The position numbers and the translations under genes are program-made. Shown here one piece after another: positions 1 to 54,493 of a stretch of DNA of 54,493 nucleotides (its first letter is position 1; each line of letters starts with the position of its first letter). The stretch covers positions 1 through 54,493 of the forward strand of contig CALWNN010000057.1 of assembly GCA_944382845.1 (NCBI GenBank), given 5' to 3'. The notes beneath the pieces were generated by a model. That model did not search any database. It was not told the origin of the DNA and saw only the letters and a list, made by a program, of their open reading frames with translations. The stretch comes from an uncultured Clostridia bacterium (GTDB lineage Bacteria; Bacillota; Clostridia; Oscillospirales; Ruminococcaceae).

Positions 1-101
1 GCTATGAATCTTAAAAAGTATGCGATACATAGGTGGAAGGAGATTTATATCTATTTGTATTTTATGATTTTTGAGCCTGTTTTTGCTTGAATATATGATT
101 T

Positions 102-136
102 ACCCCTAATCCGCTTGCGGATTAGGGGTTTTTTGA
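102..136 (+). terminator. Rho-independent terminator
   Basis: A 12-bp perfect stem (CCCCTAATCCGC paired with GCGGATTAGGGG, 2-nt loop) is followed by six T on the plus strand. It would end transcription arriving from left of the window. Positions 1-101 contain no gene I can recognise. Confidence 0.85.
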
Positions 137-143
137 CAGACTG

Positions 144-174
144 ACGGCATGACGTAATTGTCATGCCGTTTTTT
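144..174 (+). terminator. Second terminator in tandem
   Basis: A 10-bp perfect stem (ACGGCATGAC with GTCATGCCGT, 6-nt loop) is followed by T6. Like the previous hairpin it has its T-run on the plus strand, so it does not serve the minus-strand HAD gene that ends at 182; it gives double termination of an upstream unit outside the window. Confidence 0.75.
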
Positions 175-181
175 GCTGTAA

Positions 182-835
182 TCAGATATTTTTCAGATAA
201 TCAATTACTTTGTCAAGACTGTCAAGCCGTGCATCGCAGATCTTTAACAGATCCTCATCAGGCTCAGACAAGTCGGGAATCATTACCGGGTGACAGCCTG
301 CTCGATAAGCGGAAGTTATTCCGTTTGGTGAATCCTCAAGTGCAAGGCATTCGCAGGGCTTAAGCACTAAACGCTCAGCCGCAAGCAGATAAATATCAGG
401 CTCAGGCTTTCCGTTTGAAACCTCAGACGCACAGGTAATAATGTCAAAATATTGATAGATATTTATTCTTGACAGATATGCTTTGGTGCGTTTAGGATCC
501 GTGGCAGTTGCAACAGCAATCTTATATCCGTTTCTTTTAAGAAACTCTAAAAGCTCATCAAGTCCTTTTTTCTTTTCAATCCCGTGTTCTTCTATGTAAT
601 CGTTCATAAGCTGTATTCTCTTTGCTCTTACAGCATAATAATCGAAATTTTCGCCGAATATGCCTTTAAGCTTAGGTTCTGCAAACTTAGCAGCAAGGCT
701 TCGTATTCCTAAAACATGCTCAGGCTTCATTGGGAATCCGTAAAGGTTTGCAGCTTCACACCAAAATCTTGTGAGAAGTTTCTCAGTATCTATCATAAGT
801 CCGTCCATATCAAATATAACTCCGGATATTTTCAT
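182..835 (-). CDS. HAD-superfamily phosphatase (beta-phosphoglucomutase-like)
   Basis: 217 aa. The N-terminus carries HAD motif I (FDMDGLMIDTE, nucleophile Asp at about residue 9 and acid/base Asp two further on). Motif II is the ATATDP segment near residue 110, and motif III/IV is KPEPDIYLLAAERL followed by ALEDSPNG near residue 165. An alpha-helical C1 cap lies between motifs I and II, as in the beta-phosphoglucomutase/YcjU/GS1 group acting on small phosphorylated sugars or nucleotides; the substrate cannot be read from sequence. The start is fixed by AGGAGG just upstream of ATG at 835. It lies 9 bp downstream of the serine recombinase on the same strand and is possibly co-transcribed with it. 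Confidence 0.85.
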   Translation of the reverse strand: MKISGVIFDMDGLMIDTEKLLTRFWCEAANLYGFPMKPEHVLGIRSLAAKFAEPKLKGIFGENFDYYAVRAKRIQLMNDYIEEHGIEKKKGLDELLEFLKRNGYKIAVATATDPKRTKAYLSRINIYQYFDIITCASEVSNGKPEPDIYLLAAERLVLKPCECLALEDSPNGITSAYRAGCHPVMIPDLSEPDEDLLKICDARLDSLDKVIDYLKNI

Positions 836-844
836 AAATTCCTC

Positions 845-2344
845 CTATTTTAATAAAATTCGTATACTATTTTCACTTAGATATATTCCCTCAATGATTT
901 CTTTGCTGATAAATTTTTTTCTTTCAATAGGGAAGCTATCCCATTTTTCCGCTGCCTCTCTTAAAACAGTGTAGCACTTTTTTCTTGATTTCGCAACCTC
1001 TGAACCAATATTTTTTTCAATCTCTTCTTTTTTATTTAACAGTTGTGAAACTGCTTCAAGTATAAACTGATCTGTCTGTGTCTGAGTTTCTAAACTAATA
1101 ATTTCCTCTTTAAGCTGTGAAATTTTAATTTCAACAGCGGTTAGGTTTGATTTCAGATTATTTAGCTCCTTTGAGGGGAGAGTAACGTTAATTTCAGACA
1201 ATCTCAGCAGATGTAGTTTGATAAATCTGTCAACTGTATCTTCAATAGTCGAAGCTTTTACGGTAAGGTTTTTACCTTTACATCCAAGATCACAGCTTTG
1301 TTCTTTTCTGTGTCTGCAATAAAAATAAACATTTTTACCCGAAGCGGTAACAGTATATTTTTTCTCTGTAAAACCGCATTTTACAAGCCCTGACAGAAAG
1401 CTTTTTGAAGATGTAGTTGAGTTTTTGAAGCTTGTTTTTGATAATATGCTCTGAACTTCTATCCATAATAGTGATGGAATTATCCATTTATGTCGACCTA
1501 CTGACGCAGTATATCCTGTAAAGTTATCAACCTTTACGTCGCTTTTTTCCTGCTTTGAATGAAAAATTACACAGCCATAACTGCCGTTGAAATTTTCATT
1601 GCAGCAAAGTATATTCCAGCCCTTTGAAATAAATTGGTTCAGCATATTTTCATCTGCACAGGCGTAAAAAGGATTGTTAAGTATCCGTGAAACTGCAACC
1701 GCGGTCCATGGTTTTCCCTTTTTTGTTTTGAGTTTTTCGCAATTAAGTTTGCGACAAAGTGAATTGATGGATTTTCCGGAAGCAAACTCTCTGAAAAGAT
1801 TCTTTATAATCCGGGCTTCATGGGGTATTATCTCATATCCGCTTGTGTTTTTGCCGTCTATTATCAAAGCTTTCTTTTTGTAGCCGTAGGGAGGATAGCC
1901 TCCAAGGTAATATCCTTTTTCTGCACGGGAGTAGTAGTTGTCACGAACTCTCATTCTTATGTTTTTACGTTCCATCTCCGCAAACATAATAAGCAGTTTC
2001 ATAATGAGTATTCCCATTTCACTTTTGCTTGAAAAACTTTCCGTACAGGAAATAAGCTCTGTTTCGCTTTCCTGAAGGATATCGAGGAGCAGTACGAAGT
2101 CAAGTAGAGAACGGCTTATTCTGTCAAGCTTGTATGTTATTATTTTTGACGGCTTGTTTTGTCTGCAAAATTCAAGCATTTTCTGAAATGCAGGTCGGTT
2201 TGTGTTTGAACCGCTGAACCCCCTGTCTGCAAATATTTCATATTTTTCTCCGTATGGGATGGATCTTATACATATGTCTGTTTGAGTCTCAATGCTTATT
2301 GAGTCGGCTCTGTCGGCAGACTGCCTTGCGTAAACTGCGTACAT
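845..2344 (-). CDS. Large serine recombinase
   Basis: About 499 aa from ATG 2344, which has AAAGGAG eight bases upstream; an upstream extension to 2410 lacks homology-like sequence. The N-terminal resolvase domain starts YAVYARQSADR with the nucleophilic Ser at residue 9, then FADRGFSGSNTNRP and the YKLDRISRS arginine motif. The recombinase domain follows (GYPPYGYKKK, then the LNCEKLKTKKGKPW segment), then a zinc-ribbon-like Cys region (CGF, YCRHRKEQSC, C) and a C-terminal coiled coil. This is the large serine integrase/SpoIVCA architecture that cuts and rejoins att sites. No other mobile-element genes surround it, so its target is unknown: it could be a domesticated recombinase or the remnant of an excised element. 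Confidence 0.9.
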   Translation of the reverse strand: MYAVYARQSADRADSISIETQTDICIRSIPYGEKYEIFADRGFSGSNTNRPAFQKMLEFCRQNKPSKIITYKLDRISRSLLDFVLLLDILQESETELISCTESFSSKSEMGILIMKLLIMFAEMERKNIRMRVRDNYYSRAEKGYYLGGYPPYGYKKKALIIDGKNTSGYEIIPHEARIIKNLFREFASGKSINSLCRKLNCEKLKTKKGKPWTAVAVSRILNNPFYACADENMLNQFISKGWNILCCNENFNGSYGCVIFHSKQEKSDVKVDNFTGYTASVGRHKWIIPSLLWIEVQSILSKTSFKNSTTSSKSFLSGLVKCGFTEKKYTVTASGKNVYFYCRHRKEQSCDLGCKGKNLTVKASTIEDTVDRFIKLHLLRLSEINVTLPSKELNNLKSNLTAVEIKISQLKEEIISLETQTQTDQFILEAVSQLLNKKEEIEKNIGSEVAKSRKKCYTVLREAAEKWDSFPIERKKFISKEIIEGIYLSENSIRILLK

Positions 2345-2362
2345 AAGTACTCCTTTGGATAT

Positions 2363-2391
2363 TTGACTTTTTGGTGAAATGGTTATATAAT
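2363..2391 (+). promoter_or_regulatory. Promoter for the LCP gene
   Basis: TTGACT (2363-2368), a 17-bp spacer, then TATAAT (2386-2391). It lies in the 91-bp gap between the divergent recombinase and LCP genes, 45 bp ahead of the LCP start codon. Confidence 0.75.
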
Positions 2392-2435
2392 ATAGGTTAT
2401 AGACAAACAAAACGATATTTCAGAAAGGTGAATTT

Positions 2436-4064
2436 ATGGCTTACAGAGATGACAGATCCTTGGAGGAGCTTATTGCAGGATCTATTGAAAATAAAAAGAA
2501 AACTAAAAAAATAAATGTTGTAAAAGCTAACACAAGGGAACAGACAGGCGAGTTCAGGGTGAATATCGATTATTCCAAGTCTGACAGCAGCTTTTATGAG
2601 AATTATGACAGAAGTGAAAAGGCTTACGGAAAAGCCAAAACATCTCAGGTGCCGGGACTTGATCCTGAATTTCTTCAGAGTTTAAGAGATAATTTTGGCA
2701 CAAATGCTCAGAACAATTATGGAAAGAGAAAATCTTCAAAAAGAGAATATACTTTAAATATACAGGATACAGCGGAAGATAGTTATGATGATTACGGAGA
2801 TTATTATGACAGTGAAGCCGATATTTACAACAGCAGCGGAGGTTATTCTTATCAAAGCGGAAAAACGGTGAGGGCAAAGGTCAAACCTGTTTCAAGGACT
2901 GCTAATGTTAGGGAAAGCGGTTTTTCAGCTTCCAAAAGCCGTAATTTGACAAAGGAAAACAGACCAAATCAAAGGAGTTATCCTAAATCAGATAAAAATA
3001 CATATAATAAAAATATAAATTATCAGAACAAAAAGAAAAACGAAAAGGAAATAGCAAGAATGAAATATAAAGACAATCCCAAAATAAGCGAGCCGGTTAA
3101 AAAAAAGAAAAAGCACATATTTTCAATAATTTTCATTGTTATAATAATTTTTATACTGCTCCTTTTTGGCTTGGTGTATTATTTTATCGATAAGTATTCG
3201 GGACTTTTCAACTACGTTCCTACAGGGAACAGGCTCAATATCGAAAATGTTTACTCCGACAAGGGAGTTTTCAATATTCTTCTTATTGGTACAGATGCAA
3301 GAGGATCCTCAAACGGGCTATCAGATTCAGTGATACTTGTTTCCATTAATAAGGACACAAAACAGATAGTCATGTCTTCGTTTATGAGAGATACCTATGT
3401 TGAAATTCCCGGTCAGGAACAGGAAACATGGCATAAGCTCAACTGGGCGCACTCTCATGGTGGAGCAGAGCTTTTAATGGACACTCTTGAGTATAATTTC
3501 GGAATTGAAATTGATTATTACGCAAGAGTTGATTTTATGGCTTTTGCAAATATAATCGACGCTGTAGGCGGGCTTGATATTGAGATTACCGATGCAGAGG
3601 CTGTTGCTATGCAAAGCCCTATGGCTGAGCAAAACAACATATTCGGAAACCCTTGGGGTACAGATTATTTATATGAAGGCGGAAGCTATCATATGAATGG
3701 AAATCAGGCTCTTGCTTATTCGAGAATAAGAAAGGGAGTAGGAGACGATTTTGCAAGAACAGACAGACAAAGGGAGGTTATCGGGCTTATTGCAGATAAG
3801 GCAAAAGCCATGAGCGTTACCGAACTTGACGAACTTGCGGAAACTGTTATCCCGAATATTACTACCAATATGGATAAAAGCACAATAAAATCTCTTATGA
3901 CAAAGATTCCGGGTTATCTTGGGTATGAGCGCATAAGCCAGCGTATTCCTTACGGAGATGACATGGAAAGCTGGAGCTATGGCAGCTCTGCCGACGGATC
4001 GATAATAGTTGCGGATTTTGAGCTTAATAAGCAAAAGCTTATGGAAACTATATACAACCAGTAG
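2436..4064 (+). CDS. LytR-CpsA-Psr (LCP) family cell-wall polymer ligase
   Basis: 542 aa, ATG preceded by AGAAAGGTG. Residues 1-220 are a long, charged, low-complexity cytoplasmic tail rich in Ser, Tyr, Lys and Asn. A KKKKK cluster then leads into one transmembrane helix (about 229-252). The extracellular LCP domain follows: FNILLIGTDARG, SDSVILVSINKDTKQIVMSSFMRDTYV, LNWAHSHGG, VDFMAFANIIDAVGG, and the terminal AYSRIRKG...DFARTDRQREV arginine motif that binds polyprenyl pyrophosphate. Family members transfer teichoic-acid-like or capsular glycopolymers from undecaprenyl carriers to peptidoglycan. The cytoplasmic tail is unusually long for the family and could be a regulatory site. A consensus promoter and a terminator bracket it as a single-gene unit. 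Confidence 0.9.
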   Translation: MAYRDDRSLEELIAGSIENKKKTKKINVVKANTREQTGEFRVNIDYSKSDSSFYENYDRSEKAYGKAKTSQVPGLDPEFLQSLRDNFGTNAQNNYGKRKSSKREYTLNIQDTAEDSYDDYGDYYDSEADIYNSSGGYSYQSGKTVRAKVKPVSRTANVRESGFSASKSRNLTKENRPNQRSYPKSDKNTYNKNINYQNKKKNEKEIARMKYKDNPKISEPVKKKKKHIFSIIFIVIIIFILLLFGLVYYFIDKYSGLFNYVPTGNRLNIENVYSDKGVFNILLIGTDARGSSNGLSDSVILVSINKDTKQIVMSSFMRDTYVEIPGQEQETWHKLNWAHSHGGAELLMDTLEYNFGIEIDYYARVDFMAFANIIDAVGGLDIEITDAEAVAMQSPMAEQNNIFGNPWGTDYLYEGGSYHMNGNQALAYSRIRKGVGDDFARTDRQREVIGLIADKAKAMSVTELDELAETVIPNITTNMDKSTIKSLMTKIPGYLGYERISQRIPYGDDMESWSYGSSADGSIIVADFELNKQKLMETIYNQ

Positions 4065-4073
4065 AAAAGATAA

Positions 4074-4107
4074 GACTATCCTTGTTAAAAAGACAGGGAT
4101 AGTTTTT
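4074..4107 (+). terminator. Terminator of the LCP gene, overlapping the dpaA 3' end
   Basis: The stem ACTATCCTTG/CAGGGATAGT, with one mismatch, is followed by T6 on the plus strand. The dpaA stop codon (4085-4087) lies inside the hairpin, so the last codons of the convergent gene double as terminator sequence. Confidence 0.75.
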
Positions 4108-4906
4108 TGCTAAAGCGTTTGTTTGATATCTTAACGTTCAGCGGAAGAGACAATGCCCAGATAACGTTAAGCCCAAGCTCTTTTGAAAAGTCAAAATCTA
4201 CTCCTCCGGGCTTTGAAGCAAGATCGATTATAAGAGCTTCCGGAGAAACAGTCATAAGAGCGTTTCTGTCAAGAACCACCGCGGGAACAGTGTTGATTAT
4301 AATGTCGTATTTCCCCAGATCTTCTACAGCTTGCTCTGTTTTGATTCCGTTTATACCAAGAGTTTCGCACCATGCAAGATCGCTGTATTTTCTTGCGGCT
4401 GTGAAAACTGTTGCTCCTACTGATGAGAACAAATGCGAAACGGCTTTTCCTACTCTTCCGTATCCGATCACAAGTACCTTAGAGCCGCTTACTGTTGTCG
4501 GGATTTCTTCCATTGCTATCTGTAGGGCGCCCTCTGCCGTTGGGATACAGTTTTTGATGATAAGTTCTTCTCTTGAAAAGTAATCAACAGTCTTTAGTCC
4601 TGCACCTGTAAAGATCTGCTTTATTTCCGGAGAAAGCTTTCCCGAGCAGACTGTTCCTTCGGGTAAAACATAGCTGCTTAGAGAACTTAGTGAAACAGGC
4701 TTTTCGGAAAACGGGGCGTTTAAATGCACTCCATCGTTTGAAACGATTATAGGAAGAATAAGTATGTCCGCTTTGTCCTTTTCCGTAGGGAGATTATCTT
4801 CCTTAAGGCCTATTGTTTTGACGTTAAAAAATGCAGAAAGATATTTTGCAAGATAAATTTGCCTTAAATCTCCTCCTGCAATAATTACAGTAAAATTTTT
4901 ATTCAT
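4085..4906 (-). CDS. dpaA: Dipicolinate synthase subunit A
   Basis: 273 aa from ATG 4906 (MNKNFTVIIAGGDLRQIYLA), with AAAGGA upstream; a TTG at 4939 would add 11 residues. The N-terminal domain resembles SpoVFA/DpaA (GGDLRQIYLAKYLS, VVSNDGVHLNAPFS). The C-terminal half is a Rossmann NAD(P)-binding domain (VLVIGYGRVGKAVSHLFSSVG), then AARKYSDLAWCETLG and IIDLASKPGGVDF. With DpaB, this enzyme makes dipicolinate, the calcium chelator of the spore core, from the lysine pathway in the mother cell. The C-terminus is somewhat short and dpaB is not adjacent, which is unusual because the two genes are normally paired. Family membership is clear; activity without DpaB is uncertain. Confidence 0.85.
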   Translation of the reverse strand: MNKNFTVIIAGGDLRQIYLAKYLSAFFNVKTIGLKEDNLPTEKDKADILILPIIVSNDGVHLNAPFSEKPVSLSSLSSYVLPEGTVCSGKLSPEIKQIFTGAGLKTVDYFSREELIIKNCIPTAEGALQIAMEEIPTTVSGSKVLVIGYGRVGKAVSHLFSSVGATVFTAARKYSDLAWCETLGINGIKTEQAVEDLGKYDIIINTVPAVVLDRNALMTVSPEALIIDLASKPGGVDFDFSKELGLNVIWALSLPLNVKISNKRFSKKLSLSF

Positions 4907-5004
4907 TATGGTATTCAATCCTTTCCAGACTTTAGCCAAAAATATATGACGGCATTATTTACAAAACCTTTGCTTTTTTAAATCGGAGCAAAGCGTTGAT
5001 AATT

Positions 5005-5061
5005 ACATCTCCTTCGGAGCTATACATCTCTTTCAGAGCTAAACATCTCTTTCAGAGCTGT
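5005..5061. repeat. 19-bp tandem repeat, three units
   Basis: Three consecutive 19-bp units (5005-5023, 5024-5042, 5043-5061) each begin ACATCTC. Each holds a tiny inverted repeat (CTCC/GGAG in unit 1, CTC/GAG in units 2 and 3). Units 2 and 3 differ only at the last two bases; unit 1 differs at two internal bases that keep the pairing. Function unknown. Confidence 0.85.
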
Positions 5062-5074
5062 GCTTAATCACGTT

Positions 5075-5205
5075 GCGACGAAAAGCAATCTGTCGCTGAC
5101 TGCAGCAAGCTGCAGATAGGAGCTTTGCTCTTCAGGGTTTCAGTGGGGGATTAAAACCCTCACTGAAAAACTGAATGGAACCCGCCGCTTTAGAGGCGGG
5201 GGACA
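5075..5205 (+). ncRNA. Structured element A (possible IS200/IS605 end or omega-RNA-like remnant)
   Basis: In the 433-bp gap between dpaA and the flavin reductase gene, a chain of hairpins can be drawn: GCGAC/GTCGC (5075-5096), CTGCAG/CTGCAG (5100-5115), GGGTT/AACCC (5135-5139 with 5179-5183) enclosing TTTCAGTG/CACTGAAA (5138-5168), then CCCGCC/GGCGGG (5181-5200). A related element with covarying stems lies at 6017-6080. A terminal GC hairpin with a CTTTAGA-type loop resembles IS200/IS605 right ends and omega-RNA 3' regions, but no tnpA or tnpB is present. I infer a decayed element end or an uncharacterised structured RNA; the strand is provisional. Confidence 0.4.
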
Positions 5206-5279
5206 TCGGCGACTTGGTTATAACATACTATATGTTTTATAGGATTTTGAGGTTACTGGGGCGAGTGACAAAATGTGTG

Positions 5280-5308
5280 TTGAAATTATAAAAAAACAGT
5301 GGTATAAT
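5280..5308 (+). promoter_or_regulatory. Promoter of the flavin reductase gene
   Basis: TTGAAA (5280-5285), 17-bp spacer, TATAAT (5303-5308), 31 bp ahead of the ATG and followed by AAAGGAGG. Confidence 0.75.
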
Positions 5309-5339
5309 TTATACTGTAAAAATAAAAGGAGGACTTATT

Positions 5340-5849
5340 ATGAGCTTTACTCAAACGGATATCACAAAGGAAAATTTAAACCCATTTGAAACTATTGGAA
5401 ATAAGTGGTTTCTTGTTTCTGCCGGAACAAAGGACAGCTTCAACTCAATGACGGCAAGCTGGGGCTTTATGGGTGTAATGTGGGGAAAGAACTGCGTGAT
5501 AACAACAATTCGTCCGCAGCGTTACACAAAGGAGTTTATTGACAAAAACGAGTATTTTACATTCAGCTTTTTTTCAGATGAATACAAAGACGCCTTGCGT
5601 TTTTGCGGAAGCCACAGTGGCAGAGATGTTGACAAAATGGAGTGCACAGGACTTACTCCCGTTGACATATGCGGACAGGTCGGCTTTGAACAGGCTGAAA
5701 TGGTTCTTGTGTGTAAAAAGCTTTACGTTCAGGAAATGAAGCCTCAATGTTTTACTGACAGCTCTCTTATTGACAAGAACTATCCGCAAGAGGATTATCA
5801 CATTGCTTATTATGGAGAAATCGTCAAAGCTTTTGTAAATAATAAGTGA
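5340..5849 (+). CDS. Flavin reductase family protein
   Basis: 169 aa, ATG with AAAGGAGG upstream. The protein matches the FMN-binding split-barrel flavin reductase fold: NPFETIGNKWFLVSAG, then NSMTASWGFMGVMWGKNC (the nucleotide-contacting loop typical of this small Clostridial group), IRPQRYTKEFIDKN and FSFFSDEYKDALRFCGSHSGRDVDK. Members bind FMN and reduce it or accept electrons from ferredoxin or NADH; the physiological partner is unknown. It stands alone with its own promoter and a strong terminator (5950-5995), between the two structured elements at 5075-5205 and 6017-6080. Confidence 0.85.
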   Translation: MSFTQTDITKENLNPFETIGNKWFLVSAGTKDSFNSMTASWGFMGVMWGKNCVITTIRPQRYTKEFIDKNEYFTFSFFSDEYKDALRFCGSHSGRDVDKMECTGLTPVDICGQVGFEQAEMVLVCKKLYVQEMKPQCFTDSSLIDKNYPQEDYHIAYYGEIVKAFVNNK

Positions 5850-5949
5850 TTTATTTGAATTAAGATGCGCTCCCTACGATTTGCGCCTGCTTTCCAATGC
5901 CAATAACCTGTCAACTATCAGGTGACTGTATCCAAGGTGTATATGTGTA

Positions 5950-5995
5950 AATCCCTTCTGATTTCTAACAAGAAGTCAGAAGGGATTTTTATTTT
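5950..5995 (+). terminator. Terminator of the flavin reductase gene
   Basis: AATCCCTTCTGA pairs with TCAGAAGGGATT, followed by a T-rich tract. It sits about 100 bp after the stop codon; nothing else recognisable lies between. Confidence 0.8.
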
Positions 5996-6016
5996 AATGG
6001 TCGCATGAAGCGTTTG

Positions 6017-6080
6017 CTCTTCACGTTTTCGGTAGAGGATTGTGCTTTCCTGCCGAAAGTCTGAAAAGAACGTGGTAAAT
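6017..6080 (+). ncRNA. Structured element B, relative of element A
   Basis: After the same TTGCTCTTCA lead-in as element A comes an outer helix CACGTT/AACGTG (6022-6027 with 6069-6074). It encloses TTTCGGTAG/CTGCCGAAA (6027-6035 with 6050-6058). Between the helices CTGAA is kept. The pairs differ from copy A yet remain complementary, which argues for a conserved structure. The rest of the gap to the potassium transporter gene (6081-6227) shows no motif I recognise. Confidence 0.4.
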
Positions 6081-6227
6081 CGTCTTATCGCTATTGGCGC
6101 CATAATATGATCCTTTTTAGTTTCGTTTTTCTTAATGCGGATTTAATGCCAGCCTTATAATGTTAATACCCATTTCATGCCCGATATGCAATAATTAAAG
6201 TAGAAATACTAAGATGGAGGTAGTGAT

Positions 6228-7556
6228 ATGAGAAGAATCGGAAAAAGATTATCTTCGTCACAAATAATAATCCTTGGCTTTGCCTTGGTGATTCTATTAG
6301 GAGCTTTGATCCTGATGCTGCCTGTTTCCAGTCAGGAGGGGATCGTGACCCCGTTCTTGGACTGCCTGCTTACATCAACTTCTTCAGTATGTGTAACCGG
6401 TCTTGTCGTGTATGATACAGCTTCGCACTGGACTGTATTCGGGCAGGCCGTTATCATTACCTTGATTCAGATTGGAGGAATGGGTGTTATCACAGTGGCT
6501 GCGGCAATCGCCATGGTAGCTGATAAGAAAATATCTCTGATGCAACGAAGTACTATGCAGGATGCAATCTCCGCACCCCAAGTCGGAGGAATTGTACGTT
6601 TTACCGGATTTATCATTAAAGGCATCGTTATTATTGAATTGCTTGGCGCCCTTATCATGGCTCCCGTATTTGTTCGGGATTACGGCTTTGCTGAAGGATT
6701 ATGGATGGCATTATTCCATTCCATTTCCGCATTCTGTAATGCAGGTTTCGATATCGTTGATGATGGCGTATTATTCAATTCTCTGATGGGTTACACAACT
6801 GATCCGGTGATTAATATGACGATCATGCTTCTCATAATTATTGGCGGTCTGGGCTTCTTGACCTGGCAGGATATCTACACCAATGGTATTCATGTAAAAC
6901 GTTACCGAATGCAAAGTAAAGTTATCTTATTGACTATTACATTTCTGATTATTCTTCCGGCTGCATACTTTTTCTTCTTTGAACTGAATCATCTGCCGCT
7001 TGGTGAACGTTTTTGGGGCTCATTGTTTCAATCTGTTACGCCAAGAACAGCCGGATTCAATACAGTAGATCTGACTCAGATGAGTGAGACCGGTCAGACA
7101 TTGACTTCTCTTCTGATGATCATAGGAGGTGGACCGGGTTCCACTGCAGGCGGTATGAAAGTCACAACATTTGCAGTAATGCTTGCCTGTGCCACTGCCA
7201 TTTTCCACAGACGACAGAACGGACGCTTTTTCGGTCGGCGTATCGATGATGGAACTGTAAAAAACGCTGCAACAGTATTTCTGATGTACATTACACTGTT
7301 TTTAGCCGGCGGTATGGCTATCAGCCGAATCGAAGGACTTCCTCTTGTCGCTTGTTTATATGAGAGTGCGTCAGCTGTAGGCACCGTTGGTCTGACCCTT
7401 GGTATTACACCGGAACTGGGAGCTGTAAGCAAATTAATTCTGATCTCACTAATGTACATTGGCAGAGTCGGCGGGCTGACTTTAATATTTGCAACATTCC
7501 CCGCAACTAAAAACACCCTCTCCAGACTGCCACTGGAGAAAATATCTGTAGGCTGA
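6228..7556 (+). CDS. ktrB: Potassium uptake protein, TrkH/KtrB family
   Basis: 442 aa, ATG with GGAGG upstream. A polytopic membrane protein with the four pore repeats of the TrkH/KtrB/HKT family. The selectivity-filter glycines can be seen in SVCVTGL (about residue 53), FCNAGFD (about 168), TPRTAGFNT (about 274) and AVGTVGLTLG (about 383), and a Gly/Ser-rich intramembrane loop (IGGGPGSTAGGMK) precedes the fourth repeat. It forms the sodium- or proton-dependent potassium channel subunit, gated by the cytosolic KtrA ring encoded next. At 442 aa it fits KtrB better than the longer proteobacterial TrkH. Base composition is a little higher in GC than neighbouring genes, compatible with acquisition of the 6.2-12.1 kb block as a unit. 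Confidence 0.92.
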   Translation: MRRIGKRLSSSQIIILGFALVILLGALILMLPVSSQEGIVTPFLDCLLTSTSSVCVTGLVVYDTASHWTVFGQAVIITLIQIGGMGVITVAAAIAMVADKKISLMQRSTMQDAISAPQVGGIVRFTGFIIKGIVIIELLGALIMAPVFVRDYGFAEGLWMALFHSISAFCNAGFDIVDDGVLFNSLMGYTTDPVINMTIMLLIIIGGLGFLTWQDIYTNGIHVKRYRMQSKVILLTITFLIILPAAYFFFFELNHLPLGERFWGSLFQSVTPRTAGFNTVDLTQMSETGQTLTSLLMIIGGGPGSTAGGMKVTTFAVMLACATAIFHRRQNGRFFGRRIDDGTVKNAATVFLMYITLFLAGGMAISRIEGLPLVACLYESASAVGTVGLTLGITPELGAVSKLILISLMYIGRVGGLTLIFATFPATKNTLSRLPLEKISVG

Positions 7557-7573
7557 AAATTGGAGGTAATCTT

Positions 7574-8221
7574 ATGAAATCTATTTTATTGATTGGACTT
7601 GGACGCTTTGGCAAACATATTGCCAAGAAACTAAACGACCTGAATCATCAGGTTATGGCTGTGGACAACAATGAGGAGAGAATTAATTCAGTACTATCCT
7701 TTGTTACCAACGCTCAGATCGGCGACAGTACTAATAAAGAATTTCTCTCCTCTCTGGGAATCAGAAACTTCGACGCGTGTATCGTTACTATCGGTGATAA
7801 TTTTCAAAATTCATTGGAAACCGCTTCTCTTTTGAAAGAACTGGGAGCTAAAAAAGTAATTGCCAGAGCGTCCAGAGGGGTTCAGGAAAAATTTCTGCTG
7901 CGAAACGGCGCAGACGAAGTAGTGTATCCGGAAAAACAACTTGCTTCATGGACTGCGATACGCTGTACTTCGGAAAATATTCTGGACTACATAGAATTGG
8001 ATGATGAAAATTCTATATTTGAGTTGGCAATACCTGCTGAATGGAACGGAAAGACTGTTGTTCAATTAGATATTCGTAAAAAATACGGTATTAATATTCT
8101 GGGCATCAGAGAAAATGGTAAGCTCAATATGAACATTACACCTGACACAGTCCTCAGCGATAACAAATCCATTCTCGTGTTAGGAAAACAGAAAGACGTT
8201 CAGAAGTGCTTTAGAATCTGA
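7574..8221 (+). CDS. ktrA: KtrA/TrkA regulatory subunit (RCK domain)
   Basis: 215 aa, 17 bp after ktrB with GGAGG before the ATG. The RCK_N domain starts with a Rossmann motif (IGLGRFGKHIAKKL) and the acidic residue at the end of strand 2 (AVDNNEERI), followed by NAQIGDSTNKEFL and the DACIVTIGDNFQNSL segment. The RCK_C domain covers roughly residues 135-215 (LAIPAEWNGKTVVQLDIRK...ILVLGKQKDVQKC). The octameric ring binds ATP/ADP or NAD(H), and in Firmicutes often cyclic di-AMP at RCK_C, to gate KtrB. Pairing with ktrB is unambiguous; ligand choice is inference. Confidence 0.92.
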   Translation: MKSILLIGLGRFGKHIAKKLNDLNHQVMAVDNNEERINSVLSFVTNAQIGDSTNKEFLSSLGIRNFDACIVTIGDNFQNSLETASLLKELGAKKVIARASRGVQEKFLLRNGADEVVYPEKQLASWTAIRCTSENILDYIELDDENSIFELAIPAEWNGKTVVQLDIRKKYGINILGIRENGKLNMNITPDTVLSDNKSILVLGKQKDVQKCFRI

Positions 8222-8257
8222 ATAATTAACTTTCAACCAACAGCGGAGGTGATTCTG

Positions 8258-8791
8258 ATGAAAGATTTGATGTTGATTATCGTAACTTTCGCAGCTTTTG
8301 CATTTGGATTCTATATCATGAAGAAAATTGATGATTTTATTGCTGATAATCAACGGCATATTACAGCGGAGAACAGAAACAGCAGATCACATATTCACAT
8401 CGCCGCCGAATCCCCCATGCTTTTGGATTATGTTGCTTCCGCACTGGAATACTGCTCTGCCGCTCATCCATACATGGAGTTCTTCTTTAGCAGCGGTAAG
8501 GTAAATCAGCTCCTGCATAAGCTGTCAGATGGAACCGTTGATATTGTATTGTTATCAGATGAAATAGCAAAAAGCCTGAGCTCAGAGTATGTATCCATAC
8601 AAATTCCATATCATGCAAAGCAAGCTGTGGTTACTACGCTTGGGTTGAATGTAGAAAATACAGATCAGGATTGCAGGATATATGTTATCTGGAACAAAAC
8701 TATCCAATCCAAAAATCGTGACAGAGTAATATTTGCATTGGAAAACGAGTATTGTACTCTAAAGCACGGCTATTGCGATTACATTGATTAA
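8258..8791 (+). CDS. Membrane-anchored LysR-type substrate-binding-like protein
   Basis: 177 aa from ATG 8258, with GGAGG at 8245-8249; the GTG at 8249 overlaps the ribosome site and is not used. One N-terminal transmembrane helix (about residues 2-20) precedes IHIAAESPMLLDYVASALEYCSAAHPYMEF and then a LLHKLSDGTVDIVLLSDEIA segment. That order and spacing resemble the first lobe of the LysR-type effector domain (periplasmic-binding-protein fold), without any DNA-binding helix-turn-helix. It lies between ktrA and kdpD, so a sensory or accessory role in potassium control is plausible. I do not know a named family for it. Confidence 0.6.
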   Translation: MKDLMLIIVTFAAFAFGFYIMKKIDDFIADNQRHITAENRNSRSHIHIAAESPMLLDYVASALEYCSAAHPYMEFFFSSGKVNQLLHKLSDGTVDIVLLSDEIAKSLSSEYVSIQIPYHAKQAVVTTLGLNVENTDQDCRIYVIWNKTIQSKNRDRVIFALENEYCTLKHGYCDYID

Positions 8792-8859
8792 TTATTTACA
8801 TCTTCCCGGTTGAATAAAATTCACTCCTGTGATATTATCTATTAAAAGGGGTGGGTGCG

Positions 8860-11445
8860 ATGAAACAGACAACGAAAGGACATTTGAAAATTTTTTTCAG
8901 CTATGCTGAAAGTATAGGCAAAACTCAGTCTATGCTGAAAGCGGCGCAAACTGCAAAAGCAAAGGGCATTGATGTACTGGTTGGTTACATTGCGCCGCAC
9001 ACATCTGATCGTACACTTACTTTGATGAATGGTCTTGAGCAGATGAAATCTGACAATACGGATATGCTTGATATTGAAAGTATATTGGCAAGAAAGCCGG
9101 ACTTAGTCCTGATTGATGAATTGGCGCACACAAACAGCAAGAGCTGCCGTCATCTAAAACGCTATCAGGATGTCAACGAGCTGCTGAATGCCGGTATCGA
9201 TGTGTATACCACAGTTAATGTGGGAAATATCGAAAGTCTGCATGATACGGTGGCGTCCATCACCGGAATTACCACCTGGGATCGAATACCTGATTCTGTC
9301 TTTGATAATGCAGATCAGGTGGAATTGATCGATATAGAACCACAAGATCTGATGGAGCACCTGCGAGAAAAAGAAGCGGCTGATTCGCAGCTTACCCTTG
9401 AACAGTTGATAGCTTTGCGTGAGGTTGCTCTTCGACGCTGTGCAGATAGGGTAAAGCTTCTTTCTGATCAATTGCATGAAAAGAACATTTTTCATACTGA
9501 TGAACATATTTTAGTGTGCCTTTCATCGGCTCCTTCCAATGCAAAAATCATACGTACTGCCGCCAGAATTGCACGAGCCTTTAATAGCCAGTTTACTGCC
9601 TTGTTTGTGGAAACGCCTGACTTTGATGCGGTTACCACAGAAAACAAAAAGCGTTTGCAGGACAATCGGAAACTTGCTGAACAGCTTGGTGCAAACATTG
9701 AAACAGTATATGGTGAAGATGTTCCTTACCAGATTGCAGAGTTTGCCCGGCTCTCCGGTGTTACAAAAATTGTGTTAGGGCGAAGCGTTGTCACACGTAA
9801 GCATCTGTTTAGTAAACCCACTCTTACAGAGCAGCTTCTTTCTTATATTCCGGAAATTGATGTACATATAATTCCTGATACAAGTGCCGATACATCTTAT
9901 CGTCCAAAGAAAAGAAAAACTAAGAATCATCGCGCTTTTTTGAAAAACACAGCAAAAAGTGCAAGTATCCTTATATGCTGTACTTTATTAAGTATTCTGT
10001 TTTACCGTCTTGGCTTTACCGATGCCAATATCATTATGGTATATATTCTTGGAGTGTTGTTAACATCTATCGTGACAACTCACCGAATATACAGTCTGGT
10101 TGTATCTATAGCCAGTGTATTCATCTTTAATTTTCTGTTTACCATGCCGAGATTTTCGCTGAAGGCATATGAAACGGGTTATCCTGTCACATTTGTTATC
10201 ATGTTTTTGACAGCTTATATTACCGGTACATTTGCGCTTAGATATAAAGATCAGGCAAGCCAATCTGCCAAAATAGCTCATCGGACTAAAATCCTTTTTG
10301 ATACGGATCAGTTGTTGTCTAAAGCTACAAGCAAAGAGGATATCATTCGTACAGCGGCAGAACAGTTAATGAAACTGTTAGAACGAAATGTCGTTGTGTT
10401 TGAAAATATAAACGGGCAGCTGTCGGAACCTTATTTTTTTCGGGAAAATGCATTAACTGAACAGAACTACAATGCCGAAAAAGAGTTGGCTGCTGCGAAA
10501 TGGGTACTGAAAAATAATCATATTGCCGGTGCTACAACAGACACACATTCCGATGTGCAATATCTTTATTTTGCACTTCGCGTCAATGAACGAGTTTACG
10601 GTGTTGTAGGTATTAAAGCGGAAAATAATCCCTTAGATGCCTCAGAGCACAGTATTCTTCTCTCTATATTGGGCGAAGCAGCATTAGCTCTTGAAAATGA
10701 GAAAAATGCCAGAGAAAAAGAAGCCGCAGCGGTATTGGCGGAAAGCGAACAGCTTAGAGCCAATCTTCTGCGGACAATTTCACACGATCTGCGGACTCCC
10801 CTGACTACTATTTCCGGCAATGCCAGCAATCTGATGAACAATTCAAATATCTTCGACGAAGATACCAAGCAACAGATTTATTCTGATATATACGACGATT
10901 CTATCTGGCTCATCGACTTGGTGGAAAATTTGTTGTATGCTACACGCATAGAAGAAGGTAGAATGACTTTGCGTACTTCCACCGAGCTTCTTAGCGAGAT
11001 AATTGAGGAAACCATGCAGCACATCAGCCGCAAAGCGATTAAACATCATTTGTCCGTTGTATGCGAGGATGAACTTCTGCTGGTCAAAGCTGATGCAAAA
11101 CTGATCGTGCAGGTTATTGCCAACCTTGTGGATAATGCTATCAAATATACTCCGCCGGAATCTGATATTACTATTACCGCAAGAAAGAACGGCGACATGG
11201 CGGAGGTGCTGATTGCCGATACCGGCAAAGGCATTTCCGATGAGGAAAAATCCAGAATATTCGATAAGTTCTACTCAGGCACAAATAAAATTGCGGATAA
11301 CCGCCGCAGTCTGGGGCTGGGGTTATATCTCTGCAAAGCCATTGTGGAAGCACATGGCGGTACGATTCATGTGACGGACAATAAACCCCATGGAACAATT
11401 TTTGATTTCACGCTTCCGCTGGAGGAGGTAACATATTATGAGTAA
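8860..11445 (+). CDS. kdpD: KdpD-type sensor histidine kinase
   Basis: 861 aa from ATG 8860 (AAAAGGGG upstream). In order: the KdpD cytosolic domain with a degenerate Walker A (YAESIGKTQSML) and a DEPDLVLIDELAHTN-type Walker B (seen as PDLVLIDELAHTN); a universal-stress-protein-like domain (about 215-345); four transmembrane helices (about 368-465); a GAF-like region (about 480-620); HisKA with phospho-acceptor His642 (TISHDLRTPLTT); and HATPase_c with N, G1 and G2 boxes (NLVDNAIKYT, DTGKGI, SLGLGLYL). It senses potassium or turgor and phosphorylates KdpE. Because the KdpFABC pump is absent here, ktrAB is the probable target. The stop overlaps the kdpE start by 8 bp. Confidence 0.93.
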   Translation: MKQTTKGHLKIFFSYAESIGKTQSMLKAAQTAKAKGIDVLVGYIAPHTSDRTLTLMNGLEQMKSDNTDMLDIESILARKPDLVLIDELAHTNSKSCRHLKRYQDVNELLNAGIDVYTTVNVGNIESLHDTVASITGITTWDRIPDSVFDNADQVELIDIEPQDLMEHLREKEAADSQLTLEQLIALREVALRRCADRVKLLSDQLHEKNIFHTDEHILVCLSSAPSNAKIIRTAARIARAFNSQFTALFVETPDFDAVTTENKKRLQDNRKLAEQLGANIETVYGEDVPYQIAEFARLSGVTKIVLGRSVVTRKHLFSKPTLTEQLLSYIPEIDVHIIPDTSADTSYRPKKRKTKNHRAFLKNTAKSASILICCTLLSILFYRLGFTDANIIMVYILGVLLTSIVTTHRIYSLVVSIASVFIFNFLFTMPRFSLKAYETGYPVTFVIMFLTAYITGTFALRYKDQASQSAKIAHRTKILFDTDQLLSKATSKEDIIRTAAEQLMKLLERNVVVFENINGQLSEPYFFRENALTEQNYNAEKELAAAKWVLKNNHIAGATTDTHSDVQYLYFALRVNERVYGVVGIKAENNPLDASEHSILLSILGEAALALENEKNAREKEAAAVLAESEQLRANLLRTISHDLRTPLTTISGNASNLMNNSNIFDEDTKQQIYSDIYDDSIWLIDLVENLLYATRIEEGRMTLRTSTELLSEIIEETMQHISRKAIKHHLSVVCEDELLLVKADAKLIVQVIANLVDNAIKYTPPESDITITARKNGDMAEVLIADTGKGISDEEKSRIFDKFYSGTNKIADNRRSLGLGLYLCKAIVEAHGGTIHVTDNKPHGTIFDFTLPLEEVTYYE

Positions 11446-12136
11446 AATTCAGATTTTGGTTGTAGAAGACGATGCACCGGTGCGCAACCTGATCACCACC
11501 ACACTAAAAGCTCACGACTACCGTTATACCACGGCAGTCAATGGGGAAAGCGCTGTTATGGAGGCAGCTTCTTATAATCCTGATATAATTCTGTTGGATT
11601 TGGGTCTGCCTGACATCGACGGAGTAGAGGTTATCACCCGCATTCGTGGCTGGTCCAATGTCCCAATCATCGTCATCAGTGCCAGAAGCGAGGATAACGA
11701 TAAGATCGATGCTTTAGATGCAGGCGCAGATGATTACCTTACCAAACCCTTCTCTGTAGACGAGCTTCTGGCTCGCTTGCGCGTCACGCAGAGACGTTTG
11801 GCGCTTATGCAGGGAGGCACAGTTCAACAGGCTACATATGAAAACGGACAGTTGAAAATAGACTACGCCTCCGGCTGCGCCTATCTGGCCGGCGAAGAAA
11901 TGCACTTGACACCAATAGAATATAAACTGCTATGCCTGTTGGCACGAAATACAGGAAAAGTGCTGACCCATAAGTTCATTTTGCAGAATGTTTGGGGCAG
12001 CAGTTGGGAAACCGATGTAGGCTCTTTGCGTGTGTTTATGGCGACTCTCCGAAAAAAACTGGAAAAAGAGCCCGGTTCACCCCGATACATACAAACCCAT
12101 ATCGGTATTGGCTATCGGATGCTTAAGATTGAGTAG
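11438..12136 (+). CDS. kdpE: KdpE-type response regulator
   Basis: 232 aa, translationally coupled to kdpD. The receiver domain shows the acidic pair (Asp11, Asp12), phospho-acceptor Asp54 (IILLDLGLPD) and Lys103 (YLTKPF). The OmpR/PhoB winged-helix domain occupies about 130-230 (LTPIEYKLLCLLARNTGKVLTH, then SLRVFMATLRKKLE and IGIGYRM). It is expected to bind direct repeats near potassium genes after phosphorylation by KdpD. It ends the locus; about 290 bp follow before glgP with no clear terminator. Confidence 0.93.
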   Translation: MSKIQILVVEDDAPVRNLITTTLKAHDYRYTTAVNGESAVMEAASYNPDIILLDLGLPDIDGVEVITRIRGWSNVPIIVISARSEDNDKIDALDAGADDYLTKPFSVDELLARLRVTQRRLALMQGGTVQQATYENGQLKIDYASGCAYLAGEEMHLTPIEYKLLCLLARNTGKVLTHKFILQNVWGSSWETDVGSLRVFMATLRKKLEKEPGSPRYIQTHIGIGYRMLKIE

Positions 12137-12274
12137 GGAAAAAATCTTAAACCTTGTTAGAAAAGGCGTAGTTGAATATTCAATGCCACTGCTTATTCTT
12201 TAATATAATGTGTGGCGCTCCTTTGTGAAATGTAAAATTTCTTTGAGTCATATTTCTTTTATTTTTCTAAAATG

Positions 12275-12303
12275 TTGTAATAAAACATGGATTGTGATAT
12301 AAT
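12275..12303 (+). promoter_or_regulatory. Promoter of glgP
   Basis: TTGTAA (12275-12280), 17-bp spacer, TGA-TATAAT extended -10 (12298-12303). The ~115-nt leader that follows can fold two small hairpins: AATCGG/CCGATT (about 12324-12342) and TTAAGC/GCTTAA. A 15-base stretch (TTTAAATCGGAGCAA) also occurs near 4977. Confidence 0.65.
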
Positions 12304-12425
12304 AATCAATAGTCAATAATTTAAATCGGAGCAATGCCGATTAAGCTTGCTTAAAATCAGCTGAGACATGGTTATACAATTAAAATTAAAACAATCCTAT
12401 CTTGATTCTGAAAGGAAGTATTGTT

Positions 12426-14687
12426 ATGAATCTGAATGAGATGATGAAAAGAAATTACTCGAAGGAGCTTTCCTCTTGTTCCGATGAGGAAATTTACTAT
12501 GCGTTATTAAAGGAGGTAAAGGAGCTTGCCTCGAAAAAAACGGCGAAAAACCCCGCAAAAAAGAAGCTTTATTACATTTCCGCCGAGTTTCTTATAGGAA
12601 AGCTTCTTTCAAACAATCTTATAAATCTTGGACTTTATGATGATGTAAAAAAACAGCTTGGTGAAGCGGGAAAGGATATCGGCAGGATTGAGGAGATTGA
12701 GAATGAGCCTTCCCTTGGAAACGGAGGACTGGGACGTCTTGCGGCTTGCTTTCTTGACTCAATCGCAACCTTGGGACTTAACGGCGACGGAGTGGGTCTT
12801 AACTATCACTTCGGACTTTTCAGACAGGTCTTTGAGAAAAACGCCCAGACTGCTCAGCCTGATCGGTGGATAACTGAAAACAGCTGGCTTGAAAAAACAG
12901 ATACTGTTTATGACGTGGCTTTCAGAAATACAAAGGTAAAGGCGAGAATGTATGACATCAGCGTAACAGGCTACGAGGGTGTTACAAACAAGCTTCATCT
13001 TTTTGACGTTGAAAGCGTTGACGAGTCAATTGTTACCGAGGGGATAGATTTTGACAAGACGGCAATTGAAAAAAATCTCACGCTTTTTCTCTACCCTGAC
13101 GACAGCGACGAAAACGGACGGCTTTTGAGAATTTATCAGCAATATTTTATGGTTTCAGCGGCGGCTCAGCTTATAATTGACGAATGTGTAAGCAAGGGAA
13201 GCGACCTTCACGACCTTGATAAGTATGCTGTTATACAGATAAACGACACACATCCAACAATGGTTATTCCGGAGCTTATAAGGCTTTTAAATCTCAGAGA
13301 AATTGAACTTGACGAGGCGATAGATATTGTAAGCCGTACCTGCGCTTATACAAACCACACCATTCTTGCGGAAGCTTTGGAAAAGTGGCCGCTTGAATAT
13401 CTTAAAAAGGCAGTGCCTCAGCTTGTGCCTATAATTGAAATCCTTGACGATAAGGTAAGAAGAAAATTTGATGACAAGAAAACCGTAATAATCGATAGCA
13501 ACGATACTGTTCATATGGCAAGTATTGATATCCATTACAGCTTCAGTATAAACGGAGTCGCAAAGCTTCATACTGAGATCCTTAAAAGCGAGGAGCTTTC
13601 ACATTTTTACAAGCTTTACCCCGAAAAGTTCAATAACAAGACAAACGGCATTACATTCAGAAGATGGCTTATGCACTGCAACCCGGAGCTTTCTGAGTTT
13701 ATAACCGGGCTTATCGGCGAGGCTTGGAAAAAGGACGCGTCGGAACTTGAAGGACTTGTAAAATTCAAGAAGGACAAAAAGGTTCTTCAAAAGCTTCTTG
13801 ACATCAAGGCACAGAAGAAACTCCAACTTAAAAATTATCTTTATGAAACTCAGGGAATGGAAATTGATGAAAACTCTATTTTTGATATTCAGATAAAGAG
13901 ACTGCATGAGTATAAACGTCAGCAGATGAACGCTCTTTATGTTATAAACAAGTACCTTGAAATCAAAAACGGCGTAAAACCGTCAACTCCCATAACTGTA
14001 ATATTCGGTGCAAAGGCGGCTCCCGCTTATATTATTGCACAGGATATAATACATCTTATTCTTTGTTTGCAGGAGATAATAAATTCCGACAAAGAAGTCA
14101 GTCCTTATCTTAAAGTGTATATGGTTGAAAATTACAATGTAACCAATGCGGAAAAGCTTATCCCTGCCTGTGATATTTCCCAGCAGATTTCTCTTGCCTC
14201 AAAGGAAGCAAGCGGCACAGGAAACATGAAATTCATGCTTAACGGCGCAGTTACTCTCGGAACAGAGGACGGAGCAAACGTTGAGATACATCAGTTTGTG
14301 GGCGACAACAACATCTACATTTTCGGAGACGAAAGCGATGTTGTGGTTGAACGCTACAAAGAGGCAAATTATAAGGCGGAAGAGTACTACAAAAAGGATA
14401 AGAAGATACAAAAAGCGGTTGATTTTATCACAAGCGGTAAAATACTTGCTGTGGGAAACAAGGAAAGCCTTGAAAGACTACAGCATGAGCTTATCTCAAA
14501 GGACTGGTTTATGACCTTCCCCGATTTTGAGTCCTACACAAAGGCAAGGGAAAAGGCTTACAAGGACTATGAAAACAGGCTTGAATGGGCTGAAAAGATG
14601 ATCGTAAATATCGCTTATGCCGGATTTTTCTCATCCGACAGAACAATTGAACAGTATAATCGGGATATCTGGCATCTTGATAAATAA
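12426..14687 (+). CDS. glgP: Glycogen (maltodextrin) phosphorylase
   Basis: 753 aa from ATG 12426 (GAAAGGAAG upstream). Glycosyltransferase family 35: [16 protein letters not shown] near residue 55, [21 protein letters not shown] near 100, [14 protein letters not shown] (the active-site NDTHPT) near 285, NGITFRRWL near 415, KRLHEYKRQ near 500, and the pyridoxal-phosphate lysine in [11 protein letters not shown] near 600. It phosphorolyses alpha-1,4-glucans to glucose-1-phosphate in the cytosol. At 753 aa it is at the short bacterial end of the family. It has its own promoter, ends in a strong terminator, and faces a convergent LacI-type regulator that may control sugar genes. Confidence 0.95.
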
Positions 14688-14694
14688 AAAGCAA

Positions 14695-14742
14695 AAGACC
14701 TGCATTAGTGATGTTATGTCACATTAATGCAGGTCTTGTTTC
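14695..14742 (+). terminator. Terminator between glgP and the LacI-family gene
   Basis: AAGACCTGCATTA pairs with TAATGCAGGTCTT around a loop of about 13 bases, followed by TGTTTCTT. The long stem flanked by A- and T-rich sequence could work for glgP and possibly in the opposite direction. Confidence 0.75.
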
Positions 14743-14823
14743 TTGAAAAAGTTTTTAAAAGTGGAAAATATCCCGTTAAAAAGCCTGAAGGCGTTTTGAT
14801 TTGTGTTTTTCAGTGTTATCAGT

Positions 14824-15819
14824 TCAGTCGCCGGTTGATTGCCTTAAAATAACATTGTGGCGCATATTGTAATGTTTGTTGTCTTTTGCGGAGCTTGAAA
14901 TGTTTGAGATAAGCTTTTCAATGGTGAATATGCCCATTTTCTTGCATGGCTGAGCTACAGTTGAAAGGGAGGGTATAAGCATTTCCGAAAGGGCAATGTT
15001 ATCAAATCCCATGACAGATAACTCGCTGCCTATCTGTATTCCCATTGAAACGGCGGTTTTCATTGCCACAGCCGCAAGAAGGTCTGAGATTGCAAAAACA
15101 GCAGTAGGTTTGTTTTCAAGAGACATGAACTTTTTCATGGCGATTTCGCCGTTTTCACTGTCGTAAGTACCTTCATAAATGTATTCATTCCTTACAGGTA
15201 TGCCATGGTCCTTTAAAGCTTTTAAATAACCTTTTTTACGATAAATAGAGGACATGGCAAGAGAATTTGTTGAGATAAGGGCGATCTTGTTATGCCCCTT
15301 TTCAATAAGAGCAGTGGTTGCGTCATAGCTTGCCTGCTCGTCATTTACAGTAACGGTCAAAACGTTTGCACCCTCGATACCCTCGCAGCACAAAGCAATA
15401 TCGTAATTCTCCGCAAGTTTGTTAATGGTTTTTGCGTCGTACTGAGTTCCTAAAAGCACCGCTCCGTCAACGGTTCTGTTAAAAAGCATTTTCATCTGAC
15501 GCTTTTCAATTTCTTCAAGTCCGTATGATGTGGCAGAGATTATATCATAGCCGTAGTTTAGCGCTCCCTCCTGCATTCCTGCAATAATCTCCGCGTAGAG
15601 GGAATGAACAGAGGCGGGTTGAATCACAAGTATAACGTTTGTTTCGCGTTTTCTTAAGTTTCTCCCAAGAAAATTAGGACTGTAGTGAAGATCTTTTATT
15701 GCTCTGTTTACAGCCTCCGACGCTGCTTCGGAAACGTTTGCACTTCCGTTAAGAACTCTTGAAACAGTAGCTACCGAAACTCCTGCCGCTTTTGCAACGT
15801 CTTTTATTGTAGCGCTCAT
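14824..15819 (-). CDS. LacI-family transcriptional regulator
   Basis: 331 aa from ATG 15819, preceded by AAAGGAATACAGAAC. The N-terminal helix-turn-helix and hinge are canonical (TIKDVAKAAGVSVATVSRVLNGSANVS, then YSPNFLGRNLRKR). The effector domain is a periplasmic-binding-protein type 1 fold (VILVIQPASVHSLYAEIIAGMQEGA; GAVLLG; ALISTNSL; AVFAISDLLAAVAMK; SVMGFDNIALSEMLIPSLSTVAQP). It represses or activates sugar genes in response to a sugar ligand. Its position convergent with glgP suggests a maltodextrin/glycogen role, but ligand and operators are unproven. The C-terminus HNVILRQSTGD is the usual end of the family. Confidence 0.93.
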   Translation of the reverse strand: MSATIKDVAKAAGVSVATVSRVLNGSANVSEAASEAVNRAIKDLHYSPNFLGRNLRKRETNVILVIQPASVHSLYAEIIAGMQEGALNYGYDIISATSYGLEEIEKRQMKMLFNRTVDGAVLLGTQYDAKTINKLAENYDIALCCEGIEGANVLTVTVNDEQASYDATTALIEKGHNKIALISTNSLAMSSIYRKKGYLKALKDHGIPVRNEYIYEGTYDSENGEIAMKKFMSLENKPTAVFAISDLLAAVAMKTAVSMGIQIGSELSVMGFDNIALSEMLIPSLSTVAQPCKKMGIFTIEKLISNISSSAKDNKHYNMRHNVILRQSTGD

Positions 15820-15857
15820 GTTCTGTATTCCTTTCGTCAAATATTTTTCCTAAATGT

Positions 15858-15886
15858 ATTTTAGCATATTTTAATTATGATTTCAA
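15858..15886 (-). promoter_or_regulatory. Promoter of the LacI-family gene
   Basis: On the minus strand, TTGAAA (15886-15881), a 17-bp spacer ending in TGC, and TAAAAT (15863-15858), 39 bp from the start codon. Confidence 0.65.
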
Positions 15887-15912
15887 GACATTTTCAATAT
15901 AATTTTACAGTT

Positions 15913-18501
15913 CTATCCCTTTGCTGTAAACCAACTGTCGCCGATATTTACATCGACTGTAAGAGGAACCTTCAACTTGACGCAGTTTTCCATTTCTTCC
16001 TTTAAAATTTCAGCGGCTTTTTTTGCACACGACTTGTCTGCTTCTATTATAAGTTCATCGTGAACCTGTAAAATAAGCTTTGCGTCAAGATTTTCTTCCT
16101 TAAGCCGCCTGAACACAGAAACCATGGCTATCTTGATTATATCCGCAGCGGCGCCTTGTATTGGAGCGTTCATTGCGGCGCGTTTTCCGAAGGCCTGAAG
16201 ATTTTTGTTTGAGGAGGAAAGTTCAGGGATATAACGCCTTCTGCCGAAAATAGTTGTAACGTAGCCATTCTTTATTCCCTCTTCAACTGTCCTGTTCATA
16301 AATTCCTGAACCTTCGGGAAGTTTGCAAGATAATTTGCAATGTATTTCTTAGCTTCCGCAACAGAAACACCGATGTCGTTTGAAAGAGAAAATGCGCCGA
16401 TTCCGTAAATTATTCCGAAGTTTACAGCCTTTGCCGCTCTTCTCATTTCGGGAGTAACAAAATCTTCGGGAATACCGAAAACCTGAGCGGCGGTAGATGT
16501 GTGAATGTCCTTTCCTTCAAGGAAGGATCTTTGCATATTTTCATCACCGCAGACGGAAGCCAGAACCCTCAGCTCGATCTGGCTGTAGTCTGCGTCAATA
16601 AGAACCTTTCCCTCAGGGGCTACAAAAAACTTTCTCATGTTACGACCTATTTCTTTTCTGACAGGGATATTCTGCAAATTAGGCTCGGTTGAAGAAATAC
16701 GCCCTGTTCTTGTTTCGGTCTGCTTGAAAAAGCTGTGAACCCTGCCATCCGGCTTGATTTGCTTTAAAAGTCCGTCAACATAAGTGGAACTTAGCTTGGT
16801 AAGTGTTCTGTATTCCAGAATAAGGGGAATTATTGGGTGTCTGCCGTTTAAGGATTCAAGTATCTCTGCTTTTGTTGAGTATCCGCTTTTAGTTTTCTTT
16901 CCGAATGGAAGCTTTAAATCTTCAAAAAGCACAACTCCAAGCTGCTTCGGACTTGAAATATTAAACTCCTTTCCTGCAAGAGAGTAGATATCGTGTTCTA
17001 TTTCTTTGATCCTTTGGGAAAGAGAAATACCAAAGGATCGTATTCCCTCAGCGTCAGCTTTTACTCCGTAAAACTCCATAAAGCCTAAGACCTCGCAAAG
17101 GGGTTGTTCTATTTCGTAAAGAAGCTTGTCCATTTCTTTTAAGCTTATTTCGCTCTCAAGGCGCTCGTAAAGAGAAAACAGGGAAGCAATGTCCGCATAT
17201 TCTCCCATATCGCTGCGGTAGGCAGTCTTATATGCAGCGCAAAGATTTTGTATAGTATAGTCGCTTGCCTGAGAGTTTAAAAGATAGCCTGCAAGGTCGC
17301 AGATGAATTTCACGTTTTTAACAGTTGAATTTCTTGCCGCCATGAATTTGTATGCTGTTTTTCCCTCGAAGCAGACTTTTTTGCAGCCGCTTTCAAAAAA
17401 TGCGGTTATGAACTTCTCCTGCTCTTTGGAACTGTCCTCAAAAAGGGACTGTTGTTCTTCTGATACACAGCCGGTGAAAATTGTATCTCCTGTTGATAAT
17501 TCAAGGCGTTTTCCGTCAAAGATAAAGCAGACTGTGTCTTTTTCGGTAAAGCTTTTTACGGTATCCATGTCAAGGGGCTTGTTATTGAGCTTTTTAAGCT
17601 TGATCTTTTTTTCGGGCATGATCTCAACAGATCCCTTGTCGTTGACTTTTCCTCCAAGCTTCTCAAGCGCTTTGAACATTTCGAGGTCTGTCAGTATCTC
17701 GGAAAGCTTTTCGTTGTCGCAGGCATGATCTGCATAATCATCTACATTTTCGCTGACAGGAGCTTCAAGGGAAATGGTTCCAAGCCATCTGCTTTCATAA
17801 GCGTCGTTCTTACCGTTCAAAAGCTTTGAGTAAACCGATTTGGTTAAAGTACCATCATCTAAATTATCATAAATTCCGTCTACTGAGCCGTACTTTTTAA
17901 CAAGTGTGAGCGCAGTTTTTTCACCGATCCCGGCAACTCCGGAAATGTTGTCTGAGCTGTCCCCCATAAGAGCCTTAACTTCAATAAGTTGCTTAGGTTC
18001 TATGCCGTATACCTCTCTGATCTTGTCCGGAGTATAAATTACCGTTTCCTTGTTTGTTGCAAGTCTTACGGTTACCTTTTCGTTTACGAGTTGCAGGCTG
18101 TCCCTGTCCCCGGTGAGAATAACGCACTCATCGTTGTGGCTTGCAAACACACGGGAAATAGTTCCGAGAATATCGTCCGCCTCATATCCTTCCGCTTCGA
18201 TTATCTTTATTCCCATTGCGCAAAGAATCTCTTTTATTTTTGGCATCTGCATGGCAAGCTCGTCAGGCATACCTTTTCTGTTTGCCTTGTAAGAAGCTAC
18301 CTTTTTGTGTCTGAATGTCGGCGCTTTCAGGTCGAATGCAACAGCCACACAGTCGGGTTTTACAGCCTCTGTTTCTTTAAGATAAATATTCAGAAAACCT
18401 GTAATTGCGTTTGTATAAAAGCCTTTGGAATTTGTCAGTATCCTTATGCCGTAAAAGGCTCTGTTCATAATACTGTTTCCGTCTATAGCAAGAATTTTCA
18501 T
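15913..18501 (-). CDS. polA: DNA polymerase I
   Basis: 862 aa from ATG 18501 (AAAGGAAATATCACA upstream). The N-terminal 5'-3' exonuclease domain (1-290) carries AIDGNSIMNRAFYGI, EAEGYEADDILGT, LTGDRDSLQLV and GVAGIGEKTALTLV. The middle region (about 300-450) is a degenerate 3'-5' exonuclease fold: the DxE metal-binding motif is absent (FIFDGKRLEL), as in many Firmicute Pol I enzymes, so no proofreading is expected. Polymerase motif A is LIDADYSQIELRVLA, motif B RRAAKAVNFGIIYG, motif C QVHDELIIEA. It serves gap filling and Okazaki processing. The gene follows the methyltransferase gene by 14 bp; the common polA-mutM-coaE neighbourhood is not present here. Confidence 0.96.
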   Translation of the reverse strand: MKILAIDGNSIMNRAFYGIRILTNSKGFYTNAITGFLNIYLKETEAVKPDCVAVAFDLKAPTFRHKKVASYKANRKGMPDELAMQMPKIKEILCAMGIKIIEAEGYEADDILGTISRVFASHNDECVILTGDRDSLQLVNEKVTVRLATNKETVIYTPDKIREVYGIEPKQLIEVKALMGDSSDNISGVAGIGEKTALTLVKKYGSVDGIYDNLDDGTLTKSVYSKLLNGKNDAYESRWLGTISLEAPVSENVDDYADHACDNEKLSEILTDLEMFKALEKLGGKVNDKGSVEIMPEKKIKLKKLNNKPLDMDTVKSFTEKDTVCFIFDGKRLELSTGDTIFTGCVSEEQQSLFEDSSKEQEKFITAFFESGCKKVCFEGKTAYKFMAARNSTVKNVKFICDLAGYLLNSQASDYTIQNLCAAYKTAYRSDMGEYADIASLFSLYERLESEISLKEMDKLLYEIEQPLCEVLGFMEFYGVKADAEGIRSFGISLSQRIKEIEHDIYSLAGKEFNISSPKQLGVVLFEDLKLPFGKKTKSGYSTKAEILESLNGRHPIIPLILEYRTLTKLSSTYVDGLLKQIKPDGRVHSFFKQTETRTGRISSTEPNLQNIPVRKEIGRNMRKFFVAPEGKVLIDADYSQIELRVLASVCGDENMQRSFLEGKDIHTSTAAQVFGIPEDFVTPEMRRAAKAVNFGIIYGIGAFSLSNDIGVSVAEAKKYIANYLANFPKVQEFMNRTVEEGIKNGYVTTIFGRRRYIPELSSSNKNLQAFGKRAAMNAPIQGAAADIIKIAMVSVFRRLKEENLDAKLILQVHDELIIEADKSCAKKAAEILKEEMENCVKLKVPLTVDVNIGDSWFTAKG

Positions 18502-18515
18502 TGTGATATTTCCTT

Positions 18516-19235
18516 TCATTTCTGCGGCAAAAGCCTGTAGATGCGTTTCATTTCGTCTGAATAATCTCCGTCGTCGTTGTAAACAAAAAGTCCCTGTTCA
18601 ACTTTAAGATATGGTTTACCGCCTTTTTTACCTTCCACCAGAACAAGCCACGGTGGACTTTCAGGGGTTTTTGAAACAAACCGTACCCGTTTGGGTTCAA
18701 GGTTATGAGACCTCATTGACACCATAATGTCGCAAAGTCGTTCGGGACGCTGACAGATACAAAGCCGTCCTCCGAATTTGAGATTTTTCTTTGCTGCCTC
18801 GCAGACGTCGTCTATTGAGCAAAGCACCTCATGTCTTGCAATAGAAACCGCTTTACTCTGATTTTTCGCTCCGGTGTTATTTATTTTGTATGGCGGATTG
18901 CAGGTGATGAGATCAAGCTCGGTTTTGGCACGGAATACTTTCAGGTCGCAAAGTGAAACATCAAAATCACTGAGTCTGCTTTTTTCAACGGTAAGCTCGA
19001 TTTGTTTTACTGCCTTTTCCTGAATTTCAACAGTGCAGATATACTTGGGAGAAAAATCTCTTTTCATTAGAAGCGCAACTATCCCGCAGCCTGAACAAAA
19101 GTCGCAAACCATATCTTTTTTTCTTGGAGCGGCAAAATCCGCAAGCAAAAATGCGTCCGTTCCGAATCTGTGTTCGTCAGAAACGCACACTTCTATACCG
19201 TTTCCGAGATCTTCAAAGGTAAACTTGTCTATCAA
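18516..19235 (-). CDS. TrmN6-like tRNA (adenine-N6)-methyltransferase
   Basis: 239 aa. A class I SAM-dependent methyltransferase of the COG4123/YabB group. The SAM-binding glycine loop is DFCSGCGIVALLMKRDF (about residue 43), the acidic strand-2 end is CTVEIQEKAVKQ, and the N6-adenine catalytic motif is NPPY (TCNPPYKI, about residue 114). The E. coli relative modifies A37 of tRNA1(Val); specificity in Firmicutes is not established. Its start lies divergent from the dusB promoter region; a TGT-TATAAT extended -10 sits on the minus strand near 19290. It precedes polA in a likely two-gene unit. Confidence 0.85.
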   Translation of the reverse strand: MIDKFTFEDLGNGIEVCVSDEHRFGTDAFLLADFAAPRKKDMVCDFCSGCGIVALLMKRDFSPKYICTVEIQEKAVKQIELTVEKSRLSDFDVSLCDLKVFRAKTELDLITCNPPYKINNTGAKNQSKAVSIARHEVLCSIDDVCEAAKKNLKFGGRLCICQRPERLCDIMVSMRSHNLEPKRVRFVSKTPESPPWLVLVEGKKGGKPYLKVEQGLFVYNDDGDYSDEMKRIYRLLPQK

Positions 19236-19336
19236 AGCTATCCGCCTTTCATCAGTATTTAACTTTTTGGATTATTATATATACCATATATTATAACACA
19301 GTTTGAGCAAAAAGGCTATAATTATTTTGAATTTCG

Positions 19337-19365
19337 TTGCAAATTTCCTTTCTTTGTGATATAAT
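19337..19365 (+). promoter_or_regulatory. Promoter of the dusB operon
   Basis: TTGCAA (19337-19342), 17-bp spacer, TGA-TATAAT extended -10 (19360-19365). Confidence 0.7.
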
Positions 19366-19386
19366 TCATTTAAAGAATATGGGGCG

Positions 19387-19450
19387 GCGCAATTTTCGAA
19401 CGTTTATCCTTCGGAATTTGCGCAGGTCTCTGTCCGCACGACAGGCGGAC
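19387..19450 (+). repeat. GC-rich palindromic leader element
   Basis: Two stacked inverted repeats occupy the dusB 5' leader: GCGCAATTTTCGAA/TTCGGAATTTGCGC (19387-19400 with 19410-19423) and GTCCGC/GCGGAC (19432-19437 with 19445-19450). It is much richer in GC than its surroundings and has no T-run after it. It looks like an extragenic palindromic repeat or a structured leader; I do not recognise a riboswitch class. Confidence 0.5.
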
Positions 19451-19497
19451 GGGGGGTGTCCATTTACAAAATGAGTAAAACAACCTTGGAGGATAAA

Positions 19498-20484
19498 TTG
19501 ACTGAAAAAATCATAAAAATAGGAAACGTTGCAATTGAAAAAACCGCAGCTCTTGCTCCGATGGCATCAGTCGCCGACAGAGCATATCGGGAGATTTGCA
19601 AAAAGTACGGAGCGTCATATACGGTAAGCGAAATGATCTCCTCAAAGGGGCTTTGCTATGGGGATAACAAAACAAAAGAGCTTTGTACCGTGACAGATGA
19701 ACAACGTCCTATGGCTCTTCAGATATTTGGTGAAGATCCGTATTTTATGGGCGAAGCCGCAAAAAGGCTTGAGGAGTTTTCTCCTGATATTATTGATATA
19801 AATATGGGCTGCCCTGTGCCTAAAATAGTGGGAAACGGTTCCGGAAGCGCTCTTATGAAAGACGTAAAAAGGGCTGAGGAAATAGTTAAGGCAGCCGTAA
19901 GGTCTGCTGCTTGCCCGGTGACGGTTAAAATAAGGGCAGGCTGGGATGATGAAAGTATAAACGCCGTGGAATTTGCTAAAGTTATGGAACAGTCAGGCGC
20001 TGCTGCAATTACCGTTCACGGAAGAACACGAATGCAGTTTTACAGCGGAAAATCAGACCGCAATATCATAAGACAGGTTAAAGAAGCTGTGTCTGTTCCC
20101 GTTATTGGAAACGGCGACATCGAATGTGGAAAAGACGCTCTTGAAATGTATGAGCAGACAGGCTGCGATCTTGTTATGATAGGAAGAGGGTCTTACGGCA
20201 GACCGTGGATATTTGAAGAGGTAAAAAATTATCTTGAAAATAAAAAAGAAACTCAGCCTAAAAGCCTTACTGAAAAAATGGAAATAATGCTTTTGCACAT
20301 AAGACTTATATGCAAGTATAACGGCGAAGCTCAGGGCATGAAGGAGGCAAGAAAAAATGTCGCATGGTATGTAAAGGGACTTCCCGGGGCGGCGGCAATA
20401 AGAGGGAGATGCGCTTATCTTAATACATATCACGATCTTGAAGAACTTGTCGGAGAAATTTTGAAAAACGGAGAAAGAGTTTAA
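19498..20484 (+). CDS. dusB: tRNA-dihydrouridine synthase
   Basis: 328 aa from TTG 19498, which has GGAGG five bases upstream and gives an N-terminus (TEKIIKIGNVAIEKTAALAPMASV) like other DusB proteins. ATG 19471 or GTG 19456 would add 9 or 14 residues but have poor ribosome sites. An FMN-dependent TIM-barrel enzyme: ALAPMASVADRAYR, DINMGCPVPKIVGNGSGSAL (catalytic Cys in NMGCP), VTVKIRAGWD, TVHGRTRMQFYSG, PVIGNGDI and MIGRGSYGRPW. It reduces uridine in tRNA D-loops. It is first in dusB-rsmI-rimI-tsaD, with rsmI starting at the base after its stop. Confidence 0.93.
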   Translation: MTEKIIKIGNVAIEKTAALAPMASVADRAYREICKKYGASYTVSEMISSKGLCYGDNKTKELCTVTDEQRPMALQIFGEDPYFMGEAAKRLEEFSPDIIDINMGCPVPKIVGNGSGSALMKDVKRAEEIVKAAVRSAACPVTVKIRAGWDDESINAVEFAKVMEQSGAAAITVHGRTRMQFYSGKSDRNIIRQVKEAVSVPVIGNGDIECGKDALEMYEQTGCDLVMIGRGSYGRPWIFEEVKNYLENKKETQPKSLTEKMEIMLLHIRLICKYNGEAQGMKEARKNVAWYVKGLPGAAAIRGRCAYLNTYHDLEELVGEILKNGERV

Positions 20485-21315
20485 ATGGGAAAACTTTATG
20501 TTGTTGGAACTCCAATAGGTAACCTTGGGGATATGACTGTAAGAGCAGTCGATACATTAAAAGAAGTAGATTTTATATGCGCTGAGGATACAAGAGTAAC
20601 CGCTAAACTTCTAAACCATTTTGATATTAAAAAACCAATGGTAAGCTATCACAGGCATAACTGTAAAGAAGTTGGTGAAAAAATAGTAAGCCGTATTCTT
20701 TCCGGGGAAAACTGCGCAATAGTTACCGACGCCGGTATGCCTTGTATCTCAGACCCGGGAGAAGATCTGGTCCGCAATTGCGCAGAGGCAGGAATAGAGA
20801 TAGCAGTTGTTCCCGGGCCTACCGCCGTGGCTTCCGCTCTTGCAGTAAGCGGACTTTCAACCTCTCGTTTTTGCTTCGAGGGTTTTCTTTCAACAACCAA
20901 AAGACTCAGAAACGAACATCTTGCCGCAGTAAAGGACGAGGAAAGAACTCTTGTGTTTTATGAGGCTCCTCATAAGCTTATCTATACTCTTAAAGATATG
21001 CTTTCCTATTTCGGAAACAGAAAAATTTCAATCTGCCGTGAAATCACAAAGCTTCATGAGGAGGTTATACGAACCACCCTTGAGGAGGCTGTAAAATACT
21101 ATTGCGAAATAACTCCAAAAGGAGAATTTGTCCTTGTTATCGAGGGCGCTCAGAAAACCTCTGATGAGGTTACCGTAGAAGCTGCGGCGGATATGGCGCA
21201 AATTCTTGTAAATAAGGGAATGAGAGCTACAGACGCCTGTAAACAGATAGCAAAGACAACAGGCTACTCAAAAAGCGAGATTTATTCTCTTCTCCTTGAA
21301 AGAGAGGAAGAATGA
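20485..21315 (+). CDS. rsmI: 16S rRNA (cytidine-1402-2'-O)-methyltransferase
   Basis: 276 aa, directly abutting dusB. The tetrapyrrole-methylase fold starts LYVVGTPIGNLGDMTVRAV, then FICAEDTRVTAKLLNHF, MVSYHRHN, AIVTDAGMPCISDPGEDLV, VPGPTAVASALAVSGL, FCFEGFL and LVFYEAPHKL, the signature order of RsmI (YraL). It methylates the 2'-OH of C1402 in the ribosomal decoding centre. The C-terminal helical domain (about 230-276) is present, so the protein is full length. The stop codon overlaps the rimI start (ATGA). Confidence 0.95.
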   Translation: MGKLYVVGTPIGNLGDMTVRAVDTLKEVDFICAEDTRVTAKLLNHFDIKKPMVSYHRHNCKEVGEKIVSRILSGENCAIVTDAGMPCISDPGEDLVRNCAEAGIEIAVVPGPTAVASALAVSGLSTSRFCFEGFLSTTKRLRNEHLAAVKDEERTLVFYEAPHKLIYTLKDMLSYFGNRKISICREITKLHEEVIRTTLEEAVKYYCEITPKGEFVLVIEGAQKTSDEVTVEAAADMAQILVNKGMRATDACKQIAKTTGYSKSEIYSLLLEREEE

Positions 21316-21770
21316 TGCTGATAAGAGAAATGAAAAAGGAGGACGTTAGGGAAGTTGCTCAAATTGAAAAAAGCTGTTTTTCTCAGGCGTGGAGCGAGCA
21401 GGCTTTTTTTGAAGAGCTTTCAAATCCTTACGGAAAGACCCTTGTCGCAATTGTAAACGATACTGTTGCGGGATTTATAAATATGCGGATGATTGCGGGA
21501 GAAATTTATATAAATAACATTGCGGTAAAGGAGGACATGAGAAGAAGGGGGATTGGAGACAGGCTTCTTTCTGAAACCGAATGTCTTCCCGAATATACCG
21601 AGTTTATAACTCTGGAGGTCAGAAAAAGCAACATTGCCGCGATCTCCCTTTATGAAAGACGCGGATTTGTAAAAGTGGGAGAAAGAAAAAATTTCTACGA
21701 AAGGCCTCAAGAGGACGCGGTTTTAATGACAAAAACAAAAGAAAAGCCTGAAAGGAACGATGATAAATGA
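21312..21770 (+). CDS. rimI: Ribosomal-protein-alanine N-acetyltransferase
   Basis: 152 aa, ATG overlapping the rsmI stop; a second ATG three bases later is equally possible. GNAT fold: IREMKKEDVREVAQIEKSCFSQAWS, YINNIAVKEDMRRRGIGDRLL (acetyl-CoA-binding R-R-x-G-I-G), LEVRKSNIAAISLYERRGFVKVGERKNFY and EDAVLMTK. It acetylates the N-terminal alanine of ribosomal protein S18 in characterised species. Its place just before tsaD, with ATGA overlap, is the common Firmicute arrangement; the usual tsaB and tsaE partners are not in this operon. Confidence 0.92.
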   Translation: MMLIREMKKEDVREVAQIEKSCFSQAWSEQAFFEELSNPYGKTLVAIVNDTVAGFINMRMIAGEIYINNIAVKEDMRRRGIGDRLLSETECLPEYTEFITLEVRKSNIAAISLYERRGFVKVGERKNFYERPQEDAVLMTKTKEKPERNDDK

Positions 21771-22777
21771 AAATACTGGGAATAGAAAGCTCCTGCGATG
21801 AAACGGCTTGCGCTATAAGTGAAAACGGAGTTGAAATTCTTTCCGATATCGTTGCGAGCCAGATAGAGGAACATAAGCTTTATGGCGGAGTTGTTCCGGA
21901 AATAGCTTCAAGAAGGCATAGTGAAAACATTATGGCTGTTGTTCAGTCGGCTCTTGATAAGGCAAATTGTACTATGGATGACATTGACGCAGTTGCAGTG
22001 ACTTATGCTCCGGGACTTATCGGCGCGCTTCTTGTGGGGGTAAGCTTTGCAAAGGGACTTGCACTTTCGTGGAATAAGCCGCTTGTGCCTGTTCATCATA
22101 TTGCAGGCCATATCGCCGCAAATTATATTTCTCACAAGGATTTAAAGCCCCCATATCTTTGCCTTGTTGTGTCGGGAGGTCATAGCCACATTGTAGAGGT
22201 GGTTGACTACAATACATTTCATGTTATAGGACGTACCCGTGACGATGCGGCAGGGGAGTGCTTTGACAAGGCCGCAAGGGTTCTGGGATTTCCATACCCT
22301 GGAGGAAAGCATATCGACAACGCCGCAAAAGAGGGAGATTCGTCCGCCTACAATTTTCCTCACCCAAAGGTTGCGGGAAGCGAGTACGATTTCAGCTTTT
22401 CCGGACTTAAAACAGCAGTGATAAATCTTGTTCACAATGCTTCGCAAAAGGGAGAAAAAATAAACGTAAACAATGTTGCGGCTTCATTTCAGAGAACTGT
22501 CAGTGAGATATTAAGGGACAAGCTTATGCTTGCGGCAAAAAATACAGGCTACAAGACGATTGCTGTGGCAGGTGGAGTTTCCGCAAATTCGGGAGTAAGA
22601 CAGGCAATAACCGAAGCCTGCGAAAAAAACGGCTATAAGCTTTATCTGCCTGAGCTTAAATATTGCGGCGATAACGGAGCAATGATAGCCTGTCAGGGGT
22701 ATTTTGACTATCTTTCGGGAAAACGTGCAGATGAAAGTCTTAACGCTGTTGCCACACTTTCTCTTGAAGATATTTAG
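21767..22777 (+). CDS. tsaD: tRNA N6-adenosine threonylcarbamoyltransferase
   Basis: 336 aa. ILGIESSCDETACAI opens the ASKHA fold. The metal-binding HxxxH motif is HHIAGHIAANYI near residue 111, followed by LVVSGGHSHIV, DDAAGECFDKAARVLG, YPGGKHID, FSFSGLKTAV, VAGGVSANSGVR and CGDNGAMIA. With TsaB and TsaE it transfers the threonylcarbamoyl group to A37 of ANN-reading tRNAs, an essential modification. It overlaps rimI by four bases and closes the operon ahead of the terminator at 22808-22850. Confidence 0.97.
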   Translation: MKILGIESSCDETACAISENGVEILSDIVASQIEEHKLYGGVVPEIASRRHSENIMAVVQSALDKANCTMDDIDAVAVTYAPGLIGALLVGVSFAKGLALSWNKPLVPVHHIAGHIAANYISHKDLKPPYLCLVVSGGHSHIVEVVDYNTFHVIGRTRDDAAGECFDKAARVLGFPYPGGKHIDNAAKEGDSSAYNFPHPKVAGSEYDFSFSGLKTAVINLVHNASQKGEKINVNNVAASFQRTVSEILRDKLMLAAKNTGYKTIAVAGGVSANSGVRQAITEACEKNGYKLYLPELKYCGDNGAMIACQGYFDYLSGKRADESLNAVATLSLEDI

Positions 22778-22807
22778 TGTTTGATCGTAATGAAATATTA
22801 AAAGCTT

Positions 22808-22850
22808 ATCCTCGGGCAAGGGGAATTTTTCCTGCGTCCGAGGATTTTTA
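22808..22850 (+). terminator. Terminator of the dusB-tsaD operon
   Basis: ATCCTCGG pairs with CCGAGGAT, followed by TTTTATT; 30 bp after tsaD. Confidence 0.8.
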
Positions 22851-23010
22851 TTCTTTCGGATTTTTAATTGTTTAAGGAAGTAAAATATGCTTTTAACTGT
22901 CTGATTCTGCCGATAAATAGCTTTGTTGTTATAATACACAAAACAGCACTAAAAAAGTTGTGCAAACAGTAGAATCCAAACTATGCAAAAGGAAAATATA
23001 TTGCTGTTTA

Positions 23011-23039
23011 TTGACAATCACTCTATAATATCTTATAAT
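23011..23039 (+). promoter_or_regulatory. Promoter of the secreted-protein gene pair
   Basis: TTGACA (23011-23016), 17-bp spacer, TATAAT (23034-23039): full sigma-A consensus, 33 bp before the ATG. Confidence 0.8.
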
Positions 23040-23072
23040 TATTGTAAATCAAGTATTAAGGAGTGACCTTTT

Positions 23073-23543
23073 ATGAAATTTACTAAAAGAACATTTGCAA
23101 TGGGCACGGCAATGATAATGGCAATAAGCATGATGAGCATAGGAGCGAGCGCTTACAAAGTAGAGGATAGCTGGTCTCTCAGACGAATAAAAGCACCGGG
23201 TGCACCGACCAGTGCAAGCTGCGGCACAATCACCGAAGAATATCATCCTGCAAAAAATGGTCAGGTGTTTTCAACCTTCACCGAAAACTGCTCAAGTTTT
23301 ACATCTTCAAAGGCAGAAAACGGCACCAAGGCACAGGTAAGGTATTGGACTTATATTAAAAATAAATATGGCGAGACTGTCAGCATAGGTTTTTCCAGTC
23401 ATTATCACGTGGAAACAGACCCTTATCGTACCTTTAACTTGGCAAGATCTGTTTCGTATAATGATTCGCTTGTTGTGAGGTATGTGCTTGAAAATCCATA
23501 TGACGTTGGTTGCTCTATGAACGGATATTATAAAATTAATTAA
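23073..23543 (+). CDS. Secreted protein of unknown function
   Basis: 156 aa, ATG with AAGGAGTG upstream. Clear signal peptide: KFTKR charge cluster, hydrophobic Met-rich core, and AxA cleavage site (GASA before Tyr28). The mature part of about 129 aa has three Cys (CGTITEEYHP, ENCSSF, VGCSMNG) and many Ser, Thr and Tyr; no domain is recognised. The pattern (a small exported beta-rich protein ending YYKIN) is seen in gut Clostridia as unannotated lactococcin-like or adhesion-like proteins, but I cannot assign it. It is 18 bp upstream of the next gene and shares its promoter. Confidence 0.8.
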   Translation: MKFTKRTFAMGTAMIMAISMMSIGASAYKVEDSWSLRRIKAPGAPTSASCGTITEEYHPAKNGQVFSTFTENCSSFTSSKAENGTKAQVRYWTYIKNKYGETVSIGFSSHYHVETDPYRTFNLARSVSYNDSLVVRYVLENPYDVGCSMNGYYKIN

Positions 23544-23561
23544 CAGAGCGGAGATGACATT

Positions 23562-24668
23562 ATGAAAAAAACCTTGATAAGGAAAATCATACTAATCTCA
23601 ATTCCGGTGGCTGTGTTAATTGCTGCCGCCATAATTTATATGGTTTCAAAGCAACCCCAAAATGAGAATTTTGAATATGGTAAGGTTGAAAAGGTGCTTG
23701 AAGAAGCGGACAAAGTTCTTGAAAATAAATACGAAAGATTTACGCTCCCCGACGAAATAGATGTCGGGCCGGCAAAGAATGCCTACATAATAACCACTAC
23801 AGAAGATGTCGAGGAAGATATTCAAGAGAAAACAAGAAAGCTCTCACGAAAATTATATGGAGTTGAACCGGAAAACATAATACTTGACGAATCGCATACC
23901 AAAAATTGCGAGGCTGAGGTGCAGGTTGGAGACGATATAGCTTGCTTTTTTTATTATGTCGGAGGAACATTCGGCTGTGGTTTCGGCTATAACACTGAAC
24001 TTGCAGACTACTATGCCGAAAAGGCATATCTTCTCGGAAGCGATAAGACGGAAGGAGTAAGTTATAAGCTCAAAGACGGAGAAATGTCTGTTGATGGCGC
24101 AGTTGATATGGCGTATAACTATATCAAAGATAATCTGATGGAATTCTTGCCGAATAACAGCGATATCAAGCCGGTATCGGTATCCGTTTTCAAGGCGAAT
24201 GAAACTGATTACTGCTACTGCGTTAAGCTTGAGAATGTTATCGAGGGAATTCCGGTATCAAGCTCGGGGATGGCGGTACCGGAGGAGTATACGCTGTTTC
24301 CGCAGGTGGTTGAGTGCTGGATATACCGTGGGGACAGAGTGGAGTTTTTCTGGAACAGCTATCATCGGATGATTGGCGAGAAGGAAAAGGTCGGGAAAAT
24401 AATTACCCTTGAATCTGCACTTGAAAATCTTGATAAGGAACTTGCCCCGAACATAAATTATAAATTTCTCAATATTTCCCTTAAATACTGTTGCCGGACG
24501 GAGGATAACAATTCGCCTGAATTTGAATACCGCCCTACATGGTGCTTTGTTACAGCGAGCTATAACGGTACAAACGCAATGCTTAACCCACAGGTGGTAG
24601 TATATGTCGACGCTGTTTCAGGGGAAATTTATTGCTTTGACGGCAATACCGGCAGATTTGTCTTTTAA
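23562..24668 (+). CDS. Membrane-anchored extracytoplasmic protein of unknown function
   Basis: 368 aa, ATG after GCGGAGATG. One N-terminal transmembrane helix (about 8-28) has no lipobox, so it is a signal anchor rather than a lipoprotein. The remainder is acidic and predicted outside the cell. A helical charged stretch (35-60) is followed by a mixed alpha/beta region with repeated elements such as VDGAVDMAYNYIKDNL and LESALENLDKEL, and a C-terminal YVDAVSGEIYCFDG segment of the kind found in PepSY-like or YcdB-like two-repeat extracellular domains. I do not recognise a specific family. It probably acts with the secreted protein upstream. Confidence 0.75.
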   Translation: MKKTLIRKIILISIPVAVLIAAAIIYMVSKQPQNENFEYGKVEKVLEEADKVLENKYERFTLPDEIDVGPAKNAYIITTTEDVEEDIQEKTRKLSRKLYGVEPENIILDESHTKNCEAEVQVGDDIACFFYYVGGTFGCGFGYNTELADYYAEKAYLLGSDKTEGVSYKLKDGEMSVDGAVDMAYNYIKDNLMEFLPNNSDIKPVSVSVFKANETDYCYCVKLENVIEGIPVSSSGMAVPEEYTLFPQVVECWIYRGDRVEFFWNSYHRMIGEKEKVGKIITLESALENLDKELAPNINYKFLNISLKYCCRTEDNNSPEFEYRPTWCFVTASYNGTNAMLNPQVVVYVDAVSGEIYCFDGNTGRFVF

Positions 24669-24691
24669 AAATAACCTTAAAGGGTAAATAA

Positions 24692-24723
24692 AACGGTTGG
24701 AATATACGCCAGCCGTTTTTTTG
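24692..24723 (+). terminator. Terminator of the 23 kb gene pair
   Basis: AACGGTTGG/CCAGCCGTT (one wobble pair) followed by T7. Confidence 0.75.
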
Positions 24724-24847
24724 CGCTAAAAAAATATGTTTTTTGCAAAATGCTATTTCTTTTTTTAAAAAAATGTGCTATAATGAATTCATATATATTG
24801 CCCGCAGATGTTTTTTGGGGCAAGGGTATATTTTTTTGAAAGGAACT

Positions 24848-26584
24848 ATGAAAAATATGAAAAAACTTATGCTTGGAAATGAAGCTGTTGCAAGGGGACT
24901 TTATGAAAGCGGTTGCAGAGTCACTTCATCATACCCCGGAACTCCTTCAACTGAAATTACTGAATTTGCAGCAAAGTATGATGAAATCTATGCTGAATGG
25001 GCGCCAAATGAAAAGGTTGCTATGGAGGCTGCAATCGGCGCTTGTATCGGCGGAGCAAGAGCTTTTTGCGCTATGAAGCATGTGGGACTTAACGTTGCCG
25101 CTGACCCTCTTTATACAGTTGCTTACACGGGAGTAAACGCAGGACTTGTTATTGCCGTTGCAGACGACCCGGGAATGCATTCCTCTCAGAATGAACAGGA
25201 TTCACGCCATCATGCAATTGCATCAAAGGTACTTATGCTTGAACCTTCCGATTCATCTGAATGCAAGGAATTTACAAAAAAGGCGTATGAGCTTTCCGAA
25301 CAGTTTGACACGCCCGTAATTATCAGACTTTCAACAAGAGTTTCACATTCTCAGTCTGCTGTTGAGCTTTGTGATAGAATTGACAACGGAGTCAAGCCTT
25401 ATGAAAAGAACGCTCCTAAGTATGTTACACTTCCTGCAAATGCAAGGGCTCTTCATGTCAAGGTTGAGGAAAGGACAAGAAAACTTGTTGAGTATGGTGA
25501 AACCAGCGAGCTTAATAAAATAATCGACAACGGAAGCAAGACCGGCGTGATTACAAGCGGTATTTCATTCCAATACGCAATGGAAGCATTGGGGGACACC
25601 GTGAATTACTTAAAGCTCGGTATCGTAAACCCCATGCCTGAAAAGCTTATCAGGGACTTTGCGTCAAAGTGCGATAAAGTATATGTTATTGAAGAGCTTG
25701 ACGACATAATCGAAACACATTGCAAAAAGCTTGGATTAGAGGTTGTGGGAAAAGAAATTTTCGGCTTTGTGGGAGAGCTTTCTCAGGCTATCGTTTCAGA
25801 AAAAATACTCGGAAAGAAAAACGAAGTACAGACATTTTCCGAAAGTGTTCCCGTAAGACCTCCGGTTATGTGCGCAGGCTGCCCTCACAGAGGACTTTTC
25901 TACTGCCTTAAAAAGCTCGGCGTTATGGTTTCGGGAGACATCGGATGCTATACTCTCGGAGCGACTGCACCTTTAAGCGCAATGGATACGACTATCTGCA
26001 TGGGAGCTTCCATAAGCGGACTTCACGGATTCAACAAGGCAAGAGGAGCAGAGGCTGAAAAGAATTCTGTTGCCGTAATAGGTGATTCAACGTTTTTACA
26101 CAGCGGCGTTACCGGACTCATAAATATTGCCTATAACGCTACAAATTCAACCGTAATTATCCTTGATAACTCAATTACGGGCATGACCGGACACCAGCAG
26201 AATCCTGCATCCGGAATGAACCTTAAAGGCGACCCTGCGCTTGCAATAAACCTTGAAGAGCTTTGCAAAGCTTGCGGAATCAAGAGCGTTCGGGTTGCAG
26301 ACCCGTACAACATGGCTGAAACTGAAAAGATAATCAGGGAAGAACTTGCGAAGGAAGAACCGTCTGTTATTATTTCAAGACGTCCCTGCGCTCTCTTAAA
26401 GTATGTCAAGCATAAGCCGTCGCTTAAGGTTGACGAGGCTAAGTGCGTCGGATGTAAGCAGTGCCTGAAAATAGGCTGTCCTGCAATTTCAATACATAAC
26501 GGAAAGTGCGTTATAGACCATACCCAGTGCGTAGGCTGCGGAATCTGCAAGGAAATGTGCAAATTTGACGCAATTACAGACTGA
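24848..26584 (+). CDS. iorA: Indolepyruvate:ferredoxin oxidoreductase, alpha subunit
   Basis: 578 aa from ATG 24848 (GAAAGGA upstream). A TGC-TATAAT extended -10 at 24779-24784 is a likely promoter. The N-terminal pyruvate-ferredoxin oxidoreductase core domain (RGLYESGCRVTSSYPGTPSTEI, EWAPNEKVAMEAAIGA) is followed by the thiamine-diphosphate-binding half (CAGCPHRGLFYCLKKL, GDIGCYTLG, IGDSTFLHSGVTG with ILDNSITGMTGHQ). Two [4Fe-4S] motifs lie at the C-terminus (CVGCKQCLKIGCP and CVGCGICKEMC). With IorB it oxidatively decarboxylates aryl pyruvates from Trp, Phe and Tyr to aryl-acetyl-CoA, reducing ferredoxin. It heads an operon with iorB, an HD gene, paaK and an ACT gene. Confidence 0.95.
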   Translation: MKNMKKLMLGNEAVARGLYESGCRVTSSYPGTPSTEITEFAAKYDEIYAEWAPNEKVAMEAAIGACIGGARAFCAMKHVGLNVAADPLYTVAYTGVNAGLVIAVADDPGMHSSQNEQDSRHHAIASKVLMLEPSDSSECKEFTKKAYELSEQFDTPVIIRLSTRVSHSQSAVELCDRIDNGVKPYEKNAPKYVTLPANARALHVKVEERTRKLVEYGETSELNKIIDNGSKTGVITSGISFQYAMEALGDTVNYLKLGIVNPMPEKLIRDFASKCDKVYVIEELDDIIETHCKKLGLEVVGKEIFGFVGELSQAIVSEKILGKKNEVQTFSESVPVRPPVMCAGCPHRGLFYCLKKLGVMVSGDIGCYTLGATAPLSAMDTTICMGASISGLHGFNKARGAEAEKNSVAVIGDSTFLHSGVTGLINIAYNATNSTVIILDNSITGMTGHQQNPASGMNLKGDPALAINLEELCKACGIKSVRVADPYNMAETEKIIREELAKEEPSVIISRRPCALLKYVKHKPSLKVDEAKCVGCKQCLKIGCPAISIHNGKCVIDHTQCVGCGICKEMCKFDAITD

Positions 26585-26618
26585 TAGGTCCATCAAGTTA
26601 AACGGAGGTCATTAATAA

Positions 26619-27194
26619 ATGGAAACTAAATCAATTATGATAGTAGGCGTCGGAGGACAGGGTTCTCTACTTGCTTCACGTCTTATCGGAAATGTTCTTC
26701 TCTCTCAAGGCTTTGACGTTAAGGTATCGGAGGTCCACGGAATGAGCCAGAGAGGCGGTTCTGTAGTAACATATGTAAAATACGGCGACAGGGTAAATTC
26801 TCCCGTTATTGAGAAAGGCGAGGCTGATATTATTATCAGCTTTGAACAGCTTGAAGCTGCAAGATGGCTCCCGTTCCTCAAAAAGGGCGGACACCTTGTA
26901 ACATCTACTCAGCAGATAGACCCTATGCCTGTTATAACAGGCGCTGCGGTATACCCCGAAAACATTATTGAAAAATTAAAGGCTCAGGGAGTTGACGTTG
27001 TTGCGGCTGACGCCCTTACACTTGCGGAAGAAGCGGGAAATCCAAAGGCTTCAAATGTTGTGCTTATGGGAGTTGTTTCAACTAAAATGGGCTTTGACGA
27101 GGAAGTGTGGATAAAGGCCTTGGAGGAATGTGTTCCGCCTAAGTTTATTGAGCTTAACAAGAAGGCTTTTGCTCTTGGAAGAAACGCAGGCTGA
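26619..27194 (+). CDS. iorB: Indolepyruvate:ferredoxin oxidoreductase, beta subunit
   Basis: 191 aa, GGAGG before the ATG, 34 bp after iorA. The gamma-domain fold of 2-oxoacid:ferredoxin oxidoreductases: IMIVGVGGQGSLLASRLIGN, VSEVHGMSQRGGSVVTYVKYG, IISFEQLEAARWLPFLKKGG and ASNVVLMGVVSTK. It carries part of the coenzyme A-binding surface and completes the heterodimer with IorA. Confidence 0.95.
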   Translation: METKSIMIVGVGGQGSLLASRLIGNVLLSQGFDVKVSEVHGMSQRGGSVVTYVKYGDRVNSPVIEKGEADIIISFEQLEAARWLPFLKKGGHLVTSTQQIDPMPVITGAAVYPENIIEKLKAQGVDVVAADALTLAEEAGNPKASNVVLMGVVSTKMGFDEEVWIKALEECVPPKFIELNKKAFALGRNAG

Positions 27195-27233
27195 TAAATT
27201 TTCCATCAGCGATCGGTAAAAGGGAGTGAGATC

Positions 27234-27731
27234 ATGGACAATTTAAAAAATATAGTTCCGCTTATGATTCAATATTACAGTGGCGACCCAAGAAGAATAC
27301 ATCACTTTATGAAGGTGTACGCATTTGCAAGAGCGATTTGCGAGGAAGAGGGTATCACGGGCAGAATGGCTGATATAATTGAGGTTTCCGCCCTTGTGCA
27401 TGATATCGGGATAAAAATATCTGAGGAAAAGTATAATTCCTCAAGCGGAAAATACCAGGAGCTTGAAGGTCCCCAGATCTCGGATATGCTTCTTCTTAAT
27501 GTGGGCTATGACAGGGATCTTGTTTCAAGAGTGCATTACCTTGTGGCTCATCATCATACATATGACGATATTGACGCAATAGATTATCAGATACTTGTGG
27601 AAGCGGACTTTCTTGTAAACGCTTATGACGACAAGCTTGATAAGGAATCTATCAAGATCGTCAGGGAGCGTATTTTCAAAACCGAATCTGGAAGAAAATA
27701 TCTTACAGATATGTTTAATATCAAAGACTGA
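27234..27731 (+). CDS. HD-domain phosphohydrolase
   Basis: 165 aa, GGGAGTGAG upstream. HD-superfamily metal motifs: RRIHHFMKVYAFARAI (first His), ALVHDIGIKISE (HD doublet, about residue 60), and YLVAHHHTYDDIDAIDYQILVEADFLVN (downstream His and Asp). This is the small YedJ/YpgQ-like group, whose substrates include nucleotides. It is inserted between iorB and paaK in the aryl-acid operon. A link to aryl-CoA metabolism is not obvious; it may hydrolyse a nucleotide by-product or be a passenger. Confidence 0.8.
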   Translation: MDNLKNIVPLMIQYYSGDPRRIHHFMKVYAFARAICEEEGITGRMADIIEVSALVHDIGIKISEEKYNSSSGKYQELEGPQISDMLLLNVGYDRDLVSRVHYLVAHHHTYDDIDAIDYQILVEADFLVNAYDDKLDKESIKIVRERIFKTESGRKYLTDMFNIKD

Positions 27732-27770
27732 CTGCCTTTCAGGTCAGAATATAAGACGGAGGTTTTTTAA

Positions 27771-29078
27771 GTGGGCAGATACTGGAATGAAAAAATCGAA
27801 TGTATGTCCCGTGAGGACATGAAAAAGCTTCAGGACGAGCGTCTTGTGGCTCAGGTCAGGCATGTTTACGATAATGTAGCTTATTATCGTAAGATGATGG
27901 ACGAAAAGGGAGTAAAGCCGGAGGATATCAGGGGAACCGAGGATCTTCATAAGCTTCCGTTTCTGACAAAGGCCGACCTTCGAGAGGCTTATCCTTATGG
28001 ACTTCTTGCAAAACCCCTTTCGGATTGCGTGAGAATCCAGTCAACAAGCGGAACGACAGGTAAGAGAGTTGTTGCGTTTTACACTCAGCACGACATCGAC
28101 CTCTGGGAGGACTGCTGCGCAAGAGCTATAGTTGCTGCAGGCGGAACCAGGGACGATGTGTGTCAGGTATGTTACGGGTATGGACTTTTTACAGGCGGTC
28201 CCGGACTTAACGGAGGCTCTCATAAGGTAGGATGTCTTACCCTTCCTATGAGCTCGGGAAACACAGAAAGACAGATACAGTTTATGATGGATCTTCAGTC
28301 GACTATCCTTTGCTGTACACCTTCTTATGCGGCTTATATCGGCGAAACTCTCCATGATATGGGCTATGGACCTGATGATATCAAGCTTAAAGCAGGAATT
28401 TTCGGCGCTGAACCATGGACTGAGGAAATGCGCCGTGAGATTGAAAAGCTTTTGGGAATAAAGGCTTACGATATTTACGGACTTACTGAAATAAGCGGTC
28501 CCGGCGTATCCTTTGAATGTGAAGAACAGACAGGTATGCACATTAACGAGGACCACTTTATCGCTGAAATTATCGATCCTGATACAGGAGAAGTCCTCCC
28601 TGAAGGTTCAAAGGGCGAACTTGTTTTCACAAGCATAACTAAGGAAGCCTTCCCGCTTTTAAGATATAGGACAAGAGATATCTGCGTCCTGACAAGAGAA
28701 AAATGTTCATGCGGAAGAACTCTGGTGAAAATGAGCAAACCGATGGGAAGAACCGACGATATGCTTATTATCAGAGGAGTAAACGTGTTCCCGTCGCAGA
28801 TAGAATCGGTTCTTCTTAAAATGAGTAACGCAACGCCTAACTATCAGATAGTTGTTGACAGATTAAATAACTCGGATACCTTTGAAATAATGGTAGAGCT
28901 TAACGATGATATGCTTTCCGATACGGTCAAGAGCATCGAGGAGCTTGAAAGAAAGATAAGCTCGGATATACATTCTATTCTTGGCATAAAGGCAAAAATT
29001 ACACTTGTTGAGCCTAAGAGTATCCCACGTTCGGAAGGAAAGGCAGTAAGAGTTGTTGACAAGAGAAAGCTTGTCTGA
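27771..29078 (+). CDS. paaK: Phenylacetate--CoA ligase
   Basis: 435 aa, GTG start with GGAGG eight bases upstream. ANL-superfamily adenylating enzyme: WEDCCARAIVAAGG, IQSTSGTTGKRVVAFYT (P-loop A3), GIFGAEPWTEEMR, KAYDIYGLTEISGPGVSFECE (A5), LRYRTRDICVL (A7/A8 hinge) and RTDDMLIIRGVNVFPSQIESVLL. The C-terminal AMP-binding_C_2 domain ends in RSEGKAVRVVDKRKL. It interconverts aryl acetates and aryl-acetyl-CoA with ATP. Next to iorAB it could run towards free acid and ATP, conserving energy from aromatic amino acid fermentation, or towards CoA activation for reductive amino acid synthesis. Confidence 0.93.
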   Translation: MGRYWNEKIECMSREDMKKLQDERLVAQVRHVYDNVAYYRKMMDEKGVKPEDIRGTEDLHKLPFLTKADLREAYPYGLLAKPLSDCVRIQSTSGTTGKRVVAFYTQHDIDLWEDCCARAIVAAGGTRDDVCQVCYGYGLFTGGPGLNGGSHKVGCLTLPMSSGNTERQIQFMMDLQSTILCCTPSYAAYIGETLHDMGYGPDDIKLKAGIFGAEPWTEEMRREIEKLLGIKAYDIYGLTEISGPGVSFECEEQTGMHINEDHFIAEIIDPDTGEVLPEGSKGELVFTSITKEAFPLLRYRTRDICVLTREKCSCGRTLVKMSKPMGRTDDMLIIRGVNVFPSQIESVLLKMSNATPNYQIVVDRLNNSDTFEIMVELNDDMLSDTVKSIEELERKISSDIHSILGIKAKITLVEPKSIPRSEGKAVRVVDKRKLV

Positions 29079-29104
29079 TACGAGAGTATAAAGGAGGTTT
29101 TACT

Positions 29105-29536
29105 ATGACGATCAAGCAGTTATCAATTTTTGTTGAAAACAGACCGGGCAGACTTTCTGCCATAACAAGACTTTTAGGAAATAACGATATCGATATCCGT
29201 GCTATGAGTATTGCTGATACAAAGGATTTCGGGATCTTAAGACTTATTGTAAATCACCCTGACAAGGCTCTTAAGGTGCTTAAAGAAAATAATTTTTCAG
29301 TTACAATAACAAATGTTATCGCAATAGGCATAGAGGACGCTCCCGGCGGACTTGCAGGAGCCATGGAAACACTTTACGAAAACAATGTAAGCGTTGAATA
29401 TATGTATGCGTTTATTTCAAAGACTGAAAATATCGCATATGTTATTTTCAGAGTTGAGAATAACGAAAATGCGGCTGAGGCTCTTAGAGAAGCAGGCTAT
29501 AAGATACTTACAGCAGATGAGATATATGATATGTAA
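29105..29536 (+). CDS. Tandem ACT-domain protein
   Basis: 143 aa, AAAGGAGG before ATG. Two ACT domains: residues 1-68 (IKQLSIFVENRPGRLSAITRLLG) and 69-143 (VIAIGIEDAPGGLAGAMETLYE). ACT pairs bind amino acids at their interface. It is the last gene of the iorAB-paaK operon, where this small ACT protein is commonly found, so sensing of aromatic amino acids and control of the ligase or oxidoreductase is plausible but unproven. Confidence 0.9.
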   Translation: MTIKQLSIFVENRPGRLSAITRLLGNNDIDIRAMSIADTKDFGILRLIVNHPDKALKVLKENNFSVTITNVIAIGIEDAPGGLAGAMETLYENNVSVEYMYAFISKTENIAYVIFRVENNENAAEALREAGYKILTADEIYDM

Positions 29537-29599
29537 ACTCTTAGATATGTAAAATCTGAGTGCGGCAAATGAAAATTTTTTCATAACGATAAAAAACAC

Positions 29600-29847
<248 letters not shown>

Positions 29848-29874
29848 TACTCTTAACGGTACATAGCAAAAAAT

Positions 29875-29907
29875 ATCCTTTCCCGCTTTATGGGAAAGGA
29901 TTTTTTG
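29875..29907 (+). terminator. Terminator of the ferredoxin gene
   Basis: ATCCTTTCCC/GGGAAAGGAT with a 7-nt loop and T6; it lies just before the convergent tspO stop. Confidence 0.85.
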
Positions 29908-29920
29908 TTTCACCTTAAAG

Positions 29921-30391
29921 TCAGTTCAGGATAGCAATCCCAATGTTAAGATAACCTGCGAAAATCACCCACAGAATGTAGGGTATCTGAAGAACAGCCG
30001 CCCACTTTGATATCCTGCCGAAAAAGTATGTCATCAATATAATCAAAAACAACAAAAACAAAAGCCATACAAATGAAGCCTTGTAAAGGGCAAGCTTGAA
30101 AAAAAGTATGCTCCAGAAAAAGTTTGCCGCAAGCTGAATAAAATAAGAACCAATGGCAAGAGGCTTTAAGCTTGCGTTTCTCGGGGCTGAAACAGCAAGT
30201 CCTGCGCCCGCTCCCATTAAAATGTAGAGGATAGTCCACACTATGGGAAAAACCCAACCGGGAGGAGAAAGAGGAGGTTTGTTAAGTGAATAATAAGCGT
30301 CATTTGCACTGCGGATAATGATTGAAGCAATGCCTCCTATTCCAAGAGAAACAAGTGCGAATATTATCTGATACTGCCAGCATTTTTTCAT
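29921..30391 (-). CDS. tspO: TspO/MBR family protein
   Basis: 156 aa, with AAAGGAACAATCTT before the ATG on the minus strand. Five predicted transmembrane helices and the family signature LNKPPLSPPGWVFPIVWTILYILMG (residues about 36-60). It also has the second-helix Ala-rich region, FYFIQLAANFFWS-like motif (read as SYFIQLAANFFWSILFF) and a final WVIFAGYLNIGIAILN segment. Bacterial TspO proteins bind porphyrins and related tetrapyrroles and act in stress signalling in the membrane. It is a single gene, convergent with the ferredoxin gene. Confidence 0.93.
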   Translation of the reverse strand: MKKCWQYQIIFALVSLGIGGIASIIIRSANDAYYSLNKPPLSPPGWVFPIVWTILYILMGAGAGLAVSAPRNASLKPLAIGSYFIQLAANFFWSILFFKLALYKASFVWLLFLLFLIILMTYFFGRISKWAAVLQIPYILWVIFAGYLNIGIAILN

Positions 30392-30540
30392 AAGATTGTT
30401 CCTTTCAAAAATAAATGTCCGAAATTATTATATGCTTTTAAAAAAGAAATTATTTATTTTGCAATACTTCTTTACAGGGAAAGAAAGATGTGTTAAAATA
30501 AAAAGGTGATTTTAATTGAAAAATGAAAGGACTATGATAA

Positions 30541-32157
30541 ATGATCCAGGTTTCAAATGTCAGCCTGCAGTTTGGCGGAACAACTCTTTTCAAGGACGTT
30601 GATCTTAAATTTTCACAGGGAAACTGCTATGGGATAATCGGCGCAAACGGCGCGGGAAAATCAACTTTTTTAAAGATACTCTGCAAAGAGCTTGAACCTA
30701 CAACGGGCGAGGTTGTTATCCCAAAACAAACAAGACTTTCTGTTTTAAAACAGGATCACTTTGCTTATGACAGCTTTACTGTGCTGGATACGATAATTCA
30801 GGGTAATATGCGCCTTTATGAGATTATGAAGGAAAAGGACGAGCTTTATGCCAAGGAGGATTTCTCCGACGAGGACGGAGCAAGAGCGGCTGAGCTTGAA
30901 GGGGAATTTTCAGAACTTAACGGCTGGGAGGCTGAGAGCGACGCCTCCAAACTCATTCAGGGTCTCGGACTTTCTGAAAGCCTTCTTTATGAGCAGATGT
31001 CTGGCCTTTCGGGAAATGAGAAGGTAAAGGTGCTTCTTGCCCAGGCTCTTTTCGGAAACCCGGATATAATACTTCTTGACGAGCCTACGAATCACCTTGA
31101 TATTGACGCTATAAGATGGCTTGAGGATTTTCTTTCTGAATATTTCGGAACGGTAATTGTTGTTTCTCATGACAGACATTTTTTAAATAACGTCTGCACT
31201 CATATTGTTGATATCGATTATACAAAGATAAAAATGTACGTAGGAAACTACGAATTCTGGTACGAATCCTCTCAGCTTATGCAGAGAATGATAAAGCAAC
31301 AGAACAAAAAGGCTGAAGAAAAGATTAAAGAGCTTCAGGAATTTATTGCAAGGTTTTCCGCAAACAAATCAAAATCCAAGCAGGCAACTTCAAGACGAAA
31401 GCTTCTTGAGAAAATAACTCCCGAGGAAATGCCTGCCTCGTCAAGAAAATACCCATATATCGGCTTTACAATGGACAGAGAGCCGGGAAAGGATATTCTT
31501 AAGGTTGAGTCACTTTCAAAAACGGTTGACGGACAGAAGCTTTTAAACAACGTTACTTTTACTCTTTCAAGAACAGATAAGGTGGCGGTTATCGGTCAGT
31601 CTGAGCAGGCGATAACCATGCTTTTTAAAATTCTTATGGAAGAGGAAACTCCCGACAGCGGCAGCTTTAAATGGGGATCTACGACCTCACGCTCATATTT
31701 TCCAAAGGACAACAGCGAATTCTTCAACGGCTGCGAAATGTCAATTGTAGACTGGATAAGACAGTATTCAACCACTGAGGATACCGACACGTTTTTAAGG
31801 GGCTTTTTAGGTAAGATGCTCTTTTCGGGAGACGATATCTATAAGCCCGTAAACGTCCTTTCCGGAGGAGAAAAGGTAAGATGTATGTTTTCAAGAATGA
31901 TGCTTTTCGGCTCAAACGTACTTCTTCTTGACAGCCCCACTAACCACCTTGACCTTGAATCGATCACTGCTGTAAATAACGGACTTTCAGACTTTAAGGG
32001 AGTTGTTATATTTACTACTCATGACCACGAAATAATGCAGACCGTTGCAAACAGGATAATTGAAATAACCGATGATGGCTGTATCGACCGTCAGGGAACT
32101 TATGAAGAATATCTCGAATTCAGAAAGGAAAAGGGCATGAAGGCTCTTGCAGATTAA
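30541..32157 (+). CDS. ABC-F family ATPase with a degenerate second nucleotide site
   Basis: 538 aa, AAAGGA before ATG. Two ABC domains in one chain without membrane segments, joined by a charged helical linker (about 235-310), the ABC-F arrangement acting at the ribosome E site. Domain 1 is canonical: GANGAGKST, LSGNEK, LLDEPTNHLD. Domain 2 has a Walker A of IGQSEQAITML, lacking the GKT/S lysine-threonine, and LLLDSPTNHLDLES, in which the catalytic Glu is Ser, while LSGGEKVRC is intact. Some YbiT-like ABC-F groups carry DQP or DSP here, so this may be a family trait. Probably a translation factor rather than a drug-resistance gene. Confidence 0.9.
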   Translation: MIQVSNVSLQFGGTTLFKDVDLKFSQGNCYGIIGANGAGKSTFLKILCKELEPTTGEVVIPKQTRLSVLKQDHFAYDSFTVLDTIIQGNMRLYEIMKEKDELYAKEDFSDEDGARAAELEGEFSELNGWEAESDASKLIQGLGLSESLLYEQMSGLSGNEKVKVLLAQALFGNPDIILLDEPTNHLDIDAIRWLEDFLSEYFGTVIVVSHDRHFLNNVCTHIVDIDYTKIKMYVGNYEFWYESSQLMQRMIKQQNKKAEEKIKELQEFIARFSANKSKSKQATSRRKLLEKITPEEMPASSRKYPYIGFTMDREPGKDILKVESLSKTVDGQKLLNNVTFTLSRTDKVAVIGQSEQAITMLFKILMEEETPDSGSFKWGSTTSRSYFPKDNSEFFNGCEMSIVDWIRQYSTTEDTDTFLRGFLGKMLFSGDDIYKPVNVLSGGEKVRCMFSRMMLFGSNVLLLDSPTNHLDLESITAVNNGLSDFKGVVIFTTHDHEIMQTVANRIIEITDDGCIDRQGTYEEYLEFRKEKGMKALAD

Positions 32158-32180
32158 AGACTAAATGGGAGGAATGAATT

Positions 32181-33686
32181 ATGTTTAAACCGGCAGCAGT
32201 TTTTTCAGACAATATGGTCCTTCAGAGAGAAAAATATATTCGCGTTTTCGGAGAAGGGGACGAGGGAAGGGTTGAAGTCCGCTTTAACGGAGCTTGTGTA
32301 AGCTGTGAAATTTCCGACGGCAGGTGGGAGGTTGTGCTTCCCGAAATGAAAGCCGCAGATGGTCTTGAAATGACAATCAGAAACAAGGATAAGGAATATG
32401 TTTTTAAAAATATTGCAATAGGCGAGGTGTGGCTTGCGGGCGGTCAGTCAAATATGGAGCTTGAACTTCAGAACGCTCTTAACGGAAAGGAATATCTTTC
32501 AAAGCTTACTTCTGATATGCCTGTGAGATTTTATTATACGAACAAGGCAAAAACTGTTGAGAATGCAAGGGAAATGGAAATGCACGCAGGATGGGGACTT
32601 TGCGACAAGGAAGGCTCAAAGGCGTGGAGCGCGGTAGGATACCACTTTGCTGCAAAGCTTGCAAAGGAGCTTGGAGTTATTGTGGGAGTTATCGGCTGTA
32701 ATTGGGGCGGCACGTCTGCAAGCGCATGGGTAAGCCGCCATACTCTTGAAACGGATAAAGACCTTAACAGCTACCTTGAGGAGTATGCTGAAAAAACCGC
32801 AGGAAAAACTGATGAAGAGCTTATCGCAGCATACAAGGAATACGAGCTTGAGGAAATAAGATTTAACGAGGGACAAGCTAAGCTTTACGCTGAAAATCCG
32901 GATATAACATGGGACGAGGTACAGCAGAAATTAGGAGTTTGTCAGTGGCCGGGACCTATGGCTCCTAACAATCCTTTCAGACCCTGCGGGCTGTACGAAA
33001 CAATGGTGATGAGAGTTGCCCCATATACATTGAGAGGATTTTTATACTATCAGGGAGAGTCCGACGATCATAAACCCCAGATGTATTATAAGCTTCTTAC
33101 AAGACTTATCGATCGCTGGAGAACAGACTGGAAAGACGATACTCTGCCCTTTGAGATAGTTCAGCTTCCAATGTTCAAATACAAAAACGATCCTGATTAT
33201 AAGCACTGGTGCAGGATAAGAGAAGCTCAGATGAAGGCTTACAGAACAATTAAAAACACCGGTATCGCCGTAGTTTCCGATTGTGGCGAGTTTGACAATA
33301 TCCATCCTGTGGACAAAAAGCCTGTAGGAGAAAGACTTGCGCTTCAGGCAATGAAAAATGTTTACGGAATTGACTGCGAGGCTTTCGGACCTGTTTTTAA
33401 AGACGTTTATTTTTCTGAACATAAAGCAGAGATATCATTTTTCCATGCAAAACAGGGATTTGAAATCAGGGGAGAAGTCATTACAGGTTTTGAAGCGGCA
33501 GGACGTGACAAGGTGTTTGAAGAGGTAAAGGCGGAAATATGCGGCGACAGAATCATTCTTGAAACAAAATGCAAAGAGCCACTTTATGTCAGATACGACT
33601 GGTACAACTGGATAGAGCCTTCAGTTTTCGGCGCAGAGTCAAAAATCCCCCTTGCGCCATTCAGAAGTTCGGCAGAGGACGAATGA
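32181..33686 (+). CDS. Sialate O-acetylesterase-like SGNH esterase
   Basis: 501 aa, GGGAGGAATG before ATG. The N-terminal beta domain (1-90) precedes the SGNH hydrolase core: catalytic Ser in AGGQSNMELEL (about residue 94), GCNWGGTSASAW, FLYYQGESDDHKP, and the Asp/His pair in FDNIHPVDKKPVGERLALQA (about 375). No signal peptide is visible, so it is a cytosolic enzyme removing O-acetyl groups from sialic acids or plant-cell-wall sugars imported by the cell. The C-terminal 90 aa form a beta-sandwich ending in LYVRYDWYNWIEPSVFG. It may share transcription with the ABC-F gene 24 bp upstream. Confidence 0.9.
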   Translation: MFKPAAVFSDNMVLQREKYIRVFGEGDEGRVEVRFNGACVSCEISDGRWEVVLPEMKAADGLEMTIRNKDKEYVFKNIAIGEVWLAGGQSNMELELQNALNGKEYLSKLTSDMPVRFYYTNKAKTVENAREMEMHAGWGLCDKEGSKAWSAVGYHFAAKLAKELGVIVGVIGCNWGGTSASAWVSRHTLETDKDLNSYLEEYAEKTAGKTDEELIAAYKEYELEEIRFNEGQAKLYAENPDITWDEVQQKLGVCQWPGPMAPNNPFRPCGLYETMVMRVAPYTLRGFLYYQGESDDHKPQMYYKLLTRLIDRWRTDWKDDTLPFEIVQLPMFKYKNDPDYKHWCRIREAQMKAYRTIKNTGIAVVSDCGEFDNIHPVDKKPVGERLALQAMKNVYGIDCEAFGPVFKDVYFSEHKAEISFFHAKQGFEIRGEVITGFEAAGRDKVFEEVKAEICGDRIILETKCKEPLYVRYDWYNWIEPSVFGAESKIPLAPFRSSAEDE

Positions 33687-33701
33687 CAAAAGGAGAAAGC
33701 C

Positions 33702-34160
33702 ATGCACGGAGAAAAAGCTAAAGCTAACTTTTTACAGGGCTATAATTGTTCTCAGGCGATAGTTGCCGCTTTTGCCGATGAGATAGATATTCCTTTTGAA
33801 ATGCTTATGACCCTTGTTTCACCTCTTGGAGGAGGACTTGGAAGGTTAAGGGAAGTGTGCGGAACTGTTACAGGGGCGGCAATCGTTCTGGGCGCAAAGT
33901 ACGGTTACAGCCGGCCTAAGGACTTTGATGGAAAAAAGACTTTATATAAATACGTTCAGGAATTTGCAAGGAGATTCAAAGAGATAAACGGTTCATATAT
34001 CTGTCGCGAGCTTCTTGCGGGAGTTGGAGCGTCGACAGGGGGCGAACCTGAAAAAAGGACAGAGGAATACTATAAAAAGCGCCCCTGTCCCGAACTTTGC
34101 AAAATTTCCGCTGAAATTCTGGACGATCTTATTGACGACATTGAACATGGAAAAGTCTGA
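33702..34160 (+). CDS. C_GCAxxG_C_C family protein
   Basis: 152 aa, AAAGGAGAAAGCC before ATG, 15 bp after the esterase. Family pattern visible: GYNCSQAIVAAFADE, then GGGLGRLREVCGTVTGAAIVLGAKYG, later YICRELL and CPELCKISAEIL, supplying conserved cysteines (Cys17, Cys52 and a C-terminal pair). The middle Cys of the GCAxxG motif is not present in canonical form (EVCGTVTGA). Members are suspected redox or metal proteins; function is unknown. Confidence 0.85.
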   Translation: MHGEKAKANFLQGYNCSQAIVAAFADEIDIPFEMLMTLVSPLGGGLGRLREVCGTVTGAAIVLGAKYGYSRPKDFDGKKTLYKYVQEFARRFKEINGSYICRELLAGVGASTGGEPEKRTEEYYKKRPCPELCKISAEILDDLIDDIEHGKV

Positions 34161-34213
34161 ATAATCGGGAACATTCCGTTTATGCTAATAAAAAGCGTGA
34201 CGGAGGGTTTTCC

Positions 34214-35095
34214 TTGAAAAAATTAAAACTGACCACAACCACAGCCGGCAGCTATTTCACAATAGTTGTCGGCGCATTTATTTACGGTGCCGCGGTGGGG
34301 CTGTTTCTTGACCCATATGCTATTGCGCCCGGCGGGATAACGGGGATTGCCATAATAATAAACAAGCTTACAGGGCTTAGTGTTGGCGCTCTTGCATTTA
34401 TTCTCAATATTCCTCTGATAATAGCCGCATTCTTACGGCTGGGAAGAAAAATTTTCACAAGAACGCTGGTTTCACTTGCGATTTCGTCTGCCGCAATGGA
34501 TATTTTTCTTAAGCTTAACGGAGAGGCGCCCGTTACGGATTCAAAATTTCTTTCAAGTATTGCGGGCGGCGCACTTATGGCATTTGCAGTAGGGATAATA
34601 TTTAAAGCCGGAGGAACGACCGGAGGCTCTGACATTGCGGTCAAATTTCTCCGTAAAAAATATCCGCATATAAAGTCGGGAATAATATTTCTCCTTATCG
34701 ACGGAGCAATCTCATGTTTGTCCGGAATAATTTTCAAAAGTCTTGATTATGCTTTGTATGCTCTTTGCGCCCTTTTTGCAGCGGCAAAAGTTCTTGATTT
34801 TGTTCTTTACGGCTCTGACGAGGCAAAGCTGGTTTTTATTTTTACGGAGCAGGGCGAAAAAGTAGCTGATAAAATAATCGTAAGCCTTGACGCAGGTCTG
34901 AGCTTTATTCATGGCAACGGAGGATATACAGGTCAAAGCAGAGAAATAATTATGTGCGCAATAAAAAAGCAGAAATTCAACAGCCTTTCTCAAATCGTCC
35001 GAGCCGTTGATCCTAAGGCTTTTATGATAGTCTGTCCGGCAAGCGAGATTTATGGCGAAGGCTTTAAAAGCAATTCAAAAACTGAACTTTTGTAA
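34214..35095 (+). CDS. YitT family membrane protein
   Basis: 293 aa, TTG start with GGAGG eight bases upstream. Five or six transmembrane helices (residues about 10-200) with GAFIYGAAVGLFLDPYAIAPGGITGIAII and GIIFKAGGTTGGSDIAVKFL, the two glycine-rich signature stretches. A cytosolic DUF2179 domain follows (about 205-285: VFIFTEQGEKVADKII, GGYTGQSREIIMCAI). The biochemical role of YitT proteins is not established. The ORF stops cleanly at 35095. Confidence 0.9.
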   Translation: MKKLKLTTTTAGSYFTIVVGAFIYGAAVGLFLDPYAIAPGGITGIAIIINKLTGLSVGALAFILNIPLIIAAFLRLGRKIFTRTLVSLAISSAAMDIFLKLNGEAPVTDSKFLSSIAGGALMAFAVGIIFKAGGTTGGSDIAVKFLRKKYPHIKSGIIFLLIDGAISCLSGIIFKSLDYALYALCALFAAAKVLDFVLYGSDEAKLVFIFTEQGEKVADKIIVSLDAGLSFIHGNGGYTGQSREIIMCAIKKQKFNSLSQIVRAVDPKAFMIVCPASEIYGEGFKSNSKTELL

Positions 35096-35129
35096 AATTC
35101 TTGAGGAATAAAAATTACAATATTATGAG

Positions 35130-35158
35130 TTGACAAGCGGAGGTTTAAATGTTAAAAT
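35130..35158 (+). promoter_or_regulatory. Promoter of the second HAD gene
   Basis: TTGACA (35130-35135), 17-bp spacer, TAAAAT (35153-35158), 36 bp before the start. Confidence 0.65.
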
Positions 35159-35194
35159 TGTCACAGATAATAAAACATAATCGGAGATTTTGTG

Positions 35195-35851
35195 ATGATT
35201 TTTGACAAATTTAAGGCGATGATTTTTGACTTTGACGGAACCCTTGCGGATTCCCTTGACGTATGGGCAGATATTGATATAAAATTTGCCCAAAAAAGAG
35301 GTCTTGTTCTTCCTGAAGATTATTTTGTTCATGTTTCAACCATGAATTTTCCCGATGCGGCTGTTTACACAAAAGAGGTTTACGGCCTTTCGGAAGCTCC
35401 TGAAGAGATAGTAAAGGAATGGTCCGATATGGCCATAAGAGAGTATTCGGAAAATGTCAGGCTTAAAGAAAATGCGGCGGAATTTGTAAGGAAAATAAGA
35501 GCCTTGGGTAAAAAGACCGCCATAGCTACCGCAAGCGAAAAGGAGCTTGTTTTTCCATGCCTTGAAAACAATGGCGCCTCTCAGCTTTTTGACGTATTCT
35601 CTCCCACAAGTGCAGTTAAACGTGCAAAGGGCTTTCCCGATGTTTATGATTATGCAGCAGGTCTTCTCGGAGTTTCACCTGACGAATGTGCGGTTATAGA
35701 AGATATTCCCGCAGGCATAAAGGGAGCTAAAGACGGAGGATATTTTACGATTGCAATGTACGACAGACATTCGATTAAAGATATGGATAATTTAAAACGG
35801 GATGCAGATATTTTTGTTATGAATTTTAAGGAACTTATAGATATGTTGTAA
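35195..35851 (+). CDS. HAD-superfamily hydrolase
   Basis: 218 aa from ATG 35195 with CGGAGA eight bases upstream; a GTG three bases earlier is possible. Motif I is MIFDFDGTLADSLDVW, motif II TAIATASEKEL, motif III KRAKGFPDVYDYAAGLLG and motif IV AVIEDIPAGIKGAKDGGYF. The cap is the helical C1 type of the phosphoglycolate-phosphatase/beta-phosphoglucomutase group. It differs clearly from the HAD protein at 182-835. Substrate unknown. The terminator at 35858-35885 is shared with convergent mfd. Confidence 0.85.
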   Translation: MIFDKFKAMIFDFDGTLADSLDVWADIDIKFAQKRGLVLPEDYFVHVSTMNFPDAAVYTKEVYGLSEAPEEIVKEWSDMAIREYSENVRLKENAAEFVRKIRALGKKTAIATASEKELVFPCLENNGASQLFDVFSPTSAVKRAKGFPDVYDYAAGLLGVSPDECAVIEDIPAGIKGAKDGGYFTIAMYDRHSIKDMDNLKRDADIFVMNFKELIDML

Positions 35852-35857
35852 ATAAAA

Positions 35858-35885
35858 AAACCGACCATGGAAAAGTCGGTTTTTG
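35858..35885. terminator. Bidirectional terminator
   Basis: AAAACCGAC/GTCGGTTTT with A7 before and T5 after, so either strand reads a hairpin followed by U-run; it separates the convergent HAD gene and mfd. Confidence 0.85.
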
Positions 35886-35890
35886 TTTTG

Positions 35891-38800
35891 TTATTCAGCT
35901 GAATCTTTTAAGATCCCTATGACCTCTTTCATAAGGTCGGGGGTCTTTTGCTTTTTGTCGATTCTTACAGCAAAATACGGTTTGCCTGAATCGTTGAAAA
36001 GTATTCTGTTTCCGTAAGCCGACATAAGGGCCGTAAGCTGTGATGAGGTCATTACTTTTATGAAGAAGAGAAGGTTTGCTCCGCGCTGGGTTATTTCACT
36101 TATTCCGAGAGACGATGCCGTATTTCTTAGAAGTGCGACGTTAACAAGTCCCATAACAGATTTCGGAGGATCTCCGTAACGGTCGATAAGTTCGTCAACA
36201 ACGTCTGTTGAGTCCTCCTCGCTTTCAATTGAAGCGATTTTTCTGTAGCAGTCGATTCTCTGAGCAAGGCTTTCAATATAGCTGTCCGGAATATATGCGT
36301 CTATAGAAACGTCAACAAGACAGTCCTCAGAGCTTGTTGGAAGAGCCTCTCCCTTGCTTTCGGCAATTGCCTCGTTCAAAAGCCGCAGATACATATCATA
36401 TCCAACCGCTTCAAGATGCCCGCTCTGCCTTCCGCTTAAAACAGAACCTGCGCCTCGTATTTCAAGGTCGCGCATTGCAATCCTGAATCCCGATCCAAAC
36501 TGGGTAAATTCTCTTATCGCATTAAGACGCTTTGAAGCTATCTCTGTCAGCACTTTTCCGCGTCTGAATGTAAAGTATGCAAAAGCTCTCCTGCTTGAGC
36601 GTCCCACACGCCCTCTCAACTGATAAAGCTGTGAAAGTCCCAGCCTGTCTGCGTCCTCGATTATAAGGGTATTGACATTTGGCACGTCAACTCCGGTTTC
36701 GATTATTGTAGTGCAGACAAGAATGTCAAACTCCTGTTCTATAAGCTGCCGCCAAATTTCTGAAAGCTGATTTTCAGGCATCTGACCGTGAGCTACTGCG
36801 ATTCTCGCATCGGGCAGAAGCTGTCGAAGCTTTGAAACGCAAAGTTCAATGGTCTCGACACGATTGTGAATATAATAAACCTGTCCCCCACGGCGGAGTT
36901 CCTTGGAAATTGCTTGTGCAATAACGCCATCGTTGTGTTCGATAACATATGTCTGAACCGGGTGTCTGTCCTGAGGAGGTTCTTCAATAACAGACATATC
37001 CCGTATTCCGCTCATTGCCATGTTTAGGGTTCTCGGAATGGGAGTTGCGGAAAGAGTAAGCACATCCACACCTTTAAATAGCTCTTTGAACCTTTCCTTG
37101 TGGGCTACGCCGAAACGCTGTTCCTCGTCGATCACAACAAGTCCCAAATCCTTGAATTTTACGTCCTTCTGTACAAGTCTGTGTGTGCCGATAATTATAT
37201 CTATCTGACCGTTATTTACCTTTCTTACTATCTGCTCCTGCTGCTTTGGAGTGCGGAATCTTGAAAGCAGTTCAATGGTAACAGGAAAATGCTCAAAGCG
37301 TTTAATTGCGGTCTGGTAATGCTGCCATGCTAAAACCGTGGTAGGCACTAAGATTGCGCACTGCTTTGAATCAAGAACGCATTTGAAAGCCGCACGGAGG
37401 GCAACCTCTGTTTTGCCAAAGCCAACGTCTCCGCAAAGGAGTCTGTCCATGGGAACAGGCTTTTCCATGTCGGCTTTTATTTCTTCAATCGACCTTAGCT
37501 GGTCGTCTGTTTCCTGATAGTCAAATCGCTCTTCAAAATCCGCCTGCCAGTCGTTGTCGGGAGAAAACGCATAGCCTTTGGCAAGCTGACGCTGAGCGTA
37601 AAGCTTGATAAGCTGATCCGCCATGTCCTTTACAGCAGATTTGACGCGGCTTCTTGTTCTTTGCCACTCGGTGGAATTTAATTTGTTTAGCTTAACGCTG
37701 TCGTCGTCCTTCGGACCGATATATCTTGAGACCAGGTCAAGCTGGGTTACCGGAACGTACAAAACGTCTGTCCCTGCGTATTTTATAGTAATGTAATCCT
37801 TTGTCACACCGTTTGTTTCAAGCTTTGATATCCCCGAAAACCGCCCTATTCCGTAAAGGCTGTGGACAACAAGATCTCCTGCTGAAATATCAGCAAGACT
37901 TCTTATTTCCTCACCCTTCTTGTGTTTTGATTTGGGACGCTTCTTTGAGTTCAAAGCTTTCATTTGAGTTATAAGAGCGCATTTTGCTTCCGGGTAGTCA
38001 AATCCTCCCGAAACTGATCCTGTTCTGAGGTAGATTTTTTTCTTTGTTATTTCGCTTTCTTCAGTTAAAATTTCAGCAGGGAGACCCTCTTCTCTTAAAT
38101 CCTTAACGATTATCGGGAGAGTTTTTTCGCTTCCTGCAAGAACGGTCACGCAGTAGTCTTGTTCCATGAAAATCTCAAGTTCTTCAACAAGATGCTTGAT
38201 ATCACCGCCCCAGCCTGCCGTCTGTCTGCAATCGGTGTTGATAAGCTTTGTAAGCTTGATGTCGTATCCTCTCATAAAGGTGTCGGCAAGCACAAGGGAA
38301 GTCTCTTCAGCCATAAGCAAAAGTTCCGGAAATTCAAAATAGAATCCGTCAAGGCTTTTAAATAGAATTCCTTCTTCAAAGAGAATCTTGATGTCCTCAC
38401 TTAGCTGAGCAATAAAAGCCTTTGCTTTTTCCTGACAGTTCTGATACTCGGAAATTACAGTTATCCCATTTTCAAAATAATCAAAGACAGAAGCAGTTTT
38501 TTCATATGCCAGTTTATAATACTTGTCTGTGTTTGTAAGTGAAATTCCGGAGCGGAGAAGGTCGCTATCCTTCTGGAGGAAGCTTCTTATAATATCAGTT
38601 TTCTTTCCTCTGACCTTTGATGAAAGCTTGTCAATTCGGTCTGCAAAAATATCTTTTGAGGGAAAAATGATTTCCTCAGAGGGCCTTATCGTTATTTTTT
38701 CAATAGGGTCCGCTCTTCTCTGTGATTCAATATCAAAGTATGAAATGCTGTCTACCTCATCTCCCCAGAGTTCGATTCTTACAGGCTGTTTTGACTGAAC

Positions 38801-39349
38801 AGGGAAGACGTCGATTATTGAGCCGCGGATAGAAAACTGTCCCTGACCCTCAACCTGTTCGGAGCGTGTATAGCCTGCGCCGATCAGTTTCTCAGCGAAG
38901 GTTATTGTTGAAACTTCACCGCCGGTCTTTATTTCAAAGGAGTATTCTTCAAGCTTTTGTGGAGGAATAGTTCCTTGCAGACAGCTTTCACAGCTTGCGG
39001 CGAAAATTTTACATTCGCCGGTTTTGATTCTGCTTAAAGCTTCTATCCTCATATGCTCGTATTCTTTTGAAACCCCTTCCATATAGGCAAAATTATAATC
39101 CTTGGCAGGGAAAAAAGCACATATTTCACTTTGACTGAGCTGATTTATGTCATCGCAAAGCCGTCTTGCGGAAGCCTCATCATCGCATATTGCAAGAACC
39201 GGAGCATTTTCGCTCAAAGCTAATATTATCTGGGCCTTGTGTATTCCGGGAACTCCCGTGATCGAAACAGGGGTATATCCTTTTTTTACCGCTCTATCAA
39301 GCTCTTTATAGTAGGGAAGTGTGTTTATTATCTTTGTAAAAAAGTTCAA
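35891..39349 (-). CDS. mfd: Transcription-repair coupling factor
   Basis: 1152 aa from TTG 39349 (AAGGTCAG upstream); no ATG occurs until well into the conserved domain. UvrB-homology region with GVPGIHKAQI (degenerate P-loop) at the N-terminus, RSEQVEGQGQFSIRGSIIDVFPV near 160. The RNA-polymerase-interaction domain with GDLVVHSLYGIGRFSGI follows near 510, then the RecG-like motor: LLCGDVGFGKTEVALRAAF (Walker A), VVIDEEQRFGVAHKERFK (DEEQ), LSATPIPRTLNMAM, and TRG-motif region IREFTQFGSGFRIAMRDLEIRGAGSVLSGRQSG. The C-terminal D7 domain is present. It displaces stalled RNA polymerase and recruits UvrA. Confidence 0.97.
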   Translation of the reverse strand: MNFFTKIINTLPYYKELDRAVKKGYTPVSITGVPGIHKAQIILALSENAPVLAICDDEASARRLCDDINQLSQSEICAFFPAKDYNFAYMEGVSKEYEHMRIEALSRIKTGECKIFAASCESCLQGTIPPQKLEEYSFEIKTGGEVSTITFAEKLIGAGYTRSEQVEGQGQFSIRGSIIDVFPVQSKQPVRIELWGDEVDSISYFDIESQRRADPIEKITIRPSEEIIFPSKDIFADRIDKLSSKVRGKKTDIIRSFLQKDSDLLRSGISLTNTDKYYKLAYEKTASVFDYFENGITVISEYQNCQEKAKAFIAQLSEDIKILFEEGILFKSLDGFYFEFPELLLMAEETSLVLADTFMRGYDIKLTKLINTDCRQTAGWGGDIKHLVEELEIFMEQDYCVTVLAGSEKTLPIIVKDLREEGLPAEILTEESEITKKKIYLRTGSVSGGFDYPEAKCALITQMKALNSKKRPKSKHKKGEEIRSLADISAGDLVVHSLYGIGRFSGISKLETNGVTKDYITIKYAGTDVLYVPVTQLDLVSRYIGPKDDDSVKLNKLNSTEWQRTRSRVKSAVKDMADQLIKLYAQRQLAKGYAFSPDNDWQADFEERFDYQETDDQLRSIEEIKADMEKPVPMDRLLCGDVGFGKTEVALRAAFKCVLDSKQCAILVPTTVLAWQHYQTAIKRFEHFPVTIELLSRFRTPKQQEQIVRKVNNGQIDIIIGTHRLVQKDVKFKDLGLVVIDEEQRFGVAHKERFKELFKGVDVLTLSATPIPRTLNMAMSGIRDMSVIEEPPQDRHPVQTYVIEHNDGVIAQAISKELRRGGQVYYIHNRVETIELCVSKLRQLLPDARIAVAHGQMPENQLSEIWRQLIEQEFDILVCTTIIETGVDVPNVNTLIIEDADRLGLSQLYQLRGRVGRSSRRAFAYFTFRRGKVLTEIASKRLNAIREFTQFGSGFRIAMRDLEIRGAGSVLSGRQSGHLEAVGYDMYLRLLNEAIAESKGEALPTSSEDCLVDVSIDAYIPDSYIESLAQRIDCYRKIASIESEEDSTDVVDELIDRYGDPPKSVMGLVNVALLRNTASSLGISEITQRGANLLFFIKVMTSSQLTALMSAYGNRILFNDSGKPYFAVRIDKKQKTPDLMKEVIGILKDSAE

Positions 39350-39376
39350 ACTGACCTTACCTTTCTGAATTTCAAA

Positions 39377-40000
39377 TTACGAATTGTACTTGTTCATGGC
39401 TTCGTTTATTTTTCCCGAGACCATAAGTTCAACTGAAAGCACCGCCTTTTCAAATGCTTCATCCATAAGCTTCATCTCGTCGTCGGTGAACTTCGACAGC
39501 ACCCAGTCCGCTAAATTATACTGAGGATGAGGCTTTTTGCCGACTCCTATCTTTATTCTCGGAAAATCTTCGCTGCCGGAAAGCTCGATAATGCTTCTCA
39601 TGCCGTTGTGACCGCCGTGAGAACCTTTTCTTCTTATCCGTATTTTTGAAGGTTCAAGAGAAATGTCATCGTAAATTATAATTACGTTTTCAGGCGGTAT
39701 CTTGTAATAATCCATTGCCGCAGTTACCGCCTCGCCGCTGTTGTTCATATAGGTCTGGGGCTTCATTACAAGACAAACCTTATCTCCTATAATTGTTTGT
39801 CCAACCATAGATTTAAACTGCGCTTTTTTTGTTTCAAACTGAAATTTTTCGCATAGCTTTTCAATTGCAAGAAAACCTGCGTTGTGCCTTGTTTTCTCAT
39901 ACTGGATGCCCGGATTTCCAAGCCCTGCGATAATGTATCCGGGCTTGCCCTGGGAGGGCTTATCAGTTGAAATCTTTTCGAAAATATCCCATATGCTCAT
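39377..40000 (-). CDS. pth: Peptidyl-tRNA hydrolase
   Basis: 207 aa, AAAGGATAATCAAC before ATG. The Pth core begins at YIIAGLGNPGIQYEKTRHNAGF, with the catalytic His in RHNAG (about residue 41) and the Asn and Asp of MNNSGEAV and IYDDISLE. GSHGGHNGMRSI and RIKIGVGKKP complete the family signature. About 20 residues precede the usual start of the fold and are an extension. It recycles peptidyl-tRNA released from ribosomes. It lies directly upstream of mfd (27 bp), the classical pth-mfd order of Firmicutes. Confidence 0.95.
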   Translation of the reverse strand: MSIWDIFEKISTDKPSQGKPGYIIAGLGNPGIQYEKTRHNAGFLAIEKLCEKFQFETKKAQFKSMVGQTIIGDKVCLVMKPQTYMNNSGEAVTAAMDYYKIPPENVIIIYDDISLEPSKIRIRRKGSHGGHNGMRSIIELSGSEDFPRIKIGVGKKPHPQYNLADWVLSKFTDDEMKLMDEAFEKAVLSVELMVSGKINEAMNKYNS

Positions 40001-40114
40001 GTTGATTATCCTTTCAAACCGCTTTGACCCCGATTCCTATGGGAACGGGGTGTAAATGCGGCTGTTATTTTATTATTACTTATATCAATACAATTATTTA
40101 CAATTGTTAATTGG

Positions 40115-41527
40115 CTATTTTATGTTTTTGTTCTGTTTTTCTTTTTCAAACTTTTCGGTGCGCTTTTTGAGCTTTTTATAAGCGTAGCCATCCTTGATAA
40201 CGGTCTTTCCCCGTTCAATTGCAAGCGCTCCGTCAGGAACATTTCCCGTTATGGTTGAACCGGCGGCGGTGTAGGCTTCATTGCCGATTCTGACGGGTGA
40301 AACAAGATTTGTATTGCAGCCGATAAAGGCGTTGTCGCCGATTTCCGTGCGGAATTTATTCTCGCCGTCGTAGTTTACGGTAACTACTCCGCAGCCGAAG
40401 TTTACATTTGCTCCCACATCGCTGTCGCCTATATAGGTGAGGTGAGCAACGGAGGTTTTTTCGCCTATTGTTGAATTTTTAATTTCAACAAAATCCCCGA
40501 TCTTTGCTCCGTCATTAATTCTGCTGTCAGGTCTTATCTGAACAAAAGGACCGATCTTAACGTTATTTCCGATCTCAGCGTCGTAAGACTGAACGTTATT
40601 TAAAATAGTATTGTTTCCTACAGAGGTGTTTTCGATTATACAGTTTGGCCCGATATCGCAACCGCTTCCGATTACCGTTTCTCCTCTTAAAATAACGCCC
40701 TGTCTGATTATTGTGGAACTTCCTATTTCAACCTCCGGAGAAATTATTACTCCGTCGGTGCAGGTAAATTCAACTCCTCTGTCAAGGTGCTTGCCGATAA
40801 CCTCCATTCTCGCCGTATCGTTAAGCTTAAGAAGTCCTCGTCTGTCGTTTGCACCGAGAACGATAGATGGATTTTCCGACTTGTAAGCCCCCGCCTTTTT
40901 GCCTTGCTCCACAAGAAGGTATATGCAGTCGGTAAGGTAATATTCACCCTGTGCGTTCTGAGGAGAAAGCTTATCAAGAGTTTCAAGAAGGGAAGAGGTC
41001 TTAAACCAGTAGCATCCGGAATTTACTTCTTTGACTTCAAGCTGCTCATCCGTTGCGTCTTTTTGCTCAACGATTGCCGAAACTTCATTTCCGTTTCTGA
41101 TTATCCTTCCGTATCCTACAGGGTCTGCAAGCTCAGCCGTAACTATTGTAACATCATTCTCTTCCGACCTGTGAAAATCAAGAGAGGATCTTATGGTGGC
41201 GCTGTCGATAAAGGGGGCGTCGCCGCAAAGAACAAGGGTGTCGGAATCAGGATCTTTCTTTAAAAATTCTTCAGCCTGCATAACGGCATGGCCTGTGCCA
41301 AGCTGTTCCTTTTGCAAAACCGTTTCAAACCTGCCTCCAAGGTATTCTTCAAGTTTTTCGGCAGCATATCCCTTTACTATACATATATTTTCAAATCCTG
41401 CATTTTCACAGGCGTCTGTTACCCATGTGATCATAGGCTTTTCAAGAACTTTGCAGAGAACTTTCGGAAGCTCGCTCTTCATTCTTTTTCCCTGTCCTCC
41501 TGCCAGTATGACAACGTTTTCAGACAT
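40115..41527 (-). CDS. glmU: Bifunctional UDP-N-acetylglucosamine pyrophosphorylase / glucosamine-1-phosphate acetyltransferase
   Basis: 470 aa from ATG 41527 with AAGGAG upstream. The N-terminal pyrophosphorylase domain has VVILAGGQGKRMKSELPKVLCKV, then QKEQLGTGHAVMQA, LCGDAPFI and EVNSGCYWFKT. The C-terminal left-handed beta-helix acetyltransferase shows hexapeptide repeats from about residue 250 (IGSSTIIRQGVILRG), with FVEIKNSTIGEKTSVAHLTYIGDSDVG and NYDGENKFRTEIGDNAFIGCNT. It makes UDP-GlcNAc for peptidoglycan and teichoic acids. Between glmU and pth (40001-40114) is a minus-strand leader-like stretch able to form CCCCG/CGGGG and GCCGC/GCGGT pairs. Confidence 0.96.
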   Translation of the reverse strand: MSENVVILAGGQGKRMKSELPKVLCKVLEKPMITWVTDACENAGFENICIVKGYAAEKLEEYLGGRFETVLQKEQLGTGHAVMQAEEFLKKDPDSDTLVLCGDAPFIDSATIRSSLDFHRSEENDVTIVTAELADPVGYGRIIRNGNEVSAIVEQKDATDEQLEVKEVNSGCYWFKTSSLLETLDKLSPQNAQGEYYLTDCIYLLVEQGKKAGAYKSENPSIVLGANDRRGLLKLNDTARMEVIGKHLDRGVEFTCTDGVIISPEVEIGSSTIIRQGVILRGETVIGSGCDIGPNCIIENTSVGNNTILNNVQSYDAEIGNNVKIGPFVQIRPDSRINDGAKIGDFVEIKNSTIGEKTSVAHLTYIGDSDVGANVNFGCGVVTVNYDGENKFRTEIGDNAFIGCNTNLVSPVRIGNEAYTAAGSTITGNVPDGALAIERGKTVIKDGYAYKKLKKRTEKFEKEKQNKNIK

Positions 41528-41572
41528 ATAAAACAACTCCTTAATGGGTTTAAAATAAACACAACTTTGTTT

Positions 41573-41601
41573 ATTATACTATATTTTTCATTTCATTTCA
41601 A
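41573..41601 (-). promoter_or_regulatory. Promoter of glmU
   Basis: Minus strand TTGAAA (41601-41596), 17-bp spacer, TATAAT (41578-41573), 46 bp before the start codon. Confidence 0.75.
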
Positions 41602-41760
41602 TAGTACAGGCAAAATTTCGGTAAAATTCTCTTTTCCAATTTTGCTTTCAAGTAAAAATTATAAATTAATTGTGCAATATGCACTAAAAAGTACATAGAA
41701 AATTGTTAAAAATATTATGCAAAAAATTTGGTAAAAAGTATAGTAATTAATGAAAAAATC

Positions 41761-41769
41761 TGTTATAAT
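41761..41769 (+). promoter_or_regulatory. Extended -10 of ppdK promoter
   Basis: TGT-TATAAT, with no clear -35 box 17 bp upstream. Transcription would give a leader of about 83 nt. The rest of the 331-bp glmU-ppdK gap is AT-rich without other features seen. Confidence 0.55.
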
Positions 41770-41858
41770 ACTTGTATATCCGTTCAGGGTATTTGTGCTG
41801 TTGAAATTTACGGCAAAACATCTTTACGGAAGTAAAATTTTTGGAGGTTGATTTACCA

Positions 41859-44489
41859 ATGGGTAAAAAGTATGTTTACCAGTTTACTGAAGGTAACGCA
41901 AACATGAGAGAACTTCTCGGCGGTAAGGGTGCAAACCTTGCTGAAATGACAGGTCTCGGACTTCCTGTTCCTCAGGGCTTCACCATTTCTACAGAAGCCT
42001 GCACTCAGTACTATGAGGACGGCCGTCAGATCAACGATGAGATCCAGGCTGAGATCATGAAGAACATCGAGATCATGGAAGAAAGAGTCGGAAAGAAGTT
42101 CGGAGATAAAGAAAATCCTCTTCTCGTATCTGTACGTTCAGGCGCAAGAGCTTCAATGCCGGGTATGATGGATACTATCCTTAACCTTGGTCTTAACGAA
42201 GAAGTTGTTGCGGTTATGTCTGAAAAGTCAGGAAACCCACGTTGGGCATGGGACTGCTACAGAAGATTTATCCAGATGTACTCAGACGTTGTTATGGAAG
42301 TAGGCAAGAAGTACTTTGAAGAGCTTATCGATGAAATGAAGGCTAAGAAGGGCGTAAAACAGGACGTTGAGCTTGACGCTGACGATCTGAAGGAGCTTGC
42401 TTACCAGTTCAAGGCTGAATACAAGGAAAAGATCGGAACAGACTTCCCGACAGATCCTGTTGAACAGCTTATGGGTGCAGTTAAGGCTGTATTCCGTTCA
42501 TGGGATAACCCGAGAGCTAACGTTTACCGTCGTGACAACGATATTCCTTATTCATGGGGTACTGCTGTTAACGTACAGATGATGGCTTTCGGAAACATGG
42601 GCGACGACTGCGGAACAGGTGTTGCATTTACCCGTGACCCTGCAACAGGTAACAAGGGACTCTTCGGAGAATTCCTTACAAACGCTCAGGGTGAGGACGT
42701 TGTTGCCGGCGTTCGTACACCTATGCACATTTCCGAAATGGAACAGAAATTCCCTGAGGCTTTCAAGCAGTTCAATGAAGTTTGCAACATTCTTGAAAAG
42801 CACTACAGAGATATGCAGGATATGGAATTTACCGTTGAGCACGGAAAGCTCTATATGCTCCAGACAAGAAACGGAAAGAGAACTGCTCAGGCTGCTCTTA
42901 AGATTGCTTGCGACCTCGTTGACGAAGGCATGAGAACTGAAGAAGAAGCTGTTGCAATGATCGATCCAAGAAACCTTGACACACTTCTCCACCCACAGTT
43001 TGACGCAAAGGCCCTCAAGGCTGCAACTCCTGCAGGCAAGGGACTCGGCGCTTCTCCGGGAGCTGCTTGCGGTAAGGTAGTATTTACTGCTGACGATGCA
43101 GTTGCATGGGCTGAAAGAGGAGAAAAGGTTGTTCTTGTTCGTCTTGAAACATCACCTGAAGACATCACAGGTATGAAGTCTGCTCAGGGTATCCTTACTG
43201 TTCGTGGCGGTATGACATCTCACGCTGCCGTTGTTGCTCGTGGAATGGGTACATGCTGCGTATCAGGCTGCGGCGATATCATTATGGACGAAGCTAACAA
43301 GAAGTTTGAGCTTGCTGGCAAGACATATCATGAAGGCGACTACATCTCAATCGACGGTTCAACCGGTAATATCTACGACGGAATCATTCCTACTGTTGAC
43401 GCTACAATTGCAGGCGAATTCGGAAGAATCATGTCTTGGGCTGACAAGTACAGAGTTCTTAAGGTTAGAACAAACGCTGATACTCCCGCTGACGCTAAGA
43501 AGGCAAGAGAACTCGGTGCAGAAGGTATCGGACTTTGCCGTACAGAGCATATGTTCTTTGAAGCTGACAGAATAGCTGCTTTCAGAGAAATGATTTGCTC
43601 AGATACAGTTGAAGAAAGAGAAGCAGCTCTTGCTAAGATTGAACCTATGCAGCAGAATGACTTTGAGGCTCTTTACGAAGCTCTCGAAGGAAACCCTGTT
43701 ACAATCAGATTCCTTGATCCTCCTCTTCATGAATTTGTTCCTACTGAAGAAGCTGACATTGAAGCCCTTGCTAAGGCTCAGGGCAAGAGTGTTGAGGCAA
43801 TCAAGGCTATCATAGCTTCACTTCACGAATTCAACCCAATGATGGGTCACCGTGGATGCCGTCTTGCTGTAACATATCCTGAAATCGCTAAGATGCAGAC
43901 AAAGGCTGTTATCAAGGCTGCTATCAACGTTAAGAAGAAGCACCCTGACTGGAATATCGTTCCTGAAATTATGATTCCTCTCGTAGGCGATGTTAAGGAA
44001 CTCAAGTATGTTAAGAATTTCGTAGTTGAAACAGCTGATGCAGTTATTGCTGAGGCAGGAATTGAACTCAAGTACGAAGTTGGTACAATGATCGAGATTC
44101 CAAGAGCTGCTCTTACAGCTGATGAAATTGCTAAGGAAGCTGAATTCTTCTGCTTCGGTACAAACGACCTTACTCAGATGACATACGGATTCTCAAGAGA
44201 TGACGCAGGTAAGTTCCTTAATGCTTACTATGATGCTAAGATCTTTGAAAACGATCCGTTTGCTAAGCTTGACCAGGTTGGTGTAGGAAAGCTTATGAAG
44301 ATGGCTGTTGAACTCGGAAAGAGCGTTCGTCCTGATATGCATATGGGAATTTGCGGAGAGCACGGCGGAGATCCGACATCTGTTGAATTCTGCCACAAGA
44401 TCGGACTTTCTTATGTATCTTGCTCACCATTCCGTGTTCCGATTGCAAGACTTGCCGCTGCACAGGCAGCTATTGCAGATAAGAGGTAA
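41859..44489 (+). CDS. ppdK: Pyruvate, phosphate dikinase
   Basis: 876 aa from ATG 41859 (GGAGG ten bases upstream). The nucleotide-binding domain opens KYVYQFTEGNANMRELLGGKGANLAEM, with VSVRSGARASMPGMMDTILNLG. The phosphohistidine domain has the catalytic His in GGMTSHAAVVARGMG (about residue 455) after SPGAACG. The PEP/pyruvate TIM barrel carries GLCRTEHMFFE, IRFLDPPLHEF, NPMMGHRGCRL and GTNDLTQMTYGFSRDD. The end is HMGICGEHGGDP...IARLAAAQAAIADKR. It interconverts pyruvate, ATP and Pi with PEP, AMP and PPi, replacing pyruvate kinase or driving gluconeogenesis in anaerobes. Codon use is strongly biased (GTT, AAG, GGA), as in very highly expressed genes. Its last eight codons recur at 47761. 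Confidence 0.97.
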   Translation: MGKKYVYQFTEGNANMRELLGGKGANLAEMTGLGLPVPQGFTISTEACTQYYEDGRQINDEIQAEIMKNIEIMEERVGKKFGDKENPLLVSVRSGARASMPGMMDTILNLGLNEEVVAVMSEKSGNPRWAWDCYRRFIQMYSDVVMEVGKKYFEELIDEMKAKKGVKQDVELDADDLKELAYQFKAEYKEKIGTDFPTDPVEQLMGAVKAVFRSWDNPRANVYRRDNDIPYSWGTAVNVQMMAFGNMGDDCGTGVAFTRDPATGNKGLFGEFLTNAQGEDVVAGVRTPMHISEMEQKFPEAFKQFNEVCNILEKHYRDMQDMEFTVEHGKLYMLQTRNGKRTAQAALKIACDLVDEGMRTEEEAVAMIDPRNLDTLLHPQFDAKALKAATPAGKGLGASPGAACGKVVFTADDAVAWAERGEKVVLVRLETSPEDITGMKSAQGILTVRGGMTSHAAVVARGMGTCCVSGCGDIIMDEANKKFELAGKTYHEGDYISIDGSTGNIYDGIIPTVDATIAGEFGRIMSWADKYRVLKVRTNADTPADAKKARELGAEGIGLCRTEHMFFEADRIAAFREMICSDTVEEREAALAKIEPMQQNDFEALYEALEGNPVTIRFLDPPLHEFVPTEEADIEALAKAQGKSVEAIKAIIASLHEFNPMMGHRGCRLAVTYPEIAKMQTKAVIKAAINVKKKHPDWNIVPEIMIPLVGDVKELKYVKNFVVETADAVIAEAGIELKYEVGTMIEIPRAALTADEIAKEAEFFCFGTNDLTQMTYGFSRDDAGKFLNAYYDAKIFENDPFAKLDQVGVGKLMKMAVELGKSVRPDMHMGICGEHGGDPTSVEFCHKIGLSYVSCSPFRVPIARLAAAQAAIADKR

Positions 44490-44685
44490 GTTCGACTCGT
44501 TAGAGTTAATGTGCAAATTCGATATAACATTGGAAGAAGCAAAGGCTTTCAGAGCTGAGAACGGACAAACGATAAAATCCAAAATATGGGAAGATATCAA
44601 TGTTGAAGTTCGTATATGCGGATAACTGATGTTAATAACGATCCCCCTGAATCATTTCGGTTCAGGGGGATTTTTTGTGTATGAA
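44462..44685 (+). repeat. Direct repeat copy 1: ppdK 3' end, 38-codon ORF and terminator
   Basis: This ~224-bp stretch is repeated 3299 bp downstream with about 95% identity. It covers the last codons of ppdK (QAAIADKR and stop), a 38-codon ORF (44509-44625, beginning MCKFDITLEEAKAF) and a terminator. The ORF has no convincing ribosome site and I do not recognise it. Weaker similarity extends to about 44731. This is the left edge of the island. Confidence 0.9.
44640..44677 (+). terminator. Terminator downstream of ppdK
   Basis: ATCCCCCTGAA/TTCAGGGGGAT perfect 11-bp stem, 9-nt loop, T6. Confidence 0.9.
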
Positions 44686-44756
44686 ATTGATTCAATTACT
44701 GGTCTGATAGCGGTATAGCTGCAATCAGTCCGAGTTAGGAATGATTAAGCCAAGAT

Positions 44757-44794
44757 ACCAAAACTCCCTACAAGGTTATTTAACTTGTAGGGAG
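44757..44794 (-). terminator. Terminator of the DUF3791-DUF3990 operon
   Basis: ACTCCCTACAAG/CTTGTAGGGAGT 12-bp stem; on the minus strand it is followed by TTTTGG. It lies 8 bp beyond the last stop codon of the operon. Confidence 0.75.
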
Positions 44795-44801
44795 TATCAG
44801 C

Positions 44802-45014
44802 TTAGTCTAATTCTTGTTCGAGCAAATCAGTTAGGATCGAATAGTCAAGGTACTGTATACCGAATTCGCCTTTATGGATACGCTCTGCTAAACGGCTGTT
44901 ATAGAATAGCTTCATAGCAGCATCTGTGGTGATATTCCGTCTCTCACTCAAGCAAAAGATAATATCTTCCTCGAGATGCTCCCTATAGAAGTTTTCAAGG
45001 TCCTTTTCACTCAT
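44802..45014 (-). CDS. Small acidic protein, third gene of the toxin-antitoxin-like operon
   Basis: 70 aa, ATG overlapping the stop of the DUF3990 gene (ATGA). Predicted mostly helical and acidic, with a segment DAAMKLFYNSRLAERIHKG followed by GIQYLDYSILTDLLEQELD. The layout (helix, short loop, helix ending in a hydrophobic DLL motif) resembles DUF3791-like partners that flank DUF3990, but similarity is too weak for assignment. Probably an antitoxin-like or accessory component; translational coupling suggests it functions with the DUF3990 protein. Confidence 0.6.
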   Translation of the reverse strand: MSEKDLENFYREHLEEDIIFCLSERRNITTDAAMKLFYNSRLAERIHKGEFGIQYLDYSILTDLLEQELD

Positions 45015-45493
45015 AATACCACCTCTATGGATTTCTGAAACTTTAACGAAGAGTCGATTGCCTTCTGTGAAATAAACGCTATCTGGTCGTATGTCTTGTA
45101 CACACGAATCTCCTGTATTGCCCTTACTTTGTCCCAGATTCCGCGTTTATACATATCCACAACACGAAACACCTTGTCATTTGCAACTTTCCCCTTGATT
45201 ATATCATATTTTAGATATTCATCAGAGCCGTTACGACAATCGCACACGAAATCAATCCAAGTCTCAAGGTCTTCTGAAAAATCAATGATGTGCTGAGCTG
45301 AAGATAATGTCATCTCATAAACGTTGACAAATCCTCTCTGTTTTCCATGAATTGCGGCTTTTCGTTTCGCTCAACGCTCTGCCTGTTCTTTTACTGTTGT
45401 TACATAAAATCCAACGCCAAAATCAAGCCTTTTTGCAGAGTGAAGCAGATCAGGAGTTTTTACTATTGCATCCGAACCATGATATACTATCAT
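45011..45493 (-). pseudogene. DUF3990 protein, interrupted by an in-frame TGA
   Basis: Read from ATG 45493 (AAAGGAGCAAGAAT upstream) the frame gives 160 codons, but codon 41 (45373-45371) is TGA. Around it the family-like text is VTTVKEQAER-stop-AKRKAAIHG, where Trp (TGG) is expected, so a single G-to-A change explains it. The N-terminal YHGSDAIVKTP and LDFGVGFYVTT motifs match DUF3990, whose fold is thought to be ADP-ribosyltransferase-like. Downstream sequence is intact and open to 45011; an internal ATG at 45313 could give a 100-aa fragment lacking the presumed active site. Start and stop overlap both neighbours by ATGA. Other genes here use TGA as stop, so reassignment is unlikely. Probably an inactivated toxin. 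Confidence 0.8.
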
Positions 45494-45705
45494 ATTCTTG
45501 CTCCTTTCGATTGAATAAACTCCATAACGTCGCTAACTATACTTTCCGAACTCATAGTATGGAGCACATCATAAAAAGGAACAAGGTAGTTGCTAATACA
45601 ACCAGTGCTCTCTAATATACGGTAAACATCGGAAGTTGAACATCCATTGGCGTTGGCAATTTCGTTTATAATATATATCACAAACTCAGTTACTTCTCTG
45701 GTCAT
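45490..45705 (-). CDS. DUF3791 protein, putative antitoxin
   Basis: 71 aa, AAAGGAGGTACTAAT before ATG. Text typical of DUF3791: FVIYIINEIANANGCSTSDVYRILESTGCISNYLVPFYDVLHTMSSESIVSDVMEFI; the YDVLHTMSSESIV motif is the signature. The protein is small and helical. It is first in an operon with the DUF3990 gene, and by position and size is the likely neutraliser of the DUF3990 protein. Its stop codon overlaps the next start (ATGA). It remains intact although the presumed toxin is broken. Confidence 0.85.
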   Translation of the reverse strand: MTREVTEFVIYIINEIANANGCSTSDVYRILESTGCISNYLVPFYDVLHTMSSESIVSDVMEFIQSKGARI

Positions 45706-45770
45706 ATTAGTACCTCCTTTTATATTTAAGCTACATGAGAGCGATTTTGCCAGCTGCTTTCTCTATGATT

Positions 45771-45799
45771 ATTATATCATAAAAGTAATCGGATTTCAA
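45771..45799 (-). promoter_or_regulatory. Promoter of the DUF3791-DUF3990 operon
   Basis: Minus strand TTGAAA (45799-45794), 17-bp spacer ending TGA, TATAAT (45776-45771). About 60 bp from the first start codon. Confidence 0.75.
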
Positions 45800-45858
45800 C
45801 AAATATATTACTAACTGATATCGGAATGAAGAAATGTCAATTGAAGGCGGTATATGAA

Positions 45859-45887
45859 TTGACTTTTCTCTGTTCCTATGCTATGAT
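45859..45887 (+). promoter_or_regulatory. Promoter of the DUF5131-mutM pair
   Basis: TTGACT (45859-45864), 17-bp spacer ending TGC, TATGAT (45882-45887), 33 bp before the DUF5131 start. It is divergent from the toxin-antitoxin-like operon. Confidence 0.7.
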
Positions 45888-45920
45888 AAATAAGTCAAAT
45901 TTAGAAGTCGAGGTGGTAAA

Positions 45921-46796
45921 ATGCACGATATATGGAATCCCTGGCACGGCTGTATCAAGAAAAGTGAGGGCTGTGACAACTGCTATATGTATTTTCTCGA
46001 TAAAATGAGAGACCAGGACGGTTCACACATATACCGTACAAAAGCAGGCTTCAACTCCCCCATACAAAAGGACAGGAGTGGCAATTACAAGATAAAAAGC
46101 GGCGAGATGATACGCGTATGCATGACATCCGACTTCTTTCTCGCTGAAGCAGACAAATGGCGTGATGAAGCATGGGAGCTTATGCGTATTCGCAGCGATG
46201 TGATATTCTTCCTGCTTACCAAACGTCCAGAGCGCGTTGCTGAACATCTGCCCAAGGACTGGGGCGACGGCTGGGATAACATCTTCTTCAACGTCACTGC
46301 TGAAAATCAACGCCGCGCAGACGAGCGGATCCCCATACTTCTTGATTTGCCATTCAAGCATAAAGGCGTGATGTGTGCGCCCTACATCGGACAGGTGAGT
46401 ATGCGGAAGTATCTTGAGACTGGACAGATAGAGCAAGTCCTCTGTGACGGTGAGAACTACGACGGAGCCCGCCCTTGTCACTTCGACTGGGTGCGCTCAC
46501 TGCGGCAGGAATGCGTTGACAACAACGTCACCTTTGTTTTCTGCGGAACAGGCAGGCGCTTTGTAAAAGACGGAAGGCTCTACAAGATAGAAGGAAACGG
46601 TCTGCAAAGTCAGCAGGCGTACAAGTCAGGTATGGGCTTCAAGGGTAAGCCGATACACTTTAACCTGTACAACGACATGGGATATCCTCTCTCCGACGAG
46701 GATAGGTACAAGCCTACTTTCAGAGAGCGCTGCGAGACCTGTGGTATGCGTCTCTCCTGCAACGGCTGCAGCAATTGTGGGAAGTGCGAAAAATGA
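45921..46796 (+). CDS. DUF5131 (phage Gp37/Gp68-like) three-Cys-motif protein
   Basis: 291 aa, GAGGTGGTAAA before ATG. The N-terminus WNPWHGCIKKSEGCDNCYM holds the three-Cys motif Cys11-x6-Cys18-x2-Cys21 typical of this family and reminiscent of radical-SAM iron-sulfur sites. Then VCMTSDFFLAEADKWRDEAW, FFLLTKRPERV, FFNVTAENQRRADERIPILLDLPF, HFDWVRSLRQECVDNNVTFVFCGTG. The C-terminus has six Cys in about 20 residues (RCETCGMRLSCNGCSNCGKC), suggesting another metal site. Members usually pair with the three-Cys-motif partner TcmP and occur in phages and defence islands; TcmP is absent here and a MutM-type enzyme follows instead. Activity is unproven. Confidence 0.85.
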   Translation: MHDIWNPWHGCIKKSEGCDNCYMYFLDKMRDQDGSHIYRTKAGFNSPIQKDRSGNYKIKSGEMIRVCMTSDFFLAEADKWRDEAWELMRIRSDVIFFLLTKRPERVAEHLPKDWGDGWDNIFFNVTAENQRRADERIPILLDLPFKHKGVMCAPYIGQVSMRKYLETGQIEQVLCDGENYDGARPCHFDWVRSLRQECVDNNVTFVFCGTGRRFVKDGRLYKIEGNGLQSQQAYKSGMGFKGKPIHFNLYNDMGYPLSDEDRYKPTFRERCETCGMRLSCNGCSNCGKCEK

Positions 46797-46817
46797 TATC
46801 TGAAAGGAATGAAGGAA

Positions 46818-47645
46818 ATGCCCGAATTACCAGAAGTTGAAACGATACGCCGAATAATCGGACCTCAGATCAGCGGCAGGAGTATTACTTCACTGAAGAT
46901 ACACAATCCGCAAATAATCGCATTTCCAGATGCGGATACGTTTTCGAGCTCTCTCGTTGGCTGTTCATTCACAGGAATGAGCCGCAGGGGCAAGTTTCTC
47001 ATATTTCACCTTGATAACGGAAGTAGGCTGGTGCTCCACCTGCGAATGACGGGACAACTGCTTGTTACACCTGCTGATCATCAGGAAGAAAAGCACACTC
47101 ATCTCAAAGCCGAACTGTCTGATGGAAAACAGATACGCTATATTGATGTCCGCCGTTTTGGACGCTTCTGGCTACTAAGCAATGACGAAGCCGATACCGT
47201 TACAGGAATGGACAAGCTCGGTATCGAGCCTGATAACGCGCTGCTGACTGCCGATTTCCTGATAGAAAAGCTGAACAAACGAAAGAAAGCAATAAAGGAA
47301 ATGCTTCACGACCAGACTATCATTGCAGGTATCGGCAACATTTACTCTGACGAGATACTTCACGCAGCGAAAATTCACCCCGAAAAGCCGTGTTGTTATC
47401 TCACTCGCTCAGAATGGAAACGTCTAGCAGAACAGATACCTAAGGTTATAGCATGGGCGACAGAAGCAAATGAGATAACTCCCGAGGACTATCTTGCAGG
47501 CAATGGCAAGGAATACCGTAACACGCCGTTTCTGAAAGCATACGGTCATAACGGTAAGCCTTGCGAGTTCTGCGGAACTCTGTTTGAAAAGTTAACTGTC
47601 GGCTGTCGGAGCAGCTGCTACTGCCCGAAATGTCAGAAGAAATAA
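46818..47645 (+). CDS. mutM: Formamidopyrimidine-DNA glycosylase (MutM/Nei type)
   Basis: 275 aa. The start is set at ATG 46818 so that Pro2 of MPELPEVET becomes the N-terminal catalytic nucleophile; AAAGGA lies nine bases upstream. Glu3 and Lys59 (SRRGKFL) complete the active site. Further: LHLRMTGQLLV, YIDVRRFGRFWLL, HDQTIIAGIGNIYSDEILHAAKIHP (helix-two-turn-helix) and a C-terminal zinc finger (CEFCGTLFEKLTVGCRSSCYCPKCQ). It excises oxidised purines and nicks the strand. It follows the DUF5131 gene by 21 bp inside the island. Whether the genome has another mutM cannot be seen here. Confidence 0.93.
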   Translation: MPELPEVETIRRIIGPQISGRSITSLKIHNPQIIAFPDADTFSSSLVGCSFTGMSRRGKFLIFHLDNGSRLVLHLRMTGQLLVTPADHQEEKHTHLKAELSDGKQIRYIDVRRFGRFWLLSNDEADTVTGMDKLGIEPDNALLTADFLIEKLNKRKKAIKEMLHDQTIIAGIGNIYSDEILHAAKIHPEKPCCYLTRSEWKRLAEQIPKVIAWATEANEITPEDYLAGNGKEYRNTPFLKAYGHNGKPCEFCGTLFEKLTVGCRSSCYCPKCQKK

Positions 47646-47760
47646 ACTTCGCATATCTCAATTTCTGTGTTGATTGCAGTTTATCAGGACACTGCCAGTC
47701 CAGAGAGGACACGCGTCTAAATTGCGTGCTGTTATATCAGATAGGTGTATTTATTTCTCG

Positions 47761-47986
47761 ACAGGCTGCTATCGCAGATAAGAGGTAAGCTCGACTCGTT
47801 AGAGTTAATGTGCACATTCGATATAACATTGGAAGAAGCAAAGGCTTTCAGAGCAGCGAACGGACAAACGATAAAATCCAAAATATGGGAAGATATCAAT
47901 GTTGAAGTTCGTATATGCGGATAACTGATGTTAACAACGATCCCCCCTGAATCAATTATGGTTCAGGGGGGATTTTTTGTGTCTGA
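47761..47986 (+). repeat. Direct repeat copy 2: displaced ppdK tail, 38-codon ORF and terminator
   Basis: Second copy of the 44462-44685 sequence. It keeps the last eight ppdK codons and stop (QAAIADKR with two synonymous changes), then a 38-codon ORF (47808-47924) differing at two residues, then the terminator. It is not attached to a gene. The rest of the mutM-cas9 gap (47646-47760, 47987-48089) shows nothing recognised. It marks the right edge of the island. Confidence 0.9.
47940..47977 (+). terminator. Terminator in repeat copy 2
   Basis: ATCCCCCCTGAA/TTCAGGGGGGAT stem with T6; one base pair longer than copy 1, with both arms changed together (six C and six G), i.e. compensatory. Confidence 0.9.
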
Positions 47987-48089
47987 ATTGAAGATGTTGC
48001 TAGTCTGGCAACAGTGTAGCTTTAATTAGAAATTTGCTTTTTGCTTTAACTATATATCTATAATAATCGTGATTGTGTTTTATTTTCTA

Positions 48090-48118
48090 TTGACATATTA
48101 TCGCAAACAGTGTATAAT
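48090..48118 (+). promoter_or_regulatory. Candidate cas9 operon promoter
   Basis: TTGACA (48090-48095), 17-bp spacer, TATAAT (48113-48118): perfect consensus. Start would be near 48125, giving a cas9 leader of about 234 nt that runs antisense through the complete tracrRNA gene. No comparably good plus-strand promoter was seen between the tracrRNA and cas9. Confidence 0.75.
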
Positions 48119-48178
48119 ATTTTTATATAGTATCACAATAACTTGATATCAGATGGCGTATGAAGATTAAAAGCAAAA

Positions 48179-48323
48179 CAAAAAATCCTTGCTATAAAGC
48201 AAGGATCAATGCACAACAAAGCAAGGATCAATGCACAACACTTGTGCGAACGGCTAAACCGAACGATTTGAAATAATTTTTATTTGAACTCGTAGTGTAA
48301 TTTTATAGGGTAGTAAATCCTAC
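48179..48323 (-). ncRNA. tracrRNA
   Basis: About 145 nt. The anti-repeat (48317-48292) is perfectly complementary to bases 9-34 of the 36-bp CRISPR repeat. After a bulge (GAGU opposite GA), a 6-bp lower stem pairs UCAAAU with the repeat's GUUUGA, as in SpCas9 guides. Then follow a short nexus-like CGG/CCG hairpin (48261-48251), a GCACAA/TTGTGC hairpin (48247-48233), and a 9-bp terminator stem (48206-48185) with T5. It guides RNase III processing of pre-crRNA and Cas9 loading. A 22-bp tandem duplication lies in the 3' part. Ends are inferred from promoter and terminator. Confidence 0.9.
48196..48239. repeat. 22-bp exact tandem duplication inside the tracrRNA gene
   Basis: Units 48196-48217 and 48218-48239 are identical. 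Each contains one strand of the 3' hairpin (TTGTGC on the RNA) and one arm of the terminator stem (ATCCTTGC). Confidence 0.95.
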
Positions 48324-48329
48324 ATTTAT

Positions 48330-48358
48330 ATATTATCATATTAAAGGAGGTTTGTCAA
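48330..48358 (-). promoter_or_regulatory. tracrRNA promoter
   Basis: Minus strand TTGACA (48358-48353), 17-bp spacer, TATAAT-like TAATAT (48335-48330). The -35 box directly abuts the cas9 GTG start (48359), and the cas9 ribosome site (AAAGGAGG, 48343-48350) lies in the spacer. Initiation would be near 48323. Confidence 0.8.
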
Positions 48359-51300
48359 GTGGCAAATGAAAAAAATTATTTAGGACTGGATATAGGTTCA
48401 AATTCAGTAGGCTGGGCAATTACGGATGAAGAATACAAGCTAAAAAAATTCAAAGGCAATCTTATGTGGGGAGTGCATCTTTTTGACGAAGCCCAGCAAT
48501 CTGCTGACAGAAGAGCATTCAGAACAGCTCGTCGCAGACTTGACAGACGTCAGCAAAGAATAAAGCTTCTACAGGATTTTTTTGCTGTTGAGATATTGAA
48601 AAAGGATGAGAAGTTCTTTTTAAGGCTTAAGGAAAGTGCTTTACTTCCGGAGGATTCCGAGAACAGAAAGAATAACATCTTCTTTGATGATGATAGCTAT
48701 GGCGATAAGGAGTATTTCCAGGAATATCCGACGATTCACCACCTTATAGTCGAACTAATTAACAATAAAGAACCTCATGATGTAAGATTGGTCTATTATG
48801 CCTGTGCATATTTGCTTGCTCATCGCGGACATTTTCTTTTTAATGTCGGAAAGGGTAATATTGAAGAGATAACAAATTTTAAACCAATATATGATAATTT
48901 TTATAGTGCGCTTCAGGATATAGATGAAAACCCGTTGTTTGATAAAGAAGCTAAAGCAAAAGATATTGAGGATATACTGAAACAGCATATTGCTATTACA
49001 AGCAAGGAAAGGGCGTTAAAACAAAGATTGTTTGGTGGAAAAATTCCTAAAACAAAAGAATCTGACGATAAAGATGATGGAGCCATAACTTTAGCTTATG
49101 ATAAGCTTATTAAACTGATAAGTGGCGGTACTGTCAAACTTTCTGAGCTTTTCTATAAAGAGGATTATAAAGAACTTGAAAAGAACTCAGTTTGCGTAAA
49201 AAATGCTGACTTTGATGATACTCTTGAAATACTGACAGGTCAGATAGATGAATTGCATTTGTCTCTGCTTACAAGAGTTAAGGCTATGTACGACTGGTCA
49301 CTGCTTGTAGATATCCTTCACGGTCACACAATGATATCTAAGTCTAAAGTAGAGATCTATGACAAGCATAAGATAGACCTTGAAAGAATCAAATACTTTG
49401 TCAGGACTTATCTTAGCAAAGCAGACTATAACGCTATATTCCGTGATGTATCAGATAAGGCGAACTATGTCAGCTACGTTTATAACGCTTCTTCTGACGG
49501 AAACAGAGATAAATATAAAAAATGCACGCAGGAGGATTTCTGCAAGTTATTAAAGCCTTATCTCGCTAAAATTGATCCGTCAGATGAGGACAAGGAATGC
49601 TATGAGAAATTAATGAAAAAATGTGAGGATAATGAGCTTTGCCCAAAACAGGTTACTACAGATAACCGTGTTATCCCTTATCAGCTCTATTATGCTGAGC
49701 TGAAAAAGATACTGGAAAACGCCTGCAAATACCTTGATTTTCTCAACGAAAAGGACGATGAATACGATAAAACAGTTTCCGAAAAAATTCTTAGTATTAT
49801 GGAGTTCAGGATACCTTACTATGCAGGTCCTCTTGTAAGCAGTGACAGGAGTAAAAATGCTTGGATGAAGAGGAAAGCAGAAGGAAAAATATATCCCTGG
49901 AACTTCAAAGATATGGTCGATGAAGAATCTTCTGAGAATGAGTTTATACGCCGTATGACCTGCAAATGTACTTATATCGCAGGTGCGGAGGTTCTGCCGA
50001 AGTATTCGCTGCTTTACAGCAAGTTCATGGTTCTTAATGAGATCAATAATATAAAAGTAAATGGAAATCCGATATCAGTTGATGTTAAACAAAGGCTTTA
50101 TAAGGATAAATTTGTTGACTGTAAAGCGAAAGTTACGAAGAAGCGTATCGCTGATTATTTTAAGTCAAATGGTATCTATAGTGGCGATATTGAGATTTCA
50201 GGCATTGACGATAATATAAAATCATCTTTGAAGTCCTATCACGATTTTAGACATCTTATGGAAAGCAATCAGCTTACGGAAAATGAAGTTGAGGATATAA
50301 TTGTACATATAACTGTAACTACTGATACAAATCGATTGAAAAAATGGCTAAAGGATAAATACGGAAAACTAACATCAGATGATATAAAGTACATATCTAA
50401 GCTGAAATACAACGATTACGGCAGGCTTTCAAGGCGTTTCCTTGAAGAAGTTCTTCCGATAGATACAAAAACGGGTGAAGCTGAAAGCGATAGAAATATC
50501 ATTACAGCTTTATGGGAAACAAATGAAAATATTATGCAGCTTTTAAGCTCAAAACACCGTTATTTCGAGGCTATCGAAAAGATAAATAGAGGCTATTATG
50601 ACCAGCACGCAGATGAAAATACTATCAGCAAGCGCATGGAAAATATGTATCTTTCACCTGCGGTAAGGCGTTCTGTTACACGAACTCTTGATATTGTCAA
50701 GGAGCTTAAAACGATACTGAAAAAAGCTCCCGATAAGATGTTTATAGAAATGGCAAGAGGTGAGGGCGAAACTCCAAAAGGTAAACGAACTGAGTCAAGA
50801 CGAGATCAAATAACGAAGTTTTTGGATGAATCCGAAGCCGATAATATCGATGAGCTCAGAAGTAATCTCGGAAAGGCAGATGACGGCAAACTCCGCAGTG
50901 AAAAGTATTTCTTGTATTTTATGCAACTTGGAAAATGTGCTTATACCGGAAAGTCAATAAGCTTCGATGAGCTTGAAGACAACAGCAAATGGAATATCGA
51001 CCATATCTGGCCTCAGGCGAAAATAAAAGATGACAGCCTTGATAATAAAGTTCTTGTTGATTCTAATGCTAACGGTGCAAAAAAAGATATTTATCCTATC
51101 GACGAAAATATTCGCAATAATATGAAGGGGTTCTGGTATAGCTTACGCGAAAAAAAGCTTATTAGCGATAAGAAGTATCAGCGACTTATACGAAGCACTC
51201 CGTTTACAGAGGACGAGTTAGCAGGCTTCATTGCACGTCAGCTCGTTGAAACAAGACAGTCCACAAAAGCTGTTGCCGAGCTTTTGAAAGAGCTTTGCCC

Positions 51301-52498
51301 TGAGAGTGAAATAGTCTATGTAAAGGCAGGTCTTGTATCTGAATTCAGGCAGGAAATGGATGTGCTGAAATGCCGAGAGATAAATGATCTCCATCATGCA
51401 AAGGATGCTTATCTGAATATTGTTATGGGGAATGTTTATAATACTAAATTCACTAATGATCCACGCAATTTTATACATAAGCATCTTGATAATTATTCGA
51501 TTAAACTGACTACACTTCTATCACAGAAAATAGAACGCAATGGTGAAGTTGCATGGGATAATGTGCGTTCGTTTGCTACTGTCAGAGCTATGATGGCTAA
51601 GAATAGTATCAGATATGTGAGATATACATATAAGCGTAAGGGCGGACTGTTCAACCAGATGCCGGAACGAAAGAAAGATGGACTTGTTCCGCGTAAAAAA
51701 GGACTTGATACATCAAAATATGGCGGATATAATAATAAAACAGCTTCTTATTTCTCGTTAGTTAAGGTGAAAAATGATATTGTTTTTATTCCCGTTGATT
51801 TAATTGATTCTATTAAGTTTTTGAAGGATATAAAAAAATCAAAAGAAATTGCTTTAACAGCGCTAAAAGAGTTTTATTCGCCCCAAAAGTTGTCGGGCAT
51901 TACTGAAAATGATATCGTTTTTCCATTAAAACGAACCATTATAAAAATCAATACTATGATTGAGATTGATGGATTTAGAATTAATATATGCAGCAAGGAC
52001 AGCAAGGGAAAATATATATCTGTTTCATCCGCTGTTCCTTTAATACTTGATAGTGATAAAAAAATATATATCAAAAAAATAGAATCCTTCAAGAAAAAAT
52101 ATGACAACGATCGGAACTATAAAGTTAATAAATACAGTGGTATATCTGAAACTGAAAACATAGAATTATATGATTATCTTGCTGAAAAATGTTTAAGTGA
52201 ACCGTTTAATAAATGGCAGAAATTTAAAGAAGCTGGAAAAATATTAGTAAATGGTAAGGCGCTTTTTATTAATCAGGATATAACAATTCAGACTTTATCG
52301 TTACTGAAAATATTAGCGATTCTAAAAACAGGGCGTTCCGGTAACTGTGATCTGAGCTTTGCAGGAGGAGTTGCTAATTATAATACTGTTAGATTTAATT
52401 CAACGCTTGATTCAAAAAAGAATAAACATGTTTATTTAATCGATCAATCACCAACAGGACTTTTCGAGAAAAAGTCTGTAAATCTCCTTGAGCTATGA
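48359..52498 (+). CDS. cas9: Type II-A CRISPR-associated endonuclease Cas9
   Basis: 1379 aa, GTG start with AAAGGAGG eight bases upstream. RuvC-I: YLGLDIGSNSVGWAI (Asp11). Arg-rich bridge helix about 52-77 (RRAFRTARRRLDRRQQR). Alpha-helical REC lobe about 80-770. RuvC-II: MFIEMARGEG (Glu797). HNH: NIDHIWPQ with Asp881 and His882, and Asn905 in SNANGAKKD. RuvC-III: HHAKDAYLN (His1012, His1013, Asp1016). The PAM-interacting C-terminus ends IDQSPTGLFEKKSVNLL, as in SpCas9-like proteins. All nuclease residues are intact, so it should cut both strands of crRNA-matched DNA. It is slightly longer than the 1368-aa S. pyogenes protein. Its stop overlaps the cas1 start. Confidence 0.98.
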   Translation: MANEKNYLGLDIGSNSVGWAITDEEYKLKKFKGNLMWGVHLFDEAQQSADRRAFRTARRRLDRRQQRIKLLQDFFAVEILKKDEKFFLRLKESALLPEDSENRKNNIFFDDDSYGDKEYFQEYPTIHHLIVELINNKEPHDVRLVYYACAYLLAHRGHFLFNVGKGNIEEITNFKPIYDNFYSALQDIDENPLFDKEAKAKDIEDILKQHIAITSKERALKQRLFGGKIPKTKESDDKDDGAITLAYDKLIKLISGGTVKLSELFYKEDYKELEKNSVCVKNADFDDTLEILTGQIDELHLSLLTRVKAMYDWSLLVDILHGHTMISKSKVEIYDKHKIDLERIKYFVRTYLSKADYNAIFRDVSDKANYVSYVYNASSDGNRDKYKKCTQEDFCKLLKPYLAKIDPSDEDKECYEKLMKKCEDNELCPKQVTTDNRVIPYQLYYAELKKILENACKYLDFLNEKDDEYDKTVSEKILSIMEFRIPYYAGPLVSSDRSKNAWMKRKAEGKIYPWNFKDMVDEESSENEFIRRMTCKCTYIAGAEVLPKYSLLYSKFMVLNEINNIKVNGNPISVDVKQRLYKDKFVDCKAKVTKKRIADYFKSNGIYSGDIEISGIDDNIKSSLKSYHDFRHLMESNQLTENEVEDIIVHITVTTDTNRLKKWLKDKYGKLTSDDIKYISKLKYNDYGRLSRRFLEEVLPIDTKTGEAESDRNIITALWETNENIMQLLSSKHRYFEAIEKINRGYYDQHADENTISKRMENMYLSPAVRRSVTRTLDIVKELKTILKKAPDKMFIEMARGEGETPKGKRTESRRDQITKFLDESEADNIDELRSNLGKADDGKLRSEKYFLYFMQLGKCAYTGKSISFDELEDNSKWNIDHIWPQAKIKDDSLDNKVLVDSNANGAKKDIYPIDENIRNNMKGFWYSLREKKLISDKKYQRLIRSTPFTEDELAGFIARQLVETRQSTKAVAELLKELCPESEIVYVKAGLVSEFRQEMDVLKCREINDLHHAKDAYLNIVMGNVYNTKFTNDPRNFIHKHLDNYSIKLTTLLSQKIERNGEVAWDNVRSFATVRAMMAKNSIRYVRYTYKRKGGLFNQMPERKKDGLVPRKKGLDTSKYGGYNNKTASYFSLVKVKNDIVFIPVDLIDSIKFLKDIKKSKEIALTALKEFYSPQKLSGITENDIVFPLKRTIIKINTMIEIDGFRINICSKDSKGKYISVSSAVPLILDSDKKIYIKKIESFKKKYDNDRNYKVNKYSGISETENIELYDYLAEKCLSEPFNKWQKFKEAGKILVNGKALFINQDITIQTLSLLKILAILKTGRSGNCDLSFAGGVANYNTVRFNSTLDSKKNKHVYLIDQSPTGLFEKKSVNLLEL

Positions 52499-53379
52499 GC
52501 TGGAGAACAGTAGTAATATCAAAAAGAGCTAAGCTTGATATGAAAACAGGATATCTCGTCGTAAGAAGCGAGGAAGAAACTCACAGGATAAATCTCGACG
52601 AGATATCCGTACTCATTATCGAGAATACTGCTGTATCTATTACTGGTTGCCTTATTTCGGCTCTTATGGATAAGAAGATCAAGGTCATATTTTGCGATGA
52701 AAAGCGAGACCCGACCTGCGAGTTGGTCGCACTATATGGAAGTCACGATACATCTGCAAAGCTCAGAAAACAGATAAAGTGGGATGATGATGTTAAGGCG
52801 TATATATGGTCGGAGATAATTGCTGAGAAGATACGCAAGCAGACAGAGTTTCTGGAAGAACTTGGAAAAAGTGAAGAAGCCTTTATGCTGAAAAAGTATA
52901 TCGAAGAGCTTGAACTTGGAGATGTTACTAACCGCGAAGGTCATGCTGCGAAGGTATATTTCAACGCTTTATTTGGCAAGGAATTTACTCGTAGTCAGGA
53001 AAGTGTTACAAACGCAGCCCTTAACTATGGTTACAGCATTATCCTCTCTTATTTTAACAGAGAGATAACGGCACACGGTTATGTTACTCAGCTGGGGCTG
53101 TTCCACAGCAATATGTTCAATCACTTCAATTTTTCCTGTGATCTTATGGAGCCGTTCAGAGTTATCGTTGACAGGTGCGTGGTAGAAAACTGCTTTACAA
53201 AATTTGATAAGGACGAAAAGCATATCCTTGTTGATCTGCTGAATTCAACTGTATATATAAACGGTATGGAGCAGTATCTCGGCAATGCAATAAAGCTTTA
53301 TTGCAGGAGTGTATTTGATGCACTAAATGATAATGATGCCTCCCAGATAACCTTCTATTCACTTAAAAGGAAGGGATAA
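52495..53379 (+). CDS. cas1: CRISPR adaptation endonuclease Cas1
   Basis: 294 aa, ATGA overlap with cas9. Type II Cas1: N-terminal beta domain ([42 protein letters not shown]). The C-terminal helical domain has the metal ligands Glu148 ([12 protein letters not shown]), His204 ([14 protein letters not shown]) and Glu219 within [13 protein letters not shown]. With Cas2 it forms the integrase that inserts new spacers at the leader end of the array. In type II-A it also needs Cas9, tracrRNA and Csn2, all present here. Confidence 0.97.
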
Positions 53380-53381
53380 AA

Positions 53382-53702
53382 GTGAGCTACAGATTTATGA
53401 GAGTACTTGTGTTTTTTGATCTTCCTGTAATAACTGCAGAAAACAGGCGTGATTATAACAGGTTCCGACGCTTTCTTATAAAAAATGGATTTATCATGCT
53501 TCAGGAGTCGGTTTATTGCAGAATGGTGCTTAACCAAACTGTTGCGTCCACTGTTTTAAATGTGATTAAGAGTAATAAACCGCCGCATGGACTTGTTCAG
53601 GTGCTTAATGTTACAGAGAAACAATTTGAGAAGATGGAATTCATTACAGGAAGTTTTAACAGTGACGTTATAGATAATGACGAAAGGCTCGTGATATTAT
53701 GA
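53382..53702 (+). CDS. cas2: CRISPR adaptation protein Cas2
   Basis: 106 aa, GTG start two bases after the cas1 stop, with AAGGAAGGG upstream. Ferredoxin-like fold: [40 protein letters not shown], with the conserved Asp13 at the end of strand 1. Two Cas1 dimers are bridged by a Cas2 dimer in the adaptation complex. The stop overlaps the csn2 start. Confidence 0.97.
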
Positions 53703-54367
53703 TGATAGCATATCCGGCGGGAGATATATGCTGCGAACTTAAAGAGAATAAGATCCTTACATTGGTAATTGAAAATCAGCATGTGTTTTACAGTATAATT
53801 TCAGATATTCAAACTCAACTGGACGGAAACAGCGGTGAATTTGTACTTTCCGAGAATTATACACCGCTGGATATGCGTAAGAATACAGAGCTGATCTCGC
53901 AACTCATCCCGTTTACAGTTAATCAGAAAGATCTTGTAACCAAGCTTTACGGTTACATAAAAAAGAAAGCAGTCAACGAAAATATGTATCAGCCTACTCA
54001 GGAATTGATTGCAAAAATTTCCGATTATTTATATCAACTTACTGAAGATGAAGAAAACGAACTCATTGTAACAGTGCCTGAGGATATTTCTGGAATTCTT
54101 AAGGCATTTGATCTCAGATTTGATGATAATGATATGAGCCTTTCAGAAAAGCTTCTTGAATACATGATAAGTTCAAATGAGTTCAAGGCTAAAAAGTTGT
54201 TTATTGTTATTAATCTAAGAAGTTATCTGACAGATAATCAGGCAGAACAGCTTTTTAAAAGCGTTCTCTTGAAGAAGTTGCAGTTAATATGCATTGAAAG
54301 TGCTGAGCACAAGAGGCTTGGCAATGAAGAAGTTATAATAATCGATAACGATATGTGCGTTATTTGA
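53699..54367 (+). CDS. csn2: CRISPR adaptation protein Csn2 (type II-A marker)
   Basis: 222 aa, ATGATG start overlapping the cas2 stop. The sequence matches canonical-length Csn2 (about 220 aa): [74 protein letters not shown], and the C-terminal [35 protein letters not shown] strand-helix region ending [11 protein letters not shown]. It forms a calcium-stabilised tetramer ring that binds double-stranded DNA ends and is needed for spacer acquisition. It classifies the locus as II-A and is the last cas gene before the array. Confidence 0.92.
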
Positions 54368-54371
54368 TTTG

Positions 54372-54400
54372 TTGACTTTTAACAGTTTTTGTACTATAAT
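54372..54400 (+). promoter_or_regulatory. CRISPR leader promoter
   Basis: TTGACT (54372-54377), 17-bp spacer, TATAAT (54395-54400), 57 bp before the first repeat. It would transcribe pre-crRNA in the same direction as the cas genes. Confidence 0.8.
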
Positions 54401-54450
54401 ATAGGTGATACCTTATAAAAATATGCTGATGAGTAGTGTCATTATCTCGA

Positions 54451-54457
54451 ATTTGAG
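54451..54457 (+). promoter_or_regulatory. Leader-end integration motif
   Basis: ATTTGAG immediately precedes the first repeat. This is the leader-anchoring sequence described for one group of type II-A leaders that positions Cas1-Cas2 for polarised spacer insertion. Confidence 0.75.
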
Positions 54458-54493
54458 GTTTGAGAGTAGTGTAATTTTATAGGGTAGTAAAAC
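54458..54493 (+). CRISPR. First direct repeat of a type II-A array, cut by the window end
   Basis: A 36-bp repeat begins GTTTGAGAG and ends GTAGTAAAAC, with its last base at the final base of the window. It pairs with the tracrRNA anti-repeat over 26 continuous bases plus the lower stem. Only one repeat is visible, so spacers and array length cannot be described. Confidence 0.9.

Follow-up and report, generated by a model that had tools for sequence, protein, structure and literature searches.

A candidate cas9 promoter behind a convergent tracrRNA gene in a type II-A CRISPR locus of Clostridia and in related cas9 loci

Control of Cas9 expression is known mainly from streptococci, in which a long form of tracrRNA represses a cas promoter situated next to cas9. 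In S. pyogenes, tracrRNA is encoded antisense upstream of cas9, and the cas promoter (Pcas) sits between the two. Repression of this promoter by the long form, tracr-L, is reported to provide a tracrRNA-based feedback on Cas9 expression (PMC11417352). For the cas operon of S. agalactiae, an autorepressed promoter, P1cas, which many strains carry between tracrRNA and cas9, has been described together with a distal promoter, P2cas (formerly the srn036 promoter), at the 3' end of tracrRNA (PMC12216829). The same report, citing other work, describes P2cas as necessary and sufficient alone in strains that have lost P1cas, and as repressed by CovR. An antisense RNA of about 100 nt that overlaps the 3' end of tracrRNA has also been mapped in this species (PMC4448216). 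More generally, a review associates a transcript that crosses an opposing gene with polymerase collision and RNase III processing, and presents an excludon or noncontiguous operon of S. aureus (menE-menC-MW1733-ytkD-MW1731), in which a transcript runs through an oppositely oriented gene (PMC7154746). A working cas promoter behind tracrRNA is therefore already known from S. agalactiae, as a partial precedent; what is generalised here is that the nested order is common in Clostridia relatives. A literature search by titles and abstract openings retrieved nothing on promoter order in cas9 loci of Ruminococcus or other Clostridia, nor on the nested order as a rule in Clostridia.

The window, by which is meant the whole stretch of 54,493 nucleotides that was analysed, is an entire contig of its genome, and its end coincides exactly with that of the first CRISPR repeat. 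This end, at 54493, is an assembly break, and the spacers are outside the window. Four cas genes, overlapping or adjacent on the + strand and each scoring above its NCBIfam cut-off (Table 1), form the cas9-cas1-cas2-csn2 operon shared with type II-A of S. pyogenes; the csn2 assignment covers the window only. The window also contains a tracrRNA with an anti-repeat to the array repeat, which is the further mark of type II-A. Farther upstream, a 186-nt direct repeat has two 96% identical copies (44462-44647 and 47761-47946), each located at or past the end of a gene; the two genes are unrelated, and the repeat is possibly a small mobile or duplicated element.

Table 1. Observed and predicted features of the cas9 locus in the window
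Feature	Coordinates	Strand	Remarks
Intrinsic terminator between the upstream gene (46809-47645) and the cas9 promoter	47939..47974	+	16-pair stem, 4-nt loop, T-run
Candidate cas9 operon promoter, TTGACA-17-TATAAT	48090..48118	+	12/12, sigma-A-type; predicted +1 near 48125
Predicted cas9 mRNA leader, 234 nt	48125..48358	+	antisense to entire tracrRNA; follows from promoter position
Predicted tracrRNA, about 146 nt	48178..48323	-	minus-strand promoter, anti-repeat, hairpins, terminator
tracrRNA intrinsic terminator	48184..48207	-	10-pair stem and T-run on minus strand
22-nt tandem duplication in tracrRNA 3' part	48196..48239	-	one copy missing in closest relative L033
tracrRNA anti-repeat	48282..48317	-	48292-48317 identical to array repeat, 26/26 nt
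tracrRNA promoter, TTGACA-17-TAATAT	48330..48358	-	10/12, extended TG; -35 box 48353-48358 between cas9 Shine-Dalgarno and start codon
cas9 Shine-Dalgarno, AAGGAGG	48344..48350	+	within spacer of tracrRNA promoter; read from sequence
cas9	48359..52498	+	GTG start, 1379 aa; TIGR01865, 887.7 bits, cut-off 100
cas1	52495..53379	+	TIGR03639 (type II Cas1), 313.7 bits, cut-off 120
cas2	53382..53702	+	TIGR01573, 73.6 bits, cut-off 24.5
csn2	53699..54367	+	TIGR01866, 139.1 bits, cut-off 35
Promoter-like site of CRISPR array leader	54372..54400	+	TTGACT-17-TATAAT, 11/12
First CRISPR repeat, 36 nt	54458..54493	+	identical 36-nt repeat built from arrays of L036, L039, L100, L102, L103

The sequence-only reading of this locus placed a perfect promoter pointing to cas9 face to face with a tracrRNA promoter pointing back, and both were recovered at exactly these coordinates with the scores in Table 1. 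Its estimate that a cas9 mRNA starting near 48125 would carry about 145 nt complementary to tracrRNA agrees with the segment from 48323 to about 48178, or about 146 nt, held by the predicted leader. That the complementarity is exact is trivial because the two transcripts, whose overlap is predicted from promoters and terminators, use opposite strands. Within the predicted leader, the + strand of the anti-repeat forms a near-copy of the CRISPR repeat. The 22-nt duplication makes the tracrRNA of the window longer. A search of Rfam gave one sub-threshold match and no relevant one. The candidate cas9 promoter is like P2cas, as the S. agalactiae report describes it, in being distal, at the 3' end of tracrRNA and aimed through tracrRNA at cas9. 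On the other hand, P2cas is a second promoter, bound by CovR some 300 bp ahead of cas9, whereas no second candidate was found in the window, where the tracrRNA promoter overlaps the ribosome-binding region of cas9. As for the excludon of S. aureus, a transcript would likewise run through an oppositely oriented gene, although the gene embedded in the window is non-coding, and its RNA is a partner of the Cas9 protein that the crossing transcript would encode.

Nearly all perfect matches to this promoter pattern in the 2.14-Mb genome are likely to be real promoters, since TTGACA-N16..18-TATAAT occurs 119 times (64 + 55) against 4 (2 + 2) for the pattern read backwards. When 47930-48400 is aligned with L033, a locus with 95% identical Cas9 that is excluded from the counts below, 13 substitutions are found, of which 5 are in the 17-nt spacer of the promoter and none is in its 12 hexamer bases. 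Both observations argue against a chance match, with cas9 expressed by upstream read-through or from a promoter of unrecognised type; such a chance match would fit the 24 of 53 related loci without a distal site of at least 10/12, but is very improbable, also in view of the 22 loci with a stronger site where 0.4 are expected (see below). On the + strand between tracrRNA and cas9, the best promoter site of the window scores 8/12, and its predicted start is inside the Shine-Dalgarno sequence. With the strong terminator at 47939-47974 upstream and no nearer good site, 48090-48118 is the sole good sigma-A-type candidate found for cas9, from which, as judged by sequence, cas9 would be transcribed. 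A different role, first suggested for the antisense RNA of S. agalactiae (PMC4448216), is that such a promoter mainly yields a short antisense RNA that damps tracrRNA, cas9 being mostly expressed from elsewhere. This is quite improbable for the window, where no + strand terminator-like site is listed from 48118 to 48359, no better promoter lies nearer to cas9, and the upstream terminator would block read-through; moreover, later work reports that cas is driven by this very promoter in S. agalactiae (PMC12216829). An inverted repeat of 18/20 nt connects the 5' end of the predicted cas9 mRNA (48117-48136) with the 5' end of the CRISPR leader (54405-54424). Pairing between these ends, with a z of 7.2 in the window, was rejected as chance or strain-specific: in L033 it is absent (z of -1.1), and 37 loci give a mean z of 0.08.

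The nested layout was also claimed to differ from the known autoregulation by long-form tracrRNA. This stands in that none of the tracr-L signals was found in the window, in contrast to S. pyogenes, where Pcas is reported to be repressed by tracr-L, but the layout as such is not unprecedented, given P2cas of S. agalactiae (PMC12216829). A search of 48366-49214 for the sigma-A-type pattern found no minus-strand promoter-like site of at least 9/12. The longest match of the 5'-extended tracrRNA to the promoter zone of the window is 8 nt, which equals the shuffle mean (8.0) and is shorter than the approximately 11 nt taken for a guide. A tracr-L-like guide was rejected for the window on account of this match. 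Among 29 related loci with a distal promoter, the mean longest guide-like match is 8.2 against 7.7 in shuffled sequences; matches of 11-12 nt occur in three of them, with L123 (12 nt) and L117 (11 nt) exceeding all 40 of their own shuffles and L110 (11 nt) not. Guidance of Cas9 to the cas promoter by tracr-L, known in streptococci (PMC11417352), would find some room in these three loci, but is extremely improbable as an account of the window.

Relatives were collected by a related-locus search (9 loci) and by whole-genome searches (genus, 4/5 genomes; family, 25/397; order, 22/394; class, 20/391); the whole-genome samples overlap, the window's genome being part of each. Of the 64 loci taken into the pipeline, 55, counting the window, carried an anti-repeat before cas9 at the cut-off score of 13, and these form the base for gaps and tracrRNA promoters. 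A terminator was also called in 53 (the window and 52 related cas9 loci, without L126 and L143), which are the base for promoter zones. Not entered were L044 (on the same contig as L036), L051 and L055 (61 and 0 nt of upstream sequence) and L078, which stays outside the counts with a score of 10.5, although its tracrRNA appears nested by eye with the anti-repeat end 39 nt before cas9. L111, a duplicate of L110, and L114, whose sole array is of another kind, were skipped, while L060 (tracrRNA-like by eye), L098, L113, L138, L144 and L148 were dropped for anti-repeat scores below 13. Being related to one another, the loci cannot be treated as wholly independent (e.g., L038/L040 and L043/L101).

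When both strands are searched, the better anti-repeat match puts tracrRNA antisense to cas9 in all 55 loci. The anti-repeat is separated from the cas9 start by at most 80 nt in 52 loci and at most 50 nt in 38, and wide spacing like that of S. pyogenes is seen in three (L059, L107 and L146). For each zone the best + strand promoter was counted, with expected numbers from dinucleotide shuffles. In the zone of up to 150 nt behind the tracrRNA terminator, a site of at least 9/12 is found in 40 of the 53 loci (17.5 expected), at least 10/12 in 29 (4.2), at least 11/12 in 22 (0.4) and 12/12 in five (0.0). The promoter order proposed for the window, when sought in related cas9 loci, is thus found in them well above expectation. 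A cultured relative, R. flavefaciens ATCC 19208 (L032), also has this layout. The tracrRNA body has a + strand promoter of at least 10/12 in none of the 53 loci. Between tracrRNA and cas9, where P1cas lies in many S. agalactiae strains, such sites are found in two (L107 and L125), and none reaches 11/12. The next two 150-nt blocks upstream contain sites of at least 10/12 in 4/52 and 3/51 loci (2.0 and 1.3 expected), and 11/12 is reached in 2/51 at 300-450 nt upstream (0.1 expected). In the 29 loci with a distal site of at least 10/12, predicted starts are 1-81 nt before the terminator stem (28 within 70), giving leaders of 149-301 nt with a median of 181. These counts confirm, at the level of predicted elements, that among the sampled relatives a distal cas9 promoter is commonly found behind a nested convergent tracrRNA, and that nearly all of them have a tight antisense tracrRNA. 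A distal site of at least 10/12 is missing in 24 of the 53 loci, and one of at least 9/12 in 13. In some loci without a distal site (e.g., L035, L102 = L045 and L105 = L048), other sequence reaches close to tracrRNA by eye, and cas9 may be read from elsewhere in some of them.

Of the 55 loci, 53 have a tracrRNA promoter of at least 9/12, and 45 carry a perfect TTGACA. In 38 loci, the whole -35 box of the best site is found no more than 20 nt from the cas9 start: L141 among them has a poor 8/12 site, L125 and L140 have the box at -20 to -15, and in the other 35 it falls in the last 8 nt before the cas9 start codon or touches the first base of that codon. In two of the wide loci, L059 and L107, the box stays beside tracrRNA, 238-243 and 115-120 nt from cas9, respectively. 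It is thus a part of the tracrRNA promoter, and packing accounts for its overlap with the ribosome-binding region of cas9. A tracrRNA promoter built into this region leaves no room for a cas9 promoter between the two genes. L107 is the only wide locus with a 10/12 promoter in the gap, and a further 10/12 promoter lies in its distal zone. On a Cas9 tree (56 rows, FastTree, drawn midpoint-rooted), the tight or wide state requires two changes, L059 and L107 forming one pair and L146 pairing with L115. The wide loci are a natural comparison set.

The antisense leader might have a role of its own as a dedicated sensor, its repeat copy pairing with tracrRNA that is free or bound to Cas9 in the absence of crRNA. 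Cleavage of this duplex by RNase III would lower cas9 mRNA and so match Cas9 to its RNA partners without long-form tracrRNA. The computed pairing of the anti-repeat region is -66.6 kcal/mol with the leader and weaker, at -42.4 kcal/mol, with the crRNA repeat, but opposite strands pair perfectly by default. Likewise, the tight antisense layout of 52 of the 55 loci is as expected of a sensor, and compactness also accounts for it. Cas9 of S. pyogenes is reported to be under tracrRNA-based feedback (PMC11417352). The two strands can be told apart by wobbles, since G-U pairs of tracrRNA become A-C mismatches in the leader. In a per-hairpin test over the 53 loci, with at most one wobble per stem and G-U and A-C treated alike in the search, G-U outnumbers A-C by 37 to 15 in the tracrRNA orientation (binomial p = 0.003, related loci not being independent). 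The terminator rule allowed G-T on the + strand and leaned to A-C, which makes this test, if anything, conservative. Folding energies show no strand preference among the 53 loci: the strands differ by 0.06 kcal/mol on average, and that of tracrRNA is the more stable one in 24. This leaves scope for leader structure. Consensus folding of the 53 tracrRNA 3' parts gives one 4-pair hairpin only (G-U 9, A-C 3). On balance, this modest evidence points to selection mainly on the tracrRNA strand rather than the leader. Furthermore, the predicted duplex stops about 20 nt short of the Shine-Dalgarno sequence, which stays outside it, so that RNase III trimming need not stop cas9 translation. A dedicated sensor is therefore unlikely, and the antisense leader is probably a passenger or by-product of the layout.

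The best explanation, which we hold to be probably correct, is that the cas9-cas1-cas2-csn2 operon is transcribed from the sigma-A-type promoter behind tracrRNA, in a compact convergent plan that is usual in the sampled related Clostridia, with mild damping and RNase III trimming as likely consequences. RNA polymerase starting at the distal promoter would traverse the tracrRNA gene backwards, then the tracrRNA promoter and then cas9. Convergent transcription would be expected to cause a mild mutual damping of cas9 and tracrRNA, and RNase III would trim the duplex of cas9 leader and tracrRNA; annealing, RNase III cutting and interference, all suggested by the sequence-only reading, plausibly fit this anatomy. 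As the start of the cas9 message mirrors tracrRNA, the two could restrain each other. A bolder form, in which the nested layout in Clostridia is a conserved self-balancing switch, with a fully antisense cas9 transcript, polymerase traffic and RNase III setting the ratio of Cas9 to tracrRNA by a route distinct from tracr-L and probably older in the lineage, is tentative and rather improbable. Should the nested layout prove general in Clostridia, the streptococcal model would not be transferable to them, and cas9 and tracrRNA would not be independently transcribable. In practice, the native promoter or the ribosome-binding region would be lost or impaired if the tracrRNA gene were excised, or if cas9 were cloned with a short upstream sequence only.

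The comparison with Bacilli is thin, consisting of five loci from a plasmid collection. L150, L151 and L153 have anti-repeat scores below 13, and L152, which has no array, scores 13.5 on either strand with different probes and was thus left unplaced. Only L149, a Listeria cas9 locus, exceeds 13 (score 15, with a 23-nt piece of its own repeat). Its anti-repeat ends 73 nt before cas9, and a TATAAT is seen by eye behind the tracrRNA terminator (about 74-280 nt before cas9); judged from this locus, the nested order may reach into Bacilli. In L059 and in L045/L102, whose loci are otherwise different, a similar GC-rich stem-loop element (AAGGCGGCGGGTTCC...) is located beside or between tracrRNA and cas9, and is possibly the end of an insertion element that created the wide layout of L059. 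In-frame stops are present in cas9 of Ruminococcus albus KH2T6 (one, L036/L044) and of the genome G003 (two, L043), where the tracrRNA regions appear intact by eye.
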